Source of the DNA: Salvator merianae
Taxonomy: Eukaryota; Chordata; Lepidosauria; Squamata; Teiidae
DNA: 64,000 bases
Assembly: GCA_003586115.2 (NCBI GenBank)
Contig: QVOM02000101.1
Coordinates: 28,174,139 to 28,238,138 of the forward strand
Direction: 5' to 3'
Every line of letters starts with the position of its first letter. The first letter of the stretch is position 1. The translations under genes were made by a program, and so were the position numbers. Positions 1-64,000 of the stretch are shown here, piece after piece. A model generated the notes under the pieces. That model was not told where the DNA came from. It was given only the letters and a program-made list of their open reading frames with translations, and did no database searches.

Positions 1-2
1 AG

Positions 3-33
<31 letters not shown>

Positions 34-46
34 CACACACACACCA
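1..46. repeat. poly(A) followed by (AC)n
   Basis: The window opens on an A run of more than 20 bases followed by a short AC dinucleotide run. It may be the tail of a retroposed copy lying to the left, but no body is visible inside the window. Confidence 0.8.
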
Positions 47-309
47 AAAAACCCATTTGTTTCACCTGAAATCAAATGTTGCCACTGGACACATTTGTTC
101 AAAATGACAATATCGAAAGCTGTCATTTTCAATTTTTGATGAAAAAGCTTTTGCAGGAGTGAGGAAGTGTGTGAGAGAGAGCAATAAACAGTGAGTATCC
201 CATCTCATGTGAGCTATGATTGACTCATCGTGGCAGCTTTTAGCCTATGAGCTGCGCTCGGGTCTCCTAGGATAACCTTTTCATTAGAAGAGACGTGGAA
301 CTCGGCTGA

Positions 310-421
310 GAAAAAAAAAAAAAAGAGAGAGAGAGAGAGTTTTCTCCCTTTTCTTCAACTGTAGTGGAAAGGACACTTATATATATATTTAATATTGTGT
401 GTGTGTGTGTGTGTGTGTGTG
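310..421. repeat. A-run, (GA)n and (TG)n microsatellites
   Basis: An A run leads into a GA dinucleotide run near 310-341, and a separate TG dinucleotide run lies at about 396-421. The rest of 47-1250 shows no gene or recognisable element. The 140-codon open frame at 556-978 has no recognisable domain. Confidence 0.8.
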
Positions 422-1254
422 CTGACTAGACAGGTAGAGGGATTGTCCTTCTCTTCCTTGCAACTTTTCCTACTGTTAACTCCTCAAGTCTGCTCTGTCT
501 TCACCTTCTTGGAATTGTCCATCCCTCAGGAGATCAAAGGATCATGAGCCACTAAGTGGCCACCTGGTTTCTGCTGTGGGAGAGCATCAAAGCCCCATCA
601 CTCACCAAAGGTGAGAACACTTCCAAGGTAGATGCTCACCCAGTGCAGGAGGTCAAAGGGATAGAAAGTTGGATGGCTTCTGGAGGGGTGGGGGAGGTAT
701 GTAGTAAAATCCCTTGGGGTCAGGAGAAGAGCAGCTGCATGGTGGATTTCCCTATCCTAGCCTTAAAAGTCATGCAAAGTTGGAAGAAAAGTGAATTATT
801 GGTGGATGTAATGAGAGCAATGTGTGTGAAGGTGGGGTGGATCAAAGGATGTGCCTTGCTGGGCATTGTGAACACTTCAGGATTGCCTAGGCATGGGTGT
901 TTCCTTGTATTTTTTTTTTTTCAGATTACGTGTCATCCATCCACAGGCATGTTCTGCTTAGCATTCAATGGTTCATAAATGAGAGAGAGTTTCAATGGTG
1001 TAATCCAGATAATTCAGTCTTCCCAGTACCCTTATCATACACCTCTCTCACTAGAAGGGGAGAATGAATACGAATAATTAAAAATAGCACAAAGACAAAA
1101 GTAGCAAAACCACGCGGTTTCCTACTGCTTCTTGCCATTGCTGCTGCAGCAGAGCAAAAGTCAAGAGGTGGCCAGCAACACAAAAAGGATAAAATATCAA
1201 TGAAAAAGAAGATAATTTTCGACTTTGTGCTGTGAGGAAGGTAAGTAGTCCATT

Positions 1255-1331
1255 CGCCTTCGCAAGAAATTGGTCGAAAACACCATTTTCAAATGAATGC
1301 GAACTGTACTAATATTTTTGGCACATCCCTA
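1255..1331. mobile_element. Family A hAT-type element, solo right end
   Basis: The segment ends with GCACATCCCTA, the right terminus seen in the complete Family A copies, and is rich in the TTCGC/GCGAA motifs typical of that family. No matching left terminus was found upstream, so this is a truncated copy. Confidence 0.55.
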
Positions 1332-4240
1332 GTCTTAGAAGAACCATTTGTTCTTTCCCTTTGTTATCTTTCCTGCTCTCTGCCCAACAAGCACAAAGTC
1401 TATCAGTTAGTCTGGTAGGAACAATGCAACTAGAATTCATGATAGCATCCACCCAACTTGGTTACCTGTGCATATTACTCAGGAAATGTATTTGAGTGGG
1501 AAGAATCCATTGTGTTTTCATTCCATCTTCCCACTCCACAGTCCCAGTCTAGACTGCATGCTTGATATACATGTCTACAAGTTGCAACATTTGAGTCATG
1601 GCAACCTGAAACTGATTTCTGATAGTATTCCCATATTTCCTCCTTAGTTATGATCAGTAGATCATGAATTCAGTTAACACAGCATCCTCTAAACTGGTCA
1701 CTACATGTTCTGATAAAGACATTGTAGTATTGCAGAAAAATAAGTTAAGAGCATGAGCAGTGGATTGGAAGAGGTTGTTTTTAAGCACCGCCAAGTATGG
1801 GTTATGGCAAATACCTTGTGATGGCTCATACATCAGGTGTTTTGTCAAGCGGTAGTGCACAGAAACTCACAGAGGCTTTTTTTAGCTTGAAATCTGGTGA
1901 CTACATTGACACAGATACATTGTGACAGATACAGAAGATTCCAGAGATCAACTTTGCAACTCTCTGGCTGCCTCATGTGTATATGTGGCCCTAGGAGTTA
2001 TCCCACACAGAAACTGAACAAACATGGACTTTACTTTGCTTCATGTGTACTTGGACCATTCTCTGGAACTATGAAAGGAACACTAGTTATTCTAAAAAGA
2101 TGTCAGGAATATGTTTGAAACTACCAGTCAGCAGGATGGGCTATTCCAAAATGTCTCCCACTCTTTGGAGAACAGTTACTTCAAACTAAACATACACAAA
2201 CTATTTGATCATGAGAAATAGCCAAGAAGCTTTCTGCACTTCAAAGCTACCATCCTCCTCCATAGGCAAATGTTGGAAAAGGCTAAAAAAGTGTGGTGGA
2301 TTGAAGCCCCCTGTCTGAACCAATACATTTTTCTCTCCCCTAAGAATGGAAAGAAGACTTAGTGCAATCTTGCCTACATCATGCCACACCACTCTCTTGC
2401 CACATTGGCAGTTCAAGAAAACAGCAGTTTGGTGTGATACACAAATAGATCATGTCAACCTTCCCCTTTGTTCTCTAGTGCATAATGCAACTGGAAGATT
2501 AGCACTGCTGGTGCTCAGGGGGACCTGAACAAAACCTCTGTTCATGTTTAGAAAAAAAATTCAAGGTGATCTCACAGTGATAGAGTTGCTACTGTCCATC
2601 AAATCCAATGGTTAGCTTAAGCAAGGATGGTAGTGGAAATAATTTAAATTATCTTTAATTTATCATATCAGTATAAATGCAACAGCAGCTGCATGGAATT
2701 ATTCTGGAAAGACTTTTATTGGACAGTGGAGGTAGGTGAGAGAGTAAGCCAACATTTTTTTTTCACCCCTCTAAAAGATTAGGAGAAACTATTTGCCATT
2801 TCTCTCTCATATCTTAGAAAGATTGTGTTCTGCAAGGTCATTTTGAAACAGCATAATTAAAATACAAATTGGTTTTCAGTTACTGATCAGCACAGTGGCA
2901 TACACCTAAGAAAATAATGCTAGCAGCTATATTTCTTTTTTAGCCATGTATCCAGAGCACTAAAATTACGAACAATTATAAAGAAAGGTTTTAGCACTGC
3001 CTCAAGCAAGGGAGCTAGTGGAAAGCTTGATGAAAACTTTCAGAATAAGTGGATATCTTCCTTTAAATGACATAAGAAAATCCAAGGTCAGCTACTTATT
3101 CTGAAGGAAAGGTTACTTGTAATCTTTAGAAACACAGTTAATTGGCTCAGCAAGAAACACTTCTAATAAAATAAAATAAAATACAAGAAATACACAAAAT
3201 AATGCAAAGTAGTGTTTCTTTTTTTTTTTTTTTTTTTTTCTTTTTTGGATATGTACAGATTGTGTTGAAATAAATGGCTCATCATATATCACAGGTTAAA
3301 TTCCTAATCCATTATAGACACTTCTTAATGAGAATGCTAAAGTCACATTTGTGAAACTGTTGAAGGGCAGATTCATACATTGTTTTTGTATGTAGAATCT
3401 GCATAACTCCGCATAGGAAAAATCATAATGGTTGACAAACCCATCTAGGGACAGCAATATGAATATTTATGGCACACAAACAATCATATGTGTGTGTGGA
3501 AAAGACAGGTCTATGTAAGCAATAAGTACTCTCCCCACTGTGTGCAATCTATATACTGAAAAGGTTTATGGAAGTTTTCAGCTGGTGCAGTCTCATTTGA
3601 ATATAATGCTAAACCATGATTCAGCATTTGCATTGGCTTTGTCTACACCGGTGCTACACTTTTCCCCCTCCCAAGTCAAACCAGGTACATAGTGTGGGCA
3701 GGCCTCCATCTGGCCCATGAGTCACAAAAGTCATTGCCACAAGAGTCAACTTACCTGTGATCCTGTTCGAAGACATCAGAGAGATTTATACTTCAGAAGT
3801 TATGTTCCACTGACAATAAGTAAATATATGAGATACGTTTGTGTATGTGTATGTGCCTTATGTTATGAGATTTTCTTTTTTTCCCCAGTGAAAGCAAGCC
3901 TGATTAAAATTCAAAAGCAGGCAGACATCATACAGTTGCCTTGGGAGCATATGCATTCTTTTGTGACTACAAGAGACTCCATATGAAAAAAAAAAGTGCA
4001 TATGACACATACTGAAGGATGTGACTCAGCTGGAAAACAACAAAATATCACACAAACATTACTTCACTAAGCAGGAATGTTTTTCTTTTTCTTTTTTCAA
4101 GGCTACTGATGAAGACACATGCTGAACTGTATTTTCTGACCTGTTTTGTACAGCTGTTTCCACACTCACCTTTGTTCTGAGATAACTCCTGGTACAAAGG
4201 CCTCCTAGCTACATGCTAGTGTGATCTATAGCAGGACCCA
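1332..4240. other. Unannotated stretch
   Basis: No gene, RNA or transposon signature could be supported here. A T-rich run lies at about 3219-3246. Open frames are short and overlap on both strands with no protein family resemblance, as expected by chance. Confidence 0.5.
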
Positions 4241-4614
4241 CTCACCCTTGTCATACTTGATCCACATTGGATAAAGCAGTCAACTGGAATACAGTGTCCG
4301 TATTCCAAACTATGGACCAATGCCTGTATTTCAGACTATGGGGGGCATACAGACAGCGGATCTGGACCAGACCGCAGAGGCCAGCATCCAAAGAACCATG
4401 CAGACAGGGAATGCTCTGACAGAATGCTCCAAAGATGGTTTTAACCCCTGGGGGAGGGATTCACAGCATAGCTGCTCCAGTGGAAACCTAAGATCCACAT
4501 ATCCCCCAGCTCATGGAATGCCCACATGATTTACAGAGAGATTAAGGGGACAAGGGGGGCAGAGAAGGTGAGTGAAGGTTACTCTGCCAAAATGCTCCAA
4601 AAAGGGGTTGTAGA
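4240..4614. mobile_element. Left part of a Family B/C-like repeat, split by a hAT insertion
   Basis: This stretch holds phrases such as GATCTGGACCAGA and 'tccaaactatggac' that resemble other Family B/C copies in the window. It is interrupted at 4615 by a Family A element and seems to resume at 5752, where 'gatctggaccaga' appears again. The outer limits are uncertain. Confidence 0.4.
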
Positions 4615-5743
4615 TAGGGATGTGCACGAAATTTCGAAGCAACGAAATTTCGTACGAATTTCGTTGCTTTGCAACATTCGCATCGAATGTGAAGTGCCCT
4701 CTCTATCGCGAAAGCAAATAGCGAAAGTCACGGCGATTTTCGTCAATTTTCGTGACCTTCGCTACTCACCACGAACGGCTATTTTTCGTCTTTTTTCGCT
4801 GCGAAAACTGTGATGCAACGAAGCTCGATAGCTTCATAGCCTCAAGTCTCTGCCTCTAGAGGTGGAAATTGTAATGCATCACATTAGGAAAGATGGGTTT
4901 TTTTAACTCTTCGCCTGCCTCGCAGCGATCGCACCGCATGAGGATGAGAAACTCAGATGGCTAGGAGTTAATAAAACGTCTTTGATGGTGGTATATAGTT
5001 CTGCTTTTTGAAATGGAGGGCAAGACGAGGCGTCATTTTGCTGCTGCTCGGAAGTAGGGAGGGAGGGCAAGACGAGACATCATTTCACTGCTGCTCGGAA
5101 GTAGGGAGTTATTTCATCCTGCGGCTGCCGCCAGTCTTCTAAATTACGCGCTGAGCTGAAGGCAATTGCTTCGTGCATCGCTGACTAAGCCTGCCCGCCT
5201 CGTAGGCGAGGTAATAATTTCTGTGCCCCAAACGATCGGCACGGATGGCAGACAGCAACAAGTCGCGCCGATAAGTTAAAGGGACAGAAGTTAGCGCGCG
5301 TGCGCAAACAGACATGAGCATCGAAAAGGCATCGAAAATGACGAAAAATCAAAGCGAAAAAAATTCCTTCACTTGCTTTCGCTTGCTTTCAATCTGCAGT
5401 GAGGAACCCCAAACGTGCCTTCGTTGCTTTGAATGCTGCTACAAACCAGCCGCCGGTAAAAAGTAAGCTCCGTGCAATTTTTACTTTTAACGAAGCAACT
5501 CCTTAAATTAGCAACGTGGACGGTCAAATATAGAAGGGAGAGGGCAGGGGGATATGTGGCGTTTGTTTTTCGCTACTTATTTCATTGATTTTGCACTTCC
5601 GGTTTTCGAAAATTTTCGAAAATTTTCGCTGCGAAAACGAAAATCGCCATTTTCGTGACTTCTGTTTTCGTGCGAAAACAAAGCAACGAAGCTTCGATAC
5701 ATTGCGAAACGAACAGAGAAAATTCATTTCGTGCACATCCCTA
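4615..5743. mobile_element. Family A hAT-type non-autonomous element, copy A1 (1129 bp)
   Basis: Both ends carry the terminal inverted repeat TAGGGATGTGCACGAAAT. The 8-bp sequence GTTGTAGA lies immediately outside both ends (4607-4614 and 5744-5751), an exact target site duplication of hAT length. The interior is full of TTCG/CGAA palindromic motifs, especially near each end, and has no transposase frame. Its middle resembles copy A3 (37108-38309), so the two form a long subfamily. It sits inside an older repeat. The hAT assignment rests on TSD length and termini. Confidence 0.88.
5015..5107. repeat. Two tandem ~46-bp units inside A1
   Basis: Two adjacent near-identical units begin GGAGGGCAAGACGAG and end GCTCGGAAGTAGGGA. 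They differ at a handful of positions. The A3 relative appears to carry only a partial single unit near 37497, so the duplication probably arose within the A1 lineage. Confidence 0.75.
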
Positions 5744-5751
5744 GTTGTAGA

Positions 5752-5880
5752 GACCTCTTTTATACAATGACCTCTTTTCCATAGCTTTACACATGTAGCA
5801 GAAGTATGGCGATCTGGACCAGATGGTGCTGCAGACCACTTTCAGAAATAAAATTTCCACTCAGGTCAGTGCTCCATTTC
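5752..5880. mobile_element. Right part of the repeat split by A1
   Basis: Sequence to the right of A1 resumes with phrases like those to its left (GATCTGGACCAGATGG). This supports insertion of A1 into a pre-existing repeat. Confidence 0.35.
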
Positions 5881-7569
5881 AGGTAAGAGTGTGTTGTTTG
5901 CAACCCACACTACCATCCTGATGCACATCCCCTGGATCTGGTCACTTGAATGCCTGTTTTTTTTTTCTTTGTTTGTTTTCTGTCTACAGTTTCTTTTATT
6001 AAAAATGATTTGCACCACAAGAAAACTTATTCTTGTCAATCTGTTGCAGAAAGATGACATTTAAGCTATTAGAGTTCACTCTTTGGACAAGAGCAGTTGC
6101 AAGAGTTGGCAGGATCATGTGGGTGCCCAAACTGAATGACTGATTAAAAAATAAGGCAACTTGTTTACATGTTTTGAAAAGCCTGGAAGTTGCCCAATCT
6201 ATTGTTTACTCCCTTTCCTGCCTGAACAATCTGTTTTTCTGCCTGACCTGAGGGTGTGTTTTAGGGTATAAGAATAGGTGTCCCCCTCCATTCATTCTCT
6301 TTGGCATTCCCAAATCCACTTTATGTTTATTATAAGAGCTGAATTCTACTCTCTTGCTTTCAATGGGATCCATCTCATCCTTCCTTCACTAAAAGCTAAA
6401 CTTTGCTTTTTTTCAAGGTGTTATGTGCTTGGGTTCCAGGGAGTTGTGGGGAAATGTGCCTTTTAACATCACTTCAGGGACAAGGCTTGAAAAGTGTTTG
6501 CTGCATGCTGAGAAATCAAGGTGATTTGATTGCCTCTGCCTTGTACCACTGCCACACAGGCAAAGATAACCCTAGGGTCAGATGTGTGATCAGACTTACT
6601 TAGTGTCTTACAAAGGCTGAGCCTTGGAGGCAAGCAAGCCTGATTAATGTATAGATTTCCTGGACCTCATTTCACCACTACCAAGTGGCAGGAATTAACC
6701 AGAACACTGGTGCTTATGCCTTTCCTTAAGTCTGTTGCTTCAAGTGTTGCAGTCTCCCCATTAACTTGTGTGTGTGTGAGAGAGAGAGAGAGGGAGGGAG
6801 AGAGAGAGAAGGAGGAAGGGAGGGAGGGAGAGGGAGAGATTGATTTTGCTTTGTTACTTTGACTACCACTGAGGTCATCCTTGACCAAAAGAAGACCCAC
6901 AAAAATGGTATCATTTTCCCTGCCCACTAGTTTCTCTATACTTGCCCTAAGTTCATTTCTCTTCCATTTTAATGATCTCTTCCATCACTGCACATTAACT
7001 TTACACTCCTTCCCACCTTTTTCTTGTAGTTTTTGCATTAATCACTATCTTTTTTACTTGGGTTTAGGTGTGAGGGACCACAGAAACTTTTGTTTTAAAC
7101 TTTGTACCTCTTGCTGCTGCCATAGCCAAATGTCTTTTGCTTTTGCTAAAAGTTAAACAGTGTGTCACTTGCTTTAGTCACAATTACACTTTTCCTTTTG
7201 CTAGATGCTACCATTGGGCTATTTTCTCCAACTTTGATAGTGTTTTATTGTTGCCACTTGCTCTTTCACACAACTTTTTTTTTTTTAATTTGCCACTTGT
7301 TTTGTAATGAAACTCTTCCTCATGTGTTTGTTTCTTCAAATTTTAATAAATAAACTTTGTATTAGGATCAGCCAAGTGTTTCTCACTTCTTGGGAATCAG
7401 CTGCAATTGGTTATCAGTCAAATCTAAGCAGAAGTCCTTAAACAATATGCATGAAGGGAATACTGCTAAAACACATGTCTAGAGCAGTTTCCATACCACT
7501 TCTAAATGAAATATTAATGAGATTTGCACCATGATAAGAAGCACATAGAAAAAAAATGTAGAAAATCAG
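5881..7569. other. Unannotated stretch with a GA/GGGA microsatellite
   Basis: Apart from the purine-rich microsatellite at 6767-6840, no element or gene was recognised. Open frames of 60-95 codons around 6403-7353 lack family features. Confidence 0.5.
6767..6840. repeat. (TG)n/(GA)n/(GGGA)n microsatellite
   Basis: A short TG run passes into GA and then GGGA/GGAA purine repeats on the plus strand. It produces the Ser/Pro/Leu-rich and Arg/Glu-rich open frames seen here, which are not genes. Confidence 0.9.
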
Positions 7570-8400
7570 AGAGAACACAGAATGTATTGCAAAGATCAGT
7601 CAATAACAATCTCAACAGTCTTATATTTAATAATTAAGGTGCATAAGTTGGAAGGAGATATAAGAGAAACAAAACCTCAGGATGTAAAAGTGAGAGCTAT
7701 TATTTCATGCTGTGATGGGCTAGTAGTCTACCTGAATTGTTTGATGGCCAAAATCATCTCACCTTTATTAGAATTCATTCTGTCACATTTAAGCAGCACT
7801 GAGCTTACATTGGAGCATTACATAAAGTGGACCTTGAAGGTAATGAGGGCATATTTTTAGAGAATTTTGATGTGCAATCCATGTATATTATTGTGGTTAA
7901 TGAATTGGCAAGGAATAATGTGGTATAACTTTTGAGAAAAACTAAAATGAGTGTGATGGGATGCAATTTGTCCGTAGCTGAAATTGATGAACTTCTGGAA
8001 GTATGTTTAGTCAACTGTTGTTCAGTTCAACAGCACTTTCTATAGGCAAACAAGAGATTTAGCAATCAGCTTGCACTGTTTTCAGCCTTTTGATATATGC
8101 TAAGGGAATGTATATATAACATCAAATATTATAAAAGATATATGAATGACACCCTGATCATTATTCACAGTCTAGAAAGTATTAACAAGTTATTCACTGT
8201 ACTAAATAAGAGGACACAATGTGTTTAACACAACAAAAAAACAAATAAAGGAGAATGGTTGGTTCTTCTGGATAGCACAATTAGGTGAGAAAATGGATGC
8301 TTTGAAATTACATGGCATAGGAAAGAAGCCAAGAAGGTTTTAATATTGAGCAAAAGATCAACACATTAGAAGATAATCAAGTACTTGACAGTTAAGACCT
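7570..8400 (+). pseudogene. Penelope-like element reverse transcriptase, decayed
   Basis: The first open part (7582-7860) reads like the Penelope-type finger region: a KVHK segment (family LPKIHK-like), then a VRAIISCC-like segment matching the RPIVS region. Further on, in other frames, come a segment resembling the 'VQSMYII' block and then KYYKRYMNDTLII near 8130-8165, the position of the catalytic Y-x-D-D region. The catalytic site is altered and frameshifts and stops interrupt the frame, so it is dead. No GIY-YIG endonuclease domain was seen. The family call rests on motif order from a read by eye. Confidence 0.68.
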
Positions 8401-8554
8401 CCATAAATGGGACATAGAAGTTTCTATGAAGGGTCTCTAGGGGGCAAAAAACTTCTTTGGGGAAAAAAAAATGCAGTGCCACTGGAAAAGAGGAATGGGT
8501 GTCTAAGTTCCTTTGGCCTACAAAAGAGAACTAGAATCAGATATATAAAGGGGT

Positions 8555-8740
8555 TCCTATTGTTATTGGGTACTACAGAGTGGTGGCTGACTCCTGGTTG
8601 ACTATATGAGAACTTTATGCAATTTCATTGGTAGAAACACAGAAGTGGCTTGTCATTGTCTATTTTTGAGGGGAGACTAGGAATCAAACTGTTGATCCTC
8701 TGATTTCCAAGCAGTTTGCTCAACCACTGATGTATAGTCG
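8555..8740 (-). mobile_element. tRNA-derived SINE
   Basis: On the minus strand the element begins at about 8740 with a tRNA-like head: ATCAGTGGTTGAG resembles a degraded box A and AGTTTGATTCC a degraded box B, about the right distance apart. A body follows with AATGACAAGCCACTTCTG and then ACCAGGAGTCAGCCACC, phrases of the kind found in squamate SINE bodies. It is diverged and no functional tRNA is implied. Confidence 0.65.
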
Positions 8741-8903
8741 ATTATAAGAACAGGTTACCTGCTTTCAAAATTCCCTTTACTAATTATCAGTTTATTAAAC
8801 AGATTCAGAGGGTTCTGGGAAAGAAAATGATATGCAAGTGTGTATGATGCTAGCCACTTTTTTTTAAAAAAAAAATACTACACATATCTATGTTCTATGA
8901 TGC

Positions 8904-9227
8904 AGTGTGTGTGCATTTGTGAATTCCATTGAATATTTCACATTCACATATATTTGCATCAAATCAAAAATCTTAAAAAAAGAATCCAGGACTTGAGCGA
9001 AATGAAAAAGTTACTCCTTTTGTGAAAATGCAATATTCAATTGAATATTCACATTTTTGAAGTTTTCCCTCAAGAAAAGGGAATTTTCAGTCCCACCAAA
9101 CCCATATAAACAAATGCAAAAAAGTGCTTTTGCGATTGCAATTTGCCAGCAAAATGCAAATGCAAAATGCAAATGAAATGCTTCAATAGCAAAACAAAAA
9201 CATTAATTTCATTCATACACATCCTCA
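8904..9227. mobile_element. Diverged Family A-like element
   Basis: The right end reads CATACACATCCTCA, close to the Family A right terminus, and the interior has repeated ATTTGCATTTGCAAATGC-type phrases as in the shorter A copies. The left end is uncertain (about 6 of 11 terminal positions match) and no target duplication is clear. Confidence 0.4.
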
Positions 9228-10118
9228 GCATGTGATCAAAAACAGTGTTCAATTTATGAAGTGGGAGAGGAAAGTTGTAAGATCAAGAAAAATGTATTTC
9301 ATATTTGGAAAGTATAGAGATACTTATGTAAGTGTAATGAGATGTTAGAAGCATGAAACATCTGGAGAGCAGGAATAAACCTTGGTCTTTACACGCTAAA
9401 TATAAACATGGGTGTGTGTGTAATGATTTACAGCAAAGTTAGAATGTGAGCCAGGGAAAACCACATGACACACAGTAAAATCCTCAAGGCTATATATATT
9501 GATAAATTACATCTTTCAGTTAATAATAAGGAGAAGAAATCTGAAGCTTTAAAGTATACAAGCTTTTAAAGGGATCAGACTGGGTGCTCTGGAAAAGCAA
9601 TTGGTTACAGCTGTATGTCTGTATATAAGCTTATGTTCAGCACAGAACTCAAGATAATGTTCTTGACATTGAAATGCTTACTGGTTTATTTGTTTCATTT
9701 TCAGTGTAGTGCAATAAAATATGTCATTCTTACATTTCTGTGGAATGCAACTGTGGAATGTCCATCTCTCTAAAAGTATAGTTTTTGATTCCAAGGTTTT
9801 CAATTAAATACATTTTGATTCAGGGCTCATTGCTCTTAAAGGCCATATTGATGTGATAATAGTGTAACTATTCCAACTTTTTTTTTTTTAAGACTTTTCT
9901 ATATAGGACTTTTCTGTTTTTGACTTGAACATGTCTTTCAAACTTTCTCATCATAACAAGGATATAACCTTCAAGAAATATCTACAGTGGATTAACTATT
10001 TTTATTTGACAATTTATATTCCTAACTTCCTTAGTGCTTCCAATCTCTTAAAAGAAAAAGGTATCTTAAGGCCATTTTCACATGGCCCAGGCTATTCTGT
10101 GCTGTGCTAGTCTGGCCC
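9228..10118. other. Unannotated stretch
   Basis: AT-rich sequence with no supported gene or repeat. Confidence 0.5.
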
Positions 10119-10925
10119 ACATAAGAGCCTAAGAACATAAGAGAAGTTCTGCTAGATCAGGTCATAGCCTATCTACTCCAGCATCCCATCTCAAGCAATG
10201 TCCCACTACTTGCTTCTGGACTTTCCCAAGCAGAATATGAAAGCAAAACCCTCACCAGCTCTTGACTTCCTACCAGTAGCCATCAGAGACACCCTGTCTG
10301 TCTCTCCAGACTAGAGATAGTATCTAGGCATCCATTCTAATAGCCATTGATGCACTTTACCTCCATGAACATGTCTAACCAATTATAAATGTAATCTAGG
10401 CTAATGGCGATTTCTCCCTCCTCAGGTAATAAATTTCATAAACAAATGACTTGTTGTATGAAAAAATACCTTTCCTTGCCAGTTCTAACTTTCCTGCAAG
10501 CAGCTTCATAGAGTGGCACTGGTTTTAATATTCTGCAATAGAGATTTTTTTTTTTCCTCAGTCTACCTTTTCTACAACACATATAGTTTTATATGCATCA
10601 CTCAGGTCCCTTAGTAAACACCATCTTTCAAGGTTGAAGAGTCCTAGACATTGCAGCTGGAACTCATAGGAGAGCTGTTTTAAACACCCTGATGATTCTA
10701 CTTAGGTTGTTGTTGTTGTGTCCCTCATTTCCACAGTATCCATTCTGAGCTGTGGTGCAAGGTTGCCAAAATCAACCAACTAATTAGTCATATTTGATTT
10801 TTCTTTAAGGCTTTTTCTATGATAATAAAACATTTTTTGGCCAGCTTGCTGTGGTGACCAGAATTACATACAATATTCCTAATGTGGCCTCATCATAGAT
10901 ATTACAGAGATTTAAAGAGAATAAG
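10119..10925 (-). mobile_element. CR1-type LINE, 3' portion
   Basis: The plus strand begins with two copies of a CATAAGA-type octamer and TTCTGCTAGATCAG, then runs through phrases such as TAGCCATTGATG, AATTTCATAAAC and GTTGAAGAGTCCTA in the order typical of reptilian CR1 3' regions. By analogy with the CR1 3' terminus (short tandem octamers at the very 3' end), the element points left, so its strand is minus. No reverse-transcriptase frame remains. Confidence 0.75.
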
Positions 10926-11938
10926 CACACACACACATGCGGATTTATTTTCTATTCCCTTCCTAATTATACCTCACATAAAGTATAGACCATGTATGTC
11001 TTCCTATCCTAGAGAAGGCAAATAACTTTTAAAGGGCTACAGAAGCTGGACAATAGAAAATTGCATTGTTCGGTCTCACAAAATCCCTTGTCAAATAGTT
11101 AAGTCTAGATTGTTTCTGAATTGGATTTCAATCAATAAACATTTGCCCTGACTTTGCTATGCCTTTAATGCCTGCTCACTCAAAGCTACTAAAACTACAT
11201 TTTAGAAATATGTCTTAAATGACTTAAAACCCACAAACTTATTTTTAATCTATATAGCACTTAACACTATGCAACGTTCAATGGGCTCTGTTTATTGATT
11301 GGAAGATGTTAACAAATACTTGTTATCTTTTTCATTGTGTTTCAGCACTTTCATTCCTTTATTATTTCAAAGCAGGATTCTGTAGTGTGCTGACTATCGG
11401 TCTCAGTGGCATTTTGCTTAAGGTTAAAAACACCTGAGAAGTGTATTCTCTCTGGGAAACTTATTGCCTTGCTTAGCAAAATGCTCTTGTCCCCTCCAGG
11501 CTATACTCCCTGATTCTGTTTGTTTTCCCATCACCATCATCAAATGCAGAGCACAATCCAATATTGTTCACAAATCTGCCATCCAAGTAGAAACCTAGCT
11601 TTAAAAAGAGCTTCACATTTTGCTTTGGTCAGTGATTTTAATCCACTTAAACTACCTCATTCTGAGTTTAAATTGTTCCCATCCCAGAAAGGAAGTATTG
11701 CTATCATACTTGCCTTGAGCAATAATTTGAATGTTAAAATTACAGTATATGCACAAAATTAGTTTTTGAGCGCTCATCTGAGTGCAAAAGCCTGCTCTAA
11801 AGGAAATATTAGTCTGTATCTACCACTATAATTGTCCTGCTCCTTAATACTTCCTTTTTTTTTTTTTTTGCAAAGCAATCCAGCAATGCATTTATACATT
11901 GAGCAGTGCTTGTTTATAGCAGTTTTATGCTCTCCTAT
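10926..11938. other. Unannotated stretch
   Basis: No gene or named repeat is supported. A T run lies at 11856-11869. Confidence 0.5.
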
Positions 11939-12362
11939 GGCCTGTTTGCACTTTAAGCTAGTGAGTGTCAGGGATGCTCACTAGTTAAGTGCCTATGCAC
12001 TTTGCGGAGGCCAGTGTGATTGGGAGCAGACTCCAGCTACTCCCGATCATGGCTAGCTGTGATGCACTAAATTGTGCTCCACAACTTGGCTGGGAGCAGC
12101 ACGGAGTGCTGTGTGATTGCACTTGTGCATGCCTGTATGATCTGCAGCACTGCTGGTCACCTGGCACAGCTGGACACTTCCTGACCACTGTCATAGTGAA
12201 GATCAGGAGCAGGATACCAGCATTTGCAGTGTGAATGCTGGTATCCTGCTGGTATTCCTGACTAGGGTCCCACAGTGCAGAAGGTGTCTGCACTGCATGG
12301 TCCATTCCATGTTAGAACAAGGTAGTTATCCTGTTCTAATTTGGAAAGTGTGAAAACACCCC
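11939..12362. mobile_element. Family B fold-back element
   Basis: The left end GGCCTGTTTGCACTTT pairs imperfectly with the right end GGAAAGTGTGAAAACACC. Inside are two hairpins: one near 11957-11990 built on CTAGTGAG, and one at 12208-12250 with 17-bp arms AGCAGGATACCAGCATT. The same interior occurs in reverse orientation around 36985-38460. No clear target duplication was found, so the superfamily is unresolved. Confidence 0.65.
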
Positions 12363-14050
12363 ATTGTCCTCCTTTCATGTCTCTGTAGATCAGGATAACT
12401 TTATGCAGTGCAACTGTAGAATGGTTATAGTGATAAATGAATGTCTGTAAAAAAAATGTGATATTGTGGTTAGATCTTTCATTTTACTTCTCTAAAGTAT
12501 ATATCAGGATGTTTGTTTTTGCAAGGTCTCAGTTCTCAGACTCTTGCTTAAATAAAGCAACATAAGAGTGTCAGGTAAGATTTCTTCAATTAAATGAAGC
12601 TAGTGCATGTTGTTTTTTTCTGTGATAAATCCAAACTGGACTGCATATAGGTCAATTTGAAAACATTATATAAATGCAAAATGGGATATCCAACTATGCC
12701 CTGAGCAGGTTTGGAGGAAACAAGAGTTATGAATCAGAAAAGAAAAAGAGAGAGAGAATAATAATGGAAACTGATTCCTCATTTTGGACATATTTCTGCC
12801 AGTTTGAATGAATTAATGAATAAAATTTGCTTTAAAATGGGATTTATGATTGATGGTCACACAGCATGCACAATCTGTTTGGAATTGGGCATTGCTGTAT
12901 TCATTCATGGAACAAAAATTAGGAAGAGAATGTAACCAAAGTCTGTATATGGAATCTGTCCATATCTGTTTGTTTGTGGAAAACTGAGGAAGCTTAAACC
13001 CTTTTAGTTCATGCATTACATGGAATCAATAAAACTGAAGCCTGCACAGACAGTTTTGCATTGGATCAATGAAAGATTTGCTGGCTTCATAAGGGCTTCA
13101 AACAAAGCTTATGAACTAGCACACAGTTGGTTGGAAGAGATTCTGTTTGCATGCACTCCCACCAGCTGCTTTTGCGCTCTCTCTCTCTCTCTTTCACACA
13201 CAAACGAGAGAGAGAGGGAGAGAGAGAGAGAGGTTATTTTGTTTGAAATGGAAAGTCACTATTTATGTAGTAAATACAAATGTATAATTCTTCACCTTAG
13301 CAACACGTTTCTGACCTTGGACAATTTCAAAAAGCTAAGGATAATTAGACCTGGTTTACATCTGGATAAGTTGATCCTAAGTTTCTGTTAACTAAAAGAC
13401 AAATAAATGAATTTATTTGTCAGAAGAAAAAGAACAGGTATTCATCACTGCTACCTAATCTATGTGTTTATCTATGGCGGCAACTACATTACTCACTAGT
13501 CCATAGTTCTGCTTTGAACCTAAACTTTCAGGTATGGCTACAATATCCATCTTTAGAAGATATGACTGCCAGAATAATGTAAATTCCCTCCCTCCTTGCC
13601 TCCTCCAACCTCCAAACATGCACTGCATTTTCCGTCCTTATTTGGAGCCTAGATATATGGTCATGGGGAGCACACACAACCAAGTAATTTTGGTGTGTGT
13701 AAATAACTCTAGTTATTCATGAAAATTGCATGCATTGAGTTCTCACACCAGGATACAGGATAGCTTTATTAGTGAGCTATACTAAAAGCAAACAAATAAT
13801 CAGTCATCTCAGACTGAGTTAACTATAAGATACTTCATTTAAAAACCAGGGACTGCCTGTCACAACAATAATCCAAGTATTAGCAGGTTATTATACATTG
13901 TTAAAAATGATTTGTTACAAATTATTATTGAGTTAGCATATAACAGTTTACTGCCAAATGACAAATATCTATAGGCATTTGATGCTCTGATCACATGCTG
14001 TTCACATGGTATAATAAATATGATGCCTTTGTAGATACTGGTCAATAATT
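12363..14050. other. Unannotated stretch
   Basis: No supported gene. It contains the CT/GA mirror microsatellite listed separately. Confidence 0.5.
13176..13233. repeat. (CT)n spacer (GA)n inverted microsatellite
   Basis: A CT dinucleotide run (13176-13193) is followed after about 11 bases by a GA run (13205-13233). The two are complementary and could form a hairpin. Confidence 0.85.
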
Positions 14051-14149
14051 TTCAGTATAAGACATCCATATATGTACATGACAGCTCTTGGAAGCCTGAG
14101 GTGTTTTTACAGCAATATTTGTATTGATCAGGAGTCTGTGCTACCAAGG

Positions 14150-14737
14150 CCATGGACCTTTCTTTGGCTACGCTTAATCTGTAATAATGAGCTACAAAGT
14201 CCGCTTCTGGGTCTCACCTCATTGGTTCACAGGTTAGTGTGGATCTGTATGCTGGTATGCTCCATCCATGCTGGAAAGAGCATAATCCCAGTCAGGGAGG
14301 CCCTGACTGAGATTACAGTTACAGCAGTTTAAACAGGTCCAGAGTTGGCAGATAATCAGGAAGTTTAATTGTCTTAGCCATACAAAAAGCCAAAAACAAA
14401 AACTGTGCGTACCTGATATTTTGACTGATTTTAGTCAAAGTTGGCAGCCCTGAATAGGTCTACTGACAGATCAGTGAGCCTTGGTCCAGACCACAAAGCC
14501 ATGTAGAAGGCATGCCCCATAGTTGGGACTACCAGCGGACCCCTTTCAATGCTGCACCAAATAGCACTGCCAAAATGGCCCACTGGTGTCTCTAAGGCTA
14601 GGAATGAAAATTCCTGGCCATTCAAAAGCCTCAGATGCAAGTCCCAAACCTCGTGCAGTGTGGTGGTTGGTCTGGACCAGTGCTGCTGTGCAGACAACAC
14701 TGTTTCTGACCACAGAAAGGTGACTGTAGAAAGGCCC
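14150..14737. mobile_element. Family C repeat region
   Basis: Contains a hairpin around GTATGCTCCATCC/AGAGCATA near 14255-14285 and phrases shared with other copies (CTAGGAATGAAAATTCCTGG; CCAAAATGG; GGTCTGGACCAGTGCTG). The right end reads GAAAGGCCC followed by TAA at 14737-14739, matching the shared terminal motif. The left limit is not certain. Confidence 0.5.
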
Positions 14738-14739
14738 TA

Positions 14740-16063
14740 AGAAAACTTGATAAAACTGTAGCATTTCTGAAGATTCTCTATTAGAATTTGGAAGTGAAAT
14801 ATTTTCTAATTTGGGAAACAAAACAAAACAAAAAACTGTTAATGATCCTAGATATCGTAACTACATTACATAGGGGAAGTTTTTAAAGTTTCAAGTGTTT
14901 TGGAGTAGGAAGGGTATAAATAAACTGCTTCAACTAATGTTTGAATAATTAAATCTTACTGATCTTTGATGTTCAAAGGTATCTCTACCAAATATACTGG
15001 CAGCCATGGCCTATGCTATTTGAAGCTGATTGGGTAGAAGGTAGAGCAATTTATAAGATGAATTAGAAGACTGGGGTATATACCAAAGGAAGACTTTGGT
15101 ATATTCTGCATTGTTCTGTGGTTTGATGTTTCCCCTGGAGCTTTTTGCAAAGCACTGTTTTAAAGGTAAGTTCTTTGAAAGCTATTCCGGTTGTACTGCT
15201 GCTATAGCACTCTAAGGATCACTTGCCAGCAAAGCTGTTGCTCTTGTGTTTAGGAATGTGCATATCCTGTACCCAGGGATCACTGCTATGGTGCAACAGG
15301 TGCACAGAGATGTGTAGCCCCTGCACCATCAGATCAATCCCACAATGCCATTAAGGCCAAACAGGTCTTGCATTTATTGTACATTTTATATTCATGTACT
15401 CCTGGATATTTGTCAAAAGCTGTTGGTAGTTTGGAAATTCTGTTCCTGTGAACTACATTCCAGTTCAGCAGGTGTTGGATAAACGGGAATCTAGTGTAAT
15501 CAATCAAGCCCCAAAGTCAGTATGATATCATAGTTTTAAGGTTTTTAGCACTTCTCAGCAGAATCTGTTATTTTCTGTGGTTAATTTTGACCTAATTTTT
15601 TTAATGTTAATAAATTATGCCCAAGGCATTTCATTGAGCAGTAGTAGAAAAACTGCTTTCTCACTAATACACATTGCAGATAAGCTCTTGAGCTAATGTT
15701 GTACAAATATAATTCGTTTGGAAATGGTTTAAGCTGTTGGTGCTCAATTATAATACTATATGAATAAGAATATAAAAAAGCAAAGTAACAAACTGCTTTG
15801 TTTCCAGGAAAAGTATAACCTAAGTTTGTGTCTACTAAAAATGAATAAAGATGCAATATGGCTGGGGAAATACAATTTCCTAATCATTTATTTACATATT
15901 GTAAGCCTGTTCAAAGACCTGCTGAGTCTTCATCAATTCATATGACATGGTTAATAGCACAATATATTTTTTAAAAATGTATATTTAGTATGAATGAATG
16001 ATCTGGAACTCTTCCTGCATGTTGCTTAAGGAATTAGCTGCTATTTCCCTTAAGGAGTGAGCC
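14740..16063. other. Unannotated stretch
   Basis: AT-rich DNA with no supported gene or element. Confidence 0.5.
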
Positions 16064-16111
<48 letters not shown>

Positions 16112-16130
16112 GATAGATAGATAGATAGAC
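16064..16130. repeat. (GATA)n microsatellite
   Basis: Roughly sixteen GATA units with one interruption. It produces a spurious Ile/Tyr/Leu/Ser frame on the minus strand. Confidence 0.95.
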
Positions 16131-16648
16131 AGATCAGTAAAACATACAGGACTATAAGAAAATTGTACTCCATTTCAGAAGAAGCATGATTTTTTTTTTC
16201 TCATCCTTTTTAAGGAAACAATAAACATTAAATGGCACATAAGACGTGGACACTCCAGGGGTTCTGAACTGTGGGACTGGAAACTCTTACCCATTCATGA
16301 ACCACGAGAAATTAAGGAAATTCTAATACTACTGCAATTTCTATATTTCGGACCCCAATGTGGGTCCTACATATGCATCTACCCAAACCTTATTTGGTGT
16401 ACTTGAGAATACATTAACCTATTACAGCAGAAGGCCAACTAAGAATTTATTTTCACGTCTGCAGGCTCAGAGAAGGTCTCTGTCATTCTCTGGCTTCTTC
16501 ACAAAACTTAAGCATGATTTACTACTTATTTTACTGAACACTGTTCTTCCTTTCTCAACACTAGATCATTTTTGATCCAGATTTTAGTCTTTTTCCATGC
16601 TAAATGATGGAAAGCCTAAATAGGTTGGGGACTCAGACTATAATTATT

Positions 16649-16790
16649 GGGCCTTTCTGCACTTTCTACCTTAGAATGGGATTATTATAGTCCAGCTGCT
16701 CCTGGTACAGCTGTGAAACACTCCACAGCTATACCAGGAGCAGCTGGACTATAATTATACCATTCTAAGGTAGAAAGTGCAGAAAGGCCC
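16649..16790. mobile_element. Near-perfect palindromic fold-back element (142 bp)
   Basis: The two halves are inverted copies of each other. Reading inward from GGGCCTTTCTGCACTTTCT on the left and the complement on the right, only about three positions differ over arms of about 67 bases, leaving a very short loop near 16716-16721. The terminal motif is the clearest example of the Family B/C terminus. Neither a TAA/TTA nor an 8-bp target duplication is obvious. Confidence 0.85.
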
Positions 16791-17108
16791 ATAGTTTCCA
16801 GATTACAACTCAGAATATCTCTGGTGAGTGCTCCTTCCAGTGGAACTGACATGTGATGAGACCCCAGCACATACTGCATTTTTAAGAATGCAATACCTAC
16901 CACACTTATCAGGAAAATATATATTTATGAAAATAGAATACTCAGCAGAGGGGAAAAATTGGAAGAAATACTATAGCTCATTAGAAATGATATGATATTT
17001 AAAAGAGTTACACATTACACTAGAAAACATAGTGCAAGTAGAAGTAGCTTCACTTGTCTCTTATTTTGTTACAACACTCAACCTGGTTGAACTGGAGAGA
17101 ATCACTGC

Positions 17109-17443
17109 TAGGGATGTGCACAAAAAAAATCATTTTCAATTCATTTTCAAATGAAAATCTGTATTTTTGCTTCATCAGAGAATTTCATTGTCGAAAAATG
17201 CATTTTCGTTTTTGTATTTTTCACATTCATTTTCTCATTGCAAGTGCCATTGCAAATGCTATTTTCATGGTTTAAACAGAGCAAAAATTGCAAAAATTAT
17301 ATGATTTTCATTTTTTTGCTAAAGAATAGGCTTTTTTTGTTTTCGTTTGAAAACTGTAAATGCGAAAAAAGCCATATTCATTTTGATGCGAAAATGAAAT
17401 TTCAAATTAATTTTCAAATATGAATCAAATTTGCACATCCCTA
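17109..17443. mobile_element. Family A hAT-type element, copy A2 (335 bp)
   Basis: Starts TAGGGATGTGCAC and ends TTGCACATCCCTA. Flanks are ATCACTGC (17101-17108) and GTCACTGC (17444-17451), an 8-bp target duplication with one mismatch. The interior is AT-rich with repeated CATTTTC/GAAAATG motifs and has no coding capacity. Confidence 0.85.
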
Positions 17444-17451
17444 GTCACTGC

Positions 17452-18063
17452 CTTGGAATGTGGGTGCTACTGAACTGCTTTCGCTTTCAGTTGGTAGACA
17501 GTGATAAGCACATAGCTTCCATTCTAGGGAGGGGGGCATTTCTTAAACCCATCTTGTTAGCTTCTCTGTCCCATTCTCTGCAAAGATAAGTTACCCTGTA
17601 ACATGGCTTTTGAAGATCTGAAATAAACCCTTCCTTTTAAAGCTAAAAGAAGTGGCTTATTTTGTTTCAAGTCGTGACAAGGTTTCACACGTAGCCCACA
17701 GCAACAATGTCCACCATGGATAAAGGCATTATATGGAAATATGTCTTTACAGGGAAAGATAATGCCCATTTTTAACAGCAGTTAACATAGATAAGTTCAG
17801 TTAAAGTTTAGTGCTGGGCCTCTTACAATGGGGAATGGGGTTAAGGACTGCAAGAATAAGTCAATTTTAGGAGTGGTAGTGTTTCTACATATGAGATTCT
17901 GACTGAAAGTAATCATAACCCCAACAATTGATAGTCAGAGAGAGCTATGTTACTGATATAAAAGTTAAAATGGAACATTATATCTATATCTATATCAGCC
18001 TTCCAGGACACTTGGATAATTATTTGGAGATGATGGATAGCACACTACAATATGGCTGATGGT
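17452..18063. other. Unannotated stretch
   Basis: No gene or element is supported between copy A2 and the GAAA microsatellite. Confidence 0.5.
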
Positions 18064-18098
18064 AAAAGAAAGAAAGAAAGAGAGAGAGAGACAGAGAG

Positions 18099-18173
<75 letters not shown>

Positions 18174-18178
18174 GAAAA
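18064..18178. repeat. (GAAA)n microsatellite
   Basis: A long GAAA tetranucleotide array with GA-rich interruptions at its left end. Lys/Glu/Arg and Phe/Leu/Ser frames across it are artefacts. Confidence 0.95.
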
Positions 18179-18429
18179 GTGGTGACAATGCTGACTTCTA
18201 TGGTACAGGTCTGTATTGCATAGTGCTTAGTGCACACAATTCTGTATGTATTCTTCTGGAAACCTGAAATGCTCAAGCTTTTCAGGATCAATGTTAGAAT
18301 CTTTCAGAGGTTATGGACATTGATAATGGGTTTCCATGAGTGTAGAGCCAGGAGTCGGTGTGATGAATCTGCAGCAAAATAATTCAGGATATGAAAATAG
18401 TTCACAGGATATAAATTCAAAAAGTCATG

Positions 18430-19115
18430 CATGCAATTAACCTGGACAAAATAGGGAAAGGGAATGAGGATGAAGATTCTACCTCCTGTCAATTAGCTCA
18501 CTTGTTTAGAAGAACCAATTCAAACTGTTGGCATGGATGCTTAATGAAGGGAACATATATTCACCAGTTTTGGAATTCTGGGGAGATACAGAAGTTTTGG
18601 GAGAGAATTCAAGAGAAAGTATGGGAAAAAAATATGCAAACAGAATCAATGTCATTATTTTTGATTGAGGAGATTTGTTTAATGGATTGTTATAGAGGTT
18701 TAAAATTAGGTGAAGGAGTTCAGTCTATAGCAATTAATACTGGCAGTGCTGGCAGTAATAGTGTCTGTGTGGAAAGAGAACACCAAATGGAAACTGGAGT
18801 AATGGAGGTATTATTTACTGGATGTGATTAAATTTCAAATACTGAGTAATAATAGATTAAGAATGGAAAGGCAAAAAAGTAGATGGAGATTTGAGAGGAA
18901 AATAGAAGGGTATAGTTGAATATTTGATGAAGGAAGTGGGGAGTGAAAGAAATAAGGTATTAGTAACCTTCCACATGCAATAGTTTAAGTTAGGATGGTA
19001 GGTTCACCAAGGGAGGGATTATAAAAGTATAAGTATATATTATAAATTGATGGATGTATTGATTTATGGGCTTTTTCAATGTTTTGATTTTGCAAAAATA
19101 AAAATAATAAAAAGC
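18430..19115 (+). pseudogene. L1-type LINE ORF2 C-terminus and 3' end
   Basis: The open frame at 18427-18831 contains a Cys-rich segment near CWHGC followed by YIHQFWNSGEIQKFWERIQ. This resembles the C-terminal L1 ORF2 pattern in which a Cys/His pair precedes a W-C-x-x-I-x-x-F-W block. The 3' region ends in AATAAAAATAATAAAA (about 19098-19113), plausible as an L1 poly(A)-like tail. The 5' part is missing. Confidence 0.65.
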
Positions 19116-19239
19116 ATGCAGTTAGTTCGTAATTACTGTGAGAAGTCTTTCAGTCAGAAAGTGAGTCTTGATTGACATACGGGGTTACTGAAGATGTGAC
19201 TGACTCAGTTAGTTTGCAGTTCACAGTGACCTAAGGTGT

Positions 19240-19490
19240 CTAAATGTTTCAAATCCATATCAAACCAGCCTGCTGTTCAAAACCCCCAGTTTGAATCAAA
19301 CCCTAACCAAGGGCTGTTGTAACAAACCAGTTAACCCATAGCAAGCCAAGGGTGTTCATGATGGTTCAGTTGGTCTGAATGTGAACTGAACCACCCTGAT
19401 ATTTGGAGGGGGGGGATTTGAATCAAACCAAACCAAGGATAGTTTGGCTTGATTTGAAGAGGACCACTAAAATTCAGGTTGTGCATCTAG
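19240..19490. repeat. TTTGAATC/GGTTTG-rich repeat, possible Family A relative
   Basis: Contains several imperfect copies of a GGTTTGATTCAAACC-like palindromic motif, also dense at 24709-25009 and 35650-36005. The right end GTGCATCTAG is loosely like a Family A terminus. Boundaries are uncertain. Confidence 0.4.
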
Positions 19491-20129
19491 AGGTTTAACA
19501 TGAGACTAGTCCCTTTTGCACGTAAGTCCTGTACAAAGTAGTAGACTTGCAAGGACCAACTTGAATGCCAAATCTGTAGCCTCACAGATAAGAAATCTTT
19601 CTACTGTTAAGTTTGTGAGAAATATTTCTTTTTTCAAGAAACAGTCACTCTGACATAACAGAAGTAAGGAGCAGAATTGGTTTTCCAGAAGGAACAGAAA
19701 CTTACAAGTGACAGAGAGATGAAGTTGCTTCAGCTTCTGACATGCTGGATAGTAACAGGGATATATGCATCTCTGATTAAAATATTTGGCAAAATCTGCA
19801 CTATGGTTTTAGTGCAGTCCAGGGCCTCTAGATGTGTTGTTCCCCTCCCCTCCTTAATGGTGTTCAGCACAACCTACTCTTGTGGTGGGGGAAAGAATAA
19901 TCCATCTATTCACTGCCTTTTGGCTCACACCAGAATACAGAACATCCACACGTATACCATGCTGATACAGTGGAGAGTATGTTTTACATGCTATTGGCAT
20001 CAGGGCATCATTGTGTGATGCGTATCTTAGCCAATATTTATAGAGTCCTGGAGCCAGTATTTCAAACAAAGTACCATATTAATAGAATTGTACAACTGAA
20101 AAGTTAATAATTAATAATTATCAACATGG
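19491..20129. other. Unannotated stretch
   Basis: Nothing recognised. The 113-codon frame at 19677-20018 has no family features. Confidence 0.45.
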
Positions 20130-20566
20130 CTTCCTAAAAAGGGAGAAATACCTAAGATTCTGTAACAGTTGCCTTAAGCATCCTTATGCATACAAGTCAG
20201 TACAAAAACCCCGTATAAATATTAAGTTTAGACATATTCAAAGCATTTGACAGTGTGAATCATTTATATATAACAGTCTTACTAGAAAAAAGAAGAGTAG
20301 GATCTGGATTCCAAGTTCTCAAAAATTCTTACCATGCAAACTATACACAGATCTTAACAAATGAAACACTATTGCATAAAATACCATTTCATAGAGAAAC
20401 CAAACAAGAGTGCCTGCTCTCACCATTACTATTCAAAATTGTAATGGAATCATTTCCCCCCACCCCACAAAAAAAGAAGAAAGAAAGAAAGAAAGGAAGG
20501 AAGGAAGAAAGAAAGAAAGAAAGAAAGGAAGGAAGGAAGGAAGGAAGGAAGGAAGGAAGGAAGGAA

Positions 20567-20636
<70 letters not shown>

Positions 20637-21660
20637 AGATTGAAAGATACACAACTGGTAAAATATACAATACTTAAAATTTATTTGCTAACGATATATT
20701 TTCATTTTTTTTTAAGAAAGAATTATTAAAAATGATTAAAGGTATTAATACAACTTATATACTTTGCCAATAAATTACAAGAAGTTATTAGTAATTACTT
20801 TCAAACCAATAACAGGAAACATAAAGACATATTAAAAATTAAACAAAAAACCTTTTTCTCTGCTGGGCGAAACTGCAGTCAAAGGTATGAAAATTATATT
20901 TTTAAACATGATCTATCTATATACTGGGAAAAACTTTAAATCAGATCTTGGGAGAGCATAATGCATTTATATTTAAAGTTAAACAACTTCATCTTACAAG
21001 GGCTATAAACCATAGAATAGCAAATCAGGGACGGTGGGAAGTATATATATTAATGTGTACTATATAATATTTCAGATAAGCATTAGCATATGACAATAAT
21101 AAATGGAAGAAACTTTAGAAGATATAGTATTTCAAGAATACATGGGGAAAAAAAATAAAAGCTTATCTAAACCAATAGTTAAAAATACTATCATTGTAGG
21201 GTGGAGGGGAATCAAAAGGAAAAACAGTCCCATTCCCATCTCTACTGAGTCCAATTTATACATTGTGAACATTTCCAGTAAATATTGTTCAACAACAATA
21301 AGATAATCTAGCAGCGGTCAAAATCATATGTTTAAAAGACTTCTATAAATCAGATGGGCTTCCCAAAGAAATCAAAACGTTAAAAACACAGCTGGAATCA
21401 TTACAATTTAATCAGCTTGAAAGCTAACAAAGACAGGGATATTTAAATAGAAATGGCATAAAAGAAACAACAGTGAGGAAATTAATGCCTTTTGAAAAAT
21501 TATATGATAATCATAGAATTCCCAAAAGAGGCTTAGTCTCCTTGCTAGATGTCATTTTAAAAGACTCACAGGCTTCCTCACTAGAAGGATTATGAAAATT
21601 ATGGAAGATAGATTTAAGCACAAATATAACAGAAAATGACTGACAAACTCAAAAAATAAA
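20130..21660 (+). pseudogene. L1-type LINE ORF2 fragment, interrupted
   Basis: In the frame at 20255-20455 a segment ending ECLLSPLLFKIVMES matches the L1 reverse-transcriptase block with consensus QGCPLSPLLFN. After the GAAA/GGAA array, LFANDIFS near 20680-20702 sits at the place of the F-A-D-D catalytic block but is altered. Downstream, PIVKNTIIVGW (from about 21170) and PFEKLYDNHRIPKRGL (about 21490) fit the region after the RT domain. Many stops and shifts show it is inactive. Whether 18430-19115 derives from the same insertion is not known; its order argues for a separate copy. Confidence 0.7.
20470..20639. repeat. (GAAA)n/(GGAA)n compound microsatellite
   Basis: About 170 bases of alternating GAAA and GGAA blocks, lying between two L1 reverse-transcriptase motifs. 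Confidence 0.95.
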
Positions 21661-24600
21661 ATAAAATAAATTACTGTACAAAATCCTCAGAGCACCAATA
21701 CAACTTACATACATTTATCCCCCATCTGTTTTTCACTGCAGTAAAGAGAACAATGATACATCTATGGTAGAGCTGTAGATACATTCAAATGTGTAGGGAC
21801 CAAATAAGATTTGCATGCTGAACACACAAACTGAATGGTGTCCAGAGTTATATGTCCTACTATTGTTTAAAGATTATTAAAAAAAAAAAAAAAATGGATA
21901 CAACACAATTCTGATACTTAGCTGCAGCACAATTCCTAAAAGCACAAAATCGGAAAATTCTAAAGTCATTGTACGTTACTAACTCGTTGTGTGTGCCGAC
22001 GGGGTTTAAAATGTGAGATTATTCCAGGGGTATGTTGTGATTGTTACATGTTATGCATGTCAATTTTAATATAGACCCAGGGTATAGGAGTGAAATCATG
22101 CAGGACAGCTATTCTGGGAAAATCAGCTCTCTACCTGAATTTTCCCAAAATAGCAATATGACTTCCCTTCTCCATCTGCTTGCCTTTGGCCTGGGCGTTG
22201 AGGAAAATGGTCTCTGCACATGTGCAAGAGCTGGCAGTCATGCACTTCTGAGTATTTTGCACCATCAAAATACCCAGAAATAGCTGTCTCATCATCACTG
22301 GAGCAAGTGCCCAGATAAGTAAATTGTCCGCAATTGCCCTGTGGTGTTTCCCTGCCATCTGACAGGCACCGTAAGAGGCAATTGCAGGATCCAAATAAGG
22401 TCCTGCATTTTCCTCTCCCAGTTTTGAGGCAACCTGGTATAATAATATATAGGATAGAGCTGTGGGAGAATGTTATCCTAGAACTACAAAAGAAGCTACA
22501 AGAAAACATACCCAAGACAGCATTTATTACTTAATGAAACCAGTTATTGAAATACTTCCACATATTCAAGATGCAGCAGTTCCACAAGAAACCATCTGGA
22601 ACTTATGGTACCTAACATCAACTATCATTCTGCATAGAGCAGTTACAACAAATTAATACAGAAACAGATATGAAAGTAGGATCACAAAACAAAAACAAAT
22701 CCTAATAAGAGCATTTTGCTGAAATTGTAATATAGAAACAAAGTGGCATATTTAAACTAACTTAACTGTTATGCAAAAGATTATAAAGCCTCTGTAATAA
22801 ATAAAACAGACAAAAGAAATTGTGTGTGCAAGACACCAGAAGCAGATATCTTTCCTTGAAAAGTAGCCCATGCCCCTCATGTTCAAGCAATAACTCATGT
22901 GGCACAAAATCCTATGTACTTAAAGAAAGCCAAACACAAAACACATCCATGGTTTCACCACAGAGGTCATTAACTGAGGGCTCCCAAGTCAAAAGACAGG
23001 CCCCTGGCTGGCACCACACAGAAGGTCATTGACTTTCTGCTTGTATAGGAGGAGGATGCATACAGACTTTGTTCTGCCAGAGCTAATGCAATTATTCTGT
23101 CTTTGAAATGGCAGATAGAGAGATGTGGCAACAGAGCCACAATAGTTTAAAGCAGGAGAGGTTTTGTTTGTTTGTTTGTTTTTAATCCATTTGTCATGTT
23201 GGAGGCCATAGTGGAAGGGACACATCCCCTTCTGTCAGAAACATCACGCCATCCTCTAGAATGATGCCTGAATGGCACCATGGAAGTGGCACAGGACATC
23301 TCTGTAAGAGGAGGAGGTGGACTTCAGTGTGATGCTGGGTCCTCTATCCAGCAGCTGCAGAGACCATCATCTCAGCACCATTCTTCATTCTGAGCAGCAA
23401 TAACAGTGGCCACAGGTATGTCAGTATCTTACCTGTCTTCCTTACCCAGGAGGTTTCTTCTGTGCAAAAGTGTAACCTCTAACCTTCCTATCTCTGATTG
23501 TCCCAAGTGTAGGCATGCCACAGCTATTGACAGGTGAGCCCATAAGAAAGACCTCAAGGGTAGGGTTATTGCAGCAGTATGTAGGCATCCATGAGGGTAA
23601 AGAAAAAAAAAAAGTCTTTTCTGCATCCTCCCTCACAGACATCTAAGCAGATGGATCCATTGCCTTGTCAGACCTGCAGTTCCACATAGGTGCAACACTC
23701 TCCAAGTAGGGCCTACCAGCTGAGCATCACCTATTCCTATGTCACATAGTTCTGCCCCAAGTCTTCTTCTAGCCAGTCAAAGCTCACCCAGTCCATCCCC
23801 CATTATTCCCTCAATATTATCCTGGGCCCTGGCAGTGCTCCTCAGCTGTGGCCTTAGACCCTCCCTACACACTCATACTGCATGGGATGTACTTTACTGT
23901 CATTCTCACACATGGGTAGTTGCAGAGTGCCAGCTGGCCTTAATGCCACCCAGAATTGCAGCCATAAGTCCTGCACAGAATGAAGAAGCAGGGCTTAGTG
24001 GTCTGCATCTGCAAGGTGGACATAGGCTTCTAAATGGTGCAAAATTGAAATCCGCATATTGCACTGACACTTTAAATTGTTCCCAAGATCAGGACTTTCT
24101 GTGGATATTCTTGAATATTGGTCACCTTTCCTGCAGAGTGCCCCAAATATATCCAATACAATTTGATGATCATTCTCCATGATTGCCTACCATCCAGTGG
24201 CCAGGTGGTGGTTAACACTGCTGAAGAAATCACACATGCCTTCTTTTTGGTGCTGAAATCAGGTCAAAGACATGATCCCTAACAGTCATGAATGCTTATA
24301 GTCTGCAATCCCAGAAATGCACTTGAAAAGGAGGTCACAATAAAGGGGGATATGGAGTAGGGAATGACATGCAAAAACAACAATAAAAAAAACAACAACA
24401 ACACGCTACCCAATCAGCCTGATGAATACATTATTCTTCCATGACCACCACTCACTCCAGCACCTTGTCTAATAGAATTACATTAGCAATTATGCTTAGA
24501 CTTTCTGGCCCCAGATACGTCCTTTTGAGGAAATGGCACATCATTGTCTCTTTAAGACCTCATGTAAAATTCCCCTCCTGTATGGAGGCATTAACCATTC

Positions 24601-24708
24601 ACAGAACCTGCACATCTTCAGTGAGTGCATATCAACCATAGTAGGGAAGGATGAAAGAAACATGAGTCTGTCCAAATATTTGCAAGCAGTTAATCCACAT
24701 CTTCAGGC
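21661..24708. other. Unannotated stretch
   Basis: No gene is supported. Open frames of 130 codons at 22123-22515 (minus) and 147 codons at 23739-24182 (plus) overlap other frames and show no domain. An A run lies at 21880-21894 and a GTTT run near 23166-23183. 22460-22760 could be more LINE-derived sequence, but no motif fixes it. Confidence 0.45.
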
Positions 24709-25009
24709 TAGAGATGTTGTAAACTAGTTTGTTTCGTTCACATTTTACAATGAACTGTGGGGTGTGCATGTGAACCAAACCACCCTGCAGTTTGAAAAAA
24801 AAAAAAAAAAAGTTTGAACAAACCCAGTTAAGGGATGTTCTAATCAACCAAGTGAACCACACGAACCAAGTGTGGTTTGCAATGATTTATATGGTTTGAG
24901 ATTCACTGAATCAAGGGTACTTCAAAGATGGTTTGAATTGAATGTGAACTAATGATAGTTTGGTTTAATTCAAACCAAACCACTAAATTTTGGTTTGTGC
25001 TAATCTATA
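24709..25009. mobile_element. Diverged hAT-type element (Family A relative)
   Basis: Starts TAGAGATGTTGT and ends TGCTAATCTATA, a degraded form of the Family A termini. Flanks CTTCAGGC (24701-24708) and CCTCAGAC (25010-25017) match at 6 of 8 positions, a plausible old 8-bp duplication. The interior carries AACCAAAC/GTTTGGTT palindromic motifs. Confidence 0.55.
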
Positions 25010-27500
25010 CCTCAGACTTTACTAATTAAAACATTCCCATTACAGATAGACAAGAAAGTTCTTTGGATACTTCCATCAGACTTTCCTTAACTGTGTAGAT
25101 GTAAGTTATTTTATCCTGCAAGTGTTTTTCAGATTAATCACAGCAGCTCTCTGACTGTCCCTCTCTTCTTCTGACCTGATGTCACTAGACTAGTCATCAT
25201 TTGGAAGGGATAAATGCAAAGTTTTAGATAAATCATTCTTTTTTTTTGACACCACTATCACCACATGGTAGGTGCAACAATATGCTCTAATATGATCAAT
25301 CAACCCACGGGAGAAGTTGCACCACTTCCTTTCTAGCTATCAGCCCTTCTCTTCCATTGCTTGTAGCTCCATGGAATACTAGGACAGTTTATGGGTTTCA
25401 TAAGGACATCAAAGACACTTGAAAATTGACATGCCATTGGTTTACAGAAAGGCCAGAGCCTCAACAGAACTACTCATATCAAACGGAAATACCATTAAAG
25501 CATTCAAGGATAGTTCAGAGTCTATAGTCACTTGAGTGAACCATCTCAATGTGTCTCTCACCCTTACAGAGTGGTTATGTCACTGTATGTACAAATCCTA
25601 CCAGTCAGTGATCTGTCCATGCAAATGGCCTTTTCATCAGCTGTTGTATCAGTGGATCCTTGACAATTCACTCTGTGGCAAGGATCAAATCAAGGGTACA
25701 TTCTGTTGTATGTATTGGAGCAGAAATGTGTTTGCACAGTTCCATGACAGTCATGGACACCATAGGACCTGAACCATCCTACTGAGGATTACCTTAATAT
25801 GATGAAATTCCCAAAAATCTGAGGCTCTCTCAGTCAGGCAGGTTGCTGAGCAGCAGGGGAAGATGTACACCAGCAGCAACCCTATTCTATCTATCTGACC
25901 CAAGATCAAAACACCTCCCTGCTTCTCTCAGTGTCTCCTATTGAACTACCTTGGTCTCAAAGAATCAAACTTGCTCCCTGAGCACCAGGAACCCCTTGCA
26001 CATAGCCAAAGGTCAGAGGATCAATGCAGTGCACTCCATAAATATCCCACACCCCTGCTGACTTTCTGTATTCATATCATTTCAGAAGATATATATATTT
26101 AAAAATAAATGAATAAAGACACACAAGCAAAAAGAATGCAGAAAGAGAGAGAGAGAATAAAAGAAGTACTGACCAAATCACTTTGTGAGTTTTCACCCAT
26201 TGACTGCCTTAAGTCAATGACCAGCTCAACTGTTTGGCTTTAAATGTTGCACACTGTGGCTTTGGAAGATAGTTCCATTCACAAAGAGGATTTTGTTGCA
26301 TAAAGAGTACTGATTGCTGACCCTATGTACTCCTTATCCTTAATACAGAAGTATCTTTACAAGAATGTAGCTATTAAACAGAATAGTGTCTGCCATCAAC
26401 TGTGACTGCATAGACTTCTAAGTGTTACTACTAGTTAACAATAGATTTTTGAGATCTATGTCCCCTAGTATTGCATCTTTGTCTTGCCCATTGAATACTT
26501 ATTTGTTCATCCAGGCATTCACAGTGTGAACAAATGTTTGTTTCATGACCCCCTCCTAGTTTTAATAGTGTTTTCATATTCTGCTGTTTTTAACTGTTTA
26601 AAACCTTGTTTTTAAAATTTAACTATAATTCACTTTGTTTTTCTTTAATATGCAAAACTGATATAAACAAGTTTTAAATAAGCAAAACTAAACAATAGTC
26701 TTCTTTAGCTAAATAAATCAAATCAATATCCCTGGACTGATTCCATACTGACTGAAGTATATATCTGATTGCCTCATAATGCATTCAGCTTGCAGTTTAA
26801 CCAGGCACTAATCATTCCACTGCAAAGCTGGCAAAATGTTAATCAATGGACTTGTGGTTCTATGTCGTTTTGATGCATTTGCTTCCATGAAGCTTCCATG
26901 GAACATCTTTTACCAGCATATTCTAGATTACAACTTCTGAGCTGACTGGGACTCATGGCAAATGTTTGGTGCCACTGAGTCAGGTTTTAGTCCTGGTGCT
27001 GCACGGACATACTCTTGTCATCTTAGCCTAACTTCAGTAAGATCTTATTGATTTTGAAAACAATTCTTCAGTAATCCCATTAATTCTACACACCCACTGG
27101 TCCTTTGTATTTCCCTTTTACTATTTCCTGCCATATTGCTGAGCATACATAAATAAATTTTATCTATTCACATCACTCACCCAAAAGGTGCAAGTTTCTG
27201 CCACTGATCATTGCCTCAATGGAACAGGCAGGTTTTATCTGGTTCAGGAATGACTATCAGGTTCTTCAAGCAGTAACATTCTTATCAACTTCATCTTCAT
27301 TTTAACTGCATGACTGGGTTTACCAAATGGCATACTTTGGTTTCAAATGGAGATCTCAAAGTATTGTAACATTTGCTGCAGCACAATAATGAGGAATCAA
27401 GATATATTGAATTAATCACAGATTATTTTACACACCAGTGCTCTTTCTTTCTCTTTAATCACAGACTACAATTTATCTAGCGACTATTTACAGTGAAATT
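25010..27500. other. Unannotated stretch, possible old LINE 3' end near 26560-26690
   Basis: No gene is supported. The stretch TTTTTAACTGTTTAAAACC and following AT-rich sequence at about 26585-26690 weakly resembles the 3' end of an L2/CR1-type LINE on the plus strand. The rest shows nothing recognisable. Confidence 0.35.
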
Positions 27501-27575
27501 TGTTTATTTGTTTGTTTATTACAGAATTTCTATCCTACTCTTCACTAAAAGGTCCCAGGGTAGATCACAATAAGA
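27500..27575 (-). mobile_element. L2/CR1-type LINE 3' end fragment
   Basis: TTTCTATCCTACTCTTC followed by AAGGTCCCAGGGTAGATCACAA is a diverged version of the 3'-terminal hairpin sequence seen in the better preserved L2 copy at 60236-60330. The orientation is the same (minus). Confidence 0.55.
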
Positions 27576-27764
27576 AATGGCCATATTTTTTTTTTTGCTC
27601 TTTCAGACTAAAAGAAAGTTGTCTTCAGTTTCTGTAATTCAGGGGCCAGTTACAAACGCACAGAGGACAGTATTTTTAAAAGACTGTGTGAACCACCTTT
27701 AAAACATAGTATCATGATCAGTATTAGGGTTTGACTGTACTTGTGTAATGGAGTGATCTAGGGT

Positions 27765-28478
27765 ACTCACTGGATCACTCCATCCACTTTGAGGAGCCAT
27801 GACAACTCACTAGTAGTTGCCTAAGCTTCCCCGAGTGATCCAGTAGTGGGGTGCTTTTTAGCAGTCCACATGCTTACCAGGAACAATCAATTGTCCATAC
27901 CCTCTGTTGGGTGTAGACAGCGTGTGCTGCTTGTCCAATACAGAGCTGTTCCAGCATGTGAAGTGCAAATAGCTACTGGTCTGCTGCTTTTACCCAGCCC
28001 AGTATGGTATACTAGTCTAGTAAGTACAAACTCGGCCTTACTGCCTGTTTGGTTCTATTCACTCACCAGAGAGACCCTTCTGCATGGCCCTGCCACTGCA
28101 GTGTCTGGGAGGATCTACAGATGCTCCCAAATGCTACTAGCTGTGGACAACAAAAATACTATCCACACCTTGACCAGGAACAGCTGGATGGTTCCCTGCC
28201 AGCAGTGTTAGCATTCTCTTCCAGGTTGTGAATGCTGTGCAGGGCAGGGTGACTAGGCTATACAATCACATGCCACATCCTGATCATGACAGCAATGGCT
28301 GGACACTGTTGCAGCCACTGTCATGGTGGACTGGTGGGCTTTCTGCACTTTAAGTGCTGGTGGCCCAGTACGGGGCTATTTAGCCTTCAAAATGCAGATA
28401 GCTGCTGTGTCACTGGGTCTTTTCCAGCCTAGAATGTCATAGGTATGCCATTCTAAGCTGTAAAGTGTGAACACGTCT
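27765..28478. mobile_element. Family B repeat region
   Basis: Contains a hairpin built on CACTGGATCACT/AGTGATCCAGTAG (about 27768-27846), sequence related to the 11939-12362 copy, and a smaller unit at 28336-28476 that begins GGGCTTTCTGCACTTTAAG and ends TAAAGTGTGAACACGTC. The smaller unit may be an element nested at the right end. Confidence 0.5.
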
Positions 28479-30477
28479 TTAGTTTCATTTCCAAGTTTCC
28501 TTCTTCTTTAGAATCATGCACACTATCCATTGGAATCATGCATCTACTTACAAATATAATTATTTTAGATGTATGCTGTTTAGAGAGTGGGAAGTACCTA
28601 AGTGATTTTTGCTATCTGTTCTTAAAACAATTGTGCAATTATTCAGAAGTCCCATTGATGAGGTGTGGTTATCAGAAGGCCACTAACCAAAGAAAGTTCA
28701 GAAACTGCCACAGCTAGTTCACTGATCCAGATATATCTCAGAGATATGACAGCTATGCTTTGTGGTTAAGCATGGCTGACACCACATCCAAGCAACTGGG
28801 AAGTGTTTTGCTTTAGTTTTTCTCTGTAGTTTCACTAGAACTGGGCATGGTGCCAGCCAGGACTTCTAATCTGATAGCTGTCAAGCCTGCTAAAGGACTG
28901 GAAAGTGGGGGGGGGGCAATATTCCCAGTAGAGCCTCAAGTCCCTTCAGACTTGTGTAATTAATCTCTGTGTTTCTGAAGAACAGTAACTGACTCCGATA
29001 AATATTTCTTAAATAGTTTGTTAATGGACAAGAAGACTGCTTAGAGAAAGCAGATTTACAGTCTAAGCTCTCTGATAGTGACAGAATTTGATGAGTGGCA
29101 AATTATAGCAAGTGACAGACACATAGGTCCATGATCTGTAGTTGGTTGCGAGAAAGAGCCTTTTGGGCTCCATAAGATGTTTTCCCCCTTGGGGGAAAAC
29201 AGATGCTTCTTTAGTGACTTCTGTCTATCTGAGTGGCTGTTTCCCACTCATAATATGCTCATCCTGTCAGTTTGTAAATAACAAGAGTTTCAGTTTGGGA
29301 GAAATACACAAATATTTTGCCAGAGTCCACAGATCTGTTGTCTATAATGATACTTAGCCTATACGCTTCATGACTGCTTCAGCTTTTGCAAATGTAGCTT
29401 CTCAATATTTTGGAAAAGAGACATACCTAAATCATCAATTCTTCCAAGGTTGCAACTAATCACCATCATCCACAGGAGCAAGATTTACCTGTCAGTAATG
29501 CCATCCAAGAAGAGATCTACTGGTCTTTCTTCCACACACTACTGCATTTTAGGGGAGTATTCTCACCCTCCAGTATGTTCCATCTTTTTTCATGTCTACT
29601 GGTGTTCTGTGGGGTGTACTGGATCATGGAGGTATGCACACAGCATGTCTCAGTGGTCTGGTATACCACAGGGAACCCATTTTGGCAAAGTAACAAAGTG
29701 AGGACAGAAATCTGTCCACCCCCAGGAGGTCTGAAGTCCAGGGACTTTATGCCTGGCCTTCAGAGCATTTGGAGTCCCCCTCCATGCTGGCTACAAAGCT
29801 TCCATGAGCTTTGGAGCTGACATGGGGACTGATATGGAACCAGCCATCTCAGTATGGACAGCCTTGTTCCACATCAGGAAGAATCCATCCGAGCCTGGAG
29901 GCTGGCTCATCATGTACCAGAATAGCAATGGTAAGTCCTAAAACAGGCTGTGTCCTCCTTGCTATCCTCCAGACTGACACTTCCCACTATCAAAAGTAAC
30001 AGTGTTAACCCAGGCAAGGTGATTCGGTCATCATATTTATGCAGAACTCTTAGCTATGTAGCTTCAGGCTTCATGAAAGAGCTTTGCTCAGCAGGAGAGA
30101 GAGAGGGTTTTTTAATATTGCTGGCACCTTGTGCAATCTAACAAGGAGGGGGATAAGAGAAGGAAAATAATTTGTGATTATCAATATATGTCAATGGCAG
30201 GTCAGTGTGCCAATCATACCATTTACATTTGATCTACTGTATAAAAGTAAATATTTGATCTTAAATATCAAATCACATTTTACCAGCCACAACAGAAAAA
30301 AAAAGAAGAAAAAAAAGTATCAAACTGTTTTTAAAAGAACCAAGCAACATATAGGTGAAGGGATATGCATTACGTGGTGTTCAGAATGTAAAAGAATAAG
30401 TTCTTTATTGCACTAAAAAAACCCAAAGATAATAATAAAACCAGTAAATGTCTCAATGTGACACACTATGAACAGAA
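28479..30477. other. Unannotated stretch
   Basis: No supported gene or element. Frames of 60-83 codons around 29142-29999 are not conserved-looking. Confidence 0.45.
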
Positions 30478-30851
30478 GAGAGAAGTGCAAAATTTGTTTT
30501 GTGTTTGCACATTTGATGGAATATTTCACATTTGTGGATATTTGAATTGAAAATATGTGTGTGTGTGTTCCCCCCCACACACATTTTCAGAGTTTGACCA
30601 AAAGGAACCAGTCTCTACCCTCATGAAAGTGGAATATTTGATTGAATATTCATATCTTTGCTGTGTTTTAACCTATGGAAATGGCATTTTCAAAGGGGAA
30701 AATATAGCTACGATCATAAAAAAATAAAAATAAATTAAATGAATGCAAGAAAACACTTTTTTGACTCTGTGATTCACCAAAAAAACCTAAAATATGGGGT
30801 TTTGCTCTGACTGTGGATCAAAAATGTGAATTCCATTTGTGCACATCCCTA
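30478..30851. mobile_element. Family A hAT-type element, copy A7
   Basis: The right end GTGCACATCCCTA is intact. The left end GAGAGAAGTGC matches the terminus at 8 of 11 positions, and its flank matches the right flank GTACTGTA at 5 of 8. The interior shares the ATTGAATATT and TTGAAAATA motifs with A5 and A6. It is an old copy. Confidence 0.6.
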
Positions 30852-33800
30852 GTACTGTATGATAACGGCTGGGCATAGGACACCAACAGACAGATCTACA
30901 GCTGTTCTAGAACAGGTAGGAAGCATGTCATCAACCTTGAAATCAATGTCTACTGGTAGTTCAGGACAGCACGCCATTTGGGGCACCCTTTTCCATTCTA
31001 TACTTCACCCCATGTTGATGGAGCATTCCATGAGGGATGGGGACTGCTATATCTTGTGATAATGTGCAGGAGTCAGGTCCCTTAGACCCCTTCCTGGACT
31101 GTACTACCAATAAGTGCAAAAACTGCTTTCTCCATATATCTCCTCCTTCCCCTTCACATCCAATTGGTATAGTGTCTCCAACAACATTTTAGCAAGAAAT
31201 AACTGTATTACTGCATGTCTTTACATATATTTGCATTTTTATTTATAAAGCAGGCAGGGTGTATACATAAAATATGCAATTTGTTTCCTTTGCATATTCA
31301 TTCCAATTGAAACAGTACTGTAAAATCTTGAGAAATGTATAATATGACTGGGCATCATACCCTAAAAGATTGTTAAGTTTATAAGAGAATGCATAAAGCA
31401 ATTTTTCCTTCTAGTTTTTATGTATGGGCAGATGGCAAAGGTGGATTAGTCTATATAGGAAAAAAAAAAGTGAGTTGGTGGCTAAGTTTGCTTTGAAAAT
31501 TGCTTTCTGATTGTTTATTGTGACAATCATGTCCACAGGGTTGCATGAAGATCCTGTACTACCATGGCTATCCTGGTGGAGAAACTGAAGTGAAAACTAT
31601 TATACTGACATCTCCAAAACATTATGACATCGAGGATTAAATAAAGGTTCAGGCTTAGTTCACAATAAAAAAATATAGGTTGGAGAGAGGGAATATGTTT
31701 TAAAGGCTTGCATCCTACAAAACAGTTACTTTACTAGCCGCATGACAGCTTTTAAATAATGTATTATCCCCATCAAAAACTGTGTTAACAACCAGCATCT
31801 TTCTTTTCATAGTTCCTGTTAACTAAGATGGTTTTGATGGCAGAAATCTGCTTCCTCCTCTGAGAAGCTCAGCTTCAAGCTCTTTTCATGTGAATAATAA
31901 CCTACCTTTCATTTACATCCTGGTTCTCCTGTGATATTGTTCTTTTTAGCAAACATTGTTCTTTTTAGGCAAAGAATTATACTAGGTCACTATGCCCCAG
32001 AATGCCACATTTTAAAATGAATTTGACTTCTGACATATTTAATGGAATAGACTATGGGTTGGAGTTTCTTAAAAAGCTCATGGGCCCATTTTTGTGTTTC
32101 AGCTAAGACAGAAATTGGAATGTCTATATTTCTAAAGGAGGGAGGAGACATGTTCATTTTCTGTCAAAATAACCTGCTAGACAGTGTCAGGAAAAGTGAT
32201 AATGGGTTCCAAAAAGATTTTAGTCTATTTTCTTCTTTACCGTATTTTTTCTCATTCCATGTAGCTTGTGGAGACATAAAAGTATAGTTAAAAGAAACAT
32301 GACATAAGGGAAAGTTTTGAAACTTGTGGAAAAGATGCTAATGAAAGTAAGGGATGAATTAAAAGAAATCTGGAATAAAAATAGTTTCATGTCATAATCT
32401 TTTAGGTTTTGTAAGTGTATGTGTTACAGAGCTTGAAAAATTCTGTAACAATATACATTGCGTTGATCACACACCACTATCAACCTTTTGTGCCTAAGTG
32501 CAAGAATCTAAGGGGAGTAGTTGCAGCAATACTAGGGTTGCAATCAGAACAATGAGATAGGAATTTTTTATAAGAAAAAAAAAAGTGTAATTTTCATAGT
32601 AACACAAAAAAGCCTAACAAATTGCTAAAGAAATAAGCCTATCTCATTTTTCTTCACTTCAGTGTTCTTCGCTTTTACGTCTTCCAATGCCTTCTCTGAC
32701 AATGAGTGTTTTCCACTGATTGCTCACTCATCTGCCTAGCTTTCTGTGACCCTGATTTGGTTGCTTGCCAGCAGCATTTGTTCCCATGCTGTAATTGACT
32801 ACATTTTCCTCCTCCGTGCTTATGTAGCTTCCTGTCCAATCCAACTAAAAGGAAGAATCGTCCTGCATGTTGTTAATCCCAGAATAAGGAAGTGGTGTCA
32901 ATTCTCAGGCTTTGAGGTGGGGTAGGGTGAATTTAGGAAGAAAGTGTCTGCCTTAGAGCCTCAAATTCATGCAGAGGGCACCTCTTAAGGCGTGCTTTAT
33001 TTCACCCTTAGACACCACCTCTGTTTGATCAACTTTGGCAAATCTGTGTCCCCAGCAAGAAGCAGAGTGATATAACCTAAAGAGGGAGTGAAGAAGAAAC
33101 AATACAAAACACTCAACTTTGCCATTGAGGTAACTGTAGGTCCTTTTGGGGCAGGGTCTCTAAGCCATCTTCAACCCCCATTCCTGCCCTAAGGTAAGGA
33201 ACATGGTGCACTGATGTAACCGAAGTATTTCCAGTACTAATTCCAGCACTTCGTCCCTTAATTTGATTTTCAGTGTTTAATTTGCTGCTGGCACTGGATC
33301 AAGCAAGGAAGTAGCAGTCACAAAAGTCCATAAAGGCTACAATACAGAAACATTGTTGGTAACCCCAAGATGATGAGGGTAGTTCACATTTGAACAACCA
33401 CCTACAGTGGTCCCCATCCCCAGATAGCTTGGTATGAATGGGTTCTCAGCTCAAGTGAAAAGAATACATTCAATCTTTGAAGTCCTCTGCCCTCACAACA
33501 TACTTATTGAAAGGCCTATTTTGGAGGAATTGGTTCAATCTCCATTAAAAGTCATCTAAACCAGGGTTATCACACATCTTACAAGTCCAACACTGGACTT
33601 TAACCCAGCGTTTTCTTTAATCACCTCAGCCAAAATCAAGAGCAACCAAATTTGTAAATAAATTTTCTTCCATTTTTTTTTATGTACCTTCCTTAGCCAT
33701 CTCATTTTTCTGAGTTAAAAGAAAACAAAATATTCTAGACTGCCTTCATTAAATAAATGAGTAAATGTGCTAGGTCTCAGCCCACCCATAGTCACCATAA

Positions 33801-35640
33801 ATGACACAAATGTAATAAAACACAGATGTAATAAAAAAAAAAAAATTAAAAAAAGTATGCCAGGGAGTTATTACAAATCATTGATCTTTAATTTTTAATG
33901 CTGCTGCCAAGGCACCTGTGACATTCTTTTTTGTCTAGTCATATCCTGGATCTCCTGCCTTATTATACAAATAAAAAATCTCACAATGAGTTTGGCTACC
34001 TAAGTGTGTTGAATTGCTCTTGTAAATCAATTACTGTCAGAATATCAGAACATCGGCTCTTGTCTCCTCTAGCCAGCATAGGCCTTCAGTAAATATCTTC
34101 CTCATAAGCTTAATACTATGACATTTTCTACAGTGATGATTAATAACGATCATTAGTTTAACTTCTGTTCAAAGTATTTTTTTTTCACACTTTCCCAAGG
34201 TCCCGACTGCTTTCATTGCATGTTTTCTGCTTTTTCTGCATTTAAATAAATGATACTGGGGATTCATTATGTATGCAGTTGATCCTACTATAACGTTAGG
34301 TTTCCATTCCTGGAAAATACCACTGAATGAGAATCTGTTTTATGGGAATAATAGATCCAGCGATTAGCTGTGATCCCTGGAGAGCTATGGATGAGAGTTC
34401 CATTGACTTATATTTCAGTTTACTGGCCCCTTCAAAAATCACATTGTCTTGAAGGAGGAATGTTTCCTGAGACAAAGCAATAAAGAAAGGAACTACATAA
34501 ATAGGGGAACTGCACAGTTCCTTCAGAGAGCTTCCACCATGTGGGCAATACTAGAATATCCAATTGTCATACCTGAAACCTAATAATAACCATATTACCC
34601 CCTACTCCCAGACAAGAGTTTTACTCAAACTGCAGGACTAAGCACACATGTGACAGTTTTCTGGACCTCAAACCAGTTTTTCCCAATATGCACCCTGATG
34701 CTGTCTACCTTCAGCATCAAAGCATGGATTTCTCAAAGAATGTAATTCTGAAAAATGTCAGTGCTAGCACCTCACATCCACAGTCTTTTCACAGGATGCA
34801 ATGCAGAGATGCTTTCCCCACATCATAACATGGGTTTCCCAAAGGCTGAGACCTCCTCCCATATATCAAAGCTCTGATGCCGAACAAGATGCTTATCTCT
34901 GCCCAGACACCCCAGATAGGAGTTCAGTGCTGAAGCCCCATAAGAAAAACACCCATATTCTATCTTTGATGTCTTTTCACACAGACTGTGGGTAAAACAG
35001 GATGGTTGGAGAGTCCTGGGGTCCCAAAAATTGAGGTTCCCCACGGAGTTGTCAAGGAAGCCTCTTAGGAACAGAGAAAGATACTCCTGCAACTTTGGAG
35101 CTACCTACCAAACAGCACTCTGTGTATGTGCAAAAATCTGAAATTGCACTGTACTCACTCAGGAATCCAATCATTCAGTCAACAACCACAGCACACAAGG
35201 AAAAACACACTGAGGTGGAAAACAGTGTTACCAGCACTTGGGTGCCACCTGCACTAAGGCAAAATGAGACACCAAGCACAGAATGGGCAAGGCTAATATA
35301 TTGTTTGCATTACTTTCCACAGTATTCATAATGGTTCCTTATTCCACATTCTGTTCTTCCCCCTTGTTGTAGTCATCCCTCACTTTGTACACTTCCCAAT
35401 GACTACTTATCCAGCAAATTTAAGCAGAAAAATATTCCATAGGCTCAAGGTTACTCAACAGTTGGTGTTAGACTTTAAATAAATATCATTTGAGAACTTC
35501 TGTTCAATATAAATGGTTAATTTTAGAATATTGGTTGCTGATTTTTACTAAATTGCATAAATAAATAAAAAAGAAGTCTGAGATGTGTGTGTATGTAAGG
35601 GAGATATGAGCAAAAGTATTGGAAAAAAAGAGTAAATATA
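30852..35640. other. Unannotated stretch
   Basis: Nearly 4.8 kb without a recognisable gene, RNA or repeat family beyond short A or T runs. The 34.5-35.3 kb part is less AT-rich and might be an old retroelement, but no motif supports that. Confidence 0.45.
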
Positions 35641-35649
35641 TGAGTAGAT

Positions 35650-36005
35650 GTTTATGTTTTGGTTTGAATCATGGCAAGCCAAATGGTGTTCAGTTTGAAT
35701 TCAAATTGTGTCAAACATGCCTGACCTGGTTTGGATTTGGGCCTCAAATAGATTTGAATCTATTTGTTTTTTTTTAAAAAATCAACAGCAGACAGTTCTT
35801 GTTAAGGTCAGTTGTTGCAAAATGTGAAGCAGTTTAAATCAAATTGTGTGCTTTGACCGATTTGAATAATCACCCCTGGTTCAGTTTGATTCAAACCTGT
35901 TCTTTGTAAATGAGAGAGATGGATTGGTTTGATTCAATTCAAACCAAGTCAAACCACCCACTTAAATTTGAATCTGATCAAAGCCAAAGTGGATTGGCAT
36001 GTGAC
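35650..36005. repeat. GGTTTGATTCAAACC-motif repeat
   Basis: Shares the palindromic GTTTGAATC/GATTCAAAC motif density of 24709-25009 and 19240-19490. Ends and target duplication are not resolved. Confidence 0.4.
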
Positions 36006-36984
36006 AGTATGGGATAAAAAAAGAGAAATGGGAGGGGGAAAAAAAGCAACTTTGTGTGAACAAAAGCAAATGATACTGTTTGGGGCACTATTATAGTCCC
36101 TTCAAAACCATATGATTTTGACCAACCTTATTGACACAAATACACACAATGCAACCAAAACCAGTCAAACTCTACTAAAATAGTCAAATCAATTCACAGA
36201 ACTTATAACCGATGACCCATTCCATCCATACTATCTACATTCTAGCTATCATAAGCATTCAAAATTCACCCAGACCCAATGAAAGTTCACCAAAATACAC
36301 AAATCTTCACTTAAAAGTCATCCATCCCCCCAAAAAGCAATGTCAATGCTGCAATATTCATTTTCTTTTTGCATTTTTAATCTATTTTTTTCAAATAAAT
36401 GTCACAAAAATAATACAAACATAATATCCCATGTATTTACCGAATAAAAATTCATTAAACATTAAAACTACTTTAAACCTTAATTTAATAACATTAATTC
36501 AAGTAGAGATATATTATTTAAACCACCAGTCGATCACTTTGGCTGTTGCGAGTTTGGAAGAGCAATCAGCAATGAAAACCATAGGGCTGTGCACACTTTG
36601 GCCTAGCAAGCATATCTATATATCTCTATCTCTATCTCTGTCTCTACCTACCTACCTACCTATGGGTATGGGTTAGGCTCCTAATGTCATGGAAATGCAT
36701 TCAAAAACAAATACAACCAAAGAGTCCTTAGACTGCTTCTTCCTTTCTCTTTCAGGGTGATCCTTCTCTGAAGATCTGGCTCTAAATTGTGCTCTGAAAT
36801 TCATATGCTCCTGTTTTACTAGTACAGAATTTTTACTCTGAAAATGATCCATGGACAGTTGCTGACATCCTTCTAAAGACCTCTGAACTTTTGAGACTAT
36901 TGGAAACTTCCTCACATACCCTTCTAATTCTAATGTGGAATTGACCCCATAGAACATCTACCATCTGCACTGCAGGACCTTGTT
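36006..36984. other. Unannotated stretch with (TCTA)/(CTAC) microsatellite
   Basis: A TATC/TCTC tract passing into CTAC units lies at about 36610-36665. No gene was recognised. Confidence 0.5.
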
Positions 36985-37107
36985 TTTGAATATCAGCAGG
37001 TTATTAGCATTTGCACTGTGAATGCTGGTATTCTGCTCTGAATGCTTGCCATGACAGCAGCTGGGAAGTGTCTAACTGCTTCCATGGTGACTGGCAGCAC
37101 CACACAA
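36985..37107. mobile_element. Family B element, left part, split by A3
   Basis: This is the reverse complement of part of the 11939-12362 copy: it contains TTAGCATTTGCACTGTGAAT and GGTATTCTGCTC, with GGAAGTGTCTAACTG downstream. It is interrupted at 37108 by a Family A element and continues at 38318. Confidence 0.65.
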
Positions 37108-38309
37108 TAGGGACGTGCATGAAGATTCATAACATTCAAATTTCATACGAAAATGGTGTTTTCTCCATCTTCGCATGAAATGTGAAAGCAAACACGAACA
37201 GCGAATGCAAATGGCAAAGGTCCTGGCGACTTTCGCTGATTTCAGGACCTTCGCCATTTGCTGAAAGCTCCCTCTTTTTTTCACTGCTAGAAGCTTCATA
37301 GTTTCGATGCATTGCTGCTTCACAGCCTCAATACACTGCCTCTAGAGGTTGCAGAGAGGCAGTGTAAGCAATGATGAAAGATGGTATTTTATCTTGCATG
37401 AGGATGAGAACTGACTCAGATGGCTGTACTTTGATGAATTAATAAAATTGATTGAAGTGCGTTCATTGTGGTAGATATATTTTGGTTTTTTGGAGACGGA
37501 GGGCAAGAGGTGGGTACAACTGTCAGGTCAGCCTGTTTTCGCTACTGCTCTGAACCATGGAAGCTAATGGGGCTACTTTGCATGCCACTAAGCCCTCCCT
37601 CCCTCCTTGTAAGGAGGAGGTGCTTGTCAGCTGGACTCTGTCTAATTGAGTTCATAGTGACCTGATTATTTTTCGCCCTCAAAAACCTCATCACGAGAAA
37701 TCATTAAAAAAAAAAAAATCCGAAGGTCAATCGCTGATACGGAAACAGAAGCCAATAGGAAATAATTTTTAATCCATTCGATCGCGAATGTTAAGTCCAG
37801 TCACGTGCACGTGCACACAGAAATAATAGGGGGAGTGAGAGCCGGATCGAAAACTGCAAAAAATCAATGCGAAGGGAAGACCTTCGCTTGCATTCGTGTA
37901 CAGATTAGGGAAAAATGAGCATTTCCATGCAACCTCGCGGCCTGTAAGTACCATCGCTGCATAGCAGTGCACCCTCGTTCATACTAGCCACCGCTTAAAC
38001 TGCTTAAGTCAACTCTGCGCAATTTTGCCTTATAAAAAAAAATACCTCCTTAAAGTAGCAAGCTGCATGCTCAAATGTGGAAGGGAGAGGGGGATATGTG
38101 GGGCATTTTCCTACAGAAATAAGTGTATGTTTTTCGACAGTTTATTTCCTTTATTTTGCAAGTAACGTGCCCCTGGTTTTTGCGAAGATTTTCGCAGCGA
38201 AAATGAAAGTCGCCCTTTTTGCGCCTAGAGTTTTTGCGCGAAAACGAAGCTCCATTGCTTCACAGCGTTGCGAAGCGAAAAGCGGAAAATTCTTTCGTGC
38301 ACATCCCTA
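37108..38309. mobile_element. Family A hAT-type element, copy A3 (1202 bp)
   Basis: Starts TAGGGACGTGCATGAA and ends TTCGTGCACATCCCTA. Flanks CCACACAA (37100-37107) and ACACACAA (38310-38317) match at 7 of 8, a hAT-type target duplication. The interior shares segments in the same order with A1: the TGCCTCTAGAGGT stretch, the GAGGATGAGAA stretch, the TCCTTAAA(G/T)TAGCAA stretch and GGGGGATATGTGG. No transposase frame is present. Confidence 0.88.
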
Positions 38310-38317
38310 ACACACAA

Positions 38318-38460
38318 TGTGCAGGCATGTACATGGACAATCATGCAGGTGCAGCCACCATGTGTGGCATGGCTGTGCATTTGCACCCAGAAATGGGTGT
38401 GAATGAACTTTACCAGGAGCACAATAGCTGCTCCTGATAAAGCTGCAGAGCACAAATTAG
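38318..38460. mobile_element. Family B element, right part, split by A3
   Basis: Continues the element at 36985-37107: TGTGCAGGCATGTACATGG corresponds to the reverse of TGCATGCCTGTATG in the 11939-12362 copy. A hairpin CCAGGAGCAcaatagcTGCTCCTG lies at about 38414-38437. Confidence 0.6.
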
Positions 38461-39597
38461 TGCTCCACAGCAAGCTGTGATTCGGACCAGCTCTGTCCTG
38501 TTCCCGGTCACACAGGCCTCTGAAAACTGCAAAGTCACTTTGCTAGGAAGTGTCCCTCACACTCACCAACTCAAAGTGCTTTCAGGCCCCAGAACCCTCA
38601 TGTTAGTTCAGGGAAATGTGTGTGGGGGAGTGCTTCTTAAATACTGTGGGCTGTGAGTTTATAGAACTGAACAATTTCTCAGGAAAATTAAAACAGTAAA
38701 ACTGTGAAAAGGAAATAGTTATTTCCTTCCATGGGGAAATTAACATTGGATTAAAAATACAATATAATGATACTTTGGGGAGGGTTATTTTACTTTAAAA
38801 AGAGGGTTGCTTGGTTAATCTTTATGAATGAAGAGTGTTATGGTCTTGAAACATAAAAGCAAAAGTGTCATATTCTCAACTAATAATAGCTACAGTTGCA
38901 TATTCAAATGGAATCTGATTTGATGTTCTTTGTAGTATATAGAAGAAAAGAACTTAAAAAGTGAGGGTAAAAGGAATCAAACTCTCACAACTTAAATCCT
39001 TAAATTGATTATTTCTTCGAGGCAAAAAAACAAAAATCAAAAATTGTCTATGTGGGTGAAAAATTGCATGCAAAGATTCAACCTAAGGGAATCTGCACAC
39101 CCGACTTCAAAATAAAAGCCAATGGCAAAAGTGCTGGCAGTCTTGGCCACTAATACATTCAGGATGATACCCTGACAAACTCCTGCATATATTGCTTACT
39201 AACATACCTTTATTTTTTTCATCAAACCCAACACAGAGATAAAGGGGGGTAAATGATGCAAGATTCAGGAAACGTTTTTGAATAGTAAATTTTACTGGCT
39301 TGTAGGGAAATGTTCCTGACTCAAGCTTCAGAACTGGTGTGCAGCTTGAAGCTGGCACAAGGATCAGAACTGGTGTGCAGCTGGTGCAGGACAGGACATC
39401 CCAATGAGGGTGGCCTTGTCCCACTCCAGAAGCAACACCAGAAGCAGTTTGGCATACACTGAACAATAGACTAAGTCCATAGTATCTCCAAAAACTGACA
39501 GTAGGGCTAACATACTAAGTAAGGATCAGATTTCTAAATTTTCCTAAATTTACCAACAAACTAAAACATTTTTTTTTCCTTTTTCTCTTTTCTCTTT

Positions 39598-39665
<68 letters not shown>

Positions 39666-40500
39666 TTAAAGATAAAGAATATATAAACTTTTACCTTAAA
39701 AATATTTCTGGTGCATACTATTTTTGTGGGAAAACTGTATTATTCTTCACTAGAGTTGTGATAACTTGCTTTAACTTACATTCATTTTAACATTCCACAT
39801 TCTGCTGTGACTTTCTGGCCTTAGAAACAAACAAACAAAAAACCGCAAGTCAATCAGAATGGTAAACTGTTTTATAGCGATAGGAAGCAGTGTGTACATT
39901 TTACAAATATAAGCAATTCAATAGATTTTTGCATATTCTAGCAAGTATCCTTGATGTGCCTCCCAGTCTGAATTTCATACCTGAAGTGTTACATCTACTG
40001 CTGTTTTCACAAATGTGAACCTCTTTTCATTAAAGGAGATTTCCACTGGATTAACCTTCAGCATTTTGGATGTGTCATTTAATCATTGTTGCTCTTTTCC
40101 CTCAATAGAAAAGAGCAAACCTTATGACTATTCTCTTTATATAAGCAATACTATACAAATAATGAAACTTTTCAACTTAAGCAGCAGAATAACACAACAA
40201 TGGTCTTTCAGACCTAGGATCTGAGGTCTTTCTAAACATCTTACCACTACAAAATGAACATGCCCTGTTATCAGACAAATGCCTCGAAGACGATGCATTA
40301 GAAGAATTAACTATTAACTATTTTATTTTTTAATTATGGATTCTTTTTGCTCACAATATGAAATAGCACTAATTATTGTCTATTGTATGGTTTACTTACT
40401 AGAATTAATGACTGACTACTATATAGCTGATAATAAGTTGTACAACATAAGACATTGCAATACTTGGCTTATAACGTACCTGTGTGCTTATTAAAACATA
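38461..40500. other. Unannotated stretch with a CTTT microsatellite
   Basis: Apart from the microsatellite at 39569-39667, no feature is supported. Confidence 0.5.
39569..39667. repeat. (CTTT)n microsatellite
   Basis: A T-rich lead-in followed by about sixteen perfect CTTT units. Confidence 0.95.
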
Positions 40501-40509
40501 AATGTTAAG

Positions 40510-40690
40510 ATTTTCTGCACTTACCCAATCTGTCAGTATTGTAGCCCTCTTCTGAAGCTCTTTTGTCCACACATTGGTGCAGACAAGAAAGGCCCCACAC
40601 CCTCTAGTATGCTCCATCTGCACAATATGAAGTACTTGACAGATCAGGTGTCCAAAATGGCATCCTGGTTCACTTCTGGGTTGCAATACT
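40510..40690. mobile_element. Family C fragment
   Basis: Begins GATTTTCTGCACTTACCC after TTAA and contains GTATGCTCCATCTGCAC and GTCCAAAATGGCATCCTGG, phrases shared with 59805-60196 and 62540-62700. The right end is not identified. Confidence 0.5.
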
Positions 40691-40772
40691 AGTAGACCTC
40701 AAGGACAATGGATGAAAATGTATAAATAAAATATCTGGTGCTTTGATTTTGAAGCAAAACCCATATGCCAGA

Positions 40773-40777
<5 letters not shown>

Positions 40778-40826
<49 letters not shown>
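40778..40826. repeat. (TA)n microsatellite
   Basis: About 24 TA units. Confidence 0.95.
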
Positions 40827-40830
<4 letters not shown>

Positions 40831-41297
40831 TCTGAAAATTCACTGAAAATTCACTGAAAAACTGAACAGACAAATCTGTTCTACAACAACAACAACAACA
40901 AAAAAAAAAAACCACAAAAAAAATAGGCCTATCCATTTGCAAACTGATAACTAATGCAGACTTCTTTCTTTTCCTTTTCTAAGAACATTCTCCTGCCCCT
41001 CAAACATTTGAAAAATACTAAGTTGGATAAAGTAATAGGATAAGCCACTTATATAGGTAAAAAAGAGAGAGAGGATCTTTAGCTCCCCATCCTATATTAT
41101 TTTGGACATTGTATAAGGTGAAAATAACTTTTGAAACCATTGGAGAAGAACACTGTGGTGAGACATGACATTTCTTACTTTTATTTTAATATAATGCAAT
41201 TTTTAAATTGCTACTTTGCAACCACTTGCATCAAGATTTTTAATATTTATTGAAATAAATACAGAAAGTATATCTTACACAATAATTAGCTTTTGAT

Positions 41298-41841
41298 TAT
41301 GGGTGTGCACGAAGGCACTTTTTCCCTTTCGCTTTGCATTCCTGCGAAGCTACAGGGCTTCATTTTCACACAAAACAATATGTGCGAAAATGAAGCCCTT
41401 CGCTCGCTTCTCTCTCATCCCCCCCCCCCCAGTCTGTCAGTGTGCGCGTGGGACTGACAGACTAGGGGGAATGAGAGACAGCGTGTGGGAGAGGATGGAA
41501 ATCAATGAAATGAAGGGAATCCCTTCCTTTCATTGATTTGCCTTCTCTCCTCTCGCTGCCTGATTCAGCCTACTCTGTCAGTGCGCGCGCTGACCGAGTA
41601 GGGCGAATCAGGCAGCCAGCGGGACATGAGGGAAATCAACGCGCAGGGAGGGATACCCTGTGCGTTGATTTCCCTCCTCTCCCGCATGCTGTCTCTCATT
41701 TCCCCTAGACTGTCAGCGTTTGTGAAGGTCCCAAAATGCATCGAAAATTGAGGGAAAATTTGGTTCCATTCGATGCGAAGGGAACCAAATCATGAAATTT
41801 GACGAAAATTCGAGTGGCACGAAACTTCGTGCACACCCCTA
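41298..41841. mobile_element. Family A hAT-type element, copy A4 (544 bp), with zigzag inverted repeats
   Basis: Starts TATGGGTGTGCACGAAG and ends CTTCGTGCACACCCCTA, an inverted terminal pair. CTTTTGAT lies on both sides (41290-41297 and 41842-41849), an exact 8-bp duplication. Unlike the other copies, the interior (41407-41717) is GC-rich and consists of alternating inverted copies of a ~65-bp unit. A further stem near 41354-41398 has arms GGGCTTCATTTTC and its complement. It has no coding capacity. Confidence 0.88.
41407..41717. repeat. Alternating inverted ~65-bp units (about 4.5 copies)
   Basis: Units lie at about 41407-41441 (partial, reverse), 41453-41519 (forward), 41519-41588 (reverse), 41589-41653 (forward) and 41653-41717 (reverse). 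The unit core reads CTGACAGACTAGGGGGAATG then GAGAGACAGC and a G/A-rich stretch ending GAAATCAATG or GAAATCAACG. Each neighbouring pair can form a hairpin, for example GCTGCCTGATTC (41556-41567) with its complement ending at 41615, and GAGGGAAATCAACG (41628-41641) with its complement ending at 41676. Confidence 0.88.
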
Positions 41842-42054
41842 CTTTTGATGTTTCTTGCAATAATTGGATACTTTCTGCAATACCACTGCATTAGATTGAC
41901 TGACCAGTCACCTCTTCTCTGACACAACTGACTTACTTTGGTAGGCTGGATCTTTGTAGTATTCATAACTCCTACTATTTCATAGGTAACAATCACTCAA
42001 AAAACATAGTTTTGCATAAAGCAGCAGTTGATAGAAGGAAAACCACACCATGAC

Positions 42055-42365
42055 TAGGGATGTGCAAATTTTGATTCGTATTCAAAAATTCGTTCAAAGG
42101 TTCACTTCTGCAAATTTTTGCATCAAAATGAAAATGACTGATTTTACACTTAAGGGTTTCGATTGAAAACAAAAAAGCCGATTTTTCGAATATTCACATC
42201 TTCACACTTTTGCGCTATGTTTAAACTATGAAAATGGCATTTTCAATGGAAAAATGAATGCAAAAAATGCATTTTTTTAATAACGGAATACGCTGATGAA
42301 TTGAAAATTCAGATATTCAATTTGAAAACAAATAAAAAATGATTATTTTTTTGTGCACATCCAGA
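42055..42365. mobile_element. Family A hAT-type element, copy A5 (311 bp)
   Basis: Starts TAGGGATGTGCAAATTTT and ends TTGTGCACATCCAGA, the last bases being mutated. ACCATGAC is found directly outside both ends (42047-42054 and 42366-42373), an exact 8-bp target duplication. The AT-rich interior contains ATTTTTCGAATATTCAC. Confidence 0.87.
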
Positions 42366-42373
42366 ACCATGAC

Positions 42374-43107
42374 ATAAGAGATAATTGTATTTCAAGCTAT
42401 TTCAACAGATATAGATCATATAGAAATACTTGGTGCATCACTGAGTTTGAACTTATCACAAGAAAATAAAAACCTAAAACTCTCAGATCTCATAATTGTG
42501 AAGCACTTTTTTTCCCTAAGAAAATATATTTAAGCAAGTTTAACTATGGAGGGCCATCTATATGAGATAAGAAAATTAAGTTTTAGCTTTGAGCTAAATG
42601 TTTTGACCATTTTGATGAACAGTCCCCCTTTTATTTTATTTATTTTTAATTTAATTTCAATATCAATTTCAAACAGCCAAAAGATTACAGATATATAGGA
42701 AAAACAACCCCCTTTTATTTTCACAAATTAAGTATTTAATTAAAATTAAGGAAAAAAAAAAAAAACCTTTTCAAAAAAAGCTTTACTAAAAAAAAGTGCC
42801 ACTCCTGCATGGCACTTACACACATACATAAATTATTTTGTAAATCTTTGATAAACACACACACACACACATACACACATATAGATAGATAGATGATAGA
42901 GATAGAGATAGAGATAGTGGTTCATCTGAAGTCTGCTTTTTTTTTTTTTTTCTCCTCTCTGAAATGGTCCAGAAGAGAAAATTCATTGTTTCCTCTGAAC
43001 AAGTTGTGCTTGATTCATTGCCCATTTGGTGTACTTGATGAGGTGACTGTCTCTATGAACCAACTCAAAAAAGTTTGATCATGCTATGGTCACACTTGGT
43101 TCAAAGG
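42374..43107. other. Unannotated stretch with (CA)n and (GATA)n
   Basis: A CA run and GATA/GAGATA tract lie at 42849-42920, with a T run at about 42938-42951. No gene was recognised. Confidence 0.5.
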
Positions 43108-43432
43108 TGCCACAAAATGGGGATTTACAATCATTTCACAGTACTTTTGCTTCTGCTGGAGACTTTTGCCACTCCTGTAAATGATCCTTATGTCTGCAAA
43201 AGTGCTGCAAAGCAGCACTATTTTGTAGCACTTTTGTGGCTACTGCACTTAATAGACACAAAAGTGAAGCAAAGAAGCTGCAGAAGGCCCCAGCCATATT
43301 CCCTCAAGATTCCTTTGAGCCAGCAAATTGAACGCAACAATTTTAAAGTCCAGCATGATTTGCCAGAGGGCTGATTGAGCTGGGCTGGTTAAACAAATCA
43401 ATTCATGGTGAATCCAACTTGGCATATCCCTA
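43108..43432. mobile_element. Possible hAT-like fold-back element
   Basis: The right end GGCATATCCCTA resembles the Family A right terminus. Flanks TTCAAAGG (43100-43107) and TTCAAAAG (43433-43440) match at 7 of 8. The interior carries a hairpin near AAAGTGCTGCAAAGCAGCAC (43198-43217). The left end does not show a good terminal match, so this is tentative. Confidence 0.4.
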
Positions 43433-44029
43433 TTCAAAAGTTTATCTCCAAGTTGGGGATATCCTAACACCACTTTTGGCTATTCAGCTGGCAAATATTT
43501 TCAGAACTTCTGAGAATCTCTCTCTCTCTTTCTCCCTTTGAAAAGTAAATTAATGAATACTTAGATACCCTTCTTCTACTAAATATTTTCAATTCACTCT
43601 CCCTACATATCTCCAGTTGCCTGTTTATTCATATATTTTTAAACATTACTTCTGATTTATTCATAGTCACTTTCAACCCAGATACCTCATCAAAATTAAT
43701 TACTTTATTAGTTCTCTTATTTCTTCACTTAGATTCCCCAGCATTACTGAAATATTATTTTTCTATAGGTTTAGAAAAGCTGCACAGTTACTGACATTGA
43801 ATCCACTAATATTAGATTTAGCTCTTATTCTATTGGCTGATGGTTTGATAGCAATCTGAAAGAGAAAGAGGAAAAATGGACAACACTCTTTGGTGCCTAT
43901 TGCTATACAGAATTTATTTTAGTCTATATTGTTAACAATAATATACTGTTAGGTTTTATTATATGGACAAATTAACACAGTAGTAAATTTGCTTCCCAAT
44001 TGCATTTGCATTATTAGCATTAGCAAATA
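43433..44029. other. Unannotated stretch
   Basis: AT-rich DNA with a short CT run near 43518-43533. No element or gene was recognised. Confidence 0.5.
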
Positions 44030-44612
44030 TTTGTGATTGATAGAGTCAAAGGCTTTATGAGATTGTTGTTCCACAGCAATTCAGAACATGTACTTGAAGG
44101 TCAGTCTTGGTGTGCAGACCAATCATTCACCAGGCAACTGGCACAATCCTATAGGACCATACAGAAGTGCAATCAGAGTCTAAAACAACTGGAAGATTAT
44201 GGAGTGGCCATCACAGTTGCCTGACTTGAATGCATAGAAAAAATTTGGTGGAATTTGAAGAAGGTGCAAGCCCAAGAATATTAAGGAACTGGAGACCATT
44301 GTCTATGAGGAATGGACTAAGATTCCTACGGAACACTGCCAGAAGCTGTTGTCTGACAATGCATCATGTTTGCAGCAAGTCATAACAGCAAAAAAGGGCT
44401 CTACTAAGTACTGAAGCCACTTGTCATAAAGGGTTTGAATGCTGCTGAGAAAGCAATAGTCACTAACAGCGGCATTTTGTGTTGAATTTAAACAATTAGT
44501 TTAAATTGTTCTTGTTTTGTTTTAAACAGATAGCAGTTTGTAAATTCTGCAAATAAATCTAATTTGCAATGGGGGTTGAATGATTTTGATTGCAATGTAA
44601 ATATCTCCATCC
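44030..44612 (+). pseudogene. Tc1/mariner transposase C-terminus and 3' end
   Basis: Just after 44200 the plus strand encodes MEWPSQLPDLNA, the degenerate form of the Tc1 block before the third catalytic residue (usual form PxQSPDLNPIE). Then, in another frame, come ELETIVYEEWTKIP and LLSDNASCLQQVI, typical of the Tc1 C-terminal tail. The 3' end GGGGGTTGAATGATTTTGAT, continuing to TGCAATGTA, matches the inverted terminus of vertebrate Tc1-like elements. Shifts, stops and loss of the 5' half show it is dead. Confidence 0.82.
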
Positions 44613-44904
44613 TGTTCAAATTATTAATCTTGATCAGATCTAACACTCCTTGACATTTGTAATGTGAGATGGCACTTCCCTGGCTGTGTACTGGACTAGT
44701 GAATCAAAAAAGTGTGCTTTGTGGATAAACACATTTTTCTTCCTTGCTATGTGCTACCAGATGCCTGAACTAACTAGTACTATTGGATTACATCATGTGG
44801 GATGCCATATGCACCAAATGCTAAATTTCTGTTCAGTGTCTCATATTGAGTTCATCACTACACTTCATTTTGACTTGCTCCTGTATCTCACACATTTCTG
44901 ATCA
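44613..44904. other. Unannotated stretch
   Basis: Short spacer between the Tc1 end and the Harbinger remnant; it may hold decayed upstream Harbinger sequence. No motif was recognised. Confidence 0.4.
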
Positions 44905-45335
44905 TTTCACACCTACATGCCAGTTGAGGCTCACTTTCAGACAACAGCAGAATTTAATGCCTTTGGGTTTCCACTGTATTGTGTCAGTTTGCCAAGCAGC
45001 AGAGTAGGTGAATTAAAATAACCTTTTTATCAGCTGTGCTGCAGGCACAGTTGATGCCATTGGCTACTTCCAGGAGTCAGAAATAAAGGGGGAGACATAT
45101 GATATATTTATTTTCCAAATCACTAATCTCTATGAAGTTCAGGTTCCCACTATTATTGTGGGTGATAGTACCTACCTGATCAGGCTTGCAGAACTGGACA
45201 CTGAACACCATGACCAAGTGCAGGCCTGCTTCAAAAGTCAATTATGGGAACACAGTGGAAATGTGTCTTTAGAGGCTTAAGTCCCATGGGGTAGACTTAG
45301 AAGCTGAAAAACTAGGAGCCACTATCAACCCACCA
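44905..45335 (+). pseudogene. PIF/Harbinger transposase remnant
   Basis: Order of motifs on the plus strand: EFNAFGFPLYC near 44950 (family GFP-C-GAIDG region); then FQITNLYEVQVP and IIVGDSTYLIRLAEL near 45114-45190, matching the second catalytic D in the GDS-x-YPL block; then, after a frame change, VEMCL-stop-RLKSHG near 45255-45290, matching the catalytic E in VE-x-x-FGRLK-x-RW. Stop codons and at least one frameshift make it inactive. These PIF/Harbinger DDE landmarks were matched by eye. Terminal repeats for this copy were not found. Confidence 0.7.
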
Positions 45336-47428
45336 CATGTAGAAGGACCAGGCATGGGAATGATGCATGCAGAGGAGACGCCGTAAGGAGCACATTGATA
45401 CACTTTCTGTGGGAAAAATCATGAAAGAGATAATGTTTGGACCAGCTTGTATCATCAGCACCTACTGAGTTGGGGGGGGCTGCAAAAGCAAACAGCTGCA
45501 ATGTTTCCATTTCTTCCATTACTCCCATACATATCTATTCTGGCCTTTGTCCCCTTTTCTTTTTAAATAGTTGTTAACAAATACTGCTTCCAGTGGCTGC
45601 ATTAGTTTCATATGTTTCTGTTAGAAAGCATTAAATTTCACTATTCACTGGTAGAACTTTTTATTTGGTTTCTGTGACTATATGCTTTGAGAATAGTTTA
45701 TCTCATTATCCACTGTCTAAGGGTTGCATGATGCTCAAGAGTAATAGGTTAAGAAACAAAGACATATCTAATATCTCTGCTTTGCAGTTTACAAGGGCAC
45801 ACACAGCAGGGAGCTTCTGACTTCCACAAAACATTCCTGACACAAAATCTTGTGCAGAATTCATGACAGCCATTTAGCAATTTTCACTACCTGCTTTATC
45901 CTCCTTTATCCAAGACTGCATTCTGTCCTAGTATGTGACAAAGAGCTGTGTTCCCAGTGTCCCTGTTATCAGTGTTACAGAAATGTGCATGTATAGTGGG
46001 ACCACATACACATAGCAACACACATCTAAGGACTCTGAACTGTGAGTCCATATGAGTGTTTGAACCATAGAATACTATAGCGAGCACATGAAAAGCCATC
46101 TTGAAAAGACTACAGGAATAAAACTAAAATTCAAAATTGGGTTCCTTTTAGCTACGTCAGACCTCATTCATGAAGATAGGTTCTTCATAAACAGGTTGAA
46201 TTTTGAGGCATAGAATTATTGACAACAGTAAGTTTTTGTTTATCCTGGAAAACTTGATTCTATATTTAGCTTGCAACTTTGGAAATATCACACCTGGCAC
46301 CATGCCTTTGAGGTACAGCTAGAGTGTTTGCATTGATTGATTTGGTCTTTCTCATTCTCAACAATTGCCAATTGACTGAATTACTGTTCCCTCAATTTGC
46401 ATTTTACATTTCTTATTAGTAAACAACTACTTATGTGTCAGATGATAAAGGCCACACACCAGTCCTGGCTACTCAACCTCTATATTTTAACAATCAACCA
46501 TTTTACATCTTCTAACTTCATTTGGTCAATCAAAACTGCAGTTTTCAATCTGTTTTTGACCAATCACTTTTCTTGCTCATCCTTATCTTAGCAAAAAAGG
46601 ATAGAAAAATCCTAAATTTTGCCCAATTTATTAGGCTGGTTTTCCTCCTTATCACTATACTTTGCTGAACATCATGCTAGAGGTGTCCCCCCTCTTCCTT
46701 CTGAAACCTACCTTGCAAAATATCACTGGGACACACATTAATGAAACTACTCGATATTTATAAAGAGTGTGCTGCAAGATAGTTCTGGAGCCTTGAGTGT
46801 GCTCTTTCTTCCTTGCTCATGAACTAGGCCTGGTGTGAGCTAGAGTTCTTGGGGCCTGAGGAAACTCATTGTCTTCTTCATCCACCCTCATGTCCTACAA
46901 CCAAAGTGAGAAGTCCCAACTTCCCTGAAGATTGTTGCCTTTCTCTGCTGCTTTCAAAGTCCACTTTTGCATAATTTTTCTGCTTTGCTGTAGCTGAATA
47001 CCACTTTTTTCACTGCTCTACAGCTTGGTTACCACTGAATCACCCGAGAAGAAGAATCACACTCTTTCCTGCTTCCAGCTACTGAGCACCCAGAGTTGAC
47101 TCCAGCCACGGATTCAAGGATCCCTATTAATGGTCCATGATGTCTGAGTGTTGACTTGAATAACTTTGGACATGTGCTGTGAATAATTTCAACAATCTGT
47201 ATTAGCATTCTCCATGACTCTGTTCCAAGTGCCCCACTGTTTCCATTGCCTTCCTGTTTGGCTTCCATGCTTCAGAGCATCTCACTCTCCTGTGCATTTG
47301 GTACCCAAGCCTTGGACTCTGCATGGTGCAGGGATCCTTTTGACTACAAGAACTCTTTGCTCGTTCCACTTTTCATCCCTAGCCTAACAAAGACTTCAAG
47401 AAGAGAAGACTTTAGAGGGTAAGAACTC
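45336..47428. other. Unannotated stretch
   Basis: No gene or named repeat supported. Confidence 0.45.
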
Positions 47429-47430
47429 TC

Positions 47431-47617
47431 CCTCCTTCCTTCCTTCCTTCCTTCCTTCCTTCCTTCCTTCCTTCCTTCCTTCCTTCCTTCCTTCCTTCCT
47501 TCCTTTCTTTTTATTTCCCTATTCCTTCCTTCCTTCCTTCCTTCCTTCCTTCCTTCCTTCCTTCCTTCCTTCCTTCCTTTCCTTCCTTCCTTTCCTTCCT
47601 TCCTTTCCTTCCTTCCT
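47431..47617. repeat. (CCTT)n microsatellite
   Basis: Two long CCTT arrays separated by a short TTTTATTTCCC interruption near 47506-47522. It gives the spurious Gly/Arg/Lys/Glu frame on the minus strand. Confidence 0.95.
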
Positions 47618-48380
47618 ACAATAGTGCTTTTGGAGAGAATCTTAGGACTAGATTTGTTTGTTATGTTCGGAAGTGTGGGCCTTGAAACCGGCAACTGGGA
47701 GATAGCTGTTTAGATTTGTTACGAACTGCTGTTAGATTCAGCTTCATCAATTCACACCAGATACCCCCTTTGCATTTAAACAGAACTTTCCAAAAGCCTG
47801 CCATGTTTGCAGGTATTTCTTTTATTTTCTGTATTTTCTGTGCATTCTTTGAAAATGGAAGTTGGCTCTATGAACTGTCAACACATCTGAGCATTTTGAC
47901 ATCGTGTGCAGGCACAATGCTGTTCTGGCCACAGACCAGGAAGTAGTCACTTCCTGTGTTTGCATGGTTGAGTGAGCCGGTGAGTTCCCTGTATAATTTC
48001 TATGGTGCTTATCTGTTCATTAATGACCCTTAGGTGCTCTAGAAAGTCTAAGCTTCCTAAGTGAACCACCTAGCAGTCCCAGAACTACTTATTGCTGTTC
48101 AGTCTTCTTGTTTGCACAAGTCTAATAAATCTTTGCTTGTCTACTTCTGATTTCCTTAGCCTCTCAAGCTAATATAGATGATACTGTCAACATTTCTAAA
48201 TGTTGGCATCCACCACAGAGCTACCAATTGCATTAGGTGGCCTTGTAGGTGTCAGCCTGTATTTATTTTCTGCTACAATACACCTCAATTTGTTTTGCTA
48301 CTTCTGGGGGAGTATTCACTGGTTTGTTTCTTAAATCATTAAGTTTCCTTGCTCTTTTTTTCCCCCCCTTCAGTCATGTA
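47618..48380. other. Unannotated stretch
   Basis: No feature supported. Confidence 0.45.
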
Positions 48381-48936
48381 GGCCATTTCTGCACTGCCTC
48401 ACTGTGAACTGAAGTAGTGGGTCTGGACCAGTAAAGGCCACTAATTTGGACCACATCAAGTGTGGCTTGGAACGGTGTCACCTGCACAATGGCATTGATC
48501 CAGAACTGTGCTAGCCACAGAAATTGTCAAGCCAGTTAAGCTAGCCATGGGGGGGGGGGGGGAGGACCTGGAAAAAAAGAAGTGTATCTGATGTTTGGTA
48601 GATTTTCTACAGTTTTTGGCAACGCTGCACAGATCACATATTTGCCCCAAATGTTGCACAAGCTTTGGGGATGGGTTTCAAAGGACTCCAAATTGCTAGG
48701 AATGAAAGTTTCTACCCTTGGAGTCCTCAGGGGACCAATTTCCATGACACACTTTGCTACACACTGAGGCCTTGGTTGATTCTGGACAATATCCAAGAAT
48801 AGAGACCTGCTATCCATATGCTAGTGCAGATTACAGCAGGCCCTGGGTGGGGCCTGCCATAGTTTACACTAGCATGCAGATGGCAGGTCCCTATTTCAGG
48901 ATATAATCTAGAATAAGGCCAAGTGCAGAAAGGACC
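48381..48936. mobile_element. Family B/C element (556 bp)
   Basis: Starts GGCCATTTCTGCACTG and ends AAGTGCAGAAAGGACC, an inverted pair of the shared terminal motif. The right third (48775-48936) is closely related to the whole unit at 61456-61622, with arms around CAATATCCAAGAATAGAGAC. The left part has the CTAGGAATGAAAGTTTC phrase also seen near 14598 and 61340. A run of 14 G lies at 48549-48562. No clear target duplication. Confidence 0.7.
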
Positions 48937-49985
48937 TCTATCACTGTAAAAAGAAAGGATAAAATGATTACTCCTTCTACTATTTTGGACCATATGGTGC
49001 TTATTCAACAGTATTTCAAAACTTTTCAAAGAACATATGCATGCTGTCTATCTATGCATGTCCTTACATGAATTTTCTGAGTGACCGAAAAGAAAATAAT
49101 TAGAAACAATAACAATATAGTAACTGTCTAACTTGGAAAGGAGAGTGAAAAAAATGAAATAAAAATATCAGTATGTGCTATAAACATGCATTTTATTTGC
49201 TTCAAGAAAAAGAAGAAGAAGAAAATCTCTATAACCTGCTAATTTGTCAAAAGTAGACAGAATTGCCAATATATGCAATTAGCTCAAGTGTGTTCTTTCA
49301 CAAATTGTCTTTTTCCAATAAGAGCTCTTTTCTGGCATTTTTTTCCCCCTAAACTTTCCCATAAATTATTCTGTCTCTCTCTCTCTTTGTCTTAAAGTGA
49401 TAAAATGCTATCTGAGGCCTAAAGTATACATGGCAATTATCACATTATTTTTGAAAATAGGGGTTTTTCTTTACAAATTCAAGTTGCTCAATTTAAATGA
49501 TCATAGTAATGCATTGGCATTATCCATAGGCCTCTGCTCTGATGTCCATGGTTTTGATCCCTGAAGGATTCCTGTACAATTCTAAAGGGACAAAAATGTC
49601 CTGGCACGCCATCTACCTCATTCTCACCTATGAGCTGAAGGAGGTTTGGAGATCTTTATCAAGGAAATGCCTGAAAATATGACAAATAGACTATGGCTTT
49701 GGAGTTATATTGCCTCCATATATCTCTATTTCTGCCACTATTTCTACTACTATATCCCCATCCAAATTTGCATAGAATATCTATTTATCTATCTATAATG
49801 CAGTAGTCTGCTCTACAAGGGTCATGTACAGATCAGTGCAAGCTCAGTGTGGTGAGGAGGACCAAATTAATGATTAGGAGAGGCACATTTGCTTGTGTCA
49901 AACTCTGTGCTGAGCTAATGTGAATTGAAGTTTGATACAAGCAAAAGTATCTCTCCTTGTTAATGTCTTCCTCTGACCTCACAAT
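48937..49985. other. Unannotated stretch
   Basis: AT-rich DNA. A CT run lies at about 49374-49386. No gene or element supported. Confidence 0.45.
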
Positions 49986-50004
49986 GGACCTGTTTGCACT
50001 TGTA

Positions 50005-50033
50005 TCTAGCAAGCATCAAGGATGCTTGCTAGA
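50005..50033. repeat. Perfect hairpin, 13-bp arms
   Basis: TCTAGCAAGCATC, loop AAG, then its exact complement. Confidence 0.95.
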
Positions 50034-50127
50034 CAAGTGCATTCGCACCACAGGACGGCCATAACAACTGGCAGTGGACCTCATCCACTGCCGATCATTA
50101 CTACCGCTAGACAAGTAAAAAGGTGTC

Positions 50128-50172
50128 CGAATCCTCACCTGAAGCTCAAAGTGAGCTTCAGGTGAGGATTCG
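50128..50172. repeat. Perfect hairpin, 21-bp arms
   Basis: The arm begins CGAATCCTCACCTGAAGC at 50128; its exact complement ends at 50172, leaving a 3-base loop. Confidence 0.95.
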
Positions 50173-51233
50173 TTCGCACCTACCTCCTTGTCCACGGTGG
50201 CGGCCATCTTCTGGGCGATCAGCCCGCCCATCACGCATGCGTGATCATGTGATCATGTAATGCATGATGGGCAATGGGGCCCCATTCATGCCCATGCCTC
50301 CACGATCGGGCATGGGATACCAGATGGGGCCGCGCTGTGCCCCGTCTGGTGTTTTGGTGCCCAATCGCGGATGCGAAGGGTGGTCACCACAGCAGCAGCC
50401 TACAAAGCATCAGGCTGCTGCCATGGCAACCGGGAGGCCCGCGCAGTGCACACGGCGATGACACAATTGCATGTGTGCACTGGGCCTCTCCCCCCTCCGT
50501 AGCGGGATCGGGCCTTCCTGATCAGGCCCACAGCACCACCATCGGGCCTGCCCGGCCCAATCTGGGTGGCCTGATCACTGTGGCAGCTGCCCTTCATGCC
50601 CGCGATCAAGCACTGAAATGCCAGACGGGGTACAGCGCAGCCCCATCCGGTGTCCCAGGCCCAATCGTGGCGGCGTGAGCACGATTGGGCCTGCACGACA
50701 GAGTAGGTCCCATTGCAACTGCACGTGTGCGCGCGGAGCTCCTGCGGTCACCATGGTGAAAGACAGAATGATTACAGAACTCACTCTGAAGCCAGTATGC
50801 AATTCAGCTAAGGCAAGTTTAAATGAAAATGTAGGTTCTTTTGTGTGGCACTTTGGGCTCATGTGTCACATGTGTGTTCATTGTTCCTTGTGAGTGTGGA
50901 CAATAGGCAGGCAGGCCCACAGTTAAGTTATGAAATAAGAAAAACCTGATGGGTGACTGTGATATCAATTGACTAAGGGGTGTGTGTGCCTTTCTGCTGT
51001 CCCCCCGGAACTCCCATGCCAACTTTGTGATACCCAGCTTAAACTTGCACAAGTTTGGCCTGCTGGACTACCTTGCAGAACAGTTTTGTTGCTGCAGGCA
51101 ACTTTGAACTAAAGCCTCAAAAAATGGCATCTGGATTCTGTGGTAGGCTAATAAGGCCTCTGGAAAGCAGCATGACATTTGGGGGCTGTTTTCAGGTGTT
51201 AATTGAAGTACTTTCCTCTGTCCTCCTCCTGAG

Positions 51234-51357
51234 CAGAACCACCAGCACCAGCAGCACCACCACCACCAGCAGCAGAACCACCACCACCACCAGCAGCAGA
51301 ACCACCACCAGCACCACCAGCAGCACCAGCACTTCCAGCGCCACCAGCACCAGCATC
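51234..51357. repeat. CAC/CAG trinucleotide-rich tract
   Basis: Imperfect CAC and CAG triplets that read as Gln/His, Ser/Thr or, on the other strand, Gly/Ala-rich protein. It may be part of an upstream exon of the gene remnant that follows, but the coding frame is not established. Confidence 0.8.
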
Positions 51358-51890
51358 CATCCTGCTGCAGGAGGTGCCGGCACTGGAGGGCAGCAGCAGG
51401 GGTGTGAAAGGTGCAGAGGGGGTAAATGAAGCAGGATGCTTCCTTGGTGAGCTGGCTGGCAGCCTCTCCGAAAGAGGCAAGTGGGCCTGCCACAACCATT
51501 CCTTCAGTTCCCTGTCCAGCTGCCAATGCTACTCAGGGCTGAAGGTGCATTGACACTCTTGTTGTTGACATCATGTCCTTAATTCTGCCTGTCTCTCCTC
51601 CTTCCAAGCTGTAGCTTTGCCCGTGAGACCTCCGCCTGCTGTGGCATCCACCCTGCCCACACAGGAAGGCAGTGAGTATTGCCCCCGTATTCACCCCCCG
51701 TCTCTGCCCACCCTGCTGCGCTGCCATTTGGGGACTGGTGCCACTGGCAGCAGGTCCCTTTTGCATAGATCCCCTTTGTGTCCAGTTGACTTCTGTGCTA
51801 CCCTACTGTTCTCATTTTTCAGGAAGCCCAGCAGCAGCCCCAGAGGGGTCATCCCCCTCCTCCTCCCCCAGTGCCCTGCAGATCTGCCTG

Positions 51891-51936
51891 GAGGAGGAGG
51901 AGGAGGAGGAGGAGGAGGAGGAGGAGGAGGAGGAGG
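51891..51936. repeat. (GAG)n array within the exon
   Basis: About fifteen GAG triplets giving a poly-Glu tract in the frame consistent with splicing from the previous block. Confidence 0.95.
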
Positions 51937-52897
51937 GAGAGCAGTCACCCCAGCCTAGCACCAGTGCTGCACCACTGCCACAACCATCACCAGCCACCAG
52001 GGTCCAGCATTTGGGATTGTGGACCCCCCCCCACCAGCACTCAGTGGTGGACCATGGCCACCCAGACTGAGGCGTTCAAGCATGGGACCCAGACCACCAG
52101 CCTCGAGGAGGTCCTGGAGTCCCATGCTCGCTTGCAGAGGATGGTGGCCAGTGACCGTGAGTATTCAGGATTTTTTTCTTCTGGTCTTATGGGATGTACA
52201 GATCACTGTTTGCTGTTGTTGGCAGGGAGAAGAGTGCCCTTGCCTCCTTTGCAAGACTGCAGATGTGTGGAGCATCTAGGCAGATGTCTAGAGGTCCTAA
52301 TTGCCTCCTCTTATGTTTCTGCAGGCCAGCAGTACAACGCTAGGCTGCAGGCCCTGGAACAGGATATGGTGGACAGGCAGAGCCACGAGGAGGCCATCGA
52401 AGCCAGGCTTCAGCTCCTCACGAATGTGGTGCTGGAGCTGAGGGATACTGTCTGGAGGCAGGCTCCCTCGGAGAGGCCCACAAGGTGAGTGAGGGCCTAT
52501 GGCTGGTGGTCCCGTGCTGGGAGGGAAGATAGGGTAGTGGGATTGTTTGCAGGGCAACCGCTAGCTGAAGCAGGTGCCTGGAATGGGCAGCATGCCTGGT
52601 GAGCCTGTATCTCCCCGGCCCCGCCAGGAGTCGGAGGTCACCCTCCAACACATCTTTGCCAGCAGCTACTGCTGCAATTCAGTTGGACTGCCAAGCCCTT
52701 TCCCTCAAATTCTCTGGGAAACCTGCAGGAGGCCTGATCAGCAATCATTTCCTCCTTACAGGTCCTGAATGCCTGCCTGCCTCGATGCCGCCCGTGTGCC
52801 CTGCACCTTGTAAATATTTGTATATGTTACATACATTTTGTTTATTGTTAATAATATTGTAAATAGTCCCACACCTACCCAACCCTACCCTTGTCCA

Positions 52898-52903
52898 ATA
52901 AAA
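52898..52903 (+). promoter_or_regulatory. Polyadenylation signal AATAAA
   Basis: AATAAA after an AT-rich 3' untranslated stretch, with a GT-rich segment about 15-30 bases downstream (TTTACTTTGTTTTG). It fits the end of the gene remnant on the left. Confidence 0.6.
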
Positions 52904-53049
52904 AACTATGTTTACTTTGTTTTGAATGAATCTGTGTCTCTCAATTCATTTGGAAACTCTGGGTGGGCAGCGTAAAGTTTAATCTGCATTCCCCTTCACA
53001 AACTTTGTGGGCTATTCTATTTCGGAGTTGTGTTTCTGTTTCCTCTAGG

Positions 53050-53170
53050 TTGCCCCTTAGCAGACCGTGGTTGAACTTGTAACAAGGAAAGGTGTGGCCT
53101 GGTTCAAACTGTAGTTGGACAGGAGACCACCTAGAAAGAGCAGATGCTGCTGTAGGTTAGACTGGCCAGT
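53050..53170 (+). mobile_element. Possible 5S-rRNA-related SINE fragment
   Basis: GTGGCCTGGTTCAAACTGTA, then GTTGGACAGGAGACCACC, parallels the 3' half of 5S rRNA (GGCCTGGTTAGTACTTGGATGGGAGACC) in order and spacing. The upstream TTAGCAGACCG loosely fits the TAAGCAGGGT stretch. Several changes rule out a functional 5S gene. SINE fragments with this 5S-like piece are known in squamates. Confidence 0.55.
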
Positions 53171-54520
53171 AGAAAAATATGTCACACATTTTGTAAAATG
53201 TACAGATGATAAAAGCCAAACATAAAAGAAACCAAGATCCCATATCTTGTTCTAAAACATTCAGTTTTATTAAAACAGAAATGGTATGCTTTTACAGAAG
53301 GGTTAGAAAAAGGAAGGAATGCGAACTACAGGACAGTTAGAACAAAATGTATGGCTATCAGTAATCTACTAACTGGGAAGTGTCCGTTCAGAGCAAAAAA
53401 AGAGGGAAAGACAGAAAGCAAGTAAGAGAGGGAGGGAAGGAGGGTGGGTAGTTAGGTACTTCCTTGTTTGTAAAGTTGTCAGTGTGACATCAAAGGAATC
53501 CTGTTCTCACCATGCCTACATATAACTCTGTTCAGGTTAAAGACAAGTCTCTAATGCTCATAGAATGTGCTCTATTGAATTAAATCCCTTGCAGCACTCA
53601 ATAATATTGATAACTTTCTATTGCACCTTTAAAAGCTATGTAGGTAGAAGAGAGAACCCAGGGCCCCCTGAAAATCTTGCCTCACTGTTAAAAATGCAGG
53701 TCCTGGAGCCATGTCCTTTATTCCAACTGACCAATCTCCCTAAAAGCCAATCTCCCTAAAAGCAGAGTTCACACTCACAGTTGTCTCTGCTACCCTTCCT
53801 CGCCATTCCAGTTTACAACTGGCCCTATATCTCAAAATTTCACGTTACACAACAACCATCAAACGGAAAAGTTATTTGTCCAAAAAGAAAACATTCTGAG
53901 CACCTGCAGCTTCACATCTGAGCATCCTAATGATGTATATGTGCTTAGACCACAGGTCTAACAGCTGTGCCAGGGAAATATAGTTATAATGGATTGCTTA
54001 TAGAAGAGAGGGGACGGATGTGTTATTGTGATGAGTTTGACTAGATAGCCTCACAGTGCCCTCTGGGTTCTTGGTGGCTCATGGGGATACCCCTCTGCTC
54101 AGGGTACACTGGCTGGAAGGGACTGTTTCATATGGAGGCAATGTCTCCTCCTCACCTGTTGATGTGTTGTCCACCTCAGCCAAGGCCTCAGATTGGTACT
54201 GGCCCTATGGTGTGGACCCTGCAGGTGCTGGCCCAGGGCACTGAGCGTACCCCATGTCATCATCGGCCTGGCATCCTTGGTGTGTACGTGCGTGTGTGCA
54301 TGCATGCATGCATGAGTGCTCACACAGAATGCACATTACCTCTCCCCTCCCTACCTATTTTCCCCCCTTTCCTTTCCTTGTGTTCATTTTTAAAGATCCT
54401 ACTCTAATTTCACCTTTATTCAGTATATCCTGTGTGTATGCCCCTTACTTTGTGGCTCTCTTGTTTTTCATTTTTGTGCTGCTTTTGTGCTTCTTCTTAT
54501 TTTCTTTTGGATTTATTGGC
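53171..54520. other. Unannotated stretch between convergent gene remnants
   Basis: No exon or repeat recognised. A short TGCA/ATGC run lies at 54298-54314. Confidence 0.45.
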
Positions 54521-54524
54521 CCAT

Positions 54525-55260
54525 CTAGTCCTTCTTTTGTTTTTTTTCCAGCTGCCTCTGGTGCTGCGGGATTGGGATGGAGTCACCCATGGCCTGATCA
54601 CTCATCCCCCAAGTCAGCTCGGGAAAGCCTAGCAGGGGCAGGGTGGCCGTTAAGAAGACAAGCTGCTCCACAAACTGCCCGCCCATGTGAGAGCGATGAG
54701 ATGTCACCACGTCACCAGCCATGGAGAACACCCTCTCACTCTGCACAGATGTCGGTGGAGCTGACAGGTACTTCCGGGCAAGAGCTTCCAAATCCAGCCA
54801 GATTTAGCAATGCTTTGCCCAAAACTTGGATGGCACTGTGTCCTCACCTCCCACTTCCCCCGCTAGATACTGCAGAATGGACTGCTCAGCACTATCGACG
54901 GAAGTTGGTTTCTGCCGTTTCATGGACATGTCACTGAAGCTGAAAACCTCAAACTCCATGTCACATAGTGCCTCCTGGCACTCTTCATGACTTGCCTCCG
55001 AAACCGCACTGCTGGGCTGACTGCTAATGCTAGCCACAGGAGAACTTCCACCACTGGAAGCGGGGGACGCACTGCGAACAGGTGCTCCTCCACTCTCCCA
55101 TGCCTGGGCCCCCAACTTCTCTGCCTGAACTCACCTTGCTGCTTGGACCAGGCACTCTCTCCACCGAGGAAGCTCGTCCGCAGGGACCGCTCCCTCCCGA
55201 ACCCTTGGGTCAAGCTTGCACCAGCTGCCTGCACCTTTTCAGTGTGGTTGGCTACTATGA
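54525..55260 (-). pseudogene. hAT-superfamily transposase, C-terminal part
   Basis: On the minus strand the frame 54791 to 54525 encodes LARKYLSAPPTSVQSERVFS followed by MAGDVVTSHRS and QLVFLT, the hAT C-terminal dimerisation domain (pattern L-A-x-x-Y-L-S-x-P-x-T-S-x-x-S-E-R-x-F-S-x-A-G). The same frame continues upstream past one TAA (plus-strand 54804-54806) with KFWAKHC and a Ser/Pro/Glu-rich linker to about 55115. Farther upstream another frame encodes ANHTEKVQAAGASLTQGFG and ends at a donor-like AAG/GTGAGT (exon edge at 55135), suggesting the gene was spliced. The N-terminal zinc finger and catalytic core were not found. A ZBED-like domesticated gene is an alternative, but the stop argues for a dead transposon. 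Confidence 0.8.
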
Positions 55261-58200
55261 AGGCCTCAGAGAATTAGTTTCTGTGGAGGTGCAACAGCAC
55301 CCCTCAGGCCAACTTGTCCAGCAAGTATGGAAATGGTCTTCCAGGTCAGTTGTACCATATTTGATCCAGCTTCTCCTTCGGCCATCATCTCCTACCCTGA
55401 TTGAGATATGGCCAATATCTGGTACCAACTGTAGTTATTTAAATTCTTGGGGGTTTCTTGCAGCAAAGCAGGGAGTTATTATTCACATTGAAAACTATTT
55501 TCCAATGCTAAGATAGATTTCACTTGCTGTTCATGATTTTGAATTTTGAAACTTTGTTTTTTATTGCTGTGGAAATTAGAATCCGCAGGTCCCACTTGTA
55601 GTGAGTTTGCCTTTGCAGCATTATTCTCCTAGGTCTCTGGTCTTGAGCTTAAGTATCTTACAGAATTTATGAATTAAAGTCTTATAGACTTTTCCTCTCA
55701 TGTGTATTTTTAACTTGGTGCTCATGGTCTCCTGTGAGTTTTCTTCAAAAGCATACATTTTCCCATTAAGAAAATGATAATATTCATTATAGTTGTTCCG
55801 TGCTTGCTTTTATTTCCCTTGCTGGCAGAATTTGCAACATTATTCAGGTATAACTTCCTCTTTCATTGTTGCTCTCCTGTAACTAGATCCAGTTGTAACT
55901 TATTAGTGCACTTATTGATTTCAAATTGATGGACTCCATTGATTTTTCTTTTCCCATGAACCATGTATGTCATCTGTATTACATCTATAAATATTTCAAA
56001 AATCAATACAAAGGAAGTTTTCAGATGAAATAAGGTGGGCAATAAGATTTACAAGGTAGTAATAGGGATACTATTTCTAACATTAGTTCTCAAGATATAC
56101 CTTGGCAAAACTGTAATGAAACATGCTGGACCTATTCCAATTACTATTATTGATAATATTAGTTAAAGCCTATAATTTGCATTTTTTTTCTTTTTTCTTT
56201 CTTTTACTTTCTTCTTTTTCATTTTCTTTCTGAAATATGCTAGGTTAACAGCTACCAGGCACATAGACCTGACAGGAGTTGTTCTAGAATACAGGGTTGT
56301 TCTGAAAATTGTTATCAACACCATATGCTCAAGTGAAAGAAGAACCAATGTTTCTGTTATAAAACTGTTATTTACTGAGCCCATGCACAACTGCAGGACA
56401 TGGGGGAAACAGCCCCAAAGCATACTATCTTACAGTCAAACTAGTATAACACAAAATAATTTTGCCACATACCCATTGTGTGAAGACACACCTGACTATA
56501 ACTGGTGTAAGGTTCGGGTGTGCAATGCCGGTACCCTAGTGAGACTAAACAAATCTCTCACAAAAGAAAACTCTAACACTGAAGATAACACCCAAAGAAA
56601 AAAGGGGGTTTATTTGTAAAACTTAAATAAAGGGCTTTATCCTCCCCAGCTCTAACTGGCCTTGAAAATAAAGAATACTTTACAGTTTGTAGTCATTTGG
56701 TAGTCTTCAGGTTAAAAGGTTTCTGGATTTGTAGTCTCTTCTCACTCAATAGAGCTGTCTTTCAGCTCTGGTTACTTTCCTTTTGGTGGCTGGTTGCTGG
56801 TAACTAATGGCTGCAAGTTGTAGGTAACTTAATGGCTGCAGGTGCTAAAATGCCCTTTCCCAGCTGCCTGGGCCTATTTTTCCACCAAACTTAAGCAGAT
56901 CTGTTATCTTCAACTCTCTGGGGCAGACAGCACAAAGGCCTCCAAGCTAGTTCCTTTTTACAGCAGAAAACTAACTAGGAAGGGACAAACCAAAACAGGA
57001 AAAATGCAGGGGGCATTTTTCAACTCCTCCCACAACTAATACAATGCATAAGGCCTACACTATGGGCTAAGGTAGGAAATCATTATAAAGGAAAATGCAG
57101 AATGGAGCAGTCCTAGCTGGACATCACACATTGAAATAATACAGCACATATGATTTGGGGGGGGGGGGGTGAGTGGCATCTGAAAGCATCTGTGAAAAAG
57201 CTACTTAATACTGCAAATTTATTTTTAGGTAGGTAATATTTATTTACTTACTTTTAGTATTTCTATCTCACCCTTCACCCTAGGAATGAATGTATTTTCA
57301 TGAAGTCAAAAACTGGCAGGGACATAAATTAATCCTGAAAATCACAACTCACACTAACTGTTGGGGGGGGGGGGAGGAGTGTCTGTACTCACCTAAGTCA
57401 GAATTTAAGGATCTATGTCTGTAATTCTACAAGAATACACAGAAAGGATGCAAGGGAAGAAGTTAAGAAATATTTATGTTCTCTCTACAGTGCCACTGCA
57501 TAGATAACATAATAGTCTCTAATGGGTAGAGAATAAACATTTCTATAGGTTTCCTCTTTTTTTTTCCCCCCCGGCAATCATTTTCTTTGCTTTATTCTCC
57601 TCTTATTCAGGGTACACCAAGGAGTTGCTGAAGCTCTGGGCAACTGGACTGTTTGTAACCCAGAAATCAGCAGGGTATCAACAGGAGTTCCAACCATACA
57701 CTCTCAGTGTGCTGGGCGCCCTCATCAAATGTTATATCTTCTAACATAGGTCTACCAAAAATAAAAAAATAAAAAAGAAAGAAAGAAAAAGAAATCAAAT
57801 GCCAAGGTTTTTTGAATGGATTTAGGGTATTTTGAGGGTGCTGAAATCAAAAATCCCATTACTTTTGCTGAATTGGTTCTAGTTTTTGAGACAATGGACA
57901 TCCATGAAAATAATGAATTCTCCCAATGCGACTTGTGTGTGATAACAAATGCAATAGCTTTTGGTTTGTCTTTTGACTCTTCAACAGTGTCTTAGGTAAT
58001 GAAATATCCCAAATAATTATTTTGTATTGCAATTTGTAGGCCTACAATGCTGGCAGGTCTGAATGCTTTTCAAACATGTTGAATTAATTAATTAATTAAC
58101 TATTAAATATCCCAGAACCTAGAGCAAATCTGGCAAAACCAAAGTCATATTCTTAATCAGCACCATAAACTTAATATAAAACCGTTCAGACATTGTTGGC

Positions 58201-60235
58201 ACCAAAATCACTGTATACCATTGTAATAGACACACACACACAGAGAGAGAGGTCCCCTAATCTAGACTGAAACCTGGTAGGCATAGCAGAGAAATATTTG
58301 CTTCCTCAGTGAAAGCAGAGCTAAATTTATTTACCTTCAGTGATGTCCCCATGTTAATGTGGAGAGGGCTTCATTACAAGGACCTAGGCAAGGACACCTC
58401 TTCCCATATTAAAGACTCCTCAGCTCCATTTTAAGTGCAGAGATGCCCAATAATGCAGCAAGTGAGGCATTATTCTGGAGAATGGAAAATCACACCCTTC
58501 ATGCAAAGACCTCTGTTACAACAATCATGCCCTTTTCCTGGGGAGCACCTATTGCTGCAACAGATGAAAACACTGTGAATGAAGACGTTTCCATTTGCAT
58601 CTTAATTGTTAAGTAGATACATAACTTTTATCCGTGGGAATAAACCCACTTGAACACAGTGGAACTCCCTTCCAATAAAAGGATTTCAAATTTGGACTGT
58701 AGATATGCCTTATGATACAGCATTATCATATTAAAATATAGGAGGTTGGAAACCAATCTTCAGGAATTGGAAATAACTAGGTCAATTTAGATACAAAATC
58801 AATGTTTTCTAAAGAACTTGAAGCAAACAAAAGAGGGTCAAAAATTCTCTTAAAAGATTAATGCCTGAAGTTTATAGCTTAATGATTGAACTCAATTGTC
58901 CTCTGTTAAAGTCTTCAAGACAAACTGGGAAACAGATTACAATTTACAATATCAGATAAAGTATAGGTAAAGATTGCCATTACAAAACAAGCTGGGTTTA
59001 GAATTATTAAAATGAAGAACACACACTCACACACACATGTATATATATATATTGGAGGTGATGTGTAGACATACCAATGTACTACCATCTGTGGTGAGAT
59101 TGTTCTGTTAGATGCCTCATGTTAGACTGTATATCTTTCATAATAGCTCATGAACATTACAGATAACAGAGGGGTTTGCTCATCAGAGCAAAAATATATT
59201 CACATGTGTGTGTGTGTGCACACACACACACACATATATCACTTGGTGTGTCTCCTCTGAAATCTGACCCAGTTTCTGATAATTGCGAAATTGAAAAGAT
59301 GTTTTCTTTTGAATCAGCACTGATGGCAATCTTAAAGACTATGAGTCCTAAGGGAAGAAAGGTGACTATCAGATGAGTTTATCCAGATATGAATAATTTA
59401 TATTTGCAAGCAACCTTTGCTCACAACATGCAGTTTACAGTCTCAATGTATCTGAAATGTCAAGGCTCTTCCTTTGAGTTAATAGATGCTAAATGCCTTC
59501 AGATGCTAAATGTCCTCAGCAAGGCATAAAGACTCAGAATATATTATCCAATTAAAAAATCTTTCTTTCCAAAAAGCAGCTTGATTAATAAAACACAAAC
59601 AATGTAACCGTATCAGTCATATCCATATTAAACATTGACTTGTCCCATTTTTTTTCAGCAAATATATAAATAATTAAGGGGAAAAAAAGTCTTTGAGCCC
59701 TACAGTGCTGATTGGTAGCTTTTAGAGCTGGTGAAGCAGCCTGCAGCTATCTCTGGAGGGTGGATCCAAATACCTCACAAAAGGCCAAGAAGACAGGAAA
59801 ATAAGGGCCTTTTAGCACTTATCATTATCTTAGTTTACAAATGTGTCCAGAGGCAACTCTTTTGCATGCTGGTGCAAAATAAGGGAGGTCCCACCTCCTG
59901 TTAGTATGCTCCATCTTCACTGGATGGAGTATAGACCAGACTAAGTGGCCCAAAATGGCTGCTTAGTTCAGGATACCAATAAAGCTTTTTAAAAAGATCT
60001 GTTGATGGTTCAGCACCTTGTAAACTGGACCATGGAAACACATGAACACGACAAATCTCCATATACCAGTTTAACAGAGGGACCAATTTGATGGCAAGTT
60101 GAATGGTCTTGTTCTAGGGCAGTTGGAATGCTCTAGTCCACTCCACTAAGAATGGACCAACTGGAGCAGTTCAAGGAAGGTAAATGTAAAAACACCTTAT
60201 GAGTGCAATAGCCCCTTATTTCCCTGAGAAAAACA
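55261..60235. other. Unannotated stretch (apart from entries within)
   Basis: No gene supported. G runs lie at 57158-57170 and 57363-57373. 56380-57060 may be an old long-terminal-repeat-like piece, but nothing fixes it. 57231-57290 weakly resembles an L2/CR1 3' end. CA/TA microsatellites lie at 58228-58250, 59020-59053 and 59205-59239. Confidence 0.4.
59805..60196. mobile_element. Family C element (392 bp)
   Basis: Left end GGGCCTTTTAGCACTTATC is preceded by TAA; right end GGTAAATGTAAAAACACC is followed by TTA. The ends are imperfect inverted repeats. The interior carries the hairpin GTATGCTCCATC/GGATGGAGTATA (about 59903-59933) and CCAAAATGGCTGCTTAG. The TAA/TTA flanks would suit a 3-bp PIF/Harbinger-type duplication with one change, but this is only suggestive. 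Confidence 0.6.
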
Positions 60236-60680
60236 GATCAATTTATTTATTATTAATTTATATGAATTTTTATCCTGCCCTATACCTGAAGGTCTCAGGG
60301 CGGGTTACAACAATAAAAAACAGAACGCAAAAAGTACACAATAAAGCAGTAGGCTGAAAGTGGGGAGGGAATGGTGTATCTTTAGTCAAAGGCAAGGATA
60401 AATAGGTGTGTCTTCACTGCTTTTCTAAAGATGCAAAGTGAAAAAGATTGACACATCTCAGGGGGAAGTGTGTTCCACAATCTGGGGGGCACCACTGAAA
60501 AGACCCTATCTTGGGTGTCCACCCCTCTAGCTATTGAAAGTGGTGGTGCAACCAATTGGGCCTCATCTGCAGATCTTAAGACAGGATAGGTCAATATGGG
60601 ATAAGATGTTCCTTTAGGTATTTGGGGCCCAAGCCATTTAGGGCCTTATAGGTTAGGATTATCACCTTAATTCTAGGCAG
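60236..60680 (-). pseudogene. L2-type LINE ORF C-terminus and 3' end
   Basis: On the minus strand the sequence encodes YKALNGLGPKYLKEHLIPY (from about 60650), PVLRSADEAQL, then VVPPRLWNTLPPEM and FRKAVKTHLF, the conserved C-terminus of L2/CR1-group ORF2 (LWNSLP...FK-x-x-LKTHLF). The 3' untranslated end contains AACCCGCCCTGAGACCTTC, continuing to AGGGCAGGATAAAA, a hairpin, and ends in AATAAATAAATTG. The rest of the reverse transcriptase is absent. Confidence 0.87.
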
Positions 60681-61006
60681 ATAGGGTCAAGTGCTTCAAT
60701 CCACAGGTATATGTAAATATGTAGAATATGTAAAAACAAACAAACAATCCATCCATTTTACTTCTAAGTGATAATTTTGTATTTGCTTGCACTGCTCTAT
60801 TGAGATGCAGGAATATGTAATAAGAAAGTGACTGTATTCCATAAACATATACTGCAAACCTAAATTCTACACATACACACTCTTATATGAGTAAACTCAG
60901 TCAAACTCAGACAGACATGTGTTAGGCTGTGTCTGCAGAGGCACCTTAAATGAAGCCAGTTTCCGTTACCCTCAAAGGAGATTCACTGCCTTGAGGGTCT
61001 AATTAA
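60681..61006. other. Unannotated stretch
   Basis: No feature supported. Confidence 0.45.
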
Positions 61007-61622
61007 GGTGTTTGCACTTACCTTTGTTGAGAAATGCATGGCTCCATAGTCCTTTTCTGGATCTCATTTGTCTACATGCTGGTGTGGACCGGAGAAGTTC
61101 TGTCTCCTGCTAATATGCTCTGCCTGCACCAGACAGAGCATAATCCAGATTAGGAGGCATCTGATCTGGATTATCGGTGATCTTGACTAAACTGATCCAT
61201 AGGCATATTAGCAGGGGATTTTCCAGATACTGGAAGTGTACAGAGGGCACATGCTTCAAAATTCCAGATTAGGGGGAGACTCATTTCAGCAGTGTGCCTT
61301 ATTGCACCACCAAAATAGATCTCCTGGGAGCTCTGAGGTCAGGAACTTTCATTCCCAGCCATCAGGGCTTATGAAGGCCAGTTCTGAAAGTCATCTGAGC
61401 TTCAGGGCTGTCATAGCAGCTAGACTAGAACAGCCATCACAGTGTGTGTGACATTGGCCCTTTCTGCACTAGGCTTTATTTTGGACTATATCCCAGAATA
61501 GGGACCTGCTATCCACACACTAGTGCTGATTATATCAGGCCCCAAGTGGGACCTGCCATAGTTCATAGTAGCATCCCTATTCCAAGATATAATCTGGAAT
61601 AAGTTCAAGTGCAGAAAGGGCC
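61007..61622. mobile_element. Family B/C element(s), nested or composite
   Basis: Left end GGTGTTTGCACTTACC follows TTAA. Right end AAGTGCAGAAAGGGCC is the inverted shared motif. Inside, 61456-61622 is itself flanked by inverted GGCCCTTTCTGCACT ends and has long imperfect arms built on AATAGGGACC/GGTCCC..., so it may be a younger unit nested at the right end of an older one. The hairpin ATGCTCTGCCTG/CAGACAGAGCATA lies at about 61115-61142. Confidence 0.6.
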
Positions 61623-61759
61623 AATGATCTGGTCCTACTTTCCTTCTTTCCCTCTCTAAGCCACTTAATCATCAAGTGAAGAAATAAGAAGGAGAAAACA
61701 GTGGGAGAAGAGTCTCTTTCCACCCTTCTGTTGTCAGTGCTGTTCCAGTCAAGGGAAGG

Positions 61760-61763
<4 letters not shown>

Positions 61764-61822
<59 letters not shown>
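61764..61822. repeat. (GA)n microsatellite
   Basis: About 29 GA units. Confidence 0.95.
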
Positions 61823-61825
<3 letters not shown>

Positions 61826-62539
61826 TAGGGAGGTTGGAAATGGGTAAAAAGGGTGGTAGCAACAGCTTAGAAGTATGATCAGTAAGTTTGATGTCTTCTA
61901 ATCAAGCATTTGGGTCTTAACCCAGACAGAGAAAAAAGATGGGGTTCTGTTTAAGCATTGTTTTATATCCTGTAAAGAATCTTCTGAAGCTTTAGAATTA
62001 TTTTCTGATCTTCATTACATCTCCAGATAATATTAGGGGGAGAAAAAAGACAAATGTTTCATCTTCTGCTTTTATTTTGGTTGCATGTTTACTGCCTCTC
62101 CTTTATATCAGTGCCTGCTTGTAGCTTTAACTGAGGGTGTTTACAGGAGCAGGTCAAATGAACACTAGTTAGGGAAAAAACAAAACAAACTCCTCCTGGA
62201 TGGATCCTACATTGGATCACCAAGGAAAAGTATGTGTCTCCATGGCCAGCAATTTCATAGCTCACACCTGCTTAAAGCTATGAACTGCCACTACTTAATA
62301 TGCGTCTTTATTTTAAAAGTGAAGGGTTTGCATGTGCCTAGTAGATGTACAGGTGGCAGTGCTAGAAGCTACCAAGTGAGAATGGCACTGTTCAACAGAC
62401 TATTAAGTGCATAAAATTATTGCTCAATGCTAGTGTAGTGATGTTAATACAATTAGTTGCTATTGCAAAAGGGACACTGGGGACCTCTAAATATTGTTGG
62501 GGCATTTCTTTATTTATCCTTAAAATGCTTAACAAAAGG
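61823..62539. other. Unannotated stretch
   Basis: No feature supported. Confidence 0.45.
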
Positions 62540-62700
62540 GTCCAGAGGCTTCCTTTCCACATGATGGACTGATTTAAGGGAGGCCACATCCACTGTTGCT
62601 ACTCTTTGTCCACATTGGATGGAATGTAGCCTGGACTAGGTGACCAAAATGGCTGCCTAGAGCAGGATACCAATAGACTTCTTTGAAAATTTATACTGGT
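62540..62700. mobile_element. Family C fragment
   Basis: Contains CACATTGGATGGAATGTAGC and CCAAAATGGCTGCCTAGAGC with CAGGATACCAATAGAC, nearly the same phrases and order as 59920-59985. Boundaries are not resolved. Confidence 0.55.
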
Positions 62701-62748
62701 GGGTTAGAGACTGGGATAGAACATAGACTCATGATGAAGCGGGCACGC

Positions 62749-63060
62749 TAAGGATGTGCAAAATTAAATTTACATTTGCATCAAAACAAAAATGTGTTTT
62801 TTCACATTTCCAAAACTTCAATCAAATCAAACCAGTCTCCCACTTGTGAAAATGAATGTCTATGTTTCACTGTATATTTGCCCATGAAAAGGGCTTTTTT
62901 TAATTAAGAAATGTCATTTTTCTTTATGAAAAAGTATGAAAACAAATATGAAAACAAACTTTTTTTTTCCCTTCGATTGAACAGTTTGATGGCAAAGCAA
63001 ACAAATAGATTTCCACTTTGACAGGGACACAACCTTGAATTTCATTCATGCACATCTCTA
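62749..63060. mobile_element. Family A hAT-type element, copy A6 (312 bp)
   Basis: Starts TAAGGATGTGCAAAATT and ends TTCATGCACATCTCTA. The flanks agree at only 4 of 8 positions, so the target duplication has decayed or is absent. The AT-rich interior has ATTTGCATCAAAAC and GAAAAAGTATGAAAAC motifs, close to A2 and A5. Confidence 0.68.
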
Positions 63061-63099
63061 GTGCATCACTTCATGCTATGATTAAGTGGGGGTCCCATT

Positions 63100-63200
63100 T
63101 TGGCAGCATACCAAATTGTACCATTGAGATGGCTCTCTCAGAACTCTGTAGGCCAGGAACGTATGCTCCTGAACCATAGTAGAAAGCAGACTCTGGATTG
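63100..63200. mobile_element. Family C fragment
   Basis: CCATTTTGGCAGCATACC followed by GAACTCTGTAGGCCAGGAACG parallels phrases near 61290-61345. Confidence 0.4.
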
Positions 63201-63725
63201 AAGATCTTGCTTGTTATGATTCAGCTATCTAACTTTGCAGGGGGGAAACTACTTCTTTCTTTTTTAGTATATTCTAAAGTTATTAGAAGTGAACATTTTG
63301 TTTAATATAAATGTGCAACTTGTAAAATAAAATTTGCTGATACCAAAAGGATCAAGCTAATTGATTGTACCAAATTGCTGGCCCACATAATGGCTGTTCC
63401 ACTTTCTCTCCCTCTGTCTCTATCTGAAACATATATAACAACCTTACACTATCTCATCACTATGTGTGAAAATGCCTTCTGCATGAAGGAAGCTTAGTAA
63501 CTTCTTTTATAATTCATGAGTGCTTTTTTTGTCTACTATTTTCACTTTTAGCTATAGAAGAAGATAGTAAGGATCAAACCACTGAGCTCGAAAATCAGAA
63601 GGCTTTCTTGGAGTATTATCCCACTGCCCAGTGTAGCTTTTATTAGAACTTCAATTGGTAAAAGAAAAACAAAAATACTACAATGTGATTGATGTTGCAT
63701 AAGCTGAAGCATTTGATAACTGTCA
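63201..63725. other. Unannotated stretch
   Basis: No gene supported. 63540-63600 loosely resembles the box-B side of a tRNA-type SINE but is too diverged to call. Confidence 0.4.
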
Positions 63726-63810
63726 GGAGAAGGAGAAGGAGAAGGAGAAGGAGAAGGAGAAGGAGAAGGAGAAGGAGAAGGAGAAGGAGAAGGAGAAGGA
63801 GAAGGAGAAG
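63726..63810. repeat. (GGAGAA)n hexanucleotide microsatellite
   Basis: About fourteen GGAGAA units. The poly-Leu frame on the minus strand is an artefact. Confidence 0.95.
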
Positions 63811-64000
63811 TTGTTGAAGTTCACAAATAGCAAAAGCTGGATCCAGATATCTCATACCTATTTAGACAATTCATTGGTGGTCTTGAAATGTATTTATAGG
63901 AATATTCAGTATATATTCAGTAAATGAACACCTATTAGCCAGGTAGCATTTGTGAATGCATATCTAGGATCTAAACAGAAGGTATGATTGAAAGGGAGGG
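63811..64000. other. Unannotated window end
   Basis: No feature supported. Confidence 0.5.

What the first reader, a model, noticed from the sequence alone, without database searches (positions are those of the whole stretch)
41407..41717. Zigzag of alternating inverted ~65-bp units inside a hAT element
Copy A4 carries about 4.5 copies of a ~65-bp GC-rich unit in strictly alternating orientation (reverse-partial, forward, reverse, forward, reverse). Tandem direct repeats are common, but serial head-to-head/tail-to-tail arrays are not. Each adjacent pair can fold as a hairpin, and outer copies can also pair (about 41454-41495 with 41675-41717), so a single strand could adopt rival cruciform or multi-hairpin forms. 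The other Family A copies in this window lack it. It may record repeated template switching or hairpin-primed repair during transposition.
Basis: partly seen in the sequence, partly recalled or inferred. Interest (0 to 1): 0.75.

Follow-up and report, generated by a model that had tools for sequence, protein, structure and literature searches.

The report
Jumping DNA built from hairpin chains
The zigzag is what remains, in one shortened copy, of a chain of hairpins found across a common kind of small jumping DNA in this genome, and in some of its subfamilies the number of hairpins differs from copy to copy in whole-hairpin steps.

Summary
Confirmed: 41407-41717 holds about 4.5 copies of a ~67-bp unit in alternating orientation, inside a 544-bp hAT-type MITE with a 17-bp terminal inverted repeat (16/17) and a perfect 8-bp target duplication. 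It is not peculiar to this copy. The element's 5' 21-mer occurs at 9,728 places in the genome with up to two mismatches. Of 40 such places taken in list order, 34 have a matching 3' end within 1.4 kb, and 33 of these 34 show at least five hairpin centres. The zigzag is a direct tandem array whose module is itself a palindrome (about 135 or 88 bp). In two subfamilies many copies differ by whole 88-bp modules (691/779/867/955/1043 bp, 23 of 38 copies; 640 to 1342 bp, 9 of 10 copies). Repeats resemble each other more as direct copies than as hairpin arms there, so those arrays grew by duplicating whole hairpins, not arm by arm. A4 lacks 92, 37, 12 and 15 bp of the consensus; its 92-bp junction has no other exact match. 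Tandem-repeat MITEs are known; this hairpin-chain form looks like a new variant. No autonomous partner was found.

The parts
41290..41297 (.). 8-bp target site duplication, left copy (CTTTTGAT)
   Evidence: identical to 41842-41849
41842..41849 (.). 8-bp target site duplication, right copy
41298..41841 (+). A4, a 544-bp non-autonomous hAT-type MITE
   Evidence: TIR and TSD; 93.4% to the 700-bp consensus of 36 related copies, gaps left out
41298..41314 (+). 5' terminal inverted repeat, 17 bp
   Evidence: 16/17 complementary to 41825-41841 (I7)
41825..41841 (-). 3' terminal inverted repeat, 17 bp
41354..41399 (+). hairpin H1 of the family (19-bp arms, 8-nt loop)
   Evidence: I6; consensus H1 at 54-103
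41400..41401 (.). junction where A4 lacks consensus 104-195 (92 bp, hairpins H2 and H3)
   Evidence: the 20-mer across it has one exact match in the genome
41407..41446 (-). U0, partial unit, reverse
   Evidence: pairs with U1 (41425-41441 with 41453-41469, I8)
41448..41518 (+). U1, forward unit
41520..41585 (-). U2, reverse unit
41586..41652 (+). U3, forward unit
41653..41717 (-). U4, reverse unit
41718..41719 (.). junction where A4 lacks consensus 513-549 (37 bp, closing half-unit)
41758..41790 (+). shortened remnant of the last hairpin (H10)
   Evidence: I9; A4 lacks consensus 587-598 and 607-621, exact placing depends on the alignment

Best explanation
A4 is a shortened copy of an abundant hAT-type MITE family whose members are chains of hairpins. 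The units alternate because the repeated module is a palindrome: a direct tandem array of palindromes reads forward-reverse-forward-reverse. Shown: the array is a family property; in two subfamilies many copies differ by whole 88-bp modules; the variants sit at separate insertion sites; A4 lacks two hairpins, the closing half-unit and part of the last hairpin. Inferred: module number changed by slippage, unequal exchange or gap-repair errors between direct copies in source elements; the variants then spread by cut-and-paste transposition with a hAT transposase supplied elsewhere; the hairpins first arose by local inverted duplication.
For: Structure: 36 related copies give a 700-bp consensus with ten hairpins end to end, -307 kcal/mol against -116 +/- 6 for 20 shuffles. 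Spread: 9,728 5' ends at up to two mismatches, reversed control 0; 34 of 40 sampled ends closed by a 3' end, 31 with TSD 8/8 and 2 with 7/8; 33 of 34 with at least five hairpin centres, mean 10.0 against 0.04 in block-shuffled copies and 0.68 in random window segments. Whole-module steps: 23 of 38 fetched copies fall within 5 bp of 691, 779, 867, 955 or 1043 bp, and 122 of 135 forward-to-forward spacings are 85-89 or 131-138 bp; 73 of 79 rows have an even number of arms. Second ladder: nine of ten copies of one subfamily lie within 4 bp of 640+88n, from 640 to 1342 bp; TRF finds 9.5 copies of 88 bp at 98% in the longest. Direct duplication: same arm of different hairpins 0.79 identical against 0.685 within a hairpin, left turns 0.90 against 0.78; lag-88 identity 0.88-1.00 in 11 of 12 arrays long enough to test, against 0.49-0.62 for the best ungapped reverse complement.
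Against: 15 of 38 copies are off the first ladder, three or more of them with ends that could not be placed, and 13 of 135 spacings fit neither module size. Six of 79 rows have odd arm numbers: four carry one weak hit in hairpin H3, two are 5'-shortened. In the position sample the unit profile detects strictly alternating arms in only part of the copies (16 of 40 no arm, several only reverse arms), so alternation there rests on symmetry centres. In subfamily A the arms of a hairpin agree more than arms of different hairpins (0.77 against 0.53, inflated by the divergent H3), which plain duplication does not explain. No transposase with this TIR was found.
Confidence: 0.8

Rival explanations
1. 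Arm-by-arm growth: each unit was copied from its neighbour by template switching or hairpin-primed repair during transposition, so the array records a series of fold-back events.
For: Adjacent arms pair well in A4 and in subfamily A. Hairpins of different subfamilies differ in concert in both arms: 155 concerted comparisons against 40.6 +/- 23 when 3' arms are re-dealt, 0 of 2000 reach it. Template switching is known to create and mend hairpin stems (PMC8794818, abstract and opening read).
Against: In the expanding subfamilies direct copies are more alike than hairpin arms, steps are mostly whole modules and arm numbers mostly even. Concerted differences are also expected if hairpins share descent; 173 one-arm and 58 non-pairing differences stand beside the 155.
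Confidence: 0.1
2. The hairpin chain is kept by selection because it works for the element: repeated transposase-binding sites, a structure that helps excision or replication, or an RNA role such as small-RNA output.
For: 33 of 34 sampled copies in several subfamilies are rich in hairpins although subfamily consensuses A and C are only 83% alike over their first ~360 bp. For foldback elements it has been proposed that internal repeats add transposase-binding sites (PMC4079207, passages read).
Against: In the 88-bp subfamily the arms have drifted apart while direct copies stay near-identical, so perfect stems are not needed for spread. No binding, expression or mobility data are on hand.
Confidence: 0.25
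3. The array is an assembly artefact.
For: One related locus, L084, is a 2,446-bp palindrome (98.1%) whose right end abuts a 295-base run of N, which does look like an artefact.
Against: Arrays recur in copies on many contigs with their own TSDs: 8/8 in 30 of 39, 24 of 38 and 31 of 34 copies of three sets.
Confidence: 0.01

Closest known systems
MITEs with internal tandem arrays: miDNA4 and Xstir of Xenopus (as told in the review PMC12628747, passages read); clam MITEs of Satovic and Plohl 2013 (seen only in that review's reference list; paper not held)
   Same: A non-autonomous DNA transposon with an internal array whose copy number varies between insertions.
   Different: miDNA4 is a Tc1/mariner MITE by that review; here the ends are hAT-type, the module is a palindrome, and hairpins continue outside the array to near both ends. 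Whether those arrays have palindromic units was not checked.
Foldback-type elements: Tetris (PMC4079207) and Tm1 (PMC3169594), passages read
   Same: Variable-number repeats and strong folding within a transposon.
   Different: There the repeats lie in long terminal inverted repeats; here the TIR is 17 bp and the repeats are internal, each module being its own hairpin.
Angel MITE of zebrafish (as told in PMC12628747)
   Same: A MITE whose single strand folds on itself, with an amplification model through a stem-loop.
   Different: No chain of hairpins or variable array is described in the passages read.
Bacterial REP/BIME arrays (recalled; PMC3733652 seen only in the listing)
   Same: Palindromic units in alternating orientation and variable number (recalled).
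   Different: Bacterial, short and intergenic, not inside a TIR/TSD transposon (recalled).

Membership tests
hAT superfamily, non-autonomous (MITE) | 8-bp target site duplication | tested here: met
   A4 8/8; 8/8 in 30 of 39, 24 of 38 and 31 of 34 related copies
hAT superfamily, non-autonomous (MITE) | short terminal inverted repeats | tested here: met
   17 bp, 16/17 in A4; 17/17 in the consensus
hAT superfamily, non-autonomous (MITE) | mobilised by a hAT transposase that shares its ends | tested here: inconclusive
   150 hAT-domain places scored of 933 candidates; 7 loci of 4.5 kb read, none holds the TIR at up to 3-4 mismatches; element ends may lie outside some stretches
MITE with internal tandem repeats | internal array with copy number varying between insertions | tested here: met
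Foldback elements | long terminal inverted repeats made of direct subrepeats | tested here: not met
   TIR is 17 bp; repeats are internal and palindromic

The most novel reading that the evidence does not exclude
Stem pairing is renewed only while the element moves: hairpin arms change in concert in source lineages but not in excess after insertion, so hairpin-templated repair or replication would be a step of the transposition cycle and the hairpin chain a working part of the element.
Probability: 0.12. Interest if true: 0.75.

Novelty: new variant of a known kind. Interest (0 to 1): 0.5.

Why it matters
A family with thousands of 5' ends, some of whose subfamilies form ladders of hairpin number, is a natural experiment on how palindromic repeats, usually thought unstable (recalled), grow and survive. 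It also lets one ask whether hairpin stems are mended in moving elements only. Such arrays can trouble assemblies (L084 may be a case) and could seed palindromic satellites.

Tried and rejected
Assembly artefact: rejected for the family, likely for L084. Copy-specific event: rejected for the array; A4's 92-bp deletion does look private (three places at up to two mismatches, one exact; reversed control one). Tree-like history of the units: A4's own units show two conflicting splits, 4 sites {U1,U4|U2,U3} and 6 sites {U1,U2|U3,U4}, none for {U1,U3|U2,U4}; with consensus units it is 6, 1 and 0 substitutions, plus one gap column for the third, and the tip alignment is unsure, so I do not build on it. 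Alternation with short motifs gave breaks in 29 of 79 rows because diverged arms were missed; a profile replaced it (4 of 79). Post-insertion concerted change: see full report; the non-pairing double changes exceed expectation more than the pairing ones, which speaks against mending in resident copies. Sampling: searches return the best-scoring 40 of 3,030 and 4,455 candidates and are biased; one search lists 100 of 9,728 places, of which I took 40 (first 20 of 30 on C1, first 20 of 69 on C8), all exact 5' ends; one of them, L116, is the same copy as L035. L048 was left out of the alignment, and A4, L046 and L047 out of its consensus. Phages: no match. Viral contigs: two 16-mer matches, not followed up. 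Papers holding the TIR 13-mers: two, on other subjects by title. Searches for such arrays listed nothing that fits by title and start of abstract; two searches found no paper at all. Repbase and Dfam were not available, so the family may be catalogued there. The species was not identified; CpG depletion in the window (observed/expected 0.19) and the genome size suggest a vertebrate (inference).

Full report
What was checked. The segment holds about 4.5 units of ~67 bp in alternating orientation with symmetry centres near 41447, 41519, 41585/6 and 41652. It folds far better than dinucleotide shuffles (z = -18). The host element runs from 41298 to 41841 with a 17-bp TIR (16/17) and a perfect 8-bp TSD, CTTTTGAT.

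Family context. The window lies in a 2.05-Gb assembly of 1,816 contigs. A search with A4 scored 40 of 3,030 candidates; in many of them about 75-95 bp of extra sequence lies between A4 positions 104 and 105. I fetched the 39 other copies (two given wider flanks because the 5' part was not listed). Thirty-six of them, 687-707 bp long, gave a 700-bp consensus; 35 are 94-97% identical to it and one (L039) 86%, gaps left out. Segment by segment the consensus folds into ten hairpins end to end; as a whole it folds at -307 kcal/mol against -116 +/- 6 for 20 shuffles. Aligned to it, A4 lacks 104-195 (two hairpins), 513-549 (the closing half-unit), 587-598 and 607-621; the last two depend on the alignment. 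The 20-mer over the 92-bp junction has one exact match in the genome, A4 itself, and two matches with two mismatches, against one for the reversed control. So that deletion looks private to A4.

Variable arrays. L046 and L047 differ in array structure. A search with L046 scored 40 of 4,455 candidates and showed matches recurring every 88 bp. I fetched 38 more copies. Of these, 23 fall within 5 bp of 691, 779, 867, 955 or 1043 bp (8, 3, 5, 4 and 3 copies; L055 among the five at 867 has no confirmed 3' end), and 15 do not (644 to 1094 bp; the ends of L064, L068, L070 and L084 are not confirmed). Consensuses of four of these classes are exactly 691, 867, 955 and 1043 bp (8, 5, 4 and 3 copies). 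Of 135 forward-to-forward spacings, 55 are 85-89 bp, 67 are 131-138 bp and 13 are others from 73 to 205 bp (L067, L068 and L084 left out). With a unit profile 75 of 79 rows (78 copies plus the consensus) alternate without a break; the other four have a single 4-5-bit hit in hairpin H3. Arm number is even in 73 of 79 rows; the odd ones are those four and two 5'-shortened copies, L067 and L068.

Position sample. The 5' 21-mer with up to two mismatches occurs 9,728 times (4,887 and 4,841 by strand), the reversed pattern 0 times. I fetched 40 of the 100 listed places. Thirty-four have a 3' end within 1.4 kb, 31 with TSD 8/8 and two with 7/8; L101 has 4/8. Lengths run from 410 to 1342 bp. All 34 have at least two hairpin centres and 33 at least five (L098 has two); the mean is 10.0 against 0.04 in block-shuffled copies (three shuffles each) and 0.68 in random window segments. 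The count of 38 in L101 comes from a closely spaced run that I take for a simple repeat. By the unit profile at 8 bits, 16 of the 40 show no arm and several show reverse arms only, because their arms have diverged from the profile; there the claim rests on symmetry centres and on lag identity. One subfamily forms a second ladder: L108 640, L100 727, L103, L118 and L099 815-817, L119 and L092 1079-1080, L122 1168, L123 1342; the tenth, L120, is 1072, eight short. Two copies of another subfamily, L104 and L121, also fall on 640+88n, which I take for chance. TRF gives 9.5 copies of 88 bp at 98% in L123.

How the array grows. In the 88-bp subfamily of L046 corresponding arms of different tip hairpins are 0.79 identical, the two arms of one hairpin 0.685, opposite arms of different hairpins 0.64; for left turns the values are 0.90, 0.78 and 0.81. 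In the position sample lag-88 identity is 0.88-1.00 in 11 of 12 arrays (0.65 in L122; L108 is too short to test), against 0.49-0.62 for the best ungapped reverse-complement register, a figure that gaps would lower. This is direct duplication of whole palindromes. Modules with the same ordinal in different elements (0.935, 471 pairs) are about as alike as modules within an element (0.918, 47 pairs), and different ordinals in different elements a little less (0.907, 967 pairs). Expansion therefore mostly predates insertion and was inherited from source elements (inference).

Concerted arms. In subfamily A the two arms of a hairpin agree more than arms of different hairpins (0.77 against 0.53), in part because H3 is divergent. 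Across eight consensus hairpins of the subfamilies 155 comparisons are concerted, 173 differ in one arm only and 58 in both without pairing; re-dealing the 3' arms gives 40.6 +/- 23 concerted, largest 134, none of 2000 reaching 155. Hairpins share descent, so this shows association and not mechanism. In 36 inserted copies (5.2% divergence, 266 pairs) paired double changes are 46 against 32.7 expected (0 of 300 permutations reach it), but 14 are one pair, 443-449, shared by 14 copies, probably inherited. Without it they are 32 against 27.4 +/- 4.3, reached by 53 of 300. Non-pairing double changes are 37 against 16.1 +/- 3.0, a stronger excess. Of the 46 paired changes 25 are at CpG sites. So these resident copies give no sign that stems are mended after insertion, within the power of the sample.

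Partner. hAT-domain frames are abundant: 150 scored of 933 candidates, many with an open frame of about 855 aa. Seven loci were read; none holds the TIR. The partner remains unknown.

Known kinds. MITEs with internal tandem arrays and foldback elements with variable repeats are in print (PMC12628747, PMC4079207, PMC3169594, passages read). Template switching as a maker and mender of hairpins is in print too (PMC8794818, abstract and opening). My searches listed no element built of hairpins with a palindromic variable-number array, judged by title and start of abstract in an open-access library only.

Verdict. Real, shared across the family, and explained in outline as a tandem array of palindromes. 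Interest is moderate: architecture and ladders are unusual, the growth mechanism is probably ordinary, and why the chain exists is open.

Noticed in passing
window 16648-16791: A 144-bp near-perfect palindrome (91.7% to its own reverse complement, no CpG), unlike A4; perhaps another small hairpin element.
   Followed up: no
window 40769-40834: A TA-dinucleotide run shows up as a 66-bp palindrome; a simple repeat.
   Followed up: yes
window 52928-55211: Similar (76-93% in pieces, 80.7% over the longest) to L130, which carries an 855-aa open frame with a hAT dimerisation domain; the window holds decayed pieces of that repeat.
   Followed up: partly
window 42051-42362 and 17112-17447: Two copies, 69.5% alike in inverse orientation, of another short element with a related TIR; one lies about 200 bp from A4.
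   Followed up: no
window 18065-18179, 20472-20647, 39571-39668, 47429-47617: Several long arrays that match one another, purine-rich on one strand by their translation; simple-sequence arrays.
   Followed up: no
L084 with L088 and L089 (G000:C1814, about 232397-234842): A 2,446-bp palindrome (98.1%) centred in a copy of this MITE, its right end abutting a 295-base run of N; probably an assembly artefact, possibly a real fold-back duplication.
   Followed up: partly
L107: No 3' end found in the fetched 1.4 kb while 16 arm hits run through it; the array may be much longer, towards a satellite.
   Followed up: no
L101: A copy of this family with a closely spaced run of symmetry centres at about 444-962, probably a simple repeat grown inside the MITE.
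   Followed up: no
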